Shown here: positions 1-36,270 of the stretch, piece by piece
How the letters are laid out: every line of letters begins with the position of its first letter
Numbering within the stretch: position 1 is the stretch's first letter
IMG/VR virus record: IMGVR_UViG_3300042891_000140
Location: 1-36,270 of that record
Origin: a virus
Strand: one strand, 5' to 3'
DNA: 36,270 bases
The notes under the pieces: model-generated
What the model was told of the DNA's origin: nothing
What the model saw: only the letters and a program-made list of their open reading frames with translations
The model's database searches: none
Program-made: the position numbers and the translations under genes

Positions 1-969
1 GCCCGCGCCCCCATCTTCTATGACAGCGATAACACCGGGTATTACGTAGACCCGGCAAGTACATCTGAACTCAACAAGGTGTACTACAACTCCAACATGG
101 TGTCCCGAAACTACGGTATCGGGCAGGTTGGACTGTATGACTCATTCCGCTACCAAGCCGTGTTTTCAATGGGGGAATCCTATATTCTCCCGGCAAACGG
201 AACGGGCACGGGCAACCTGTACGGTATTGCGTGGTCGCATCCGAACGCGGGTGGTGTGGCGTCAAACCTTGCCTCTCACGGCATGCTTATCTTGGAGAAC
301 GGTGGATTCCAAGGCGCGTGGGGCGGCGGCAGACTGGTAACTCCGGCTGATATTCGCGGAACAATCTTCTACGACTACAACAACACCTCCTATTACCTCG
401 ACCCGGCGAGCAGTTCTTCGCTTAATAACGCAACTGTGTACGGCACTTGGTATTTCCAGTCAAACCTGGGCGGCACCTCCGGGTCATTAAGCAACCCGCC
501 GCTTCAAGCCTATGCCACTGGCGGAAATAGTGCGTTCATGTCGTTCCATCGTGGCGGCAGTTACGCCGTCAACATGGGTCTGGATTCGGACAACGTACTC
601 CGCATCGGAGGCTGGTCTGCACCTGCAAACCGCTTCCAAATGGACATGTCTGGCAACCTCACGATGGCCGGTAACGTAACTGCCTTTTCGGATGAGCGGC
701 TGAAGAAGGATTGGGCTGAACTGTCGGACGACTTCGTTGAGCGTCTGGCGCGTATTAAGAGTGGCACCTACACCCGGATTGATTCCGGCGAGCGTCAGAT
801 GGGCGTGTCTGCTCAGGACTTCCGCGATTTCGGGCCCGAGGCGGTCAGTGAAGACGCGAGCGGTACGTTGTCGCTTGCTTATGGCAACGCAGCCTTGGCA
901 GCATGCGTGGAATTGGCAAAATCGGTTGTCGCCCTCCGGGCAGAACTCAACGCCCTGCGGGCACATTAA
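1..969 (+). CDS. Tail fibre protein, C-terminal part with S74 intramolecular chaperone (5' truncated)
   Basis: The frame is open from base 1 with no start codon of its own, so the gene begins outside the window; an internal GTG at 79 is not the likely start. Two copies of a fibre repeat (core FYD..NT.YY.DPAS.S.LN) lie at 13-75 and 364-426. The last ~95 residues form a Peptidase_S74 intramolecular chaperone: FSDERLKKDW at 685-714, with Ser at 688-690 and Lys five residues later (703-705), matches the Ser/Lys dyad known from endosialidase-type chaperones. This domain drives trimer folding of fibres and then cuts itself off in front of the serine. The end has the usual helical hairpin (AALAACVELAKSVVALRAELNAL). 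The product is therefore a trimeric receptor-binding fibre or spike whose receptor domain lies off-window. Confidence 0.88.
   Translation, partial: ARAPIFYDSDNTGYYVDPASTSELNKVYYNSNMVSRNYGIGQVGLYDSFRYQAVFSMGESYILPANGTGTGNLYGIAWSHPNAGGVASNLASHGMLILENGGFQGAWGGGRLVTPADIRGTIFYDYNNTSYYLDPASSSSLNNATVYGTWYFQSNLGGTSGSLSNPPLQAYATGGNSAFMSFHRGGSYAVNMGLDSDNVLRIGGWSAPANRFQMDMSGNLTMAGNVTAFSDERLKKDWAELSDDFVERLARIKSGTYTRIDSGERQMGVSAQDFRDFGPEAVSEDASGTLSLAYGNAALAACVELAKSVVALRAELNALRAH
13..426 (+). repeat. Two in-frame fibre repeats, 117 codons apart
   Basis: Bases 13-75 and 364-426 encode two versions of the same 21-residue unit (IFYDSDNTGYYVDPAS... and IFYDYNNTSYYLDPAS...). Such YD..NTgYY.DP units recur in S74-type phage fibres and probably mark successive shaft modules. 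The copies are diverged at the DNA level, so this is an old duplication. Further copies may lie left of the window. Confidence 0.75.
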
Positions 970-978
970 GGAAACATC

Positions 979-1332
979 ATGGCAATCACATACACCTGGG
1001 CGGTCACCGGCATGAAGGTGACCAACGTCGGCAGTGAAACCAACTACGTCGTGCAGACGTACTGGACAAAGACCGGCACGGACGAGAACGGCAACACCGG
1101 CACCTTCAACGGCGCCACGCCTTTCACGCCTACCCCGGATCAGCCGGACTTCGTGCCGTTCGACCAACTCACTCAGGCCATTGTGCTGGGGTGGATTCAG
1201 CCGGTGGTTACCGGCAGTTATGAAGAGCACGTCAACGAGCAGATCGCGCAGCAAATTGCGGCTAAAGTCAACCCTGTAACGGAACCTCCGCTACCGTGGG
1301 CACCGCCCGCGCCAACCCCTCCCACGCCTTAA
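979..1332 (+). CDS. Small tail-fibre-associated protein, unknown function
   Basis: A 117-residue protein, MAITYTWAVTGMKVTN..., starting 9 bases after the fibre stop with AAGGA upstream. The first ~55 residues look like a compact beta fold with many Thr, Tyr, Val and Asn, followed by a segment (VPFDQLTQAIVLGWIQP) and an acidic helix (YEEHVNEQIAQQIAAKV). The C-terminus is a Pro/Ala-rich tail (about 20 residues) ending PTPPTP. There is no signal peptide or membrane segment. Its place between two fibre genes suggests a fibre accessory, tip or assembly role; this is inferred from context only. I do not recognise a named family with certainty. Confidence 0.72.
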   Translation: MAITYTWAVTGMKVTNVGSETNYVVQTYWTKTGTDENGNTGTFNGATPFTPTPDQPDFVPFDQLTQAIVLGWIQPVVTGSYEEHVNEQIAQQIAAKVNPVTEPPLPWAPPAPTPPTP

Positions 1333-1345
1333 TGGAGTGCTTTGA

Positions 1346-1528
1346 ATGAACGACAAGATCAACTTGGGTGAAGTTACTGTTGCCGAGTACAACCTGCTGA
1401 TGAAACAATTGGCGATGGGCCAGTTGGGCGAGTGCATCGACCTGTTCATGCGCATGCGCCAGATCGGTGTTGAGCATCAGCAAAAGGCAGCGGGACAGCC
1501 CGTTGCGGTGCCTCCGCCCAAAGAGTAA
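1346..1528 (+). CDS. Small hypothetical protein between fibre genes
   Basis: A 60-residue protein, MNDKINLGEVTVAEYNLLMKQL..., preceded by GGAG eight bases upstream of the ATG. Most of it is predicted helix (residues 10-48, with LLMKQLAMGQLGECIDLFMRMRQIG), followed by a short Pro-rich tail (VAVPPPKE). It sits 13 bases after the previous stop and 9 bases before the next start, so it is co-transcribed and probably co-translated with the fibre genes. A small helical protein here could be a fibre assembly factor, but no catalytic or binding motif is visible. Confidence 0.68.
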   Translation: MNDKINLGEVTVAEYNLLMKQLAMGQLGECIDLFMRMRQIGVEHQQKAAGQPVAVPPPKE

Positions 1529-1537
1529 GGATTCACG

Positions 1538-2818
1538 ATGACCACCGCGTACACCTCACTGCTCGGGTTTGCTCTTCCAGTCGAGGGCGAACTCGACGGC
1601 ACCTGGGGGACTACGGTCAACAACAGCATCACGGAGTTGGTCGAAGACTCCATTGCTGCGACGGCCACCCAAACAGTCGCTCTGAGCGATTGGACTCTGA
1701 CCACCACCGGCTCCGGTGCGGTCAATCAGGCGCGGTGCGCGATCCTCGTCCCTACTGGCTCGCCGGGTGTCACGCGGAACATCATCGCTCCCAGCACCAG
1801 CAAAGCCTACATCGTCCACAACCAGTCAGACGCGGCGGTTGTCGTCAAGGGTTCTGCCACCACTGGCACTTCTGTCGCTGCGGGTGCTCGGGCGCTTGTG
1901 GCTTGGACCGGTACGGACTTCGTCACGATCTCCACCTCGACGGCAGACGGGGTGACCTCGGTGTCCGGCACCGGCACAGTTCAGGGCTTGACGCTCAGTG
2001 GTACGGTCACCTCCACCGGCTCTCTGACGCTTGGCGGCTCGCTGTCTGCGGTCAGTTTGACCTCCCAAGTCTCCGGTACTTTGCCTATAGCCAACGGCGG
2101 CACGGGAACGACATCAACTCAGTTTGCCAACCTGACGACAAATGTCACCGGCATCCTGCCTGTGGCCAACGGCGGTACGGGGGTGAACACCCTGACGGGC
2201 ATCGTCAAGGCCAGCGGGACGAGTGCGTTCACTGCGGCTGTGGCGGGTACTGACTACGCTCCGGCCACGTCCGGCACGGCCATCCTGTATGGCAACGGCG
2301 CGGGTGGGTTCAGCAACGTCACCATCGGATCGGGCATCAGTTTTGCAGGTGGCACGCTGTCGGCCTCTGGCTCGGGCGGTACGATCACAGCGGTTACTGC
2401 TTCGGCACCCTTGGCCTCGTCTGGCGGGGCAACGCCCAACATCAGTTTCACCGGCACGCTGGCCGTGGCCAACGGCGGTACGGGGGCTTCGGATGCGGCT
2501 ACTGCTCGGTCAAACCTTTCGGTGCCGTCAAATACCGGCACGGGCGCAAGCGGCACCTGGGGCATCAACATCAGCGGCAACGCGGCCACGGCCACATCCG
2601 CGACATCCGCGACCACCGCAACTTCAGCCACTACCGCCACATCTGCGACCACGGCAACAACTGCCGCAGCAGCCACCACGCTGGCCACGACCAACTTCAC
2701 AGTGGCGCAGTCCGGCACTAAACTGGTGATCAGTTACAACGGCACCCCGATTTTGTCCATCAGTTCCACTGGCGTGCTCACCGCGCTGAGTGACATCACC
2801 GCCAACGGCACCGTCTAA
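1538..2818 (+). CDS. Repeat-containing tail fibre protein
   Basis: A 426-residue protein starting MTTAYTSLLGFALPVEGELDG with AAGGA upstream. Residues 1-~135 form a Thr/Ser/Val-rich N-terminal domain, probably the virion-attachment part. The middle carries three ANGGTG units at residues ~185, ~210 and ~311, a short repeat very common in phage tail fibres. Residues ~348-388 are almost only Ala, Thr and Ser. The last ~40 residues (NFTVAQSGTKLVISYNGTPILSISSTGVLTALSDI) resemble a small beta cap. There is no S74 chaperone, so trimerisation must rely on this end or on a partner. The next gene starts 9 bases downstream and may supply the tip. Confidence 0.78.
   Translation: MTTAYTSLLGFALPVEGELDGTWGTTVNNSITELVEDSIAATATQTVALSDWTLTTTGSGAVNQARCAILVPTGSPGVTRNIIAPSTSKAYIVHNQSDAAVVVKGSATTGTSVAAGARALVAWTGTDFVTISTSTADGVTSVSGTGTVQGLTLSGTVTSTGSLTLGGSLSAVSLTSQVSGTLPIANGGTGTTSTQFANLTTNVTGILPVANGGTGVNTLTGIVKASGTSAFTAAVAGTDYAPATSGTAILYGNGAGGFSNVTIGSGISFAGGTLSASGSGGTITAVTASAPLASSGGATPNISFTGTLAVANGGTGASDAATARSNLSVPSNTGTGASGTWGINISGNAATATSATSATTATSATTATSATTATTAAAATTLATTNFTVAQSGTKLVISYNGTPILSISSTGVLTALSDITANGTV
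2090..2485 (+). repeat. Three ANGGTG fibre repeats
   Basis: In-frame units at about 2090, 2165 and 2468 share the DNA core GCCAACGGCGG(C/T)ACGGG and encode LPIANGGTGTTS, LPVANGGTGVNT and LAVANGGTGASD. Conservation at the nucleotide level makes them possible recombination points between fibre genes of related phages. Confidence 0.75.
2580..2690 (+). repeat. Ala/Thr/Ser low-complexity tract (TSATTA-type units)
   Basis: The segment encodes roughly 35 residues made nearly only of Ala, Thr and Ser, in imperfect units of six residues (ATSATT, ATSATT, ATTAAA). The DNA repeats ACATCCGCGAC and ACC(A/G)C(C/A)A variants. It probably forms an extended linker in the fibre and could vary in length by slippage. 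Confidence 0.65.
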
Positions 2819-2827
2819 GGAGTCCAA

Positions 2828-3739
2828 ATGCCCACCTCACTCGTTTCTACCGGCGTTCAATTCCCGGACAGCACTACACAAACCACGGCGTTGCCAGCCC
2901 CCGGTACAAGCGGCAATGTGCTGACTTCCAACGGGTCAGCGTGGACAAGTGCAGCGTCTAGTAGTTCCCAAGCAAGTAACGTCCAAACATTTAATAGTAG
3001 CGGCACTTGGACTAAACCATCTGGTTTTAGCGCAAACGCGCGTGTCTTTGTTCAGTGCTGGGGCGGCGGTGGCTCGGGCGGCGCGGGTAGTGCTGTGGGG
3101 GGCGGAGGTGGGGGCGGCTACAACTATGCGTGGCTCGCACTTTCTTCGCTTGGCTCTACGGTAAGCGTAACCATCGGTAGTGGCGGTGCGGGGATAGATG
3201 CGTCAGGCGGAATAAGTGTTGGGAACGCAGGGGGTACAACGTCTTTTGGCACGGCTGTTTATGCTTACGGCGGCGGTGGGGGTAACGGGCAAGTTTTTTC
3301 AGGGGGTACTGGAGGCGGAGGCGGGGGTCAGTTATCCACAGGTGTTAATGGTGGCGCCAACGCAAACAATGTAACAAATTCGGGTGACCCCCGGGCAGGG
3401 AATCAAGGTGCCGGAGGCGGCAACCAGACCCCCGGTGTCGCAGGAAATGCAGGCTACTACTTGGGCGGCGGAGGTGGTGGTTCTGTATCGTTTTCTTGCG
3501 GGACGATGAGTGGTGCTGGTGGTGCGTCGGTTTGGGGCGGCGGAGGTGGCGGTGGCTCCGTCAATACCGCCGTTACTTCAGGCGGCGCTAGTTCTTATGC
3601 TGGTGCTGGGGGCGGCGGCTCTGGCTCTTCTCCTGGGTCGGGAACTGCCCCTTCTGGGGGTGGCGGCGCTATTAGCGGCGGCACTGGCTTTAGCGGTAGT
3701 GGCGCCGCAGGGCGGGTGGTCATAACCGTGATTGATTGA
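2828..3739 (+). CDS. Glycine-rich tail tip or adhesin-like protein
   Basis: A 303-residue protein with AGGAG 7 bases before the ATG. Residues 1-~48 (VSTGVQFPDSTTQTTALPAPGTSGNVLTS) resemble fibre N-terminal anchors. From residue ~52 a glycine-rich domain starts with QTFNSSGTWTKPSGFSANARVFVQCWGGGGSGG, followed by many Gly runs separated by short variable stretches and a final hydrophobic strand (GRVVITVID). This layout matches the Gly-rich domain of phage tail proteins and is comparable to gp38-type adhesins, where poly-glycine helices pack into a sandwich and the loops bind the receptor. It is therefore a candidate receptor-binding tip. The DNA is less GC-biased at third positions and less regular than the preceding fibre gene, which hints at separate acquisition. 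Confidence 0.75.
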   Translation: MPTSLVSTGVQFPDSTTQTTALPAPGTSGNVLTSNGSAWTSAASSSSQASNVQTFNSSGTWTKPSGFSANARVFVQCWGGGGSGGAGSAVGGGGGGGYNYAWLALSSLGSTVSVTIGSGGAGIDASGGISVGNAGGTTSFGTAVYAYGGGGGNGQVFSGGTGGGGGGQLSTGVNGGANANNVTNSGDPRAGNQGAGGGNQTPGVAGNAGYYLGGGGGGSVSFSCGTMSGAGGASVWGGGGGGGSVNTAVTSGGASSYAGAGGGGSGSSPGSGTAPSGGGGAISGGTGFSGSGAAGRVVITVID

Positions 3740-3751
3740 CGGAGAATCAAA

Positions 3752-3973
3752 ATGTATTTTGCTGTTGTGGATCAAGGCTTGGTGGTAAACACCATCGTGC
3801 TGGAAGAAGGATTTAATTGGGCTCCTCCACCGGGCTGTATTATTGTTCCGCTTTCTGGAAGCGCGGGCATCGGTTGGACTTGGGATGGCACGCAGTTTGT
3901 TGCCCCTCCTCCAGAACCAGAGCCTGTACTAGAAGAACCCACAACTGGAACGGGTCCAAATGTTGTTGGTTGA
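3752..3973 (+). CDS. Small tail-tip-associated protein, unknown function
   Basis: A 73-residue protein with a good ribosome site (GGAG, seven bases before the ATG). The first half is hydrophobic beta (MYFAVVDQGLVVNTIVLEEGFNW), followed by PPGCIIVPL and a GWTWDGTQFVAPPP motif, then an acidic Pro/Glu tail. The W-x-DGT-x-F-PP ending is typical of short proteins coded next to phage fibre tips. No enzyme signature is present. Its last 14 bases overlap the start of the cupin gene, indicating translational coupling. Confidence 0.7.
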   Translation: MYFAVVDQGLVVNTIVLEEGFNWAPPPGCIIVPLSGSAGIGWTWDGTQFVAPPPEPEPVLEEPTTGTGPNVVG

Positions 3974-4262
3974 AACCATAGCAGGTGTGGGGGATTTGGT
4001 AGTGTTCATGTACACATTTGAGGACGCTGGCGATGTTTTGCCCAAACATGATCACGACGAAGATACGGCCCACATCACTATTGTTGCGCGGGGAAAAATT
4101 AAGGTTCGTGGAGAGGACTGGCTTATTGAGGCTGTTCCGGGGCAACTTGTAAATTTTCCAGCGCACCAGCCGCACGAAATTGTGGCGCTTGAACCCAGTA
4201 CACGCATATTTAATATAGTCAAGAAGTTTGGCGGACAGGTAAACGACGCCGCACAGCCGTAA
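3960..4262 (+). CDS. Cupin-fold protein
   Basis: A 100-residue single cupin domain. Motif 1 is PKHDHDEDTAHITIVARGK (His30, His32, His38, Gly45); motif 2 is GQLVNFPAHQPHEI (Pro67, His69, His72). In the canonical motif H-x-H-x(3-4)-E-x(6)-G the glutamate position is taken by His38, giving a possible all-histidine metal site. Cupins bind metals and small ligands or act as isomerases, dioxygenases or sugar-modifying enzymes; the substrate cannot be told. The ATG lies inside the preceding gene, and the stop overlaps the next start (TAATG), so it belongs to the tail/lysis operon. A host-surface or capsid-decoration role is possible but inferred. Confidence 0.78.
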   Translation: MLLVETIAGVGDLVVFMYTFEDAGDVLPKHDHDEDTAHITIVARGKIKVRGEDWLIEAVPGQLVNFPAHQPHEIVALEPSTRIFNIVKKFGGQVNDAAQP

Positions 4263-4756
4263 TGGAACCCATAACCGGCATTCTTGCGGCAGTCTCAGCA
4301 GCGAATGCCGCGTTTGGGGCAGTTAAGAAACTCGTCGCCACCGGGCGCGAGATTCAAGATGTTGCCGGTCAGATCGGCAAGTGGTACGGGGCGTTTGGTG
4401 ACTTCAACCGCCTAGCCAACGAGAAGGCCAATAAGAAGCCATCGGTCTTCAAGCGGCTGCTGCACGACGACAGCATTGAGAATGAAGCCTTGCAGATCAC
4501 GATGCACAAGCAGGCGCTGATCAAGCAGGAGTACGAACTCAAGATTCTGATCGTCGCTCACTACGGTGAGAACGTCTACAACGAGATGATCATGGAGCGC
4601 ATCCGACTCAAGAAGGAGCGCGAGAAGAAGGAGCGTGAGCACCGCCTTCGGCAGCAGGAGTTCATGCTCAACGCCAAGTACGGCGCAGCAATTGCCTTCG
4701 TGGCAGTCGCCCTGATTGGGGTGGGTTACTACTTACTCGACAAGGTACAGCAATGA
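4262..4756 (+). CDS. Coiled-coil protein with C-terminal membrane anchor
   Basis: A 164-residue protein. Residues 1-22 form a mildly hydrophobic helix (ITGILAAVSAANAAFGAV). Residues 75-138 are long charged helix (EREKKEREHRLRQQEF), and residues ~141-158 form a single membrane segment (AAIAFVAVALIGVGYYLL) with a short C-terminal tail. It starts at a one-base stop/start overlap and ends in an ATGA overlap with the next membrane protein, placing it in the lysis cassette. It could be an envelope-spanning lysis factor or a holin partner, but it lacks a lipobox and a recognisable spanin pattern. Function unknown. Confidence 0.72.
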   Translation: MEPITGILAAVSAANAAFGAVKKLVATGREIQDVAGQIGKWYGAFGDFNRLANEKANKKPSVFKRLLHDDSIENEALQITMHKQALIKQEYELKILIVAHYGENVYNEMIMERIRLKKEREKKEREHRLRQQEFMLNAKYGAAIAFVAVALIGVGYYLLDKVQQ

Positions 4757-5229
4757 GTTTCAGGAAGCCGCCGGAAGGCGCAAGCCGGTCAGAGAGGGAG
4801 GCCCATGTCAAGGCTCTTGCTGCGGTTTCTATTAGCCTGCTTGCTCTACTCCTTGCTGTTACAAATTACTTTGCCGGAAGGAACTCCTCTGCGGTTCTCA
4901 ATGGAACCATAGAGTCAAACAATCTTTGGGCGTGGTATCAGGCCAAGAACGTCCGTGCGACCATCTACGAGGTCACCAACAACGAGCAGAAGGCCACCAA
5001 GCAACGCGCCGACATGGAAGAGATCATGGAGAAGGCCCGCGCTGCTGAGGCCAAGCGCGATGCGGCCAAGGCCAAGTCTTCCTACTACTCTTACTCCGGC
5101 ATGGCGCTGCAACTGGCCATCGTCCTGTCCTCTGCGGCCATCCTGGCCGTCACCCTGAGCCTGTTCTACGCCTCCATCGGCGTGGGGGCAGTTGGGGTGC
5201 TTCTGTTTTTCTTTGCTCTAGGAGCCTGA
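4753..5229 (+). CDS. DUF4337-like membrane protein
   Basis: A 158-residue protein with a membrane segment at ~22-41, a conserved-looking block NNLWAWYQAKNVRA (56-69), a charged coiled coil (75-108) and two closely spaced hydrophobic segments at ~117-138 and ~141-157. This order (TM, W-x-WYQAK block, coiled coil, paired TMs) fits the DUF4337 family of unknown function found in bacteria and phages. The start overlaps the previous stop as ATGA, and the next gene begins one base after its TGA stop. Its place directly before the holin and endolysin genes suggests a role in membrane disruption or its timing; that is context only. Confidence 0.72.
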   Translation: MSFRKPPEGASRSEREAHVKALAAVSISLLALLLAVTNYFAGRNSSAVLNGTIESNNLWAWYQAKNVRATIYEVTNNEQKATKQRADMEEIMEKARAAEAKRDAAKAKSSYYSYSGMALQLAIVLSSAAILAVTLSLFYASIGVGAVGVLLFFFALGA

Positions 5230-5230
5230 G

Positions 5231-5734
5231 ATGCTGTCGCTTCTTTCCACGCTTGGGGGCTTGCTGCTCTCCGGCCTGCCCAAACTGCTTGAGTATTTCC
5301 AGAACAAGGCAGACCAAGCCCATGAACTGCGTCTGGCTCAGGTGCAGACCGAGCGCGAACTTCAACTGGCAGCGGCAGGCTTTGCCGCCCAGGCCCGGAT
5401 GGAGGAGATTCGCACCGAGCAGGTGGCGATGGAGACTGACGCCCGGATGACCGAGGCGGCTCTGGCGCACGATCAGAAGATCATGGACAAGGCATCCCGG
5501 TGGGTGGTGAACTACACCGGCACCGTCCGGCCTACGGTGACCTACATCTTCGTCTTTGAGTTGGTGGCCATCAACGCCTTCATGGCGTGGTATCTGTGGA
5601 ACCACCCGACGCTCATTCAGAGCATGGACGACATCATCAAGTATTCGGACCTGATCTTCTCTGCCGACGAGATGGCGATCCTCGGGGGCATCATCGGCTA
5701 CTGGTTCGGGTCACGCCAGTGGAGTAAGAAGTGA
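5231..5734 (+). CDS. Holin candidate (GTA-type 3TM-like)
   Basis: A 167-residue protein with GGAG before the ATG. It has a hydrophobic N-terminus (MLSLLSTLGGLLLSGLP), a long Ala/Glu-rich coiled coil (~20-85), a membrane segment after a V-R-P-T-V-T-Y motif (~97-121) and a second hydrophobic segment near the end (EMAILGGIIGYWFGSRQW). The R-P-x-x-TY entry to the membrane helix and the GxxxGYWFGxR ending resemble the GTA_holin_3TM family, which lets the endolysin reach the peptidoglycan. The endolysin gene overlaps its stop codon (GTGA), the usual arrangement for holin/endolysin pairs. The assignment rests on topology and position. Confidence 0.68.
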   Translation: MLSLLSTLGGLLLSGLPKLLEYFQNKADQAHELRLAQVQTERELQLAAAGFAAQARMEEIRTEQVAMETDARMTEAALAHDQKIMDKASRWVVNYTGTVRPTVTYIFVFELVAINAFMAWYLWNHPTLIQSMDDIIKYSDLIFSADEMAILGGIIGYWFGSRQWSKK

Positions 5735-6234
5735 AACTGAGCAAGGTGGGCGAGGCTCTCATGCACAAGTATGAGGGATTTAGGAGTAAACCCTACCTTT
5801 GCCCTGCCCACATCTGGACGATTGGCTACGGCCATGTCCTGTATCAAGAGCAGATCAGGCTCCCGGTTATCCGCAAGGAAGGGTATACCGGGATGCTCCG
5901 CAACGAGTTCCCCTTGAAGCCGGAGGACAACCGTGTCTGGACTAAGACGGAGATCGACGAACTATTCCACGCTGATGTCGTCACTTTTGAACGTGGTGTT
6001 CTTCGACTTGTTCCCGGTGTACCTGGGCGTCAAGGCAGCTTTGACGCTCTGGTCAGTTTTGCCTTCAATGCAGGGCTAGGCAACCTTCAGCGCAGCCAGA
6101 TCAGGATGAGGGCCAACCGGGACGACTGGAGCGGGGCGGCAGACGCCTTTCGCCAGTGGACGATGGGGGGTGGCAAAGTCCTGCCCGGTCTGGTAAAACG
6201 CCGCGAGGCAGAGATTGCCCTTTTCTTGTCTTGA
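5731..6234 (+). CDS. Endolysin, GH24 (T4-type) lysozyme
   Basis: A 167-residue lysozyme that hydrolyses peptidoglycan at the end of infection. The catalytic signature is Glu15 (KYEGF), Cys24 and Thr30 (WTIGYGH), with E-x8-C-x5-T spacing; Asp or Cys occurs at the middle position in this family. Later family features are FDALVSFAFNAGLGNL (~104-119) and the closing LPGLVKRREAEIALFL. There is no signal peptide or SAR segment, so release should depend on the upstream holin. The start is GTG overlapping the holin stop (GTGA). There is a short insertion between the catalytic core and the C-terminal lobe (about residues 47-70). Confidence 0.93.
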   Translation: MKLSKVGEALMHKYEGFRSKPYLCPAHIWTIGYGHVLYQEQIRLPVIRKEGYTGMLRNEFPLKPEDNRVWTKTEIDELFHADVVTFERGVLRLVPGVPGRQGSFDALVSFAFNAGLGNLQRSQIRMRANRDDWSGAADAFRQWTMGGGKVLPGLVKRREAEIALFLS

Positions 6235-6249
6235 CACGAGAATACGGTT

Positions 6250-8079
6250 ATGCCACTCCAGAAAATCCTGTTCAAGCCCGGAGTCAACCGCGAAAACACG
6301 CGGTACACCACCGAAGGCGGGTGGTACGACTGCGACAAGGTTCGGTTCCGTCAAGGCACGCCAGAAAAAATTGGCGGGTGGCAGCGCATCTCGTCCAATA
6401 CTTTTCTTGGCACTTGCCGTTCGCTGTGGAACTGGGTGACCTTGGGGTTTTTGAACTTGGTGGGTGTGGGCACCAATCTCAAGTTCTACATTGAAAAGGG
6501 CGGCGCCTATAACGACATCACGCCGCTGCGCGTCACCACCACGCTGCCTCTGGACCCGTTCACGGGTAACGGTACGACCACGGTGACGGTCAACGCCCCT
6601 GCGCATGGCGCTGTGACGGGCGACTTTGTGACGTTCAGCGGGGTGACAGGCGCATCTGCCGCGCTGCTCAACGGCGAGTTCCAACTGACGGTCGTCAACC
6701 TCAACACGTACACCATTACCACGTCTTCTTCCGTACCCATCGGGGCCACCGGTGGGGCGGCAGTTTCTGCGGCATATCAGATCAATACTGGTGCGGCTTT
6801 CTCCGTGCCGTTGACTGGTTGGGGTGCAGGCACCTGGGGTTCTGGCCCGTGGGGTACCGGCACGGTCACCAACTTACCGATTCGACTGTGGACCCAAAAG
6901 AACTGGGGCGAGGATTTGGTGTTTGGCCCGCGCGGCGGGGGTATGTATTACTGGGACGCTTCGACAGGCGTCACCACACGTGGGTACAACTTGGCCACTG
7001 CGGTGGGGGCGTCGGACGTGCCGACTGTCCAGAACGTGATCTTTGTGTCTGACGTAAACCGGTTTGTGTTTGCGATGGGCTGCAACGACTACGGTTCCGC
7101 GACGCTCGATCCGATGTTGATCCGGTGGTCAGCGCAGGAAGACGCGCTCGACTGGACACCCGTAGCCACCAACCAAGCAGGCAGCTTACGTCTGTCAACA
7201 GGTTCGGAGATCATCACCGCGATCCAGGCGCGTCAGGAAATCGTGGTCTTCACGGACTCTGCCCTGTACTCGCTTCAGTACCTTGAGCCGCCAATCGTCT
7301 GGGGCGCTCAACTTCTGGGTGACAACATCTCCATCGTCGGCCCCAATGCCGTGGCCATCGCTTCTGGCGTGGTGTACTGGATGGGCGTGGACAAGTTCTA
7401 CGCCTACGACGGTCGCGTGCAGACGCTGCCCTGCGATGTTCGCCGGTACGTTTTCAGCGACTTCAATGCCGGTCAGGCGTCCCAAGTCTTTGCCGGTACC
7501 AACGAGGGGTTCAACGAAGTCTGGTGGTTCTACTGCTCGGCGAACTCTTACTCAGTGGACCGTTACGTCGTCTACAACTACCTTGAGCGCATCTGGTACT
7601 ACGGCACGATGGCCAGGACCGCGTGGCTTGATTCGGGCCTGCGTGACTACCCCGTTGCTGCAACGTACAGCCACAACCTCGTGAACCACGAGCAAGGCAT
7701 CGACGACAACGAGACGGCAACTTCACTGCCCATCAGTGCCAACATCTCGTCGTCTGAGTTTGATATTGGCGACGGCCACAACTTCGGGTTCGTGTGGCGC
7801 ATGCTGCCCGACATCACGTTTGAAAACTCCACCGCAGGCTCGGCTACCGTCAACATGACGCTGTATGGGCTGTACAACTCCGGTTCCGGCAGCATCGACA
7901 GTTCTGGCAAGCCGGTGGTCAGGGGTTCGACGTACGTGATTACCGAAGAGTTCACCGGCCAGATTTACACCCGCGTGCGTGGGCGACAACTGATCTTCAA
8001 GATTGACTCCAACCAACTGGGCACGACGTGGCAGTTGGGCGCTCCGCGTATTGACATCAGACCGGATGGGCGGCGATGA
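6250..8079 (+). CDS. Tail nozzle or stabilisation-type virion protein
   Basis: A 609-residue, almost entirely beta-type protein without membrane segments. The N-terminus (KPGVNRENTRYTTEGGWYDC) is a strong conserved-looking block. The central part has repeated WD/YW blades (GGGMYYWDAS, GVVYWMGVDKFYAYDG, FNEVWWFYC, YNYLERIWYYG), as expected for the beta-propeller proteins that form the tail nozzle or hub of short-tailed phages (P22 gp10, T7 gp12). An insert at ~100-180 (FTGNGTTTVTVNAPAHGAVTGDFV) resembles an immunoglobulin-like or carbohydrate-binding addition. It starts 15 bases after the endolysin and ends in an ATGA overlap with the next virion gene. The family assignment is from motif style, not from an alignment. 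Confidence 0.65.
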   Translation: MPLQKILFKPGVNRENTRYTTEGGWYDCDKVRFRQGTPEKIGGWQRISSNTFLGTCRSLWNWVTLGFLNLVGVGTNLKFYIEKGGAYNDITPLRVTTTLPLDPFTGNGTTTVTVNAPAHGAVTGDFVTFSGVTGASAALLNGEFQLTVVNLNTYTITTSSSVPIGATGGAAVSAAYQINTGAAFSVPLTGWGAGTWGSGPWGTGTVTNLPIRLWTQKNWGEDLVFGPRGGGMYYWDASTGVTTRGYNLATAVGASDVPTVQNVIFVSDVNRFVFAMGCNDYGSATLDPMLIRWSAQEDALDWTPVATNQAGSLRLSTGSEIITAIQARQEIVVFTDSALYSLQYLEPPIVWGAQLLGDNISIVGPNAVAIASGVVYWMGVDKFYAYDGRVQTLPCDVRRYVFSDFNAGQASQVFAGTNEGFNEVWWFYCSANSYSVDRYVVYNYLERIWYYGTMARTAWLDSGLRDYPVAATYSHNLVNHEQGIDDNETATSLPISANISSSEFDIGDGHNFGFVWRMLPDITFENSTAGSATVNMTLYGLYNSGSGSIDSSGKPVVRGSTYVITEEFTGQIYTRVRGRQLIFKIDSNQLGTTWQLGAPRIDIRPDGRR

Positions 8080-9452
8080 CTTTTCTCATTGAAGATGCAA
8101 CCGTACCTGCGCCGCCTAACCTGCCTCTGGCCCCACGGGACTATGAGTCGCGTTATCACGAGCAGTTCAACAACGTCCTGCGCCTGTACTTCAACCGGCT
8201 TAACGCACTGCTGAACAAGATCGTGGCAACCACATCACCCATCCCAATCTCCATCGGCGGCACCAACGTAGACGCCTTTGGGCGGCTGCGGGTCAGCAAC
8301 CCGCTGACCTTGTTCGACTCATCCCACCGCTATGCGGACAACAACCTGTGGGTCAACAGCATAACCGGCACCGCAGCGGCAACGTTTAACGCCAATGAAG
8401 GTCTGATGGACCTGACGGTTGGCTCGGCCAGTGGCGACCAGATCATTCGGGAAACCATCAAAGTCTTTTCGTATCAGCCGGGTAAGAGCCTGTTGGTGAT
8501 GAACACGTTTGTGTTTGGCACTGCCAAGGCCAACCTGCGCCAACGTGCGGGCTATTACGGTGCGGCCAACGGCATTTACTTTGAACGCGAAGGCTCAAAC
8601 AACTACATGGTCGAGCGCAGCAGCGTGACAGGCGCTCCGATCAACACCCGTGTGGCGCAGGCAGATTGGAATCAAGACCCACTGGACGGCACCGGCCCGT
8701 CTGGCCTGACACTGGACTCCTCCAAGGCGCAGATTTTGTACATTGATGTTGAGTGGCTTGGCCTCGGTACGGTTCGCACCGGGTTCATCATCAACGGGAC
8801 ATTTGTTCCGTGCCACAACTTTGACCACGCCAACCTTATCACCACGACCTACATCACCACCGCTTCTTTGCCGCTGCGGTATGAGATGACCAATATGGCG
8901 GCGACCACCGGCGCAAGTACGCTCAAACAGGTGTGCTCGACCGTGATTTCTGAAGGCGGCTACGAGTTGCGCGGTGCGCAGTTGTCTGCCGGTAACACCA
9001 TCACAAGTCCCCGCACACTGACCACTGCCGGGACGTTCTACCCTGTAGTGTCGATTCGTTTGAAGACAGCCCGCCTTGACGCGATTGCCATCCTGACGGC
9101 TATATCTATTTTGGGCATTACCAACAACGCCAACTACAAGTGGGAAGTTGTGGCGTCTGGCACCACAACGGGCGGCACTTGGGTCAGTGCAGGCACAAAC
9201 TCCGCAGTTGAGTACAACATCACCGGCACGGCGTTCACCGTGGGCACCGGTCGGATTCTGGCAACGGGTTTCTTTCAGGGCTCCAATCAGGGTTCCAATA
9301 GCGTGGACATTTTGAAGGAAGCGTTGTTCGCTTCTCAACTGGAGCGCGATCCGTTCACCGCCACTGCGTATGAACTGACGCTTGCTTGCACGGCGGCATC
9401 CAACGGGGATCAGGTGCTTGGCTCTCTGGACTGGGAAGAGATTAGCCGCTAA
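8076..9452 (+). CDS. Virion structural protein, unknown role
   Basis: A 458-residue beta-rich protein, start overlapping the nozzle stop (ATGA). Residues 1-50 are helical (YESRYHEQFNNVLRLYFNRLNALLNKIV), probably an attachment or oligomerisation helix. A conserved-looking turn follows (GGTNVDAFGRLRVSNPLTLFDSSHRY), then a long domain with many Thr, Asn and Gly. The C-terminal ~150 residues look like a jelly-roll or lectin-like sheet (VVSIRLKTARLDAIAILTA...). No enzyme motif is seen. The pairing with the nozzle gene suggests a tail-surface, plug or capsid-decoration protein. After it comes a 47-base gap, the longest in the plus-strand unit. Confidence 0.68.
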   Translation: MTFLIEDATVPAPPNLPLAPRDYESRYHEQFNNVLRLYFNRLNALLNKIVATTSPIPISIGGTNVDAFGRLRVSNPLTLFDSSHRYADNNLWVNSITGTAAATFNANEGLMDLTVGSASGDQIIRETIKVFSYQPGKSLLVMNTFVFGTAKANLRQRAGYYGAANGIYFEREGSNNYMVERSSVTGAPINTRVAQADWNQDPLDGTGPSGLTLDSSKAQILYIDVEWLGLGTVRTGFIINGTFVPCHNFDHANLITTTYITTASLPLRYEMTNMAATTGASTLKQVCSTVISEGGYELRGAQLSAGNTITSPRTLTTAGTFYPVVSIRLKTARLDAIAILTAISILGITNNANYKWEVVASGTTTGGTWVSAGTNSAVEYNITGTAFTVGTGRILATGFFQGSNQGSNSVDILKEALFASQLERDPFTATAYELTLACTAASNGDQVLGSLDWEEISR

Positions 9453-9499
9453 GCACCCAAACGACCTAAAATGAACCCAATCAATTCCAAGGGGCGCAC

Positions 9500-12400
9500 A
9501 TGAGCCTTGCCGTACTAGCCAACCACATGGCGTCCAAGGGTCGCAACGGCGACTCGATGCTGGTGCACATGGCCCCCAGCGAAGTTGCGGGTCTGCAGGC
9601 GCTTGGCCTGAGTCATGGAATCACCATGACGATCAACCCCCACACGGGTCTGCCGGAAGCCTTCTCGTTCAAGAAGCTGCTCAAGTCGGCACTGCCCATG
9701 ATCGCGGGTTTTGCCCTTGGCCCTGCCGGATTCGGCGTGGTCAGCAGCGCGCTGGGCGCGGGGGCACTGGTCGGTGGTGCGACGGCTCTGGCCACCGGCA
9801 GTCTGCAGAAGGGCATCATGGCCGGTCTGGGCGCTTATGGTGGCGCCAGTCTTGGCGCAGGTCTTCAGTCGGCAGGCATGGCGGCGGCACAACAAAACGC
9901 TGTTAGTGGCCTAACTGCGGAGCAAATTGCCGGTCGTGCGGCATTTGAGGGCTTGTCTGAACAAGGCTACAAGAACTTGTTGGCTGAGCAAGCTACCAAA
10001 GATTACCTAAGCAAAGGTATTTTTGAGCGGGCGGGCGCAGGTATTTCTGCACTTGGTTCTGACATTGGGCGTACTGCGGCGCTTCAAGGTGTTGGCGGCG
10101 CTTCCGGTCTTTACAAAGCCGGTATGGCTGCGGCGCTTCCAGTTATGGCCGATCAGGCCGTGCAGACGTCCACGCCAATGCCGGGTGGCCAGTATCAAGG
10201 CACCATCCGCCCCTACAAGTTTGATCCGTTCACCAAGCGGTGGACGGCGCAGCCGACCTACCCGGCGATGCCTGTTAACACAGCGTCTGCTGCACCCGCA
10301 CAGCAAGAAGAACAACCGCCTGGAGGCATGGCAGGCGGCGGCATCGTGGCGCTTGCTGACGGCGGTGCTACCCGCGAGCAGGTGCTGCAAGCCTACAGAG
10401 CTAATCCCGGCGCGGAGCTTAACCCCAACGAAGAGGCCATCAACTACTGGATGAAGCAGGGCTTGGGGTCTTTCACCGATGTAGTCAACCAGACTCGTGC
10501 GGCCAACCCTGCACTGGCTCAACAAATTGACGCCGCCCGTACAGCCGCAACTACACAACAGTTTGCTACGCCCGCAAACACACTGCCCAACTATCTTGGG
10601 CTTAACGCCGTAGCCGCAGGACAACCTGGGGGTCAGACCGTTATTTCCGGCACCGCCGGTCCTGGGTACAACTACGCCGCCGCCACTCCGCAGACGGATC
10701 GTGAAAAGGAAATCAACCAGATTTATAGGGATGTGTTGGGGCGTGAGGCCGAGCGGGAAGGACTCAGTTATTGGGCAAACACTGACTTGGGCATGCCGGA
10801 GATTAAGCGGCAGATTCAAAGCATTGGCTCCAACATCGGTGTCAATGTAGACCCGACGCAACTGGCCACACCCACCGCTGGTCAACTCGCCGCACAGCAG
10901 AGCATCCTTAAAGACCCGCAAGCCGCAGCTATCGGTATTGCAAGAAGCGGTGTAGCCCAAGGTCTGAGTGACCAGCAAATCGCCAACCTAGTAAATGAAA
11001 CCTACGGCAAGTCGTTCAGTGCGCAGAACGTAGCTGACTTTATGCGGGCTAACAACATAACCCGCCCTGCTCCCGTTACCGCTGTATCCCCCACGTTTAC
11101 CGGCACCGACACTGGCACAACCGTCACTCCGGCGCCACTGCCAGGGCTACCCGACTTTGCGCCGACTACGCCGACGCTGGCTCCTGCTACGCAGTTCACT
11201 CCTCAAACTATGGAGCAGGTGCGCACGGCATACGAGCAGGGTGGTGGTGCTACGGAGATGCCCACGGTTACGCGTCTCGGCCCGAACGAGCGCCCGATGA
11301 CGCAGAACGCGGTGGTTAATGACCTGCAAGCCTACTTGGCAAACAACCCGAACGCGACGGCCACGGAGATCACCGCTTGGGGCCGCGCCAACGGCGTGCC
11401 GGATTACCAACTGCGCGCTGCCGTCAACGAGCGCCGGTTTAACATGTTGACCGGCGGCAGCAAGAGTGCTTACGACTACCTGATGGGTCGGGGTCCGTAC
11501 TCTGCTACGCCGTTTGTTCCTGGCGGTGGGGCGCTGATGCGTCCTTACAGCGAAGTTGTTGGTGGCGCGGCGCGTGAAAGCGCAATTCGCCGCTATGTTC
11601 CTCCTGCGCCTTCACGTCAGACTGCACAGGGCGCCGATACTAGCGAAACAAAGACAACCACAGGTGGTACTACTACCGGAGGCACCACGACCACAGGCGG
11701 CGGTGTGGCCAGCAGCGTTACGGGCGGCGGTATGACCGGAGGTGGCGCAGGCGCAAGGCTTGTTGGCGGTTCTACTGTTGGTGGCACCACAACCGGCGGC
11801 ACCACAACCGGCGGTACAACACGCATCAATCCAGAAACCGGTACTGAGTACACCGCACTCAGCGGCACCCCCATCACGGACTTCTTGTTTGGTACGCAAG
11901 ACGCAAGCAAAGTGCCTGTGGTGGATCGCGGGTTCTACACAGATGCCGCTATGCGCGAACTGCTGGCCAACGAGGCGGCGCTGAATGCGAGTCGAGCCGA
12001 AGTAGAAGACGTGCTTAACGTCGAGCAGATTCAGCGTGACATTTTGCGAGATCAAGAAGAAGCCTATCTCCAGCGCCAACTGGAGATAGCGCGTGCGGCT
12101 GAAGACTTTGGCCCGTTTGATTCTGAATACGATGCTGGTGGCCCCAACTACACTGATGAAGAATTAGACTTGTTGGCGGGCATGCGCAAAGGCGGGCTTG
12201 CGGCTATTGCAGCCGGTGCTGCTCGGGGTGGCCAATTCAACCTCGGCGGCTACTCCGATGGTGGGCGCCTGCTGCGCGGCCCTGGTGATGGCGTCTCTGA
12301 CAGCATCCCGGCAACTATTGGCAACCGTCAACCCGCGCGACTGGCCGATGGTGAGTTTGTGATCCCGGCGAGGATTGTGAGTGAAATAGGGAATGGGTCT

Positions 12401-12523
12401 ACCGAAGCCGGTGCACGCAAGCTGTATGCAATGATGGACCGGGTGCAGCGCGCCCGCGCTAAGACAACCGGTAAGGGTAAGGTGGCTAAGAACACCCGCG
12501 CCGACAAGTACCTCCCCGCATAA
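9500..12523 (+). CDS. Large internal virion protein with DUF4214-like segment
   Basis: A 1007-residue protein with AAGGGG five bases before the ATG. Residues ~58-135 are a Gly/Ala-rich hydrophobic stretch with glycine-zipper spacing, able to insert in a membrane. A GG box (GGMAGGGIVALADGG) lies near residue 280. Residues ~404-447 (INQIYRDVLGREAEREGLSYW) resemble the DUF4214 repeat of phage and surface proteins. Residues ~715-775 are a Thr/Gly linker. Near the C-terminus lie RKGGLAAIAAGAARGG and a block with DGVSDSIPATIGNRQPARLA, DGEFVIPARIV and ARKLYAMMDRV, an ending common in phage virion proteins. It heads the four-gene internal-protein block and is a candidate inner-core or ejection protein. 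Confidence 0.7.
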   Translation: MSLAVLANHMASKGRNGDSMLVHMAPSEVAGLQALGLSHGITMTINPHTGLPEAFSFKKLLKSALPMIAGFALGPAGFGVVSSALGAGALVGGATALATGSLQKGIMAGLGAYGGASLGAGLQSAGMAAAQQNAVSGLTAEQIAGRAAFEGLSEQGYKNLLAEQATKDYLSKGIFERAGAGISALGSDIGRTAALQGVGGASGLYKAGMAAALPVMADQAVQTSTPMPGGQYQGTIRPYKFDPFTKRWTAQPTYPAMPVNTASAAPAQQEEQPPGGMAGGGIVALADGGATREQVLQAYRANPGAELNPNEEAINYWMKQGLGSFTDVVNQTRAANPALAQQIDAARTAATTQQFATPANTLPNYLGLNAVAAGQPGGQTVISGTAGPGYNYAAATPQTDREKEINQIYRDVLGREAEREGLSYWANTDLGMPEIKRQIQSIGSNIGVNVDPTQLATPTAGQLAAQQSILKDPQAAAIGIARSGVAQGLSDQQIANLVNETYGKSFSAQNVADFMRANNITRPAPVTAVSPTFTGTDTGTTVTPAPLPGLPDFAPTTPTLAPATQFTPQTMEQVRTAYEQGGGATEMPTVTRLGPNERPMTQNAVVNDLQAYLANNPNATATEITAWGRANGVPDYQLRAAVNERRFNMLTGGSKSAYDYLMGRGPYSATPFVPGGGALMRPYSEVVGGAARESAIRRYVPPAPSRQTAQGADTSETKTTTGGTTTGGTTTTGGGVASSVTGGGMTGGGAGARLVGGSTVGGTTTGGTTTGGTTRINPETGTEYTALSGTPITDFLFGTQDASKVPVVDRGFYTDAAMRELLANEAALNASRAEVEDVLNVEQIQRDILRDQEEAYLQRQLEIARAAEDFGPFDSEYDAGGPNYTDEELDLLAGMRKGGLAAIAAGAARGGQFNLGGYSDGGRLLRGPGDGVSDSIPATIGNRQPARLADGEFVIPARIVSEIGNGSTEAGARKLYAMMDRVQRARAKTTGKGKVAKNTRADKYLPA
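11655..11822 (+). repeat. Thr/Gly repeat tract (GGTTT units)
   Basis: Two clusters (about 11655-11700 and 11781-11822) of 15-base units such as GGCACCACAACCGGC encode GGTTT-type pentapeptides. Adjacent units at 11784-11813 are nearly identical, pointing to recent slippage or duplication. It probably forms a flexible linker and may vary in length among relatives. Confidence 0.7.
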
Positions 12524-12532
12524 GGACGCATC

Positions 12533-13900
12533 ATGGCTAATCCCGTACCGACCCAAGTTACCGAGTACCAGACTGGCTTTGCGCCAGTTATTGCGCCTTA
12601 TGCCGAGCGACTGCTTGGCCGTGCGGAGGCGATGTTTGAAGACCCGTACATGCAGTACCAGGGTGAGCGTTTTGCGCAATTCACCCCTCTGCAGCAGCAG
12701 GCGTTCACGGGCGCTCAAGCGATGGAGGCAGCGCCGCAGTTGCGCGACGCGTCAGCCCTTGCCGGTACCGCCGGTCTTCAGGCTCTGGCCTACAACCAGT
12801 ATCAGCCGGGACAGTTTTCCAACTTCTACCGCGCTCCCGGCGCGTATCAACCTACGGCGTTCACCGCGCCTAGCGTTGCGGCCAGGGACTTGTCCACCTT
12901 CCAGATGGGGCCTGCTGAGCGTGTGCGCACGCAGTCCTTTGCCCGCCCTGGGTCTGCTGAGTCCTTCATGTCCCCATACATGCAGAATGTGGTGGATATC
13001 GAGAAGCGAGAAGCTGCGCGACAGTCCGCAATTGCAGGCCAGCAAGAAGCGGGCAGGTTTGCTCGGGCAGGCGCATTTGGTGGTTCTCGTCAGGCGATTG
13101 TTGAAGCCGAACGTGCACGGAATTTGGGCACGCAAATGGGAGACATCCAGTCTCGCGGATTGCAACAGGCTTATCAGCAAGCACAGCAGCAGTTCAACGC
13201 TGAGCAGCAGGCGCGTCTCCAAGCACAGTTGGCCAATCAGCAAGCAGGCATTACGGTTGGCGGCCAGAACTTGGGTGCGGCGCTTGGTGTACAGCAACTG
13301 GGCGCACAGCAGGGGTTGCAAGCACAACTGGCCAATCAGCAAGCCCAGATGCAAGCACAGCAGCAGGCTGAGCAGTCGCGTCAGTTTGGCTACGGCAACC
13401 TGATGCAACAGGCAGGTCTTGGCGCTCAGTACGGTCAAGCCGCTGCGCAGCTTGGCGAGCAGTCACGTCAGTATGGCGCCGGTCTGGGGCTTCAGGGTCT
13501 TCAGGCAGCGATGGGTGCCGCCGGTCAACTGGGTCAGTTGGGCCAGAGCCAGTTCGGTCAGAACATGGCGATCAACCAGTTGCAACAGCAATATGGGGGC
13601 CTTCAACAGCAACAGGCGCAGAACATCTTGGGCGCTCAGTACCAAGACTTCCTGAACTACCAAAACTACCCGTACAAGCAGTTGGGCTTCATGTCCGACA
13701 TCCTGCGCGGCGCGCCCCTGTCGCAGACTGGCGCGGCTGTGTATCAGCAGCCGCCTTCTATGCTGGGCCAGCTTGCAGGTGCGGGCATCGCGGCCAAGGG
13801 TCTGGGGCTGTTCGCCAAGGGCGGCGCGGTGGAAGACGTCGAATATCGAGACAAGCCCGCCGGTCTGGCTGATCTGGCAATCTACAACATGGGTGTTTGA
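12533..13900 (+). CDS. Gln-rich virion protein
   Basis: A 455-residue protein with AAGGA before the ATG. Residues 1-~125 carry Tyr/Pro/Phe motifs (VTEYQTGFAPVIAPYAERLLG, YMQYQGERFAQFTPLQQQA). Residues ~145-200 include a well-ordered block (FMSPYMQNVVDIEKREAARQ, GAFGGSRQAIVEAERARNLG). Residues ~205-375 are Gln/Ala/Leu-rich helix, likely a long coiled coil. The end carries a short GG box (GLGLFAKGGAVEDVEYRDK). It lacks any enzyme motif. Its place between two internal-virion candidates and the coiled-coil body suggest a rod or core component of the ejection apparatus; this is inference. Confidence 0.68.
   Translation: MANPVPTQVTEYQTGFAPVIAPYAERLLGRAEAMFEDPYMQYQGERFAQFTPLQQQAFTGAQAMEAAPQLRDASALAGTAGLQALAYNQYQPGQFSNFYRAPGAYQPTAFTAPSVAARDLSTFQMGPAERVRTQSFARPGSAESFMSPYMQNVVDIEKREAARQSAIAGQQEAGRFARAGAFGGSRQAIVEAERARNLGTQMGDIQSRGLQQAYQQAQQQFNAEQQARLQAQLANQQAGITVGGQNLGAALGVQQLGAQQGLQAQLANQQAQMQAQQQAEQSRQFGYGNLMQQAGLGAQYGQAAAQLGEQSRQYGAGLGLQGLQAAMGAAGQLGQLGQSQFGQNMAINQLQQQYGGLQQQQAQNILGAQYQDFLNYQNYPYKQLGFMSDILRGAPLSQTGAAVYQQPPSMLGQLAGAGIAAKGLGLFAKGGAVEDVEYRDKPAGLADLAIYNMGV
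13220..13344 (+). repeat. In-frame internal duplication of a Gln-rich segment
   Basis: The 26-base segments at 13220-13245 and 13319-13344 (beginning CAAGCACA, then a variable base pair and TGGCCAATCAGCAAGC) differ by very few bases and are 99 bases (33 codons) apart. They encode QAQLANQQA twice. This fits a 33-residue unit duplication within the coiled coil. Confidence 0.7.
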
Positions 13901-13902
13901 AC

Positions 13903-15945
13903 ATGATCAACATCAACCAACTCACCACCCAACTGCGCATGCTGCCGGATCAAGCCCTGCAGCGTGTGGCGATGATGTACAAGCAAGACCCGTACATCCT
14001 GCCGTTGGTTGTGTCTGAGGGCATGGCGCGCAAAAAGATGCGTGCGGCCTCGCAAGCGCAGATGGCGCAGCCCCAGCCCAAGGTAGCGGATCAGGCCGTA
14101 GCCTCCCTGGGCTACACGCCCGAAGAAGTTGGTATTGCGCAACTCCAGGCACCCAACATGCAGGGCATGGCTGATGGCGGAATCGCGGGCTACGCCGATG
14201 GTGGCGACATGGACTTTGCCAATCGCAGCGAGCCCGTCGTGCGCATGGCCGATGGTGGTGTGGCGCGTTATCAACGCGGCGGGGACGTTAAGTCTCGCTT
14301 TGTCGAGCAGTACCGCGACGTGGCAGAGAAGGTAGGCGCTGAGCTTGGCGTTGACGCCGACATCATCCTGTCCCAGTGGGGCCTTGAGTCTGGCTGGGGC
14401 ACCAAGACGGTTGGACAGTACAACCTGGGCAACATCAAGGACGTGACCGGTAAGGGCAAGAAAGCCTTTGACAAACTGGAGGGCAGCGAAGCCGCCTACA
14501 AGAGCTACAAGTCGCCTGAAGATTTTGCTCGTGACTACACGGACTTGGTTAAGCGCAACTTCCCCAAGGCTGTCGGTTCAGGCCGAGATGTTGGCGCGTT
14601 TACTGAGGGACTTTCTTCGGGCAGGATCGGCACGTACGCCACTGACCCGGATTACGGCAAAAAGCTGGCCGCTACGCTGACCAATTTGGTTCCCGTCAGT
14701 TCAGCCCAGGCTGCGCAGGCGGCTCCTGCACAAGCGGTTTCCGGTGCACAAATCCCTGGCCAAGCGGTTCAGGCACCTCCTGCCGTGCCCGAAGGCTTCT
14801 TCAGCCGGGTTGGCTCCGGCCTCGGCATGTCCGAGGAAACCAAGCGCAACATCGGCAACATTCTGATGGCGCCCACGCCTATGGCGGCGGTGACCGCTCC
14901 GGGCAAAGGTGTACAAAGCGCGTCGGGGCTTCAACGGCTTTACGAAGGCACGCGTCGATTCTTTGGATCGCCGTCTGCTGCACGCACGCTTACGCCGGAA
15001 GAGATTCAGGCTATGCAGGTTGCCGCTGCCGCCGGTAGAAACACCAAAGCCGCAGAGGACGCCGCAGAGGCTGCGCGCATGGCAGGCGCTATGTCTGGTG
15101 AAGCGCAAACGGTTTCGCAGGCAGTCATGGCAGAGCGTCTTGCCGAGCAAGCAGCCAAGGCCCCGTCAGCGGCTGAGCGCATTCAACTTCTTCAGCAGGC
15201 AGAACGTGCGCGGGAAGCTGCCCGGGCAGCTACTGTGGCGTCGCCGAGGGTTGCTGCGGCGCAAACCGCCAAGAACCTTACCGCTGCTGCGGTTGCGGGC
15301 GCTGATGAGAAGAAACCGGCGGGAAGTGCGATGCCCGCATATGACCGCGTTCAAGGTCAAGGCGCATGGCTTGGGGAAGAGTACCCTGCCGCGTTGCCCA
15401 AGGACGTCAAGAAAGAAGCAATTGCTACCGCCAAGGAAGAGCTTCCCAAGAAAGACCGCAAGGGGCTTACGAACGACGACTTGGTTGAACTTGGTCTGCG
15501 CATGATGGCTGATCCGGGCCGAAGCGGAGAAGGGTTTGCCGGGTTCTTGGGTTCTGCAGGACGTGCTGGTCTTGGTGCCCTGGCCGCACGCAAGGAGCGC
15601 GAGAAGGTCGAGCGTGAGGAAGCCAAGGCGCTGTCTGAAGAGAAGTACCGTGCAGCCCTCACGCGTGAAGCCGAAGGCAAGGCTGCGATGTACGAGGAAG
15701 GTACCCGGGGCAAGACTGCTGCACTGCAGCAAGCCAACGTGGCGTTTGCCAACTGGGAGAAGGGTCTGTCAGCCCTGCAGAAGCTGGAGATGACCGAGGA
15801 ACAGCGCAAGGCTAAGTACGACGAAATCCTGCGGCAGACCTTTGCGGCGCTTGGCCTGGAAGCCCCTGCTGGAGTATCATCTCAGCCAGCCGGGGCGTCC
15901 GTTGATACAACCGGTTTCAGAGTTCTGGGGGTACGTAACCCCTAA
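13903..15945 (+). CDS. Virion-associated peptidoglycan hydrolase (glucosaminidase-like domain)
   Basis: A 680-residue protein. I chose the ATG at 13903, two bases after the previous stop, rather than the in-frame TTG at 13897 that overlaps it. Residues ~85-130 carry two GG boxes (MADGGIAGYADGG, MADGGVARYQRGG). Residues ~130-255 resemble the FlgJ/glucosaminidase (PF01832) fold: ILSQWGLESGWGTKTVGQYNLGNIK, with Glu162 as the probable catalytic acid, then Y-K-SYKSPEDFARDYTDLV. The rest is Ala-rich helix and coiled coil with a charged stretch (REKVEREEAKALSEEKYR). A cell-wall hydrolase inside a virion protein normally opens a local hole for DNA entry. The role is inferred from domain and location. 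Confidence 0.76.
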   Translation: MININQLTTQLRMLPDQALQRVAMMYKQDPYILPLVVSEGMARKKMRAASQAQMAQPQPKVADQAVASLGYTPEEVGIAQLQAPNMQGMADGGIAGYADGGDMDFANRSEPVVRMADGGVARYQRGGDVKSRFVEQYRDVAEKVGAELGVDADIILSQWGLESGWGTKTVGQYNLGNIKDVTGKGKKAFDKLEGSEAAYKSYKSPEDFARDYTDLVKRNFPKAVGSGRDVGAFTEGLSSGRIGTYATDPDYGKKLAATLTNLVPVSSAQAAQAAPAQAVSGAQIPGQAVQAPPAVPEGFFSRVGSGLGMSEETKRNIGNILMAPTPMAAVTAPGKGVQSASGLQRLYEGTRRFFGSPSAARTLTPEEIQAMQVAAAAGRNTKAAEDAAEAARMAGAMSGEAQTVSQAVMAERLAEQAAKAPSAAERIQLLQQAERAREAARAATVASPRVAAAQTAKNLTAAAVAGADEKKPAGSAMPAYDRVQGQGAWLGEEYPAALPKDVKKEAIATAKEELPKKDRKGLTNDDLVELGLRMMADPGRSGEGFAGFLGSAGRAGLGALAARKEREKVEREEAKALSEEKYRAALTREAEGKAAMYEEGTRGKTAALQQANVAFANWEKGLSALQKLEMTEEQRKAKYDEILRQTFAALGLEAPAGVSSQPAGASVDTTGFRVLGVRNP

Positions 15946-15963
15946 AAATTAGGAAGCGCAGCA

Positions 15964-18900
15964 ATGCCCATTTACAGCGTACAAGGCCCGGACGGGAGAA
16001 TTTACGATGTGGAGGGGCCAGCAGGCGCTTCCGAAGAACAGATCATTGCTGTAGTCAAGCAGCAGATCGCGCAGCAGCCTAAGCCCTCAGAAGGTGTTCT
16101 TGCCGCTGTCGGCAAGGGTGCAGAATCTGCACTGAGCGCCCTGCGCGCAGGTGTCAAAGGCGTCGTCGCCCCCGAGGAGGCGGCAAGAGAAGCGCGTCTT
16201 CGGGAAGAAGACATTCAGCGCCGTTACGCTGAGCAAGTCAGCCTTGACCGGGTCAAGAAAGCCTACCAAGAGCGCGGGCTGCTGCCCGCTGCCGGAGAGG
16301 TCATTAGCCAAGTGCCCTACGCCTTGGCTGAGCAGGCTCCCAATATTGCTACCACGCTTGCAGGCGCGCGCCTTGGCGCTATGGCCGGTGCTGCTTTTGG
16401 CCCCGTGGGCGGTGTTGTCGGCGGTCTTGCCGGTGCTGTTGCGCCATCGTTCTTCCAACAGGCTGGAGGCAACATTCAGCGCCAAGCCGCTGAGGGCCAA
16501 CCCATCAGTCGTGCTGCTGCCTATGGTGCAGCCGCTCCGCAAGCCGCCCTGGACGTCGCTGCTACTTTTGTTCCGCTAGGCCGCACCCTGGCCGGTAAGG
16601 CGCTTGGCCCTGGTGTTGCCAAGATGCTGGAGAAAGGCGCCGAAGAAGGCGCTGAGAAGCTCGCCAAGGAGACGCTGCTCAAGACGTTGGCCAAGGGCAC
16701 GGCGGTTGGCGCGATGGCGGAGATCCCCACTGAAGTCACGCAACAGATGCTGGAGCGTGTGCAGGCAGGCCTGCCGCTGCTCAGTGAGGACGCGCTCAAG
16801 GAGTATGGTGAGACGGCGTACCAGACCAGTCTGCTTGCACCTATCGGTGCTGCCGGTCGTGTGGCCGAGCGTGGTGCAGCCCGCGAGCGGGTCGAGGTCA
16901 GGGAAGAACTTGAGCGTGGCAAGGCGCTGAAAGAGCAGCGCGAGCAGGAGCGTCTGGCCGAAGAAAAGGCTGCGGCGGAGAAACAGACGCCTGAGTACGC
17001 GCTCAACTTCATGCAGCAGCACGACGCGCTGCAGAAAGAGTACAACGACCTTGGCGAACTGCTCAAGCAGAAGCTGCCTCCCGGCGCTTCGTTTGCTGAG
17101 AAGCAGACCTATGAGGCCCAGAAGAAGCGCCGCAACGAACTGGCGACGCAACTGAAGGAACAGGCGCCCGAGTACAACCGAGTTAAGTCGCTTGTGCCCC
17201 CGGCACCGCCGAAGCCGCCTGAACTGACCGACGAACAAAAGCGTATTGCTGCGCTCAGCCCTCTGGAATACCAGATGGAGCAGGCCGGTGTTGACCTTAC
17301 GTCCCCCCTCGCACAACAGCGGGTGTTTACGGGCGAAGAAGACTTCGGGCTACCCCCCTCACCGGCATTGACGTACGCACAGTCGCGCATCAATCTTGCA
17401 AACGAACAGGCGTACGTAGACTCAAGAGAAGCCAATGAGCGCCCTGCGTTCTATGTGGCCTACCTGATGCAAGACCCGGCTATGGCAAAGGCGCTTGTAG
17501 AAGCGAACGAGCCAATCCCCGGTCTTAAGAAGCGTGAGAGCAACGCAATTCTTGGTGGGTTGAAGCTGCAACTCGACGCACTTGAAGAGCAGAAGAAGGC
17601 TGACGAGGCAGAACGACAAGAGAAAGCGGCGGCGCGCACTGCACAACAAGAGCAGGCACGCAAAGCGTTTGAAGCCAGTACTGCCCCGCAGCAAGACGTT
17701 GCGGGCTTCCAGCGCAGCATGGGCGATGTTGTCCCCCGCCCTGAGTTTGCGCTGCCCAAGGAAGCTGAAAACCTCATCGATAGGATGATGGCAGCGACGG
17801 AGCCTGCGCAGCAGAACCGCGTGATGGCCAGTCTGACGCAACAGCTTTCAATGGCTCCGGCCACCATGCGCTACGACCGCGCGACGGCACTCCTGCGCGA
17901 TGTGCAGGAGAAGGCCAAGACTGCCGAAGGCGACGAGAAGGTTCGCCTTGAGCGCCGCGCTACTCAACTTGAGCGTGCACAGAACGCGCTTGGCAAAGAG
18001 GTCAACCGCAGGCTGTTCGACATCACCACCGATCTCGGGGAGCAGGGACTTGTCCCGCGCAACGTCCTCAAGCCCACGGGCGAAGCCCGCCGCGCCAAGG
18101 GTGAGTTCCGTTTGTTTGGCGAGGCTGAGCCTGCTGCGCGTGAAGTCACCCGCGAGGAACTGCAAGAGCGCCTTACCCGGGCGATGGCCAGTAACCGCCT
18201 GTCTGACGAGGCATACGAGTTCCTGAGCCGGATGGAGCGTTCGCTCCCTGAGAAAGACCGTGAGGTTGCAGAACTAGAGCAGGTTCCCGGCGCGTTCAAA
18301 CCGGGCGTTACATACACGACTGGTGCCACTACGCCAGGATATGTAATTACCAAAAGTGGGAAAGAAGCAAAAATTTCCTACCCTGCGCGCTTGGAAGACG
18401 GCAGCGAAGTTACGGTAGAAGTCTTTCGCCCTGTTGATGAGCAGAGAAACATTAAGCCTGATGTGGCTGATGTGCGTTTGCGGCAAGGCAAAAACATCCC
18501 CCTGGCAAGTTTTGGCAAGCAAGGAAAACAAACCGACGAGCAGATTCTCAAAATGCTCGTGGATACTGAGCAGGTTGCGAAGGTAGACCGCCCGAAGAAG
18601 ATATCGCCTGAAGGTACAGGCGCTGCACCTGCCCGTAGTTTGTATAGCCTCCTTGATGAGCAGCTTCGTCGCATCGAAAGCGGCGAAGAGGGCATGGCAC
18701 GTCCAGGCGCGGGTCGCAAGACTACGCTGCAGGCATTTCCCGCTGAGGGCCGCGCGGACGTGGCCGCTACTGAAAGTGCCACGGCAGAAGACATCATCAA
18801 GCAGGCGCTGTATCAGCAGAAGGTCAACGCAGGCATGAAGCCCGAGCAGGCGCGTGCTGAGTCTTTTGCTGACTTTGAAGAAGGCCGAGTGCCCGAGAAC

Positions 18901-21900
18901 TTGCGCAAAATGGCGCAAGCCAAGGCGGCAGTAACAAAGCGCCCCGCACGTGACTTTACGCCCACTCGCGTTGAGGGCGATCAACTTGTTCCCGGCACTC
19001 TTCGCGGCCCCAGCACCAAGGCGCTGCCGCTGTCTCTTCAGGCTGAGCTTGAGCCGTTTGTGGAGCAGGCTGAACGTGTACGCGAAGGCGAAATGGGGCA
19101 GACGAGCCTGTTCCCCGAAGAGCAGGCAAAGCTCGTTACCGAGCGCGCTACCCCTGGTCGGTTCCAGCGATTCCTCGACAGCGCAGAGGCTGATCGTCTG
19201 CGCAAACAGTTTGAACCCGACGCTAAGAAGCTGGAGCGGGCGCGCAAGCAGCTTGACGAACTGAACGAGAAGATCGCCAAGCTCAACGCGGTCATTGCCG
19301 ATATTGAAGCCGTGCGGGCAGAGATGCTGCCTGCCACGCAGATTCGGGCGCTCAAGAAAGAATTGAGTGCGCTTGAGTCCCTTGAGATTCCTGAGACGGC
19401 TACAGTTTCAGGAACGACGGGTATTACCGACCGCATCGCTGCAATCCGCGAGTACTTGAAAGTTGCCGAGGAGCAGCAGGCAAAACTGCGTGCAGCCGAG
19501 AAACAGTTTGGCAGCGCCGGGCTTGACCCCGATTCGCTGCGCAGAGAACTGGCTAACGTGCAGGAAAACTTTGGCAGCGTGCTGACCGCAGTGGCGCGCC
19601 AGGGTGAACTGGGTGCCGCGCTTGTTGAACTCAAGATTCCGCGCAACCAAGCGTCGGACTTCATCGACAAGTTCAACATTTCTGACAAAGACAAGTCGCT
19701 GCTCAAGGAGCAGCTTGTTGCGGAAGAGGGCAAGACCGCTGTCGGCAAACACATCAACGCGCTGACCCAACAGTTCGACGCAATTGGTGCGGCACTGGCG
19801 CGTGTTGACGCAATAGCGCGTTTGACTAACGCCGAACTCAAAGCCTACCAATACGAGAGCCAGGAAGCGGTGGATCGCGCTGCGCTTGCCGCAGCCAAGA
19901 AAGAACTGCGTTCTGCCCAAGCGGCGGCATCCAAGCTGACCAAAGAGATTGGCGCCATCGAGGGGCGTACAGCCGCGCAAGAGGCGGCGGCGCGCCGCGC
20001 AGCAAACGCCGCCGACAGAGCCAAAGCCGATCTCAAGCGCACCGAAGGTTACCTTGCGCAGCAAGCTGCGCTTGAGCGTCAGCAGAAAGCGCCCGAAGGC
20101 GTTGATCGGTTTGGTCAGCCCCTGCGATCAATGGCGTACGACCCCATTACCGACGCACAGCGCGCGGCACGGGAAGACGACACGCCTACCATCCTGGCCG
20201 ACGAGATGCGGCAGGTGCGGGGCAATCCTCAGCAAGTGCTCAAGGGCTATCGCGCCTACATCACCACGATCACCAAGGCTTTGAAGGAAGCCTACGACAA
20301 GGCTCGTGCGCAGACCGTTGAAGGGGTGAAGGAGCGAGCGCCCTACGAAGCTGCGTTGCGTGCATACAGTGCAGCTAAGACATCACAGGCCCGCGCCAAC
20401 TTGATGCCTATTGTTAATGCGCTTGAGAAGGCATACAACGACGCGGTCACCAACGCGCTCAACGCCCGGGTAATGCCCAAGGGTCTGGTTGGTTACCAAG
20501 CAGCACTGTCTGAGATGTTGCGTCGTGAGGCGTGGCTGAAGGGGCTGATTGATCGTGGCGAAGTAGAAGTCGCTGAGCCGCCCAAGCCGCGCAAGCGCAA
20601 GACCGAAGCCGAACTTAAGGAGATTCAGGACGTCCTGAATCAGAAAGAACTTGCCGAGGCTGCGGCACGTGAAGGCGCACCCAAGCTGGATATCACCGCC
20701 ACAACTAAGTCGGAGATTGAGAAGGAGCGCAAGCCCAAGGGCACGCGCTACAGCAGCAAGGGTGTTGGGCAAGAGACAGCCATCACGGCAGAGGCCGCTC
20801 GGATCAAGAGAGAAAAGCAGGCGCTGCTGAAGGAGACGCCGACTGCTGAAGAGAAGGCGCGTCTTGCCGAACTGACCATTGTTGAACAGGCCCGCGACAA
20901 GCAGGAGCGCAAGGAGCCGCTGACTGAACTGGAGCAGATGCTGCTGACGGATTACCGTCGCAGCCGCAAGCCCACCAAAGAAAGCGAAGTCGAGCGTCAG
21001 CGCCGCGAAGAAGAGGGCGAAGAAGAACTCACTAGTGAAGAACTGGCAGAGAAGGCGCTTGAGCAGGAGCGCGCTGAGTTTGACGCTGAAGAAGTTGCGG
21101 ACACCGGCATTTTGAAAACCGGAACCGAAGACCTCGACGCACTGTTTGATAAGCCCGAAACGCTGCAGCAACTGGCTGCGACTGCGTCGCAAGGGCCTGC
21201 GTTGAAAGAAGAAGTTGATAGTGAGAAGAGCGCAGCGGTTGTCATGAGCAACATCGCTGAGTCCACCACTAACGACCTCACCCGCGCAGTGGCAGACCGC
21301 CTGAAGCTGCTCCTGGGCAACACCCGCGTTGAGATTGTCAATGATCTGCGTGACCCGGACGGGCAGGCAGCATACGGTCAGGCTGCGGCTGACGGTTCCT
21401 TTATCCGCCTGGATGCCAAGTACGGTTTGAACGAGCGCACGGCTGTCCACGAAGGTGTGCACGCCGCTACCGAGCGCGTCATTCAAATGCCCGAGGATCA
21501 GCTTACGGATGATCAGCGCCGTGCCAAGCGGGAACTGGAAGAACTTTTTGAGGCGTATAAGAAGTTAAAGGGTGCGACAAACGAGAACGCCAAAACATCT
21601 TTGAGTGAGTTTGCGTCTGAGGCGCTGTCCGACGACGTGATGCAGGCAGAGATGCGGCAGCAGAAGTGGACGCTGCGCCACATGTGGGACTCGTTCAAGA
21701 GCGCGCTCTTGCGGATGCTTGGCATCAAGACGCCGGAGAACATGCTCGAAGCCACGTTGGCTGCGGTCGATAACCTGATGACGAAGGTGCCGCGTCCGAC
21801 CCAGGCTGACAACGCGCTGTTGGCCCCGAAGGTACTCAATCAGCCGCGCAATCTGAACCCGGCCCTGGCCGAGGCGGATGCGTTTGGGCGCAGCATCGTT

Positions 21901-24426
21901 GCGGGCAACCAATCTTGGTGGCAACCCATCCGCGCCAAGTCCAGCGGTCTGGCGATGGAGACGGGTCTGGTAGATCGTTTTGCCGGGTTCGAGCGCCTGT
22001 CCAAGTACATGGATAAGCTCAAGGGCACGCAGATGATGTACTACCTGCGCATGTACGACCAGCGCATGAACTTCACGGCGCAGTCTGTGGCCAACGGCGC
22101 ACTGGACGTCCGCGAAGTCCAGCGTAGGGACGGTGAGCGCGAGTTCATTGTTGAGAGCCAGACCGGCCCAAGCCTGCGGCAAGTGGCCGTTACGCTCAAG
22201 GGCGCAGCACGCCTTGTCGGCGATGTCGATGCTACGAGCCGTCTGTTCACCCTGTATCTGGCCGCAAAGCGCGCTGAGCGTGTGGGCTTCGACAAGCTCA
22301 ATCTGCGCGACCCCAAGATCACTGAGCAGAAGCTGCGGGATACCGTGGCCCAGGTTAGGTCTGTCGAGGGGCTGCAGGACATTTTCGACAACGCTCGGGA
22401 CATCTACAACCAGTACAACGAGAACCTCGTGCGCTTCGCCCAGAAGGCAGGCGTGCTGAGCAAGAAAGACGCAGACGCACTGCTCGCATCCAAGGACTAC
22501 ATTCCCTGGTACCGCGAGCGCAACGGCGTTGCTGAACTGGCGCTCGGTGGGCTGACTCCGATCAAGCTGGGCAATGTCAAGGACATGCCGCACCTGCAGG
22601 AGTTGGTGGGCGGCGATAAGCCGATCCTCGACTTCATGATCAGTTCGGTGCAGAACACCAATATGATGGTGGACTTGGCGCTGCGCAATCTGGCCACCCG
22701 CAACGCGATGTTCGAGTTGCTTGATCTGGGCATGGCCAAGATCACAGCCAAGCCTGTTGACGGCCCGGAGGTTGTGCGGTTCAAGCACAACGGCGAAGAC
22801 CGCTACGCGGTTCTTGAAACCGATACTGTCGAAGTCGGCGGTAAGAAGGTCAACACGGGCGTCAACGCGGACATCCTGGTCAAGGGCATGGAGGGCATCC
22901 CGCTCCAGACCACCGGCATCATGCGTGCGCTTACGGTTCCGACGCAGTTGCTGCGCCGCGCTGTGACACTGAACCCGCTGTACATGGTGCGTCAGTTGAT
23001 GCGTGACTCACTGGCCGCTTCGATTGCGTCTGGTGCCGATTTCCCGCCCGTGCTGGGTGCGCTCCGTGAGATCGAGAGTTCTGCCAAGGGCACGCTTGAG
23101 CGGCGCGGCATCACCGGTGGGCAGATGTTCACGGGTACGCAGGAAGACCTCAGCAAGATCATGCGTGATCTTGTCGGGGGCCGGTCAGCCATTACCAAGA
23201 CCCTCGGCGCGCTGGAGTGGGCGGGTATGGAAGCCGACGCTTTGACTCGCCGCGCTCAGTACAACAGCTACATCAAGCAGGGCATGTCCGAGATGGAGGC
23301 CACGATGCTCTCGTTGGAGTCGATGAACTTCAACAAGCGCGGTGCGTCGCCCAGTGCCCACATGGCGAACTCCTTGTACCCGTTCTTCAACGCGCAGGTG
23401 CAAGGTCTGAACGTGCTGTACCGGGCAATGTTTGGCCAGATTACGGCAGGCGAGCGTGCTCGGATCAAGGCCAAGCTCATCACGCGCGGCGCCATGCTGA
23501 TGGCGGCTACCCTGGCCTACGCCCACGCGATGCAGGACGACGAGGCGTACAAGAACGCGCTGCCTGCTGAGAAGTACGGCAACTGGTTCATCCGCCTTCC
23601 TGGCGTGTCGGAGCCTCTGCGCATTCCTATCCCGTTTGAAATCGGCTACATCTTCAAGGCGTTGCCCGAGGCGATCTACAACAGCATCGTCAACGAGCGC
23701 GGGGGTGAGGAAGCCAAGGAAGCGTTGCTCGGCATTTTGCGCAACACCATCCCTGGCGGCTCTGCTTACTTCATCCCGCAAGCCATGAAGCCTGCCATCG
23801 AGGTGATGACCAACTACTCGATGTTTACCGAGCGCCCGCTGCTGTCGGCCAAGGAGCAGGCACTGCTGCCGGAGTATCAGTACCGCGAGAAGACGACCGA
23901 ACTGGCCAAGCTCTTCGGTGGTGCGGCGGGCGTCAGCCCCATCAAACTGGAGGCGCTCATCAGCGGCTACTTCAGCACGATGGGTATGGCGCTGCTGCAG
24001 GCGGCAAGCCTGCCGATCCCCACAAAGGACACGCCGGAGAAGGCCACCAAGCGCCTGTCCGACATGCCGGTGGTTGGCAGCGCCTTCCAGCCCAACGATG
24101 CCCGGTGGGTCATCAACAGCACCTACGACGCCCTGGACGACTCCCGCAAGGTTCAGTCGTCGTTCAACGAGTTGGTCAACCGGGGCGACAAGGCTGAGGC
24201 CCGTGCGCTGCTCGACGCCCGTGCCAACGAGTACGCCCGGGCTGAACTGGCGGGCTACTACCGGCAGGAGATGGGCGAGTTGACCAAGGTCGAAGGCGCC
24301 ATCCGGGCATCAAGCAAGACGCCAGACGAGAAGCGCGCGCTGTTGGATCGGATTCAGCAGGTGAAGATCAAGCTGTCGTCTATGGTGCGGGATGCTTCGG
24401 ACGCCGCGAAGTTGAGGGAGATGTGA
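15964..24426 (+). CDS. Giant polyvalent virion protein with HExxH motif and LPD38-like C-terminus
   Basis: A 2820-residue protein with AGGAAG eight bases before the ATG. Residues 1-36 (YSVQGPDGRIYDVEGPAGAS) match an N-terminal cap seen on large phage proteins. Residues ~107-200 are a Gly/Ala-zipper hydrophobic region. Residues ~300-420, ~1070-1150, ~1290-1370 and ~1600-1720 are charged coiled coils. Residues 1829-1833 are HEGVH in TAVHEGVHAATERVI, with SEFASEAL (Glu1882 or Glu1886) as a possible third zinc ligand: a metallopeptidase-like domain. Residues ~1985-2700 (DYIPWYRERNG, LNPLYMVRQLMRDSLAAS, YPFFNAQVQGLNVLYRAMFG) resemble large polyvalent-protein-associated domain 38. Such proteins are packaged and delivered with the DNA. 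It is last in the plus-strand unit. Confidence 0.82.
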   Translation: MPIYSVQGPDGRIYDVEGPAGASEEQIIAVVKQQIAQQPKPSEGVLAAVGKGAESALSALRAGVKGVVAPEEAAREARLREEDIQRRYAEQVSLDRVKKAYQERGLLPAAGEVISQVPYALAEQAPNIATTLAGARLGAMAGAAFGPVGGVVGGLAGAVAPSFFQQAGGNIQRQAAEGQPISRAAAYGAAAPQAALDVAATFVPLGRTLAGKALGPGVAKMLEKGAEEGAEKLAKETLLKTLAKGTAVGAMAEIPTEVTQQMLERVQAGLPLLSEDALKEYGETAYQTSLLAPIGAAGRVAERGAARERVEVREELERGKALKEQREQERLAEEKAAAEKQTPEYALNFMQQHDALQKEYNDLGELLKQKLPPGASFAEKQTYEAQKKRRNELATQLKEQAPEYNRVKSLVPPAPPKPPELTDEQKRIAALSPLEYQMEQAGVDLTSPLAQQRVFTGEEDFGLPPSPALTYAQSRINLANEQAYVDSREANERPAFYVAYLMQDPAMAKALVEANEPIPGLKKRESNAILGGLKLQLDALEEQKKADEAERQEKAAARTAQQEQARKAFEASTAPQQDVAGFQRSMGDVVPRPEFALPKEAENLIDRMMAATEPAQQNRVMASLTQQLSMAPATMRYDRATALLRDVQEKAKTAEGDEKVRLERRATQLERAQNALGKEVNRRLFDITTDLGEQGLVPRNVLKPTGEARRAKGEFRLFGEAEPAAREVTREELQERLTRAMASNRLSDEAYEFLSRMERSLPEKDREVAELEQVPGAFKPGVTYTTGATTPGYVITKSGKEAKISYPARLEDGSEVTVEVFRPVDEQRNIKPDVADVRLRQGKNIPLASFGKQGKQTDEQILKMLVDTEQVAKVDRPKKISPEGTGAAPARSLYSLLDEQLRRIESGEEGMARPGAGRKTTLQAFPAEGRADVAATESATAEDIIKQALYQQKVNAGMKPEQARAESFADFEEGRVPENLRKMAQAKAAVTKRPARDFTPTRVEGDQLVPGTLRGPSTKALPLSLQAELEPFVEQAERVREGEMGQTSLFPEEQAKLVTERATPGRFQRFLDSAEADRLRKQFEPDAKKLERARKQLDELNEKIAKLNAVIADIEAVRAEMLPATQIRALKKELSALESLEIPETATVSGTTGITDRIAAIREYLKVAEEQQAKLRAAEKQFGSAGLDPDSLRRELANVQENFGSVLTAVARQGELGAALVELKIPRNQASDFIDKFNISDKDKSLLKEQLVAEEGKTAVGKHINALTQQFDAIGAALARVDAIARLTNAELKAYQYESQEAVDRAALAAAKKELRSAQAAASKLTKEIGAIEGRTAAQEAAARRAANAADRAKADLKRTEGYLAQQAALERQQKAPEGVDRFGQPLRSMAYDPITDAQRAAREDDTPTILADEMRQVRGNPQQVLKGYRAYITTITKALKEAYDKARAQTVEGVKERAPYEAALRAYSAAKTSQARANLMPIVNALEKAYNDAVTNALNARVMPKGLVGYQAALSEMLRREAWLKGLIDRGEVEVAEPPKPRKRKTEAELKEIQDVLNQKELAEAAAREGAPKLDITATTKSEIEKERKPKGTRYSSKGVGQETAITAEAARIKREKQALLKETPTAEEKARLAELTIVEQARDKQERKEPLTELEQMLLTDYRRSRKPTKESEVERQRREEEGEEELTSEELAEKALEQERAEFDAEEVADTGILKTGTEDLDALFDKPETLQQLAATASQGPALKEEVDSEKSAAVVMSNIAESTTNDLTRAVADRLKLLLGNTRVEIVNDLRDPDGQAAYGQAAADGSFIRLDAKYGLNERTAVHEGVHAATERVIQMPEDQLTDDQRRAKRELEELFEAYKKLKGATNENAKTSLSEFASEALSDDVMQAEMRQQKWTLRHMWDSFKSALLRMLGIKTPENMLEATLAAVDNLMTKVPRPTQADNALLAPKVLNQPRNLNPALAEADAFGRSIVAGNQSWWQPIRAKSSGLAMETGLVDRFAGFERLSKYMDKLKGTQMMYYLRMYDQRMNFTAQSVANGALDVREVQRRDGEREFIVESQTGPSLRQVAVTLKGAARLVGDVDATSRLFTLYLAAKRAERVGFDKLNLRDPKITEQKLRDTVAQVRSVEGLQDIFDNARDIYNQYNENLVRFAQKAGVLSKKDADALLASKDYIPWYRERNGVAELALGGLTPIKLGNVKDMPHLQELVGGDKPILDFMISSVQNTNMMVDLALRNLATRNAMFELLDLGMAKITAKPVDGPEVVRFKHNGEDRYAVLETDTVEVGGKKVNTGVNADILVKGMEGIPLQTTGIMRALTVPTQLLRRAVTLNPLYMVRQLMRDSLAASIASGADFPPVLGALREIESSAKGTLERRGITGGQMFTGTQEDLSKIMRDLVGGRSAITKTLGALEWAGMEADALTRRAQYNSYIKQGMSEMEATMLSLESMNFNKRGASPSAHMANSLYPFFNAQVQGLNVLYRAMFGQITAGERARIKAKLITRGAMLMAATLAYAHAMQDDEAYKNALPAEKYGNWFIRLPGVSEPLRIPIPFEIGYIFKALPEAIYNSIVNERGGEEAKEALLGILRNTIPGGSAYFIPQAMKPAIEVMTNYSMFTERPLLSAKEQALLPEYQYREKTTELAKLFGGAAGVSPIKLEALISGYFSTMGMALLQAASLPIPTKDTPEKATKRLSDMPVVGSAFQPNDARWVINSTYDALDDSRKVQSSFNELVNRGDKAEARALLDARANEYARAELAGYYRQEMGELTKVEGAIRASSKTPDEKRALLDRIQQVKIKLSSMVRDASDAAKLREM

Positions 24427-24610
24427 CGTGCTTGGTGTGCCGGTAAAACAGCACACCCTGCATGCCCTGGTGGATAGCGTACATAGCGTGCGCGTCCACC
24501 ACCCGCTGCCTGACAGCGTCCACTAGCCCCGCCTCACGCGTGGCGTCGAGGTCTAGGGCAGGGATGAAGAACCCCTGCCCCTTCTCAAGCGTCGTCCACG
24601 GCAGCTTCAC
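24380..24610 (-). CDS. Small hypothetical protein at the 3' end of the replication unit
   Basis: A 76-residue protein starting at GTG 24610 with AGGG six bases upstream (an in-frame TTG at 24616 is possible). It overlaps the end of the primase-helicase gene by 26 bases and runs 47 bases, antiparallel, into the end of the giant virion gene. The composition is protein-like: KLPWTTLEKGQGFFIPALD, then REAGLVDAVRQRVVDAHA and GMQGVLFYRHTK. The 'W-x-x-L-x-x-GQGFFIP' opening and 'GVLFYR' ending look like a compact mixed domain. It is the last gene of the minus-strand unit. Function unknown. Confidence 0.65.
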   Translation of the reverse strand: MKLPWTTLEKGQGFFIPALDLDATREAGLVDAVRQRVVDAHAMYAIHQGMQGVLFYRHTKHVTSPSTSRRPKHPAP

Positions 24611-27464
24611 GCTCAACCCTGCGCCTGATGCACATGGCTCGGATGCGCATCTGTGGCCCCCTGGTGCGGGCCATCATGTCCTTGCGCATGTACGACACAG
24701 TGTAGCCATCGATCTGCTCTAGTTGCTTCTTGAAGTCCTCGTAACCGAACGACATCGCCACGCAGTGTGAGCGGATGACCTGCTCCTCGATGAAGTAGTC
24801 CACGTACCCGGCTACCTCGATCTCGTGCTCCACGCGCCCCAAGACCTTGTTGCGCGTTATCGTCTGGTCGATGATCTCCCCGCTGCCCAGTGCAGCCAAC
24901 ACCTTGCCGTCGCTCTTCTTGATCACGACGAACTGGCCGTAGCTGTCACGGGTGAAAGCGTTGAGCACATCCTCTGCCGTGCGCACGCCGTTGCGCACCA
25001 CGCGGCGGGCCTTGTCTACCATGCGCTTGAGACTCTTGATGATCTCCGCGACAGGCAGGTCGATGATGCCTGCGTACTTGGACGAGACGAGGATGGCGCT
25101 GGCAATCATTGCGCCGCAGCCACCAGCCCAGAAACGCTCATCACCAGTCATCTGCCAATCGCGCTTGATCATGGCGATGGTTTCCCGGGTCACGCGCTCA
25201 GCCGTCTCTTGGTTCTGCACAAGCCAACGCACGTAGGCTTCACCAGCCACACCGTAGTTCTCCTGCAGGACGCGGATGGTCTGCTCTTCCTCGGGCGTCC
25301 AGTTCAGCTTCTCCTCGGGCGTCCACTCCAGCATCCGCAGCAACTCGCCTTGAGAAGTGTGCGCTCGCACACCGGCCATGTAGTCCTGCATGTGGGTGTT
25401 GGACGTGAAGAGCGCCAGGGTTGCCCACGACACGAGGTTGATGCGCTCGCGGTTGTGGTGAACCTCTGACTTCTCCTTGCCCTGGCCCTCGGACAGGTCG
25501 AACACCATGCCCGGGAACCACTCCATGTCGTGACGCGACTTGTGCGTGATTTCGTCCGATGTGAAGGGGAGTGAGTTAAGATTGCCAATCCGCTGCTGCA
25601 TCGTAACGGGGGAGGTGCTTTTGCCTGTGCGATATCGCACCGGGTGACCCCACACCGAATTGAGCAGCGACAGCGCCAAGGATTTACCCGTACCCGACTG
25701 GGTTGAGCCTGCATGGAACGTCAGGCAGGGCATCTGGGTAAAGCGCATGAGCGGTGCGCCGAAGGAGATGCACGAGATCGCCAACAGGTCGTACAACTCC
25801 CGCTTGATCAGCATCTGAGGGAAGCGCCGCCATTTCTCCAGGTTACCCGCCGAGCGCGTGATGCGGGTGATGTTCTGCAGGTCGGGCATGGGCACCGTGC
25901 GGGTGGTGCCGTCTGGCAGGTAAATCTTGCCGCTGTAGACGAAGGTGCCGTCCTCTTGCCATCCGTACTGGCCGGGAATCTTGACGGTCTTCTTGTTGAC
26001 GCTGGCCTCCTCGACGCAGGCCCGGACGTACTCGAACAGGTTCTTGTCGTTGCCTGACCCGTACGAGGCCATGATGTTCTGCGCAGCCAGGGCCTTGATC
26101 AACTCGTCCTTGCTGACCGACGCTTTCTGTGGGAACAGGACATCCGCAGGCTTGCCTGGGCGGTGCGCGATCATGTGGACGGTGTGCTCGTTCTCCTTGT
26201 TCAGGATGTCCACCACGAACATGTCGTAGGGCAGGATCATGACCTGCTGCTTGCGCTTGTTCCCGTCCGCGTCCTCGACCATCTTCTCCACGTACACGCC
26301 GCCGTTGACCCCGTAGGCGTATCCCCTGGGGGGCGTAGGTCGTACCACCTTGATGGTGGGCGCATCGGGATCGTCCGGGTCAGCCGGGGTGATCTCCAGT
26401 TCCTTCTCCGACGTGTCGGCCATGACCTCCCGGCCCAGGGCCAGGGGGTTGGTGATCTTGCCGAAGTGCTTGCAGTTCTGGCAAACGCCTGGGTTCTCGC
26501 TATCGAACTTGATGCAGGGATAGGGGCCTTTAATATCCCGCAGCTTGGCGTGCATCCGGTCTTCGTCGTACGGGTGCAGTTGGCTGAGCATGATCGCCGC
26601 CTTGTCCCCGTCCGCGCAGTACTTGGCCTGACTTAGCAGCCCGCGCCACAGCGGCTCCATGCCGTCGTCCTCGGCGTTCTCCACGTAGTGGGCCAACTGC
26701 GCGCAGCCGTCCCCGCTACTGGTGCGCTTCATGATCGTGCCGAAACGCACGACGCTGTTGGCCAGCATCTGCACGCCCGTCTTGGTGGCGTTGATCGGGC
26801 GCTTGCCGGGAAGCTCAAGCAGGGGTGCGGGGGTAGGCACGGCTGTGCCCAACAGGCTGCTGAGCTTGGCGAAGAACTCGTCAGCATCGAGGACAGCCGC
26901 GCCTTGCGACAGGACTTCCACCGGCCTGGGCTCGCCGTATTTCTTCTTGAAGTTCTTGGTGCCAGGGATGCGCAGCACCCGGGCGGCGTCCGCCGTGACC
27001 GTGTTGTCGATGGCCAGTTCGCGCTGCTTGCACAGGCGCTTGAACGCCTCCGCGATGGGCTTCCACTGGGCCACAGTCAGGGGCTTGTCGAACGGCCAGT
27101 AGCAGTGCAGCCCGCCGCCAGAGGCGACGATCCACGGGTTGCCATAGGCGTCCAGCCCTGTGTCAGCAAGAAAATTATCTAGCGCCTTTTGTGCCGCTTC
27201 GCGGCTCTCGTACCCGTCCATGTCGATGAACAGGGACTTGATGTACTCGGCGTTGTCGGCGGTGCGCTTACCCCGATCCGCAAACGTAGCAAGCGCGAAA
27301 TACACATCCTGCTGCCCCTCAAGCCAGCTTCGTGCGTGTGTGGGTATCTCAGCCAAGTCTTCGGTGAAGACGTGCTGTTTCTTGGGTGAGGAGAGTTCTG
27401 CCGCACAGTAATACCCGTGACCCGGAGACGGCAAAACCGCCGCTAAGAAATCTAGCGGTTCCAT
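24585..27464 (-). CDS. Primase-helicase (AEP-like primase with P-loop helicase domain)
   Basis: A 959-residue replication protein. The N-terminal ~200 residues look like an archaeo-eukaryotic-type primase: FIDMDGY (Asp81, Asp83), SGGGLHCYW (His120) and ADAARVLRIPGTKNFK fit its metal, histidine and template-basic motifs. A Cys-containing block (CIKFDSENPGVCQNCKHFG) follows near residue 320. The helicase part has Walker A GSTQSGTGKS (Lys594), a SDE Walker-B-like site (FTSDEI) and a LFTSN sensor, in DUF927/superfamily 3-like order. This one chain could unwind DNA and make primers for the family A polymerase encoded upstream. The start has CGGGA nearby and lies 12 bases after the previous stop. 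Whether the primase is active cannot be judged. Confidence 0.85.
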   Translation of the reverse strand: MEPLDFLAAVLPSPGHGYYCAAELSSPKKQHVFTEDLAEIPTHARSWLEGQQDVYFALATFADRGKRTADNAEYIKSLFIDMDGYESREAAQKALDNFLADTGLDAYGNPWIVASGGGLHCYWPFDKPLTVAQWKPIAEAFKRLCKQRELAIDNTVTADAARVLRIPGTKNFKKKYGEPRPVEVLSQGAAVLDADEFFAKLSSLLGTAVPTPAPLLELPGKRPINATKTGVQMLANSVVRFGTIMKRTSSGDGCAQLAHYVENAEDDGMEPLWRGLLSQAKYCADGDKAAIMLSQLHPYDEDRMHAKLRDIKGPYPCIKFDSENPGVCQNCKHFGKITNPLALGREVMADTSEKELEITPADPDDPDAPTIKVVRPTPPRGYAYGVNGGVYVEKMVEDADGNKRKQQVMILPYDMFVVDILNKENEHTVHMIAHRPGKPADVLFPQKASVSKDELIKALAAQNIMASYGSGNDKNLFEYVRACVEEASVNKKTVKIPGQYGWQEDGTFVYSGKIYLPDGTTRTVPMPDLQNITRITRSAGNLEKWRRFPQMLIKRELYDLLAISCISFGAPLMRFTQMPCLTFHAGSTQSGTGKSLALSLLNSVWGHPVRYRTGKSTSPVTMQQRIGNLNSLPFTSDEITHKSRHDMEWFPGMVFDLSEGQGKEKSEVHHNRERINLVSWATLALFTSNTHMQDYMAGVRAHTSQGELLRMLEWTPEEKLNWTPEEEQTIRVLQENYGVAGEAYVRWLVQNQETAERVTRETIAMIKRDWQMTGDERFWAGGCGAMIASAILVSSKYAGIIDLPVAEIIKSLKRMVDKARRVVRNGVRTAEDVLNAFTRDSYGQFVVIKKSDGKVLAALGSGEIIDQTITRNKVLGRVEHEIEVAGYVDYFIEEQVIRSHCVAMSFGYEDFKKQLEQIDGYTVSYMRKDMMARTRGPQMRIRAMCIRRRVEREAAVDDA

Positions 27465-27476
27465 GAATGTCCCGAG

Positions 27477-27674
27477 TTATTCGTTGAAGGGCAGCGGCAG
27501 TTGGTTGGGGTTGGTACGCGCCCGTTCGTGCTCTTTGTCTCGCCCGCCGTTGTCCACACGGTAGGCCAGTTCCACAATGGCTTCAGACGGCAACACGCCC
27601 GCCTTGTCGATGATGGATTGAATCTGCCGAGCGAACTCGTCGTCGCTCAGGCTTTGATACTGAATTCCTGACAT
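27477..27674 (-). CDS. Small hypothetical protein before the primase-helicase
   Basis: A 65-residue protein, MSGIQYQSLSDDEFARQIQSI... I chose the ATG at 27674 because GGAG lies six bases upstream of it; the ATG at 27686 has no ribosome site, and its own ATGGAG provides that GGAG. The product is acidic helix in the first 45 residues (EFARQIQSIIDKAGVLPSEAIVELAYRV) and ends in a short LPLPF motif. It overlaps the end of the HTH gene by 28 bases, so translation is probably coupled. The last residues (NQLPLPFNE) resemble a QLPLF-like clamp-binding peptide, but this is only a resemblance. Confidence 0.66.
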   Translation of the reverse strand: MSGIQYQSLSDDEFARQIQSIIDKAGVLPSEAIVELAYRVDNGGRDKEHERARTNPNQLPLPFNE

Positions 27675-27928
27675 GCTTTGCTCCATGCTTGTTCGTTATC
27701 GTTGGACTTCATCAGAATCTCCAGCAGTTGCTCAACGGCAGGCCGATAAGGCGCGAGCACGGTGTTCTTGCCAGTGATCCAGTTGTATACAGTCTGACGC
27801 GATGCGCCCGTAACCTGGGCGATGCGGATGACCGAGAAGTCCAAATGTACGGCCCAACGCCCGAGTTGACTCCCGAGCGTTTTGGGTGATGCCTTTACGG
27901 CCTTAACAGTCTTGACTGAATAGGACAT
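27647..27928 (-). CDS. HTH DNA-binding protein
   Basis: A 93-residue basic protein with a central helix-turn-helix: SVIRIAQVTGASRQTVYNWITGKN (about residues 32-55), where GASRQTVYNWITG is the recognition helix. Residues ~60-72 (YRPAVEQLLEIL) fit the closing helix of the XRE/Cro fold. The N-terminus is Lys-rich (VKTVKAVKASPKTLG). The ATG lies eight bases after a strong hairpin (27936-27951) and has no good ribosome site of its own, so expression may be controlled at RNA level. Location in the replication operon and lack of an integrase argue against a classic prophage repressor; a middle-gene switch is more likely. Confidence 0.74.
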   Translation of the reverse strand: MSYSVKTVKAVKASPKTLGSQLGRWAVHLDFSVIRIAQVTGASRQTVYNWITGKNTVLAPYRPAVEQLLEILMKSNDNEQAWSKACQEFSIKA

Positions 27929-27935
27929 GGTGGAA

Positions 27936-27951
27936 GGGGGCCGAAGCCCCC
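27936..27951 (-). promoter_or_regulatory. C(UUCG)G tetraloop hairpin upstream of the HTH gene
   Basis: On the minus strand the bases read GGGGGC TTCG GCCCCC: a perfect six-pair GC stem with a UUCG loop closed by C-G, one of the most stable RNA hairpins known. It lies between the stop of the ssDNA-binding gene (27958) and the ATG at 27928, leaving TTCCACC before the start. It lacks a following U run, so it is not a canonical terminator; it may act as an mRNA stability element, an attenuator, or a block to ribosome entry. Confidence 0.7.
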
Positions 27952-27957
27952 GGTTGA

Positions 27958-28866
27958 TTACTCATCGTCCCACTGAGCCGCGAGCTTAGCCAGATTTGGC
28001 TTGCCTGCGGTTGCGGGTTCTTCCGACTTGCTCTTGCGCTTGGTCGGCGGGGCGTTCTCTTCCTCCTCGGCTGCAGGCTCTTCAGCCTTGGGTGCAGCCT
28101 TGGCCTTGGGCTTGGTGCCCTCCAGGGCCAGGGGAGCCGCGACCTTGTCCGTCTTTGCTACCGTCATGGTAACGGCGCGCTTGGCGTCTTCGGTCTGGCC
28201 CTGGCGCACGGAGCTTTCGTACTCCTCCTCGGTCAGCCAACGCATCGGCTTGAAGAAGAGCTTGGGCGCCTCGGCCTTGGTGTCGAACTGCATGCGGGTG
28301 ACCAACGTCTCGGGGCTCACGCCTTGGGCGGCGAGGTAGCGAGCGTAGGCTTGCAGCGGGCGCTTGTCGCCTTCCTCCTTGCCGAAGATCGACGTGGCGG
28401 GCAGTTGAAGCTGCATCACATCGCCGTCAATATCATTAGCAAGAACAACAGCGAGGCGCTGACTAAACCGGCAGGCACGAGACTCGCCCATACCGGAGCC
28501 CTTGACGTTCTGGGGGCAGGTCGCGCAGCGATCCGACTGCTTGTTCGCAGACTCGGGGCTAGGCGTCTCGCCATCCGCAGACCAGCAGTCCGGGCCAGAG
28601 AGCGTCTCACCGTCGTACGCCTTGGCGTAGAAGGTACGACCGATCTTGGGGGCAGCGTTGACGACAACCACGTCCAGATAGCGTTCATCAATTGCAGCGA
28701 CCTCCTTGCCACCTACGAGTAGACGGAAGACGCCGCCTTTGATCGACACCCGCTTGCCGCCGCCACCACCAACGCCACCTGCGAGGGACTTGGCGAGGTC
28801 GGACAGTTCGCCTTTCTTGGCGAAGGCGGGAACATTTGAACCAGAAAAAAGAGCGATGTTGCTCAT
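27958..28866 (-). CDS. Probable ssDNA-binding protein
   Basis: A 302-residue protein, probably cytoplasmic. Residues 30-40 have a Gly run (GGVGGGGGKR), residues 40-160 a beta-rich core (VSIKGGVFRLLVGGKEVAAID, YLDVVVVN). Four cysteines (Cys94, Cys114, Cys117, Cys132, with CATC spacing) could bind zinc, as in phage T4 gp32-type proteins, though the order differs. The last ~70 residues are charged, low complexity, rich in Lys, Ala and Glu, and end in an acidic tip (AAQWDDE), the hallmark of tails by which ssDNA-binding proteins recruit partners. Location between helicase and primase-helicase fits. It is not a recognised OB fold from sequence alone. Confidence 0.58.
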   Translation of the reverse strand: MSNIALFSGSNVPAFAKKGELSDLAKSLAGGVGGGGGKRVSIKGGVFRLLVGGKEVAAIDERYLDVVVVNAAPKIGRTFYAKAYDGETLSGPDCWSADGETPSPESANKQSDRCATCPQNVKGSGMGESRACRFSQRLAVVLANDIDGDVMQLQLPATSIFGKEEGDKRPLQAYARYLAAQGVSPETLVTRMQFDTKAEAPKLFFKPMRWLTEEEYESSVRQGQTEDAKRAVTMTVAKTDKVAAPLALEGTKPKAKAAPKAEEPAAEEEENAPPTKRKSKSEEPATAGKPNLAKLAAQWDDE

Positions 28867-28878
28867 AGTGCTTTCTCC

Positions 28879-29268
28879 TTAACGAGGCTTGGTAACAGCG
28901 ATATCGAACTCGGCAGTGTTGCTGAGTCCAGGGGGATGCAGGCTGGGGTTCTCTTCCAAGAACGTCTGCATGTTGGTTTGCGCGATGCGCTTCTCAAGCA
29001 GATCGACAGCGTCGTGCTCGATCACAAACTTCTTGAAGCTGTCCCAGTCCTGGGTGTAGTACCGGGTCTTCTCCTTGAGCGTGATCGTGCCGAAGTCGGT
29101 GCGAACAGACTTGGTACCGAGCGCCATCATCTGATCCTTCATGGCGTTCTTCACCTCTTGCTGCTGCTCCTTGATGTTCTCGATCTGCTTGTCGAGGTCT
29201 TGGATAGCCGTGCGCATCTTGGTGTACATGCGCACGAGCTTGTCCATCGGGATGGTTTCTTCGGTCAT
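28879..29268 (-). CDS. Coiled-coil protein of the replication operon, unknown function
   Basis: A 129-residue protein. The start is ATG 29268 with AAGGAG ideally placed (AAGGAGAAAGCAATG); an upstream in-frame extension to 29358 has no ribosome site and overlaps the helicase gene. Residues 10-52 are a coiled coil (VRMYTKMRTAIQDLDKQIENIK), then a small beta part (VRTDFGTITLKEKTRYYTQD) and a helix (WDSFKKFVIEHDAVDLLEKR). The end is a Pro-rich turn and a strand (EFDIAVTKPR). It resembles small phage proteins that sit beside recombination or ssDNA-binding genes, but no catalytic site is seen. Confidence 0.72.
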   Translation of the reverse strand: MTEETIPMDKLVRMYTKMRTAIQDLDKQIENIKEQQQEVKNAMKDQMMALGTKSVRTDFGTITLKEKTRYYTQDWDSFKKFVIEHDAVDLLEKRIAQTNMQTFLEENPSLHPPGLSNTAEFDIAVTKPR

Positions 29269-29295
29269 TGCTTTCTCCTTATCTTTGTGTCTAAG

Positions 29296-29323
29296 AGTAT
29301 ACAGTGTCCAGAGTCGATTACAA
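29296..29323 (-). promoter_or_regulatory. Candidate sigma70-type promoter before the coiled-coil gene
   Basis: On the minus strand TTGTAA (29318-29323) and TATACT (29296-29301) are 16 bases apart. TATACT matches five of six consensus -10 bases; TTGTAA matches TTGACA in four. It lies across the helicase stop codon in the one AT-richer gap of the minus-strand unit, and transcription would begin close to 29289, giving a short leader with a strong ribosome site. This would boost the ssDNA-binding and primase genes. Confidence 0.45.
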
Positions 29324-30886
29324 CCCCCTTTCTTGAATTTCGCTGTTGAACAGGTCAACGAGCAGTGCGTTGTCGTCCACCTTGGCGGTGAGCGCCTTGA
29401 ACATCTTCTTCTCCACGGGCGAGCCCTCGATGTGGATGACGGTCACCTTGTCGGCGTTCTGTCCCTTGCGGTCAGCCCGTGCGATGCACTGGGTGTACTG
29501 CTCCACGCTCATGAGCGGCCCGTAAAAAATAACCGTGTCGGCAGCGGTCAGCGTGATGCCGTGCGCTGTAGCCGCAGGTTGCATGACGAGCACCCTCGGG
29601 TTGGGCTGCGTCTGGAAACGCTTGATGATGTCGCCGCGCTTGGTGGCTGTCACGCCGCCGTGAATCTGTTCGTTGGCGATCCCGTTTTTGTTGAGGTACT
29701 CGCTGATGGCGTCGATGGCGGAGCGGAACAGGGCGAAGATGATCACCTTCCTGTCCGTTTGTTCGAGTGCTTCCATCAGGACGTTCAGGCGCGGGGTAGC
29801 GTCGAACTCAACCACCTCCTTGTTGTCGGTGTAGGCCACGCCTGCTGAGATTTGCAGGAGTTTATTTAACGCAGCGGCAGCGTTGACTGCCGTGATCGTC
29901 TCGCCTGCGGCCATGACCAGCATCTGGGTCTTGAGCAGGTTGTAGTACTTGGCCTGCTGCGGCGTGAGCGGCACCTCGCGGGTCATCGTCACCACGGGCG
30001 GCAGGTCAAGGCACTGCGCCTTGCTGTAGCGGATGGCAGGCTGCAGCGCCTCGAACACCTTGTCGGCAGCGTCGAGCTTGGGCGCCCACTTGAACATCGT
30101 GATCTTGTTCATCACGGCATCGCGCCAAGCGGTGTAGAACTTGGGCACCCCGTTGGGGTTGACCAGCTTGGCCAGACCGTAGGCGTCCACAGGACTCTGC
30201 GAAGCAGGCGTGCCGGTCATCATCCACAGGTAGGTGTCGGGCTTGATGATGGAGTTCAGCGCCTTCCACCGCTTGGTCTGCGGGTTTTTGTAGGCGTTGG
30301 CCTCATCAACAATAACTAAATCAAAACGCCCATCAGCGCGAACTTCGTTCGCAATCAGGCTCAGGCCCTCGTAGTTGATGATGACGAACTCGTAGTTCTC
30401 TTGGATCAGTTCAATCCGCCGTGCGGCCTGGGCATGGTGCGCCACCACCGCGCTGCGGTGGATGACGCTGTTACCCAAGTCCTGCATCCAGGCGCTGTGC
30501 ATGATCGACAGCGGACACAAAATCAAAACCCTCCTAACGTCGCCACGCTTCATCAGGTAGTCAGCCGCCCACAGGGCAGACAGCGTCTTGCCCGTACCGG
30601 GATCGTTGAAGACGAACGCACGGCGGTGCAGCGTGAGGAAGGAGGCAGTCTCCTTCTGGTGGGACATCGGCGTGTAGCGCCCGGGCCACTCGTAGCGCCC
30701 GTAGATGGGAGACGGTACGTTCTTCACCCCCAGGTTGCGCAGCACACGCGCTTCATCCAGGCCCCAGTACACGGCTACGTCGTAGCCGCCACCTTCACGG
30801 GGCAGCGCCTTGCTCTTGGGGATGAGGGAATACTTATCCGGGTTGCGCGTCTTGAAGACGAGCAACCGGTTCTCAACGACTTCCAT
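29318..30886 (-). CDS. SNF2/DEAD-type superfamily 2 helicase
   Basis: A 522-residue ATPase. Motifs in order: Walker A DPGTGKT (Lys100), LCPLSIMHSAW (motif Ia), DLVIVDEAN (Asp194, Glu195; N replaces the usual H of DEAH), MMTGTP (motif III), then in the second RecA-like lobe VIIFALFRSAID, LVMQPAATAHGITLT and QCIARADRKGQ (motif VI). This is the SNF2-like helicase/translocase type common in phages, which remodels or unwinds DNA during replication and repair. The first ~75 residues are an N-terminal accessory region (REGGGYDVAVYWG). The start has CAGGAG before GCATGG. The TAA stop falls within a candidate promoter. Confidence 0.88.
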   Translation of the reverse strand: MEVVENRLLVFKTRNPDKYSLIPKSKALPREGGGYDVAVYWGLDEARVLRNLGVKNVPSPIYGRYEWPGRYTPMSHQKETASFLTLHRRAFVFNDPGTGKTLSALWAADYLMKRGDVRRVLILCPLSIMHSAWMQDLGNSVIHRSAVVAHHAQAARRIELIQENYEFVIINYEGLSLIANEVRADGRFDLVIVDEANAYKNPQTKRWKALNSIIKPDTYLWMMTGTPASQSPVDAYGLAKLVNPNGVPKFYTAWRDAVMNKITMFKWAPKLDAADKVFEALQPAIRYSKAQCLDLPPVVTMTREVPLTPQQAKYYNLLKTQMLVMAAGETITAVNAAAALNKLLQISAGVAYTDNKEVVEFDATPRLNVLMEALEQTDRKVIIFALFRSAIDAISEYLNKNGIANEQIHGGVTATKRGDIIKRFQTQPNPRVLVMQPAATAHGITLTAADTVIFYGPLMSVEQYTQCIARADRKGQNADKVTVIHIEGSPVEKKMFKALTAKVDDNALLVDLFNSEIQERGL

Positions 30887-30900
30887 GCTTTCTCCTGTTG

Positions 30901-31131
30901 TTACTTGTCCCCGCGATTGGCCTTGACGCTGCGCATGCGCAGGTTGGTCTTCGCGGAGGTGCCGCCCTTGCTGAGCGGTCTGATGTGATCTACGTCCTTG
31001 CCGTCACCCTTCTTGGCTGCACCCGTCTTCTCCATCACGCGCCGCGCCTTGACGCGCTCGGCTCGGTTGGCGATCTGTTCGGGCTTGCCGTGGTACTCGG
31101 CGTATTCCTTCTTGTAGTCACGCGTGGCCAT
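30901..31131 (-). CDS. Small HNH endonuclease-like protein
   Basis: A 76-residue basic protein with a compact HNH core: VDHIRPLSKGG (Asp48, His49), TNLRMRSVKANR (Asn63, Asn72). The order D-H...N...N fits the beta-beta-alpha-metal fold. It has no zinc-binding cysteine pairs and is very small, with an N-terminal helix (DYKKEYAEYHGKPEQIANRAERVKARR). The ribosome site (AGGAG) includes the TAG stop of the upstream gene. It may nick or cut DNA in replication or packaging, or be a degenerate homing nuclease captured as a phage gene; it sits in an operon, not inside another gene. Confidence 0.78.
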   Translation of the reverse strand: MATRDYKKEYAEYHGKPEQIANRAERVKARRVMEKTGAAKKGDGKDVDHIRPLSKGGTSAKTNLRMRSVKANRGDK

Positions 31132-31140
31132 GCTTGGCTC

Positions 31141-31812
31141 CTAGTGCTTGGGGTTGAACGTGCAGGTGGCCACGGGGCACCATCCGCACAGAGGGGACTG
31201 TGATGGGTTCCACACGTCCGTGGCGTGCGCTGCTTCGAGCTTGGCCACACGCTCACGGTAGCGCCACCATGCTTCCTCGGCCTCACCGCGCAGCATGGCG
31301 TGGGTGGTCATCGACTCCTTGACCAGGAAGAAAAGCGCCGACTTCACTTGCCTGATGTGGGGGAAGTGCGTGAACACCATGAGGGACATGAGGATCAGTT
31401 GATCCCGGTCGGGGTACTTGTTGTTGCCCGTCTTCCAGTCAACCACCTTGGCCGACAGGTTGTCGTCGTCAATGATCAGCAGGTCGGCGATGCCGCGTAC
31501 CCAACGGTTGGGATCGTTGAAGCCGCAAGGCTGCAGGTCACGCGTGACACCCATCTCGTGCTCGAACAACTTCCTCCCCGGCTTGTTCAACACCGCGTCC
31601 ACCACCGGCTTGAACTGCGCGTACTTCTCGGGAATGGGCGTGCCGTCCTTGCCGTAGTCCTCGATGGCCTTGTGCACATCCTTGCCGTAGATGGTGTGCG
31701 TCGTCTCTTGGAACGGGTAGTTCTTGAGAACCTTGACCTCGTGGTAGCGCCGAGCGCAACCCTCGAAGTCCTTCAGGCCGCTGTGGCTCCACGTGATGTT
31801 TGTTTCGCTCAT
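31141..31812 (-). CDS. PD-(D/E)XK nuclease, Cas4/AddB/RecB-like with Fe-S cysteines
   Basis: A 223-residue exonuclease-like protein. The N-terminal SHSGLKDFEGCARRYHE has Cys19; motif His47 (GKDVHKAI), Asp110 (RGIADLLI) and Asp125-x-Lys127 (VVDWKTG) form the PD-(D/E)XK active site; the C-terminal PLCGWCPVATCTF supplies Cys209, Cys212 and Cys217. One cysteine before and three after the nuclease core is the 4Fe-4S arrangement of Cas4 and AddB-type nucleases. It probably resects DNA ends for recombination-dependent replication with the SNF2 helicase downstream. The start overlaps the preceding stop as ATGA. No CRISPR locus is nearby, so a Cas role is unlikely. Confidence 0.87.
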   Translation of the reverse strand: MSETNITWSHSGLKDFEGCARRYHEVKVLKNYPFQETTHTIYGKDVHKAIEDYGKDGTPIPEKYAQFKPVVDAVLNKPGRKLFEHEMGVTRDLQPCGFNDPNRWVRGIADLLIIDDDNLSAKVVDWKTGNNKYPDRDQLILMSLMVFTHFPHIRQVKSALFFLVKESMTTHAMLRGEAEEAWWRYRERVAKLEAAHATDVWNPSQSPLCGWCPVATCTFNPKH

Positions 31813-32114
31813 TTGAATTTGGCTGACTTGATGGCCTTGGCAAGGCGCCCTGAGAACTCGGTGACGAAGTGCTCGTTGTCGTGCAGGCGGTGACCCATGT
31901 CGTAGAGGATGGCGTGTGTGACCTCGTGCCAGAAGGTGTCGTCGATCTCAGCGTCCGTGAACTTGCGCCCTGTGAGGTTGCTGCTGGCGCCGATCTCGAT
32001 GCGACCCAGGTCGTAGTAGGTGCGGCCCATCGTCGCCTTGCGGCGCATGGACTCGACTACGTCAACGGAATACATTTGCTTACCTACGCGGATGCGGACG
32101 GGGATGTTTGGCAT
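31809..32114 (-). CDS. Small HExxH metallopeptidase-like protein
   Basis: A 101-residue protein with AAAGGAG six bases before the ATG. Residues 1-45 form beta strands (VRIRVGKQMYSVDVV, YYDLGRIEIGA). The helix TFWHEVTHAILYDMG carries His63-Glu64-x-x-His67, and NEHFVTEFSGRL (Glu86) can give the third zinc ligand. This is a minimal zincin fold, similar in plan to SprT- or ImmA-like phage peptidases. It sits between the DNA polymerase and the Cas4-like nuclease, and its stop overlaps the nuclease start. Its substrate could be a host repressor or DNA-protein crosslinks, but nothing in the sequence decides that. Confidence 0.78.
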   Translation of the reverse strand: MPNIPVRIRVGKQMYSVDVVESMRRKATMGRTYYDLGRIEIGASSNLTGRKFTDAEIDDTFWHEVTHAILYDMGHRLHDNEHFVTEFSGRLAKAIKSAKFK

Positions 32115-32128
32115 GCTTTCTCCTTTGT

Positions 32129-34105
32129 TTAGTCTTTGGTCATTCCATACCGCTTGTGAACACCGACCCCCGCATCAAGCGGGATGCCCGGTAAATATGG
32201 CGGCTCCATAGTCATCTGCGCCAAGACCCAAGTCTTAGCGTAATCTTCGTCTCCTTCCGGTATCACGGCGATCAATTCGTCATGCACCGTGCCTACCAAA
32301 GGGTACTTCTTCGCAACCCTTAGCATCCCGTCTGTCATGACGCAGCGCGCCGTGCCTTGAACAATGTTGTTGGTGATCTTCCCGGCGTACAGCTTGATGC
32401 GCTTCTTGCCGTCAGCGTACGACCACTGGGATCGACCACCCTCGTCCTTGTCCTGGCGGAGATCAGGATACCGCATCGCCATGCCACTTGGCAAGACGAT
32501 TTGTTCCTTGCGGAACGTGATGCACTTGTGCTTGTATTCCTTGCCCCGGTACAGGCTGTACTCGATCAGTTCCTGGCACAGGTTCCAGAACTCCACCACG
32601 GGCTGCGAGGCGGCGCGGTACTTGTCGATAATGGCCTTGGCCGCTAGGCAGTGGATGGCCAACTCCAGGGTAGAGCAGGTGTGCGGGATGGCCTCCAGCT
32701 TCTTGAGGTTCTCGTCCCACTCTAGGAAGCGCCTGACATCCTCGCCCGTGACGCCCAGAACCTTGGCGTCCTCCTTGGTGTAGCGCAGCGGCTTGGCGCC
32801 CAGGAACCCCACCAGAAGCTGCGCGGCGAACGACGCCCAGCCCAACTGATAGCCCGCCCCGATCAGCGCGCTCTTGGCTGCTTGCCGCTCCACGGGGTGC
32901 GTGTCCTTGGTCAGGCCCGGGATGCCGAACATCTGTGCGCCGAACTGGGCGTAGGCATCACTCCCTGATCTAAAAATATCCAACAGCGCGTCGTTGTCCG
33001 ACAGCACGCCGAGCACACGTGGCTCGATCTGCGCCAAGTCCCCTGCAACTAAAAGACTACCCTGCGGGGCCATGATGGCGTTGCGCAGGAAGCTGCCACG
33101 CTTGAGGTTCTGCATGTTGATGGCCGACCCCTTGCTCGCCGTCCACCGCCCGGTGCCTGCGCCGAAGTAACTCAGCGGGACCGGCAACCGGCCACGGTGC
33201 GCGATGTCGAGGAAGCGTTGTGCACGCGTGCGCTCACTGGTGGACTTGACCTTCAGCCTTGCTTGGCACAGCAGCATCACGTCTTCGTTGTCGCTGTTGA
33301 GCAGCGCCTGAAAGAGGGCGTCATTTTTCGCAAGCGCGTACGTTTCAAGCCCCGTGGTCTTGCTGGTTTTGATCGGCGGAGGAACTCCGATTTGTTCGAG
33401 GAGCGCAGCAAACTGGTCGTTTGAAGCAAGCGCAGCCTCATCCACGCCGAGCCTCTGTAGCAGTCCTTCACGGGCTTCCCTTTCTTCTACGATGGCCGCT
33501 TTCAGCATCCCCCGGTCGAGTTCCAGCAGCGGCCTCGTGTACATCTTGAGCGTGATGTCGATGAGGCGCAGTTCCTTGGGCGGGAACCCGGGCATCAAGC
33601 GATCAAAGATCGCTTCGCACAACGCCACGTCGTGCTTGCAGTAGTCAGCCAGTTCCTGCTCCACCTCGAAGGAGATGGACTCCAACATCCCGTCCGTGCT
33701 GTGCACCGCCTGACCCTTGGGTGGGAGTTCAAACTCGGCAGCAAGCGTAGCCAGACTATTACCCACCTCGATGCCGCGCAGCGCGCGGGCCATGCTGAGC
33801 GTGTCGAAGATGAAGGCGGGTTGAACCCCGAAGCGCCAGGACAGGATCGTCACGTCGAACTGGGCGTTGTGTGCCAGGACTGCCGTCTCGTTCCAATTTA
33901 TTCCATCGGCCCACGCCTGGATGTCCTTGCCGCGCACCCAGACGGCAGCACCTTCTTCCCCCACCTCTTTCCAGCACAACCCCCAAGCCTTGAAGCGCGG
34001 GTCGCGGACGTACTCCTCGGTGGTCATCTTGGACAGGGTGTATTCCTTCCTGTCCCAGGCAGTCTCAAAGTCAAGCGCGATCACTCGCGTGAAAGGTAGG
34101 CTCAT
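32129..34105 (-). CDS. Family A DNA polymerase with 3'-5' exonuclease
   Basis: A 658-residue replicative polymerase. The exonuclease has Asp12 and Glu14 (ALDFET), Asp84 (NAQFD) and Tyr155-x3-Asp159 (YCKHD), the DEDDy set. The polymerase has motif A AGDLAQIEPR (Asp356), motif B RQAAKSALIGAGYQLG (Lys411, Tyr419) and motif C VHDEL (Asp609, Glu610). There is no 5'-3' exonuclease domain. Residue 415, in the position matching Phe762 of E. coli Pol I, is Ile (see findings). TAAGGAG precedes the ATG. It probably works with the primase-helicase and ssDNA-binding protein downstream. No T7-type thioredoxin-binding loop is obvious. Confidence 0.94.
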   Translation of the reverse strand: MSLPFTRVIALDFETAWDRKEYTLSKMTTEEYVRDPRFKAWGLCWKEVGEEGAAVWVRGKDIQAWADGINWNETAVLAHNAQFDVTILSWRFGVQPAFIFDTLSMARALRGIEVGNSLATLAAEFELPPKGQAVHSTDGMLESISFEVEQELADYCKHDVALCEAIFDRLMPGFPPKELRLIDITLKMYTRPLLELDRGMLKAAIVEEREAREGLLQRLGVDEAALASNDQFAALLEQIGVPPPIKTSKTTGLETYALAKNDALFQALLNSDNEDVMLLCQARLKVKSTSERTRAQRFLDIAHRGRLPVPLSYFGAGTGRWTASKGSAINMQNLKRGSFLRNAIMAPQGSLLVAGDLAQIEPRVLGVLSDNDALLDIFRSGSDAYAQFGAQMFGIPGLTKDTHPVERQAAKSALIGAGYQLGWASFAAQLLVGFLGAKPLRYTKEDAKVLGVTGEDVRRFLEWDENLKKLEAIPHTCSTLELAIHCLAAKAIIDKYRAASQPVVEFWNLCQELIEYSLYRGKEYKHKCITFRKEQIVLPSGMAMRYPDLRQDKDEGGRSQWSYADGKKRIKLYAGKITNNIVQGTARCVMTDGMLRVAKKYPLVGTVHDELIAVIPEGDEDYAKTWVLAQMTMEPPYLPGIPLDAGVGVHKRYGMTKD

Positions 34106-34113
34106 GCTTCTCC

Positions 34114-34386
34114 TTAGTGTTTTGTTTCTGTCTCAGTCGTGATCGCGTCCTCGATGAAGACGTTGAGCGCCGTGTTGACTATGCGCACCGACTCGTCGTA
34201 TGAGGCGTTCAGCCCCATCGTCGTCATGCACTCGCCCTTCTCAAGCAGTATGAGCACGCCTTGCGTGTTGTCTTCCGAGAAGGCGCGGAACAGCGTCTTG
34301 ATGGCGTGGATCAGCGCCTCCTTCTTCTCCGGCTCCATGTTGGCGACCTCCGCCTCCATGTAGCGCCCGTAATCTTCATTGTTCAT
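34114..34386 (-). CDS. Small acidic hypothetical protein
   Basis: A 90-residue protein. The start is ATG 34386, eight bases after GGAG; an ATG at 34404 would contain that site, so I reject it. The protein is helical and acidic: DYGRYMEAEVANMEPEKKEAL, LFRAFSEDNTQGVLILLEKG, then ESVRIVNTALNVFIEDA. A segment with DNTQGVLILLEKGECMTTMGLNASYDE reads like a small beta sheet. It overlaps the end of the nuclease gene by 11 bases and lies directly before the polymerase. Function unknown. Confidence 0.7.
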   Translation of the reverse strand: MNNEDYGRYMEAEVANMEPEKKEALIHAIKTLFRAFSEDNTQGVLILLEKGECMTTMGLNASYDESVRIVNTALNVFIEDAITTETETKH

Positions 34387-34684
34387 GTAGTTGACTCCTA
34401 GCATCTAACCACCCCTGTAGTTCGTTGATGTTGTCCTCGTTGATCACGAGGGTCGTGCCGCCTGCCGTGCGTATCTTGAGCATCTCGGCTTCCTGCAGGG
34501 CGGTTGGTTTGTTCTTGCCTGCCTTGCACTCGATGGCCAGGAAGTGGCCATCGCAGCAGGCGATGATGTCGGGGATGCCCACCCTACCGTAGCCCGAGGC
34601 CACGGGGAAGAAGTAGTAAACCTTATGGGCATTGAGCAGTGTCACGCACTGCTTCTTGACCTTGACTTCGGGGGTTGTAGCCAT
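34376..34684 (-). CDS. VRR-NUC type nuclease
   Basis: A 102-residue nuclease. The ATG at 34684 has GGAG seven bases upstream; the longer frame up to 34849 is an antisense-like extension inside the preceding gene. The core is GRVGIPDIIACCDGHFLAIE CK AG with Asp39, Glu52 and Lys54 and a following Gln64 (ALQEAEM), the PD-(D/E)XK set of the VRR-NUC family. This stand-alone form occurs widely in phages; related domains resolve branched DNA. Its first 62 bases overlap the end of the upstream winged-helix gene. A role in Holliday junction or replication-fork cleavage is plausible from the family. Confidence 0.86.
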   Translation of the reverse strand: MATTPEVKVKKQCVTLLNAHKVYYFFPVASGYGRVGIPDIIACCDGHFLAIECKAGKNKPTALQEAEMLKIRTAGGTTLVINEDNINELQGWLDARSQLHEQ

Positions 34685-34940
34685 CGGGCAACTCCAGTTT
34701 GTAGACCCACAAGCCATCGCGTATGCGCTTCCTGTGGACGGTGTATTCACCGAACTTCTTCTTGCGAAGGTCGCGTATGCGGGCGCTGACCGAGGCATCG
34801 GAGCCGCCACATCGAACCACCAACTCGGCCAGCGTGTGCCACTGGCCATCGAACATCACATCTCGAACACGGCCTAGCTGCGTGAGCAGCCTATCCTTGT
34901 CTTTCTCTGGGTCGTAGGTGACCCCGCCAAATAAGCCCAT
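34623..34940 (-). CDS. Winged-helix DNA-binding protein
   Basis: A 105-residue protein with AAAGGAG before GCAATG. Residues 15-75 read as a winged helix: DRLLTQLGRVRDVMFDGQWH, LAELVVRCGGSDASVSARIRDL (recognition helix DASVSARIRDLRKKKFG), then a beta wing (YTVHRKRIRDGLWVYKLE). The C-terminal ~20 residues are disordered and overlap the VRR-NUC start. It is the first gene after the largest minus-strand gap, so it may control the following replication genes. Confidence 0.76.
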   Translation of the reverse strand: MGLFGGVTYDPEKDKDRLLTQLGRVRDVMFDGQWHTLAELVVRCGGSDASVSARIRDLRKKKFGEYTVHRKRIRDGLWVYKLELPDGYNPRSQGQEAVRDTAQCP

Positions 34941-35105
34941 TGCTTTCTCCTTTGGTTGTGGGTGAGGGGGTGATGCAGATTCCTAGCCCCCTCGGTCTAG
35001 GTAAACGGATGCTTGCGCAGCAAGTACTTTCAGGCGGCACTGTGCAAGCGGTAAAAGTGGGTCGCATCTGCAAGGCTTGCCACCGTTACCAAACCAACGC
35101 GCCGC
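34941..35105. other. Largest gap of the replication arm (165 bases)
   Basis: No minus-strand gene is convincing here. The gap holds two small inverted repeats, CCTAG...CTAGG (34982-35001) and CTTGC-GCA-GCAAG (around 35011-35024), and no clear sigma70 promoter. A plus-strand frame from ATG 34973 with GAGGGGG before it encodes a 64-residue product with a CKACH motif, but it runs against all neighbours. The gap may be a regulatory leader for the winged-helix gene. Confidence 0.4.
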
Positions 35106-35402
35106 CTATGATTTCTTTGCCTGCTCTACCTCAAGCAGCTTGTCGATGTAGTGGCGCGCCTTCTTGAGGTCTTCTATTCCGTTCTTGTGTCGCCATCGAC
35201 TGAGGTACTTGACGGCGTTGCCATCCAAGTAGCCAAGATTCCAGTCAATGATGGCGTCCCAGGGTTCGATTTGGAACTGCTTGTAGTGGTTGCCCGCGAC
35301 TTGCGTATCGTTTGCTCGTGGCGGTGGGGGTTGTTGTGCAGGTCCAGCCGCAGGTCTTTCGGCGTCCCCACTGTCGTGAACCTTTGTTTGCACTGTGAGC
35401 AT
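35106..35402 (-). CDS. DUF3310 protein
   Basis: A 98-residue protein with GAAGGAG before the ATG. Residues ~36-95 match the DUF3310 (SaV-like) signature: VAGNHYKQF, IEPWDAI, GYLDGNAVKYLSRW and IEDLKKARHYIDKLLE. DUF3310 occurs in very many phages and is often fused to or placed beside nucleotide-metabolism genes; its biochemical role is not settled. The first ~30 residues (Pro/Gln-rich linker) are read in another frame by the zinc-ribbon gene. Stop TAG at 35106-35108 borders the largest gap. Confidence 0.88.
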   Translation of the reverse strand: MLTVQTKVHDSGDAERPAAGPAQQPPPPRANDTQVAGNHYKQFQIEPWDAIIDWNLGYLDGNAVKYLSRWRHKNGIEDLKKARHYIDKLLEVEQAKKS

Positions 35403-35485
35403 TCATATCTCCTTCTCTTCAGGCCACCAGTTGTGGCTCTAACTTCAAGGGCGTGGGCTCTCGCTCCACACTCGGGGCACTGCAT
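35174..35485 (-). CDS. NrdR-like zinc-ribbon protein, long overlap with DUF3310
   Basis: A 103-residue frame starting MQCPECGARAHALEVRATT with GGAG upstream. Residues 1-40 closely follow the zinc ribbon of NrdR (Cys3, Cys6, Cys29, Cys32, then RRRYEC...RFTT), without the ATP-cone domain that NrdR has after it. Such ribbons may bind promoters or the replication machinery. The gene overlaps the upstream HTH gene by 67 bases and the DUF3310 gene by 229 bases in another frame. Residues ~41-103 (KDLRLDLHNNPHRHEQTIRK, then Ser/Thr-rich) have no fold signature, so the useful part may be only the ribbon. Confidence 0.7.
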   Translation of the reverse strand: MQCPECGARAHALEVRATTGGLKRRRYECSQCKQRFTTVGTPKDLRLDLHNNPHRHEQTIRKSRATTTSSSKSNPGTPSLTGILATWMATPSSTSVDGDTRTE

Positions 35486-35829
35486 GATGTCAACATCTCC
35501 ATGAGTTTGATCTGCTTCTTCTTGGTGCGGTAGGCACGCTGCCGCTCGGCCTGCGTCTTCTTCTGACGCCGCTTGTCGTTGCCCACACCAAGTTTGTAGA
35601 TTTTCGCCAGATCACGGCCACGTGGGTCTTTCTCCCAGGCAGCAATATGGGCGGCACCCGCGCGATGCAACTCCCTGGTGTATTGGCACACGGTCACGTA
35701 GTGAAGGCCCGTCATCTCAGCCAGTTCGGTACACGTGTAGGTGCCTTCGAGGAGGAGCTTGATCAACTGCGCCTGCATGATCGCGTTGATCTTGATCTGG
35801 CGCTTGCCTTTGGGGCTTGGTGGGTTCAA
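35419..35829 (-). CDS. HTH regulator
   Basis: A 136-residue basic protein. The TTG start at 35829 is supported by AGGA seven bases upstream and by a TTGA overlap with the upstream stop; the next ATG (35778) has no ribosome site. Residues 18-62 fit a winged or tri-helical HTH: IMQAQLIKLLLEGTYTCTEL, AEMTGLHYVTVCQYTRELHRAG. Residues 65-110 are strongly basic (NDKRRQKKTQAERQRAYRTKKK). It is probably an early transcription factor of the replication arm. The C-terminal part overlaps the zinc-ribbon gene. Confidence 0.78.
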   Translation of the reverse strand: MNPPSPKGKRQIKINAIMQAQLIKLLLEGTYTCTELAEMTGLHYVTVCQYTRELHRAGAAHIAAWEKDPRGRDLAKIYKLGVGNDKRRQKKTQAERQRAYRTKKKQIKLMEMLTSCSAPSVEREPTPLKLEPQLVA

Positions 35830-36050
35830 GTTTTTTTCCTTAATCGAATCAGTTCGTCAAGCATCCGCTCCATCTGATCTGCGGCGTGTAAATGGAACGG
35901 GCTGATGGGGATGGCGCGTGCGAGGGTTCTCATCATGCCGATGGTCACCCGCGCTGATCTCTCAGACACTTTTTGTTTTGGCTTTGGCTCCGCATCGATC
36001 TGCGCCAGTACCTTGGCCCCTTTCTGGTTTGCGTTGTGGTCGCCGCTCAT
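35826..36050 (-). CDS. Small basic hypothetical protein
   Basis: A 74-residue protein with an N-terminal Lys/Gln-rich region (NQKGAKVLAQIDAEPKPKQK) and a helix near the end (FHLHAADQMERMLDELIRLRKK). The start overlaps the upstream stop as ATGA and the stop overlaps the next start as TTGA, so it is translated within a chain of coupled genes. GGGGGCGGGA lies before the ATG. No domain is recognised. Confidence 0.66.
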   Translation of the reverse strand: MSGDHNANQKGAKVLAQIDAEPKPKQKVSERSARVTIGMMRTLARAIPISPFHLHAADQMERMLDELIRLRKKT

Positions 36051-36268
36051 TCCCGCCCCCTTGCTCTGATGGCGGCGGCGATGTACTTCGGGTGCTGCAC
36101 AGCCATGTCTTCAATCAACTCCGCACACGCCTCACGTTCGGCCAGTACAGCCTTCTCAATCAACTCCTCTACGCTCACGGTCAACATCTCTTCCGGTATC
36201 TCGCCCACCTGCATCTTGCCGTCGGCGTCTTGGTAGTAGCCGTAAGTGCGGAACTTGTACTCAGCCAT
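36047..36268 (-). CDS. Small hypothetical protein with IRARG ending
   Basis: A 73-residue protein, ATG at 36268, two bases from the right edge, so its ribosome site is not visible. The N-terminal half is beta-like (YKFRTYGYYQDADGKMQVGEI), the second half a helix (ELIEKAVLAEREACAELIEDMA) ending AAAIRARGRE. The AEREACAE...IRARG pattern is common in small phage proteins of unknown role. If an earlier in-frame start lies beyond the edge, the gene could be longer. Confidence 0.68.
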   Translation of the reverse strand: MAEYKFRTYGYYQDADGKMQVGEIPEEMLTVSVEELIEKAVLAEREACAELIEDMAVQHPKYIAAAIRARGRE

Positions 36269-36270
36269 GA

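Follow-up and report, generated by a model that had tools for sequence, protein, structure and literature searches.

What does a short C(UUCG)G hairpin do between two genes of a replication operon, directly behind the stop codon of one and a few nucleotides ahead of the start codon of the other? The question is raised by the IMG/VR virus record IMGVR_UViG_3300042891_000140, analysed here over a stretch of 36,270 nucleotides (the window), in which a minus-strand operon (Table 1) contains a gap of 29 nt, the only one above 14 nt among the ORFs taken as its genes; the other junctions are overlaps or gaps of at most 14 nt. Both of the other gaps long enough to fold (14 nt) are free of structure, and GGAG or AGGAG occurs in four of the six other operon gaps and is absent from this one. 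The TAA of the upstream gene lies at 27958-27960 and the ATG of the downstream gene at 27928, and the intervening minus strand reads exactly GGGGGC-TTCG-GCCCCC, ending 7 nt before the ATG, as an earlier note on this DNA had described. The cUUCGg loop, the G/C stem and the two same-strand genes are those of a C(UUCG)G intercistronic hairpin, which in the predicted fold is the sole structure of the gap. The same note had remarked that the downstream gene lacks a normal ribosome site, and in fact no Shine-Dalgarno (SD) motif was found in the 29 nt, neither before the stem nor between the stem and the ATG.

Table 1. Positions of the hairpin, its spacers, the flanking genes and the operon in the window.
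Feature	Position	Strand	Basis
C(UUCG)G hairpin, 6-bp G/C stem	27936..27951	-	exact sequence; predicted fold -14.3 kcal/mol
6-nt spacer, upstream stop codon to stem	27952..27957	-	sequence
7-nt SD-less spacer TTCCACC, stem to ATG	27929..27935	-	sequence
Probable ssDNA-binding protein gene (P0002), 302 aa	27958..28866	-	phrog_27714, structure model, cysteines
Small HTH-like protein gene, 93 aa, SD-less	27647..27928	-	weak HTH matches; relatives at same place
Replication operon: exonuclease, DNA polymerase A, helicase, SSB-like, HTH-like, primase/helicase	24585..34849	-	

The hairpin itself is of a known kind, and what is odd about it is its site, not its energy. At least four places on the same strand are more stable, and the mean best fold of 30 shuffled windows was -19.3 kcal/mol. 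The 101 nt around the hairpin fold slightly better than shuffled sequence (z -2.0, equalled by 4 of 200 shuffles), and the hairpin pattern with up to two mismatches matches once, against 0.09 expected per window, with at least one match in 9 of 100 shuffles. In the window scan, the short hairpin with the highest stability on that strand is a different one, a GGGGCAGGGG/CCCTGCCCT inverted repeat at 24555-24581 (minus strand), 3 nt after a primase-like gene and between convergent operons, which is perhaps a terminator.

The genes on either side were read by the earlier note as encoding an ssDNA-binding protein upstream and an HTH-type DNA-binding protein downstream. For the first, P0002, the reading holds up as probable, in that a model of middling confidence points to a gp32-like SSB. 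P0002 matches phrog_27714 (unknown function; E 8.6e-36) and has no Pfam match, its cysteines 94, 114, 117 and 132 are invariant, and its C-terminus is acidic (..QWDDE). The structure model, built from 28 sequences with a mean pLDDT of 66, resembles the RB69 gp32 core (VIA Z 5.7 over 145 residues) and the BRCA2 OB region (Z 6.5), both below the caution line of the tool at Z 8, under which a match may reflect merely a common arrangement. Its best structural neighbour, the PhiC31 recombination directionality factor fusion chain 9teh_I (Z 7.8), ranks above gp32 and is not an SSB, and Foldseek returned no match for the model at E 0.001. For the downstream protein a DNA-binding role is plausible but weak, the HTH-type Pfam matches (E 6e-4 to 0.08) all lying under the curated cut-offs.

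Related phages were then compared at the same junction. Two homologue searches of viral contigs gave at least 80 loci each and at least 159 distinct loci, some contigs occurring in duplicate. A census of 205 loci with both genes, leaving out pattern matches from cellular genomes and named phages, yielded 108 distinct gaps among the matches listed, some contigs again being present more than once. A stop-proximal G/C stem occupies the site in 83 of these 108 listed gaps, distributed over 44 with a GAA/AGTA (loop-E) motif, 18 UNCG hairpins, 10 other short stems and 11 long stems. The script recognized no stem near the stop in the other 25 listed gaps, of which 18 are 289-327 nt long and, where examined, contain an additional short ORF that precedes the element; in the remaining 7 the frame is wrong, the gap is very short or the script missed the stem. 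A cruder script, applied to 70 contexts behind P0002-family genes, left 11 stemless, mostly cases with an extra ORF. Flank identity was compared in 8 locus pairs, 7 of them picked for differing gaps. In L001 and L003, the flanks of which are 97.5 and 97.7% identical, the gap has been exchanged, its length being 29 nt in the first and 105 nt in the second, and other swaps were seen in L018/L017 (97.5-99.0% flank identity), L043/L044 (97.8-98.0%) and L061/L062 (92.6-99.9%). The site accommodates several interchangeable stems, of which the hairpin of the window is one allele; some of the RNA structures that take each other's place at the junction are known, others unlisted.

Among named phages, 17 records carry a P0002 homologue and five junctions were examined, and a comparable hairpin near the stop was seen in just one of them, in the cultured Pseudomonas phage Rollin: GGGGGCT-GCAA-AGCCCCC, capped by GCAA and located 7 nt after the stop of the P0002 homologue. 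No hairpin was found in KPP25 (16-nt gap), Xp15 (overlapping genes) or Effie (7-nt gap), and in RHph_TM3_14A an inverted repeat lies deeper in an 81-nt gap. In several viral loci (L044-L046, L062, L064, L065) an ORF of HNH type, judged by eye, lies within the junction after a UUCG hairpin with a T-rich tail, and in L058 such an ORF is present without a hairpin.

The larger form at the site is an RNA of 40-110 nt with a GAA/AGUA motif; GAA opposite AGTA has the appearance of a loop-E (bulged-G) motif, a label given on the basis of sequence. The pattern GGGGGGAAMGN{15,45}AGTACCCCC found at least 120 viral stretches in IMG/VR, as did a second scan with the closing stem left free and a third with the B core (at least 120 each). 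Loop-E RNA is common in IMG/VR: 84 distinct elements among the matches listed comprise 22 with core A, 40 with core B and 22 without a strict core, several of these being near variants. In 257 Gb of cellular genomes the same pattern gave 26 matches, all examined, none with either core.

Covariation argues for a folded RNA. The type-A alignment, from which sequences were dropped for length, ends or identity, contains 103 distinct sequences from 111 distinct contexts among the matches listed, and shows 118 double-change cells against 25.9 in shuffled alignments (reached by 0 of 500) and a covariation score of 0.296 against 0.083 (0 of 500). The closing stem, all five pairs of which vary on both sides, accounts for 93 of the 118 cells, and slid versions reach at most 37. 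The count of pairs with double changes is less telling (7 against 5.3 shuffled, 39 of 500 reaching 7), and the outermost pair fails in 33 of the 103 sequences. The 41 type-B sequences, in which the search itself fixed the closing stem, give 22 double-change cells where shuffling gives 5.6 (0 of 500), and four of their inner pairs vary on both sides. The type-A G-U pairs were fixed by the search pattern and have no evidential value, and the core columns are invariant partly because the pattern required them. Two inner type-B pairs that were not fixed by the pattern are mostly G-U (33 of 41) and U-G (26 of 41), and a function at the level of DNA is therefore not favoured. On these alignments, the loop-E form is a well-supported structured RNA. 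Compensatory change in relatives, which had been proposed as a check of the hairpin, was thus seen in this form, but the short UUCG hairpin changes by exchange of the whole stem, not pair by pair.

The top of the element appears to be modular. Six of 90 apical sequences, TGACCAGTTAGCTGAAATGCAAAGGCA for example, cap two or more distinct closing stems and recur behind different genes, which gives the impression that tops have been exchanged, and a minimal form is capped by GAAA (L172, L310, L397). In L192, L238, L307 and L325, a type-A element is followed directly by a second G-stem element.

Databases offered little that resembles this RNA. At the gathering score, Rfam 15 had no match in the window or in 20 junction loci, and in 9 further element loci gave only tRNA and tmRNA, all in L365. 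A loose scan of the L110 element returned opposite-strand RsmV at 12.7 bits (gathering 100) and ZFAT-AS1_2 at 10.2 (gathering 70), and loose scans of the vB_BaM-IFTN6 and L365 regions returned nothing over the core. Models R1 and R3 had no match in the window. Named phages gave weak, short matches with a best E of 0.1, not all of which were examined; the one real match is Bordetella phage vB_BaM-IFTN6, and a match in Streptomyces phage WhereRU was rejected after inspection of the sequence. Plasmids had none for one type-A query. In vB_BaM-IFTN6 (L569:1495-1564) and in L365:7423-7477 the type-A core lies in longer unannotated regions with tRNA genes nearby, which have in common a downstream block like GTGGAANTCCGNGCCGGAGACGTAACCGG and perhaps represent a larger RNA of unknown kind. 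No description of the loop-E element was found in the literature covered, mostly open access and including the available parts of PMC2864571 and PMC8040213, and an earlier listing is possible.

The element usually stands close behind a stop codon. An ORF of at least 45 codons ends within 30 nt upstream in 222 of 245 distinct element contexts among the matches listed, and the stop-to-element gap is 4-9 nt in 197 of these 222 listed contexts; the spacer of the window is 6 nt. After 11 contexts with short upstream sequence had been dropped, an ORF of at least 80 codons ended 3-9 nt before the element in 177 of 234 contexts in sense, 5 of 234 in antisense and 19 of 1170 at random positions, many contexts being related so that the cases are not independent. 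The upstream ORFs among the matches listed fall into 36 single-linkage clusters, with families assigned from one or two tested members each. The listed ORFs include 69 of the P0002 family itself and 40 of a small DIPF-tailed family without annotated function (structure model pLDDT 72, pTM 0.43). Smaller clusters belong to ssDNA-binding families: 13 of Enc34 type (PF10991/phrog_112), 9 of phrog_18154 (the longest member, in L375, being without a match) and 8 of DUF669/phrog_6015, with singletons of PF00436, also an ssDNA-binding family, and RecT. Others are not SSB-like, namely a small extra ORF (13), a Cys-rich ORF (9), phrog_9528 (9) and the phrog_62 helicase (8). In one group (L351) the element stands behind a small Cys-rich ORF, and in a cluster of three (L243, L348, L358) the tested member, L243, has an Acb2/Tad1 hairpin domain, presumably of anti-CBASS type.

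Where the element occurs, it is single. R1 matched exactly once in each of 9 of 22 records and R3 exactly once in each of 15 of 30, several places being common to the two, so that a mobile multi-copy repeat is rejected for the loop-E element. A weak R3 match in G011 (E 4.1e-4) is apparently coding sequence with a short GCGG/CCGC stem. Records G006, G007, G008 and G014, with the UUCG allele at the junction, have no loop-E match with R1 or R3. UUCG hairpins also stand elsewhere in these phages: 11 of 16 records have between them 20 exact GGGGCTTCGGCCCC places, the reversed pattern giving 5, and the 10 places examined comprise one junction, several directly behind stop triplets and two with U-tracts.

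The reading preferred here, tentatively and with a likelihood just short of even, is that the hairpin is a stop-proximal stem which shields the upstream ssb message from 3'-5' decay. Ribosomes would complete the SSB-like protein and the stem would refold directly behind the stop codon; the downstream part of the polycistronic message would be cut and degraded from its 3' side, and the stem would stop the 3'-5' exonucleases, leaving a stable, translatable ssb segment. The SD-less HTH start right after the stem would be weakly translated, so that much SSB and little HTH protein would come from one operon. In relatives, other stems at the same spot, including the modular loop-E RNA, would do the same task, the window having the minimal UUCG allele. 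We infer the run-through of the transcript, the block to decay, the raised SSB:HTH ratio and the equivalence of the UUCG and loop-E forms from arrangement and precedent. A stem 4-9 nt after a stop, mostly without a U-tract and retained through changes of its top and of the gene downstream, is best understood as serving the upstream message, and the suggestion of the earlier note that it stabilises that message fits the relatives. A decay barrier is favoured because of hairpins without a U-tract in E. coli and because of the stable ssb mRNA of T4. According to the available part of PMC5927463, of 34 E. coli operons in which the upstream gene is stabilised, 26 have its 3' end directly behind a stable hairpin without a U-tract; the ssb mRNA of T4 is described in the available part of PMC3014915 as the most stable of that phage. 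The window has the corresponding sequence, a stable hairpin 3' of the upstream gene with no U-tract behind it.

Several observations count against a decay barrier. A plain barrier needs no conserved loop-E core and leaves the single copy per record unexplained. A loop-E element was present in just 5 of 62 distinct contexts behind DIPF-tailed ssb-like genes, and no stem was recognized by script in 43; the five named phages examined, among which Rollin stands alone, point the same way. Many upstream genes are not SSB-like, the Acb2/Tad1-type gene among them, the SSB identity of P0002 comes from a mid-confidence model with a non-SSB as best neighbour, and UUCG hairpins stand elsewhere in these phages, two of those examined being followed by U-tracts. 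The exchangeable tops point to a role of the loop-E form beyond the blocking of an exonuclease. It is a serious though still tentative possibility that the hairpin is a stripped-down allele of a widespread phage RNA family absent from the descriptions found. Such a family would be single-copy and stop-proximal, its closing stem covarying, its platform a loop-E-like GAA/AGUA and its apical cassettes exchangeable; it would lie by preference behind ssDNA-binding-protein genes of several families and act as a specific regulatory or protective device, not as a passive stem.

The main rival to the decay barrier, and the second-best reading, is that the stem controls translation of the downstream gene, by blocking the SD-less HTH start, by bridging an SD before the stem to the ATG, as is reportedly the case in T4 gene 38, or by positioning terminating ribosomes for re-initiation. 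A lowered level of the HTH protein, one effect proposed by the earlier note, is possible. The spacing of starts speaks for control of the downstream gene. Among the 83 stem-bearing ssb-HTH gaps in the matches listed, the stem-to-ATG distance is 8-12 nt in 54, an SD-like motif lies between stem and ATG in none and before the stem in 20. Around loop-E elements, 215 listed cases with a start within 60 nt divide into 103 with an SD, of which 53 start 17-18 nt behind the stem, and 112 without, of which 67 start at 5-13 nt (mode 9) ahead of several different genes. The normal SD after those 103 of the 215 listed elements, the 15 SD-less starts at 18 nt and the lack of an SD before the stem in the window speak against it, and the genes downstream of the loop-E element fall into many BLAST clusters, which makes control of initiation unlikely as a common function. 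Taken on its own, this reading is rather unlikely, and it can act together with the decay barrier.

A further reading, judged unlikely, takes the loop-E form for a specific RNA device, a binding site, its apical cassettes exchangeable, for a protein, a small RNA or another ligand; the UUCG hairpin would be a broken or simplified version without that function. This reading would account for the conserved internal core beyond the stem, for identical tops on different closing stems and behind different genes, for one copy per record and for the presence of the core in a longer unannotated region near tRNA genes in vB_BaM-IFTN6. The invariance of the core is in part a product of the search pattern, however, and the minimal GAAA-capped form implies that the apical part is dispensable, which counts against such a device; to our knowledge no ligand or partner has been described.

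The earlier note had also offered a partial attenuator that sets ratios in the operon. A partial intrinsic terminator or attenuator would suit the G/C-rich stem of terminator size and the T-rich tails of some UUCG relatives at the site (L044-L046, L052), but it needs a U-tract directly after the stem, where the window has TTCCACC, and the terminator scan of the window does not list the hairpin. Among 105 type-A relatives in the matches listed, a U-tract follows in 13 and ACC in 75, and this part of the proposal is improbable. A readthrough or frameshift stimulator was ruled out, the junction gaps of 29, 30, 31, 32 and 33 nt putting the downstream frame out of register, with no slippery site at the junctions by eye. 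A neutral or chance hairpin is highly improbable because the stem is conserved at the site, near the stop in 83 of 108 related gaps among the matches listed despite replaced inner sequence, even if hairpins of such total energy are expected somewhere in 36 kb.

Should the decay barrier and the wider family be borne out, many environmental phages would have in common a structured RNA without an Rfam match, which uncouples the level of an abundant replication protein from that of its operon neighbours. The exchange of whole tops between near-identical phages would then provide a natural allele set for finding which part matters, and UUCG, GNRA and loop-E alleles would be directly comparable in one reporter.

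Extra-stable C(UUCG)G hairpins also lie between genes in T4, a tailed phage like the present one; in this phage group, however, other tetraloop hairpins, long stems and loop-E forms take the place of UUCG at the one site. The decay barriers of malE-malF, of the puf operon and of the 34 E. coli operons in the available part of PMC5927463 are similar in having a stable stem directly behind the upstream gene, within the operon and without a U-tract, whereas in the phage relatives the top is often a conserved exchangeable RNA and not a plain hairpin. STAXI RNA (RF01728) is often found near ssDNA-binding-protein genes and commonly has UUCG loops, but is a pseudoknot that comes in two or usually three copies in Enterobacteriales, as far as the accessible text of PMC2864571 describes it; the window and the loop-E form have another fold, and neither a pseudoknot repeated at least twice nor an RF01728 match was found in the window, the 20 junction loci or the 9 element loci. 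The pseudoknot operator of T4 gene 32 (PMC3014915, available part) is also a structured RNA serving an ssb message, but it lies 5' of the ssb gene, whereas the present element lies 3' of an ssb-like gene.
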